From Dehalococcoidia bacterium (lineage in GTDB: Bacteria > Chloroflexota > Dehalococcoidia > GIF9 > AB-539-J10), in NCBI GenBank assembly GCA_030602865.1, contig JAUVYX010000016.1:1-9677 (forward strand): a stretch of DNA of 9,677 nucleotides. Reading direction: 5' to 3'. Positions 1 to 9,677 of the stretch are shown here, one piece after another. The number at the start of each line of letters is the position of its first letter. Positions within the stretch are counted from its first letter, which is position 1. The translations under genes were made by a program, and so were the position numbers. The notes under the pieces were generated by a model. That model was not told the origin of the DNA, ran no database searches, and saw only the letters and a program-made list of their open reading frames with translations.

Positions 1-2718
1 AAACCGCTGCTGCTGCTTTTTGATGGTAATGCCCTGGTGCATCGTGCATATCATGCTATACCTCCACTAACTGTTTCAAAAACCGGAGAGCTTGTTAATG
101 CAGTGTATGGATTTACCAGTATATTACTTAAAGTCCTTGCCGAATTACAGCCAGACTATTGGGCTGTTGCCTTTGACTATACAGTTCCTAAATTTCGGCA
201 TAAAATGTTTGAAGTCTATAATGCGCAGCGAATAAAGACACCAGAGGAACTTATAAAACAAATCATACGAGTGCATCATCTGGTGGAGGTTTTAAATATT
301 CCTGTTTTCGAAGTTGATGGTTATGAGGCTGATGATATTTTGGGAACATTAAGTGGGAAGGCTGTAGAGATGGGGGTTGACAGCGTTATCGCTACAGGGG
401 ATAACGATATGCTGCAATTGCTGTCGCCAGATATCAAGGCTTTTATGCCCAGGCGTAGCTTTAACGATAGCTTTCTTTATGACATAGAGGCCGTGCAGGC
501 AAAGTATGGGGTGAGTCCTGGGCAGATAGTGGACTATAAAGCCATGGTTGGTGACGCTTCGGATAATATCGCTGGCGTTCCTGGCATTGGAAGTAAAACA
601 GCGGCTAAACTGATTAAGAGTTATGGTAGCCTGGAAGAAATTTATGCTCATATCAATGAGATAGCGCCAAGTAAGTTACAAACAGCGTTGCGCCAAAATA
701 AAGCGCAGGCTTTTCAAAGCAAAGAGTTGGTTACTATAATCAAGGAAGTCCCTGTTGAATTGAATCTTGAAGATTGCCTGGTTAAAAACTTTGATAGGGA
801 AAAGGTGGTAGAACTTTTCCAAGAACTCGAGTTTAGCAAGTTACTTCCAAGATTGCCACGAATGGCGGATGCCAGGACTTTAACAGGTAAGGTCGGAGAC
901 GTTTCGAAAACCTCCTGCACTATTGTAGATTCAGAGGCGGTTTTGGGCAGGCTCATAGGTGGATTTAAAGGAGTAGCTGAAATAGTTATTTTGGGGCTCT
1001 TTTCTCGCGTAGCGGAGAGAAAAGGTAATAATACTACAGCCGCTTCTCTTGCTGGGATTGTAATGTCCCCGTCTAAGGGTAGCTCGTTCTATCTCCCTCT
1101 TGATCAATATAAATTGAACCGGTCTGCCCAGATTCCTCTTACTGAGCTGGTACAGCTCAAGCCGATTTTAGAGGATGCCGGTATAGTTAAAATAACTTAT
1201 GATGGTAAACGTGCATTGACTGCACTTTATAACTGTGGAATTAGCCTGCAATACTTGCATTTTGATTTGAAGATAGCGGCTTATCTGCTGGGAGAGAAGA
1301 ACTTGACTCTCGCCTCGCTCGCTTTCAATAAGCTGGGTGTGGAGATAATTTCTCTTGAGGAATTGCTGGGTACAAGAAATAGGCGTGCATCAGCAGCAAG
1401 GTTAGATACAGAACAAATTGCGGACTGTGCTTGTGCCAGTCTGGAAGCTATGTGGATGTTGCAGAAAGTTCTTAAGCAAGACCTCTGCCAGCAAGGATTA
1501 TGGCAACTATTCAGCGAACTGGAGATGCCCTTAGTGCCTGTGATGGCAGCAATGGAAAGAGATGGCATTGCTCTTGATACTCGATTGCTGAATGACATGT
1601 CTCTGGAATTAGGCGAAGAAATGCTGAAATTGGAACTGGAAATCTACAATAGCGTGGGCCATCAATTTAATATCAATTCCCCCAAGCAATTGGGTAAACT
1701 GTTGTTTGAAGAACTGAAACTGCCTTCGGTTCGTAAAAAGAAGAATGGCCATTCTACGGAGGCCGCAGTCTTGGAGGGATTGTTAGGCACCCATCCTATA
1801 ATTGAGTATATATTGAAGTATCGTCAACTCTCCAAACTCAAGACAACTTATGTTGATGCTCTACCAGCGTTGGTAGACCAGGCAACTGGGCGGGTACACA
1901 CCATTTTTAACCAGACTGGCACTACTACTGGGAGACTATCCTCCAGCGAACCTAATCTACAAAACATCCCGGTGAGAAGCACATTAGGAAGCAAGGTAAG
2001 GCAAGCCTTTATCGCTCCCGGAGGGTCTTATCTCTTAAGCGCAGACTATTCGCAGATCGACCTCAGGGCGCTGGCTCATCTTTCTCAGGATAAGGCTCTT
2101 ATTTCTAGTTTTAGACGCAATGATGATATTCATCGTATAACCGCCTCATCAATATTTGGTGTTTCGATAGACGAAGTGACTCCAGAGATGAGGCGCAATG
2201 CCAAAGCAGTTAATTTCGGTGTCATTTATGGTATGAGTGATTATGGACTAGTTCAAGCTACAGGAATAAGCAGGGAGGAAGCAGCCCAGTTTATCACTAT
2301 CTATTTCGAGAGGTATCCTGGTGTGAGAAAATATATGGAAACGACCAAGGAGCAGGCGAGGAAATTAGGTTATGTGCAGACGATAATGGGCAGGCGAAGA
2401 TTTATCCCAGAGATAAACTCGACGAATCGCATAATCAGGGCGGCAGCGGAACGGATGGCCATCAATGCTCCTGTGCAGGGAACTTCTGCCGATATAATTA
2501 AAGTTGCCATGCTTAATATATATAGGGAAATGAAGAAACGTGAATTGAAGAGCAAGATGCTTTTACAGATTCACGATGAACTGCTGTTTGAAGTCCCTGA
2601 GGGAGAGATAGAAGAGATGAAGTCATTGACAAAACAACTCATGACAGATGCTATTAAACTTTCTGTGCCCTTAGAGATAAACATCAAGCTGGGTAGAAAC
2701 TGGGGCGAAATGGCCTAA
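1..2718 (+). CDS. polA: DNA polymerase I, N-terminus cut by the window edge
   Basis: Family A DNA polymerase for gap filling, Okazaki-fragment maturation and repair in the cytoplasm. The reading frame is open from base 1 and 905 residues are visible. The first ones (KPLLLLFDGNALVHRAY) match the beginning of PolA, so only a few codons and the start are missing; the GTG at 37 is internal. Residues about 1-285 form the 5'-nuclease with EADD, TGDND and GDASDN metal-binding motifs and a helix-hairpin-helix (GVPGIG). Residues about 300-510 are a proofreading-type fold that has lost its catalytic acids. Residues about 520-905 are the polymerase: motif A with Asp682, O-helix RRNAKAVNFGVIYG with Phe739, motif C with His858-Asp859. 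Spacing from Asp682 to Asp859 (177) equals E. coli Asp705 to Asp882. Oddities: Asp687 replaces the usual steric-gate Glu, and Asn74 and Asn135 replace common lysines in the nuclease domain. Identity is secure. Confidence 0.97.
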   Translation, partial: KPLLLLFDGNALVHRAYHAIPPLTVSKTGELVNAVYGFTSILLKVLAELQPDYWAVAFDYTVPKFRHKMFEVYNAQRIKTPEELIKQIIRVHHLVEVLNIPVFEVDGYEADDILGTLSGKAVEMGVDSVIATGDNDMLQLLSPDIKAFMPRRSFNDSFLYDIEAVQAKYGVSPGQIVDYKAMVGDASDNIAGVPGIGSKTAAKLIKSYGSLEEIYAHINEIAPSKLQTALRQNKAQAFQSKELVTIIKEVPVELNLEDCLVKNFDREKVVELFQELEFSKLLPRLPRMADARTLTGKVGDVSKTSCTIVDSEAVLGRLIGGFKGVAEIVILGLFSRVAERKGNNTTAASLAGIVMSPSKGSSFYLPLDQYKLNRSAQIPLTELVQLKPILEDAGIVKITYDGKRALTALYNCGISLQYLHFDLKIAAYLLGEKNLTLASLAFNKLGVEIISLEELLGTRNRRASAARLDTEQIADCACASLEAMWMLQKVLKQDLCQQGLWQLFSELEMPLVPVMAAMERDGIALDTRLLNDMSLELGEEMLKLELEIYNSVGHQFNINSPKQLGKLLFEELKLPSVRKKKNGHSTEAAVLEGLLGTHPIIEYILKYRQLSKLKTTYVDALPALVDQATGRVHTIFNQTGTTTGRLSSSEPNLQNIPVRSTLGSKVRQAFIAPGGSYLLSADYSQIDLRALAHLSQDKALISSFRRNDDIHRITASSIFGVSIDEVTPEMRRNAKAVNFGVIYGMSDYGLVQATGISREEAAQFITIYFERYPGVRKYMETTKEQARKLGYVQTIMGRRRFIPEINSTNRIIRAAAERMAINAPVQGTSADIIKVAMLNIYREMKKRELKSKMLLQIHDELLFEVPEGEIEEMKSLTKQLMTDAIKLSVPLEINIKLGRNWGEMA

Positions 2719-2723
2719 GAGGG
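2719..2723. other. Convergent junction between polA and the redox operon
   Basis: The TAA of polA (2716-2718) and the TAA of nfnB (reverse strand, 2726-2724) are separated by five bases. I see no GC-rich hairpin with a T-run between or immediately beyond the two stops. Any terminator would therefore have to lie within the opposing coding sequence, or the 3' ends of the transcripts overlap. Confidence 0.85.
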
Positions 2724-4130
2724 TTATTTTTGAAAAAAAGCAGCGATATCGTTTGCAGACCGTTTTCCGGCTCCCATGGCGCTAATAACTGTAGCTGCAC
2801 CTGTAGCCATGTCACCTCCACACCACACTCTATCTTTACTTGTTCTTCCGGTTAGCTCGTCGGTTTTTATGGTACCCCATCTGGTAAGTTCAAGCCCCTT
2901 AGTCGATGAGGGGATAATTGGATTTGGCTTATTTCCCAGAGCTATGATTACAACGTCGACGTCAATTGAGAACTCGGTGCCTGGCTTTGCGATTGGTCGC
3001 CTTCGACCACTATCATCTGGTTCTCCAAGTTCCATTTCAATGCATTCCATTTCCCTTACTTTACCCTGCTCATCACCAAAGAACCTTGTAGGATTTGTTA
3101 AATATTTGAAGATAATCCCTTCCTCTTCTGCATTTTCGCTTTCCTCTGCCCTGGCTGGCATTTCTAACTTAGAGCGGCGATATATGATATAGACCTCTTC
3201 AGTTCCCAGTCTTAATGCACATCGGGAAGCGTCCATGGCTACATTTCCACCTCCGATGACAGCTACCTTTCTTCCTATTGTTATCGGGGTGTCATATTCA
3301 GGAAAGAGGTAAGCCTTCATCAGGTTTGTCCTGGTAAGAAATTCATTGGCGGAATAAATGTTACTGAGGTTTTCGCCGGGTATGTTTAAGAACATTGGTG
3401 CCCCTGCGCCTGGGGCTAGAAACACAGCGTCATAGCTATTATCTAATAGTTCATCCACAGTGGCGATTTTGCCTATTACCTGGTCAAATTTTATTTCTAC
3501 GCCTAGGGACTTTACATAATTAACTTCATTCTGGACAATGCTTTTAGGCAACCTGAACTCGGGAATTCCATACATAAGTACCCCTCCAGCAGTATGAAGT
3601 GCCTCGAAAATGGTAACTTTAAAACCTCGCTTGGCCAGGTCAGCAGCACAAGCTAATCCTGCTGGTCCGGAACCAACAATAGCTACCCTTTTCCCCTTAG
3701 ATTGCACACGAGTTTTTTGTTTTTCAATAACTTCATGATGGGCTCGTTCCCAATCAGCAACATATCGCTCCAAACGTCCAATGGCGATAGGCGCCTCTTT
3801 CTTGGCTAAAATACACTTTAGTTCACATTGTGTTTCCTGCGGGCATACTCTTCCGCAAATTCCAGGAAGGCTATTCTTCCTCTTCATTATTCTAACAGCT
3901 TCTGGCATGTCGCCATCTTGTAGCGCTTTTATGAACTCAGGTATATCTATATCGACAGGACAACCTGCTTTGCACAGGGGTTTCTTGCATTGTATGCATC
4001 GCTTAGCTTCCTCCAATGCCTGTTCTTCAGTATATCCCAGGGCTACTTCATGGAAATTTCTCTTCCTTCCCTCTGCCTCTTGTTTAAGCATAGGCACTCG
4101 GTTTAAATTTATCTTCCTCTTTTCAGCCAT
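2724..4130 (-). CDS. nfnB: NfnB/SudA-type (GltA-like) NADPH-dependent flavoprotein with two [4Fe-4S] clusters
   Basis: A 468-residue GltD-family flavoprotein, full length for NfnB/SudA or the so-called homotetrameric NADPH glutamate synthase GltA. The N-terminal ferredoxin-like domain has Cys45, 48, 53 and 57 and Cys92, 96, 102 and 106. An FAD Rossmann motif (GSGPAG) lies at about 153-158. An NADP-type Rossmann motif (IGGGNVAMD) lies at 292-300 with a following arginine pair (YRR, 317-319) that suits the NADPH 2'-phosphate. A C-terminal FAD-contact motif (GGDMATGA) lies at 438-445. There is no glutaminase or large synthase subunit nearby. The gene directly upstream encodes the NfnA partner, so I favour the large subunit of the bifurcating NADH/ferredoxin:NADP+ oxidoreductase over glutamate synthase. 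The ATG at 4130 fits family N-termini and no start codon lies just upstream in frame, though the AGGAG is unusually close. It is the last gene of the operon; its stop is 5 nt from the polA stop. Confidence 0.9.
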   Translation of the reverse strand: MAEKRKINLNRVPMLKQEAEGRKRNFHEVALGYTEEQALEEAKRCIQCKKPLCKAGCPVDIDIPEFIKALQDGDMPEAVRIMKRKNSLPGICGRVCPQETQCELKCILAKKEAPIAIGRLERYVADWERAHHEVIEKQKTRVQSKGKRVAIVGSGPAGLACAADLAKRGFKVTIFEALHTAGGVLMYGIPEFRLPKSIVQNEVNYVKSLGVEIKFDQVIGKIATVDELLDNSYDAVFLAPGAGAPMFLNIPGENLSNIYSANEFLTRTNLMKAYLFPEYDTPITIGRKVAVIGGGNVAMDASRCALRLGTEEVYIIYRRSKLEMPARAEESENAEEEGIIFKYLTNPTRFFGDEQGKVREMECIEMELGEPDDSGRRRPIAKPGTEFSIDVDVVIIALGNKPNPIIPSSTKGLELTRWGTIKTDELTGRTSKDRVWCGGDMATGAATVISAMGAGKRSANDIAAFFQK

Positions 4131-4132
4131 AG

Positions 4133-4137
4133 CTCCT
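4133..4137 (-). promoter_or_regulatory. Ribosome binding site of nfnB, very short spacing
   Basis: On the minus strand the bases before the ATG read TTAGGAGCT-ATG, so a perfect AGGAG stands only two bases from the start codon, closer than the usual 5-9. It lies in the 27-nt gap after the nfnA stop. No alternative start codon lies just upstream in frame, and the protein's N-terminus matches the family. The ATG is therefore kept, with possibly reduced initiation or coupling to nfnA translation. Confidence 0.55.
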
Positions 4138-4157
4138 AACCTTCTCGATATTTCTGC

Positions 4158-4973
4158 TTACCAAAGTTCTAATGATTCCTTTTCCGCATAAAGATAGCTG
4201 TGCTGACGATTCATAAGCAAATCCCAATCAACTTCATGCCCATCGAAATTCGGTCCATCCACGCAGGCGAATTTCGTCTCCCCTTTTATAGAAACACGGC
4301 AGGCCCCGCACATACCTGTCCCATCAACCATTATTGGGTTAAGACTCACTATAGTCTTGACGCCGAAGGGTTTTGTCACTTCAGAACAAAGCATCATCAT
4401 AAAAGTGCAACCATGAGCAAATACCCTGTCTAGTTTATTACCCCCTTCTAGCATCTCCTTTAGTTGATCGGGGGCCCATCCTTTATATCCATAAGAGCCA
4501 TCACCTGTGGTTACTATCACTCGGTCGCTAAATTGTTCCAATCTATTTTGCCAATAAAGGAGACTTTTATGCCTTGCCTCAATTATAGAAATGACCTCGT
4601 TCCCCTTTTCCTTCAACGCTCGAATTTCCGGCAATATAGCGCCAATCCCATAGCATCCTCCTGCACAAACCACTCTACCAAACTTTTTAATTTCCGTAGG
4701 CAACCCTAAAGGACCAACAAAGTTGACCAACGAATCACCAGCTTGAAGTTGGGCTAGCTTATGGGTCGTCTTGCCTACTTCAAGGAAAATGATTGTGATT
4801 GTGCCTTCATCTCTATCCCAATTTGCAATGGTTAGCGGAATGCGTTCCCCTTGTTCGTCACTCCTAATAATGGCAAATTGTCCTGGCTGAACTTTCCTCG
4901 CCACCTCTGGCGCTTCTATTTTTAGAATGTAAAAATTAGAAACTAAGTTTTCTTTGGCTACAATTCTATACAT
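4158..4973 (-). CDS. nfnA: NfnA/SudB-type FAD/[2Fe-2S] NAD-binding subunit
   Basis: A 271-residue protein of the PyrK/SudB/NfnA family (ferredoxin-NADP reductase fold), small subunit of NADH-dependent reduced ferredoxin:NADP+ oxidoreductase. It carries the FAD thought to bifurcate electrons between NAD(H) and ferredoxin. Residues about 1-95 form the FAD-binding barrel with RIPLTIAN at 44-51 and GPLGLPT at 87-93. Residues about 97-200 are the NAD-binding domain (CAGGCYGIG at 103-111). The C-terminal cluster loop has Cys222, Cys225 and Cys237, with Asp217 where PyrK has its first cysteine. That Asp/Cys3 pattern is typical of NfnA, and separates it from PyrK. The frame extends 13 codons further upstream to an ATG at 5012. 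I chose the ATG at 4973 because GGAG precedes it by 5 nt and the protein then starts at the family position (MYRIVAKE). It overlaps the end of fdhA by 16 nt in another frame and precedes its partner nfnB. Confidence 0.9.
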   Translation of the reverse strand: MYRIVAKENLVSNFYILKIEAPEVARKVQPGQFAIIRSDEQGERIPLTIANWDRDEGTITIIFLEVGKTTHKLAQLQAGDSLVNFVGPLGLPTEIKKFGRVVCAGGCYGIGAILPEIRALKEKGNEVISIIEARHKSLLYWQNRLEQFSDRVIVTTGDGSYGYKGWAPDQLKEMLEGGNKLDRVFAHGCTFMMMLCSEVTKPFGVKTIVSLNPIMVDGTGMCGACRVSIKGETKFACVDGPNFDGHEVDWDLLMNRQHSYLYAEKESLELW

Positions 4974-7717
4974 GTATTCTCCAGCGAAGTTTTCTCTATC
5001 TTTACGGCGCATACCTTAAATCCAGGGATCTTGGATGTAGGATCAACCATAGGGTTAATTAAGCTTTCAGCCAGATGGAGATTCATGCTTACAATGCCCG
5101 ATGCTACAACTTCAGTGACCTTAGCCTTAACGGTTAATTCTCCTCGGCGTGAGATTACTTTTACTACATCCTCATCATTTATTCCTAGCTTAGTAGCGTC
5201 ACATGGATTCATCTCCACCGTCTCCTTAGGGCTAAGTACTTCAAGCCCTCTCACTTTAGAGGTAAGAACCTTATTATATAAATGATATAGACTGTACTCA
5301 GTAATGAGGATTAAGGGGTAAATTTCATCTGGCAACTCAGCCGATGGTTTATATTTGAGAGCTGCAAATCTTCCTTTACCATTAGCGAATTTATCGGGAT
5401 AAAGAATCGGCGTTCCCTGGTGGTTATTATCGGGACAAGGCCACTGCAAACCACCACCCTCTAACCTCTCATAAGTAATACCACTATAGTTGGGGATAAT
5501 GGTAGTTATTTCCTCCATTATTTGGGAGGGGTGATCAAAATGAAAACCCTTAGCCCCCATTTTCTCTGCAACTTGGCATATAATCTGCCAATCGGGCTTG
5601 GAATTGCCTATAGTTTTAATGGCCTTTCTTACTCGCTGTACCTTCCGCTCAGCACTGGTGAAGGTGCCATCCTTTTCGGCAAAACTTGATGTTGGCAATA
5701 CTACATGCGCTAGTTGCGATATCTCAGAGGGGAAGCAATCTTGAACGATCAGAATTTCTAGTTCTTCCAACCAATGTCGCAATTTATCAGGGAGGGGCTG
5801 GTTAAAAATGGGGTTGCCAATCAAATATAGTGCCTTTATTTGATTTTCGGACCCATCATTGAAAATTTCGCTAAAGGTCGACCCTGGTTTTGATGAGAGG
5901 GTACAACCCCAGTCTCTCTCAAACTTGGCCTTGCTTGTCTCTATATTTACAGGTTGATAATCAGGGTAAAAATCTGCTATAGCTCCCATATCACAAGCAC
6001 CATGTGCATTATTTTCCCCCTCCAACGGATAGATCCCGGAGGAGGGTTTGCCCAAATTTCCGGTAAGCATGGCTAGATTGCACAGGGCAAGTACATTATT
6101 TGTGCCATGGGTATGTTGAGTGATTCCTGTTCCATAGAGAATTACACCTGGTTTTTGCTTAGCATAAGTCCGTGCTGTCTCAACTACTTGTTGCCAGGCT
6201 ATGCCAGTAACCCTTTCTACAAAATCTGGAGTAAAATTTCTAAGAGCTTCTTTAAAATCATTGAAATTCTCACAGCGCTCCTCAATGAATGGCCAATCAG
6301 CCAGGTTCTCGTCCACTATAACTCGCATCATGCCCATAAATAAGGCAACATCACTGCCTGGTAGAAGTTGCAGCCAGCTATAAGCAAAACGACATAAGTC
6401 GATCCTTCGCGGATTTATTACGATGAGCTTTGCTCCTTTATCCACCGCCCTCTTTATCTCTGCCCTAATAATGGGATTGTCACAGGAAGTATTGCTGCCA
6501 ATGAGCAATATACAAGCAGCATCGCCTATCTCGCTAATTGAGTTTGTCATTCCAGGACTGCCAAAGCTTTGGCTTAAGCTAAATAATGAAGGGGAATGAG
6601 ATAGACGAGATGACTGGTGGTCGATGTTATTACTGTTCATCACTGTACGGACAAACTTTTGTGCGATGTAATAACCTTCATTAGTGCATGTAGATGAGCA
6701 TATAAGTGCAAATTGCTCACCTTTATAATTAGTCAATTTACTAGCTATTAGGTTTGCAGTTTCTTCCCATGTGGCTGTTTCTAGCTTTCCATCTCTCTTT
6801 ATCAAAGGAGATTTTAGGCGGCTAGGGTGGTGAATAGGTCCTCGGATGGCAAAACGACCTTTAACACAAGCTAAACCGTGATTTACCCCGTCTTCAGCGG
6901 GCACAGAAGCGGCCACTTTTCCACCCTTAACTTCAAGGTTCAACTGGCAACCAATTCCACAATAGGGGCAAGTAGTAAGTATCAATTGGCCACATACTCC
7001 TTCCCATCTTGCCGCTCGATCAATAAGCGAACCTGAGGGACAGGCGTCAACACAGGCACCACAAAATTGGCATCCCGAATCCTGCAAACTATGCCCAAAC
7101 GCAGTGCCCACAAGGGCTTTTGGCCCTCTATAAGTAAAGGCAATGGCACTTACTCCTATTGACTCGTGACAGACTCTCACACAGCGCCCACAGAGAATAC
7201 ACAGGTTATAATCACGGTCAATAAAAGGTGAATTCATTAATACAGGAAGCTCTCTGGGACGGTAAGTTAAGCTCATATTATTGAGACCAACATACTCCAC
7301 CACTTTTTGCAGCTCACATTTTCCCTTCTTAGGGCAGGTATGGCAGCCTACAACCATACCGGTTTTTTGAATGCCAGGTGAAAATGACTCACAGCGCTCA
7401 CGGCGCTCACAAACAGCACAGAAGTAAGGATGCTCGCTTAGAATCAGTTCTAATACACCGCGTCGCAGTTCTTGAATTCTTTTAGTATTAGTATGAACTA
7501 TCATCCCGTTGGTAGCCGGTGTAGTACATGAAGAAGGGAAACCGCGCATTTTTTCGATTTGTACAATGCAGAGCCGACAGGCGCCAAAGGAGGATAAGCT
7601 TGATTGGTAGCAAAGAGTGGGAATGTAAATTTCAGCCTTTTTCGCAGCTTCTAAAACTGTAGCTCCTTTTTCAGCTACGATTTCTTCTCCATCAATAGTC
7701 AAGGTAATGGTATTCAT
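4958..7717 (-). CDS. fdhA: FdhA/NuoG-like cytoplasmic molybdopterin oxidoreductase with Ser at the metal-ligand site
   Basis: A 919-residue DMSO-reductase-superfamily protein with the architecture of soluble NAD(P)-linked formate dehydrogenase catalytic subunits. In order: [2Fe-2S] domain (Cys36, 47, 50, 64); NuoG-type His-Cys motif (His96, Cys100, 103, 109) followed by a second triplet (Cys125, 128, 134); two ferredoxin clusters (Cys173, 176, 179, 183 and Cys216, 219, 222, 226); molybdopterin [4Fe-4S] (Cys250, 253, 257, 284) with Lys286; then the bis-pterin Mo/W domains to the C-terminus. There is no twin-arginine signal or membrane segment, so it is cytoplasmic. The active site departs from formate dehydrogenase: Ser373 (TCT) stands where Sec/Cys ligates the metal, followed by the conserved His374, and Glu566 and Glu568 replace Arg and Gln. 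Automated annotation would probably say formate dehydrogenase alpha; I consider the real substrate unknown. The ATG at 7717 gives the expected N-terminus. It starts 9 nt after the upstream stop with only weak purine-rich sequence before it, suggesting coupled translation. Confidence 0.92.
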   Translation of the reverse strand: MNTITLTIDGEEIVAEKGATVLEAAKKAEIYIPTLCYQSSLSSFGACRLCIVQIEKMRGFPSSCTTPATNGMIVHTNTKRIQELRRGVLELILSEHPYFCAVCERRERCESFSPGIQKTGMVVGCHTCPKKGKCELQKVVEYVGLNNMSLTYRPRELPVLMNSPFIDRDYNLCILCGRCVRVCHESIGVSAIAFTYRGPKALVGTAFGHSLQDSGCQFCGACVDACPSGSLIDRAARWEGVCGQLILTTCPYCGIGCQLNLEVKGGKVAASVPAEDGVNHGLACVKGRFAIRGPIHHPSRLKSPLIKRDGKLETATWEETANLIASKLTNYKGEQFALICSSTCTNEGYYIAQKFVRTVMNSNNIDHQSSRLSHSPSLFSLSQSFGSPGMTNSISEIGDAACILLIGSNTSCDNPIIRAEIKRAVDKGAKLIVINPRRIDLCRFAYSWLQLLPGSDVALFMGMMRVIVDENLADWPFIEERCENFNDFKEALRNFTPDFVERVTGIAWQQVVETARTYAKQKPGVILYGTGITQHTHGTNNVLALCNLAMLTGNLGKPSSGIYPLEGENNAHGACDMGAIADFYPDYQPVNIETSKAKFERDWGCTLSSKPGSTFSEIFNDGSENQIKALYLIGNPIFNQPLPDKLRHWLEELEILIVQDCFPSEISQLAHVVLPTSSFAEKDGTFTSAERKVQRVRKAIKTIGNSKPDWQIICQVAEKMGAKGFHFDHPSQIMEEITTIIPNYSGITYERLEGGGLQWPCPDNNHQGTPILYPDKFANGKGRFAALKYKPSAELPDEIYPLILITEYSLYHLYNKVLTSKVRGLEVLSPKETVEMNPCDATKLGINDEDVVKVISRRGELTVKAKVTEVVASGIVSMNLHLAESLINPMVDPTSKIPGFKVCAVKIEKTSLENTCIEL
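4979..4982 (-). promoter_or_regulatory. Ribosome binding site that fixes the nfnA start
   Basis: The minus strand reads CTGGAGAATAC-ATG, with GGAG five bases before the ATG at 4973. The longer alternative ATG at 5012 has only an AAGG one base away and would add 13 residues with no family counterpart. The site lies inside the last codons of fdhA, so nfnA translation is likely coupled to it. Confidence 0.75.
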
Positions 7718-7726
7718 GCTCGTCTT

Positions 7727-9677
7727 CTAAATTGACTCCTCTAAATCACACAGCAAGCATCGTCTTGCTTCCCCTCTTGCTGTTTCTTCGCTGATTTCCA
7801 GCTCTACCTCAGCAAAGCTATGAAGCCGCTCATGCAAAGGTAGAGTAGGAACTGTAAGACGATGTTTTTTCTCGTCGATCTCGGAAAATGCTACTTCTTC
7901 GTCAGGTGTTGACAAGATTTCATCAACTACTCCATCGCCGCCGAGATACTTGTCTATAGAGATTGCTGCTTGTCTTCCTGCAGCAACAGCTTCAACGACC
8001 GTAGCTGCTCCAGTCACGGCGTCGCCGCCGGCAAACACACCCTTTCTATCTGTAGCTAAGGTGTAGAGGTCAGCTTGGAACCTATTCCCCCTTCTGAGGG
8101 CAACCCCAAATCGTTCTGATGCCTCTGGCATCTGACCAATAGCGACGATCACGGCATCAAAGCTTGAACTATATTCGCTGCCCTCTATTGGCACTGGGCG
8201 TCTTCTACAACTGGCATCCACTGCCCCCAACTCCATGCGAATACAGGTAAGCTCCACTTTAGCATTTTCTCTCTCCACTTTAACGGGCGCAGTAAGGAAT
8301 TCCATCTTTACCCCTTCCTGTATCGCTTCCTCTATTTCCTCAATTCCTGCTGGCATCTCGGCTTTGGTGCGGCGATAGATAACCATTACCTCCTTAGCAC
8401 CAAGGCGAAGTGCGGTGCGTGAAACGTCTATAGCGGTATTGCCTCCACCAATGACCGCCACTTTATCTCCTACCTTAACCTTATCTCCCATATTTATATT
8501 TTTAAGCCAAGATACACCTTCCATAACACCAGCGCAGTCCTCCCCTTCGACTCCTAACTTAACCCCTTGGTGAGCACCAATAGCAAGGAAGATGGCATCG
8601 TAACCCTGGGTGAAAAGATCATCCAGGGAGCTTATCTTAGCATTTGTTCTTATATCGACTCCGAAGCTTTTTATTTCCTCAATTTCACCAGCTAGCACTT
8701 CTCTAGGTAGTCGATATTCAGGAATTCCATAGCGAAGCATACCGCCTGGTTCGGGGAGCGCCTCAAATACAGTGACGGAATGTCCTTGCTTCGCCAGGTA
8801 ATAGCTTGCAGTTAATCCTGCTGGTCCAGAACCGATAATGGCAACACAATTACCTGTAGCTGGAGTTATCTTTGTCCTGGTTTTCCAAAGTTCGTTGCCC
8901 TTCTCTACCGCTATGCGATGGAGTACCCTTGTAGCCACCGCTTCATCTAGCAGACCTCGCCGACATTTACCTTCACAGAAAGCGAGGCAAACATATCCAA
9001 GTGTTTCAGCGAAAGGTAGCTTCTCTCTGAGTACGGCTAGCGCTTCATCAAACTTATCTCGGTGGATGAAGCGAAGGAAACGAGGCACATCCACACCAGC
9101 AGGGCAGAGATGACTACATGGTGCTTTGACTAATCCCTTGCAAACTGCGGAAGGACATTTCTTCCCCTTAATATGGGCTTCATATTCATTGGGGAAGTAG
9201 CGAAGGGAGGTTAAAACTGGATTAGGAGCTGTACCTCCTAAGGCACATAATGCGCTGTCCCTAACCGTTTCAGCAAGGCGTTGCAGTTTATCGATATCTT
9301 CCTCTTCCCCTTCGCCCCGGCATATGCGCTCTAAAATATCGAGCATCTGCCTTGTGCCCACACGACAAGGTACACATTTACCACAAGATTCTGACTGAGT
9401 GAAGGTAAGGAAGAATCTTGCCATGTCAACTATACAATTATCTTCGTCAGCTACTACCATGCCTCCTGAACCCATAATAGAGCCAAGTTTGGTTAGGGAT
9501 TCATAGTCAATAGGGGTTTCTAAAAGTTCAGGGGGGATGAATCCTCCTGAAGCTCCTCCGGTTTGCACTGCTTTAATGCGTTTATCTCCAGTGATACCTC
9601 CCCCGATATCATAGATCACCTGACGTAGAGGGATGCCAAAAGGAACTTCAATAAGCCCGGTACGCTTTATTTTTCCA
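7727..9677 (-). CDS. NuoF-GltD fusion flavoprotein, 5' end beyond the window
   Basis: The frame is open to the right edge; 649 complete codons are visible (the GTG at 9619 is internal). Visible residues about 1-60 are the end of a NuoF-type module with the SLBB-like segment (TGGASGGFIP). Next is the NuoF iron-sulfur domain (SCGKCVPCR; Cys98, 101, 104 and 144), which in complex I and NAD-linked hydrogenases or formate dehydrogenases takes electrons from NADH-FMN. From about 170 a GltD-like module follows: Cys174, 179, 187, 191 and Cys230, 234, 238 for [4Fe-4S] clusters, FAD motif GSGPAG at 282-287, NADP-type motif IGGGNTAID at 409-417 with arginine pair 435-436, and GGDAVTGA near 550. The chain ends in a further ARRCLLCD motif. 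The FMN/NADH-binding half of NuoF should lie outside the window. I infer that this is the pyridine-nucleotide partner of the FdhA-like subunit encoded 9 nt downstream. GltD-like similarity here does not imply glutamate synthesis. Confidence 0.9.
   Translation of the reverse strand, partial: GKIKRTGLIEVPFGIPLRQVIYDIGGGITGDKRIKAVQTGGASGGFIPPELLETPIDYESLTKLGSIMGSGGMVVADEDNCIVDMARFFLTFTQSESCGKCVPCRVGTRQMLDILERICRGEGEEEDIDKLQRLAETVRDSALCALGGTAPNPVLTSLRYFPNEYEAHIKGKKCPSAVCKGLVKAPCSHLCPAGVDVPRFLRFIHRDKFDEALAVLREKLPFAETLGYVCLAFCEGKCRRGLLDEAVATRVLHRIAVEKGNELWKTRTKITPATGNCVAIIGSGPAGLTASYYLAKQGHSVTVFEALPEPGGMLRYGIPEYRLPREVLAGEIEEIKSFGVDIRTNAKISSLDDLFTQGYDAIFLAIGAHQGVKLGVEGEDCAGVMEGVSWLKNINMGDKVKVGDKVAVIGGGNTAIDVSRTALRLGAKEVMVIYRRTKAEMPAGIEEIEEAIQEGVKMEFLTAPVKVERENAKVELTCIRMELGAVDASCRRRPVPIEGSEYSSSFDAVIVAIGQMPEASERFGVALRRGNRFQADLYTLATDRKGVFAGGDAVTGAATVVEAVAAGRQAAISIDKYLGGDGVVDEILSTPDEEVAFSEIDEKKHRLTVPTLPLHERLHSFAEVELEISEETARGEARRCLLCDLEESI

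Follow-up and report, generated by a model that had tools for sequence, protein, structure and literature searches.

A formate dehydrogenase-like protein of Dehalococcoidia with serine at the metal-ligand position: a candidate electron hub for NAD(P)H and ferredoxin

In the formate dehydrogenase (FDH) of R. capsulatus, Arg587 is the proposed binding residue for formate and CO2, and a review records that an H387M/R587T variant with an added arginine showed nitrate reductase activity (PMC10385643). E. coli FDH-H is reported in PMC10779653 to be inactive with serine in place of selenocysteine. The FdhF-like domain of StnC is described as catalytically inactive in the accessible part of PMC10482914, which traces electrons in StnABC from the GltD-type FAD through the NuoG clusters to StnB, and a paper on the Bfu family predicts Fdh-Bfu and Nfn-Bfu enzymes (PMC9304861, accessible part). 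A natural serine in place of Cys/Sec is already known from the exported OmeA (PMC5736913, accessible part), a precedent that the preliminary description of the DNA analysed here had invoked and that is indeed in print.

In the window, the stretch of 9,677 nucleotides analysed here, an FdhA-like protein is encoded between a NuoF-GltD fusion and NfnA- and NfnB-like subunits (Table 1). The order FdhA-like, NfnA, NfnB, polA is common to the window and to L004, a contig of a Dehalococcoidia MAG that is the nearest named relative and whose FdhA-like protein is 84% identical. The FdhA-like reading frame is intact in both, and no substrate or pathway gene is seen near it in the window or in L004. NfnA and NfnB follow the FdhA-like gene in both contexts seen, corresponding to two of the 14 Ser-Glu-Glu proteins described below.

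Table 1. Coordinates of genes, domains and active-site residues in the window
Feature	Position	Strand	Remarks
polA	1-2718	+	convergent to four minus-strand genes
NfnB-like (GltA/NADPH) subunit	2724..4130	-	domain/family matches
NfnA-like FAD/NAD subunit	4158..5012	-	overlaps FdhA-like gene; likelier start 4973
FdhA-like protein, 919 aa	4958..7717	-	NuoG-like Fe-S N-terminus and molybdopterin (FDH) domain
NuoG-like N-terminal Fe-S domain, residues 1-235	7013..7717	-	domain match
NuoF-GltD fusion (FdhB-like)	7727..9676	-	N-terminal part cut by window end; GltD part about 7742-9121
Ser373 codon TCT, Cys/Sec metal-ligand position	6599..6601	-	alignment and codon reading
His374, active-site His equivalent beside ligand	6596..6598	-	kept in 13 of 14 Ser proteins
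Glu566 replacing formate/CO2-binding Arg587 (FdsA numbering)	6020..6022	-	
Glu568 replacing Gln589 (FdsA numbering)	6014..6016	-	
Cys250, 253, 257, 284 of [4Fe-4S] site and Lys286	6860..6970	-	kept

The FdhA-like protein is homologous to R. capsulatus FdsA (6tg9) over its full length (residues 4-908), and Ser373, Glu566 and Glu568 align with Cys386, Arg587 and Gln589 of that enzyme. The preliminary description had placed a TCT-encoded serine at the ligand position, and both the reading of codon 373 (6601..6599) and the alignment bear this out. The codon is not TGA in the window sequence, and the window protein has no alternative Cys within 28 residues of Ser373; recoding of TGA and a nearby Cys ligand were rejected on these grounds. 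Cys250/253/257/284 of the [4Fe-4S] site, Lys286 and His374 are retained. The same description had called the context of the ligand intact, which holds for the short motif R-L-S-H-S-P but not beyond it: Gln368 is a one-residue insertion upstream of the ligand (present in 13 of the 14 Ser-Glu-Glu proteins, absent in P0012), D-H-C-A-R has lost its Cys, and about 190 residues downstream of the ligand motif PLEGENN stands in place of PLRGQNN. Whatever the ligand, both Glu replacements argue against formate chemistry. By score the protein passes the curated FDH alpha model TIGR01591 (691.1 bits, cut-off 666.25), and it fails TIGR00509, the model of the Ser-ligated bisC family (128.4 bits, cut-off 1017.55). 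For its structure, predicted with modest confidence (mean pLDDT 70.2, residues 558-582 below 50), Foldseek ranked FdsA-type FDHs first. At the N-terminus, a 2Fe-2S domain starts at residue 3 and a twin-Arg signal is absent on reading the sequence, in agreement with the earlier assignment as NuoG-like and lacking an export signal. Residues 96-134 hold, after His96, two successive Cys3 motifs (C100/103/109 and C125/128/134) where FdsA has one; both are present in the consensus of 45 relatives, which makes an extra cluster possible.

The distribution of these residues was followed through the best 120 of 7085 homologues; two further protein searches likewise covered the best 120 of several thousand matches each. 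Serine occupies the ligand position in 15 of the best 120 of the 7085 homologues and is combined with Glu566 and Glu568 in 13 of them; the other two, P0036 and P0118, differ from these at 566 and/or 568 or in the surroundings of those positions (SHGL and SHRQ). Among the matches listed, 14 distinct Ser-Glu-Glu proteins were counted, the window protein included. One of them, P0008, is the protein of L004, with TCT as its ligand codon. His374 is replaced by Tyr in P0009 and kept in the other 13; Lys286 is replaced by Arg in P0036 and P0069. Trees were built from 194 catalytic domains and from 55 selected rows, the latter with matches of a further search added and the active-site columns omitted. 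The Ser-Glu-Glu proteins fall within a clade of 23 rows (SH-aLRT 97) together with two other groups. One consists of five proteins (four with Cys, one with Ser) in which position 566 is Gly, Val or Ala and position 568 is Leu or Met. The other is formed by L018 and L019 with the near copies P0241 and P0242, which have Tyr or His at 373 and Gln at 374, then Gly and Leu; L018 and L019 are flanked by a NuoF with a double ferredoxin domain (NuoF-2xFd) and by NfnA, like L004. Arg at 566 or Gln at 568 occurs in none of the 23 rows. Since these include rows that still have Cys, the loss of Arg probably preceded the change of ligand. Two proteins stand apart. P0118, the lone Ser-ligand protein with Arg and Gln kept, is placed among Cys enzymes and is either a real variant or a sequence error. 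P0037 is a natural FdhA-NfnA fusion of 1229 aa (FdhA part 58%, NfnA part 69% identical to those of the window); it carries Cys373, Asp374 and Lys566 and falls outside the clade.

In the family to which L004's genome belongs, 38 of 52 genomes contain a match at E 1e-100 or better. A census of 86 sequences plus the window, including duplicates and some fragments without a site, took all listed places except G028:C7 and G041:C79 (42% and 40% identity). Within it the Ser-Glu-Glu type occurs only in G001, L004's own genome, which also encodes a separate canonical FdhA (L047: CARLCH, PLRGQSN). A DNA pattern for PLEGENN (Glu-Gly-Glu) matched in three of 393 genomes of the class; the match in G001 is genuine, whereas unrelated frames account for the chance matches in G315 and G326. 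In L003 and L005 the ligand codon is an in-frame TGA that probably encodes Sec; across the wider family this position is thus taken by Sec, Cys, Ser or Tyr. Tyr marks a group of 16 proteins (L015, L016, L049, L053, L057, L059, L061, L063-L068, L070, L071, L076) separate from the Ser clade: all have Tyr at the ligand position, with Gln (15) or Tyr (one) at the Arg site, and Lys286 is replaced by Arg in 14 of them. Their neighbours include NuoE (16/16), NuoF (15/16) and GltD (11/16); loci lacking such a neighbour are cut at contig or locus ends, or, in L049, the neighbour is labelled NfnB at 39%. The Tyr group probably represents inactive Stn-like hubs annotated as formate dehydrogenases.

Upstream of its FdhA-like gene, L004 encodes NuoE and a NuoF of 632 aa that ends in a double [4Fe-4S] domain (L004 1607-3505). 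The best solved relatives of this NuoF are NiFe-HydB, 9bov_B, NfnB 9n5u_B, StnB and HydB, the bifurcating BfuB type. In the window NuoF, GltD replaces the C-terminal double ferredoxin domain of L004, while the visible NuoF parts are 95% identical; an assembly chimera at the junction is unlikely, because P0121 and P0122 carry the same fusion (88 and 86% identity to that of the window). NfnA and NfnB keep residues of bifurcating enzymes, namely the Arg near FAD N5, the CPQE-type cluster motif of NfnB and the D-TGMCGAC cluster motif of NfnA. The overlap of the FdhA-like and NfnA genes and the fusion in P0037 suggest subunit contact. If the window complex bifurcates, NfnAB would be the likelier site, since the window NuoF lacks the ferredoxin domain where StnB reduces ferredoxin.

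The reading favoured here, at a rough probability of 0.55, is that a former FDH alpha subunit that no longer oxidizes formate acts as a hub in an NAD(P)H/ferredoxin oxidoreductase. The Fe-S N-terminus would serve as wire and docking hub, in the manner of NuoG in complex I and of StnC in Stn. It would link an NfnAB transhydrogenase to a NuoF-type NAD(H) module that carries a fused GltD-type NAD(P) domain, and the complex would balance NADH, NADPH and ferredoxin. The pterin domain would stay as a structural part, probably with the cofactor still in place, and Ser373, Glu566 and Glu568 would have arisen once freed from formate chemistry. This view is supported by the inactive FdhF domain of StnC, by the position of NfnA and NfnB behind the FdhA-like gene in the window and in L004, by the overlap and fusion of FdhA and NfnA, and by the bifurcating-type residues of NfnAB. 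It is further favoured by the loss of Arg and Gln throughout the clade, accompanied in L018, L019, P0241 and P0242 by that of ligand and His, by the inactivity of E. coli FDH-H with Ser for Sec (PMC10779653), and by the better preservation of the N-domain than of the catalytic domain across the clade. The preliminary description had offered a new reaction or a structural or electron-transfer role; that choice was well put, although the two Glu residues, NfnA and NfnB and the active-site loss in relatives had been overlooked, and clade relatives whose active site is lost altogether favour its electron-transfer half. Several observations speak against the hub role: the conserved catalytic positions are mostly kept, beyond what a pure scaffold would seem to require; the Ser-Glu-Glu combination is uniform in 14 of 14 proteins, without drift; P0037, with its Cys, is not a member of the clade; and the resemblance to Stn is only partial, because the window NuoF lacks the double ferredoxin end found in L004.

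The strongest competitor, itself tentative, is an active Mo/W enzyme in which the Ser oxygen would ligate the metal and His374, Glu566 and Glu568 would form an acidic pocket. It might catalyse a new reaction, for example oxygen-atom transfer involving a neutral or cationic substrate, and exchange electrons via the NuoF, GltD and Nfn partners. A bifurcating-type FDH might thus have lost Arg and had its site rebuilt as Ser-His plus Glu-Gly-Glu and then fixed for a non-formate reaction on the NuoF-GltD/NfnAB hub of uncultured Dehalococcoidia, a course of events that the residues make conceivable but that is likewise put well short of even odds. Serine is the metal ligand in DMSO and TMAO reductases, and the Ser-Glu-Glu combination is uniform where other clade members vary. 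The FDH fold, moreover, can change its reaction, as the nitrate reductase activity of the R. capsulatus variant indicates (PMC10385643). Across 142 canonical rows (C or U at 373, H at 374, R at 566, Q or H at 568), 82 catalytic-domain positions are invariant to at least 98.5%. Twelve Ser proteins keep 73-77 of the 82, P0011 73 of 80 and P0012 71 of 76, as compared with 58 and 57 of 80 in L018 and L019 and 57-65 of 77-79 in the Tyr group, these being two separate Cys-less lineages. Met390, Asn541, Arg691 and Arg858 are present in 14 of 14 Ser proteins but missing from L018, L019 and all 16 Tyr proteins; Lys286 and Lys354 are kept in all 14 Ser-Glu-Glu proteins. Because these four residues are kept here and lost in both Cys-less lineages, the Ser proteins probably still hold the pterin, cofactor contact being read from the conservation pattern. 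The new reaction is weakened by the lack of a substrate or pathway gene nearby and by the score far under the cut-off of the bisC family model; in addition, part of the difference in retention could stem from the Ser line being younger.

Rates of change give a divided picture. The mean identity of Ser to canonical proteins is 0.609 in the N-domain and 0.561 in the catalytic domain, the reverse of the order among canonical pairs (0.656 and 0.712), which points to fast change of the catalytic domain at some time. Between the window and L004 the catalytic/N-domain dN ratio is 1.92. This value exceeds the canonical range (0.57-1.51, median 1.01, 19 overlapping and non-independent pairs) and comes close to the Tyr median (1.84, 46 overlapping pairs), which argues against the new reaction; L018 against L019 gives 1.2. 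The dN ratio and dN/dS disagree on recent rates with protein distances between independent pairs: the median ratio is 0.79 for five independent Ser pairs and 0.91 for 49 canonical pairs (p 0.46 for Ser above canonical), as against 1.56 in the Tyr group (four usable of five pairs, p 0.004). The lack of excess catalytic-domain change in the five Ser pairs counts against the hub role.

A persisting formate dehydrogenase or CO2 reductase activity at an unusual site is unlikely. The protein passes TIGR01591 and retains His374 and the Fe-S site, but judging from its residues FDH activity of the Ser-Glu-Glu proteins is improbable because Arg and Gln are lost as well as the ligand, which also speaks against an FDH with merely an unusual ligand, and the related genome G001 has its separate canonical FdhA. 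Early decay of a functionless gene is more improbable still: in the catalytic domain dN/dS (0.195) is roughly double the N-domain value (0.089) yet close to that of PolA (0.162), values indicating that the gene is under purifying selection, the frame is intact in the window and L004, identical residues recur in 14 proteins, and plain decay was not accepted since the Ser proteins keep residues missing from the Cys-less lineages. A sequencing or assembly error at codon 373 is hardly conceivable, as L004 has TCT too, 14 distinct proteins from several collections share the serine, and nothing was found in favour of an error.

As the protein passes the FDH model, automatic annotation credits genomes with formate or CO2 metabolism that most likely does not come from such a gene. 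Within a single family, the clade provides an active-site series (Cys with Arg, Cys without Arg, Ser with Glu-Glu, no usable ligand) and thereby a test of how the reaction of a pterin enzyme is lost or altered while the electron-transfer body persists, as in NuoG of complex I and StnC. In titles and abstract openings of the open-licence literature, no report was found of a soluble Ser-type FDH-like protein in Dehalococcoidia, nor of this clade under inactive FDH or FDH with Nfn.

Several features are shared, and several differ, between the window system and those described. R. capsulatus FdsA (6tg9) shares the NuoG-like N-terminus, the Fe-S site, the His and a NuoF partner, whereas the window protein has Ser, Glu and Glu for Cys386, Arg587 and Gln589, and NfnA and NfnB lie in its operon. 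OmeA of Dehalococcoides likewise has Ser for Cys/Sec in an FDH-like protein, with no FDH activity known in the accessible part of PMC5736913. The contrast drawn in the preliminary description also stands: by description, OmeA is a subunit of an outer-side membrane complex (PMC10772276, accessible part), whereas the window protein is NuoG-like with soluble partners. The downstream NfnA and NfnB resemble NfnAB of T. maritima (4ylf) and P. furiosus (5jca) in the N5-facing Arg and the cluster motifs. The NfnAB enzymes are not known to have an FdhA-like or NuoF subunit. The electron-bifurcating Fdh-Bfu/Nfn-Bfu complexes and Stn (8oh5, 9bov) likewise combine NuoF-type and NuoG/Fdh-like subunits with a GltD-type domain. 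In the window, however, GltD is fused to NuoF, while StnC unites GltD and NuoG/Fdh in one subunit; the window NuoF lacks the C-terminal ferredoxin domain, which L004 has; and the operon contains NfnA, in contrast to Stn. Set beside the inactive Fdh domain of the Stn type, the window protein has lost the ligand, Arg and Gln and mostly kept the other conserved positions.
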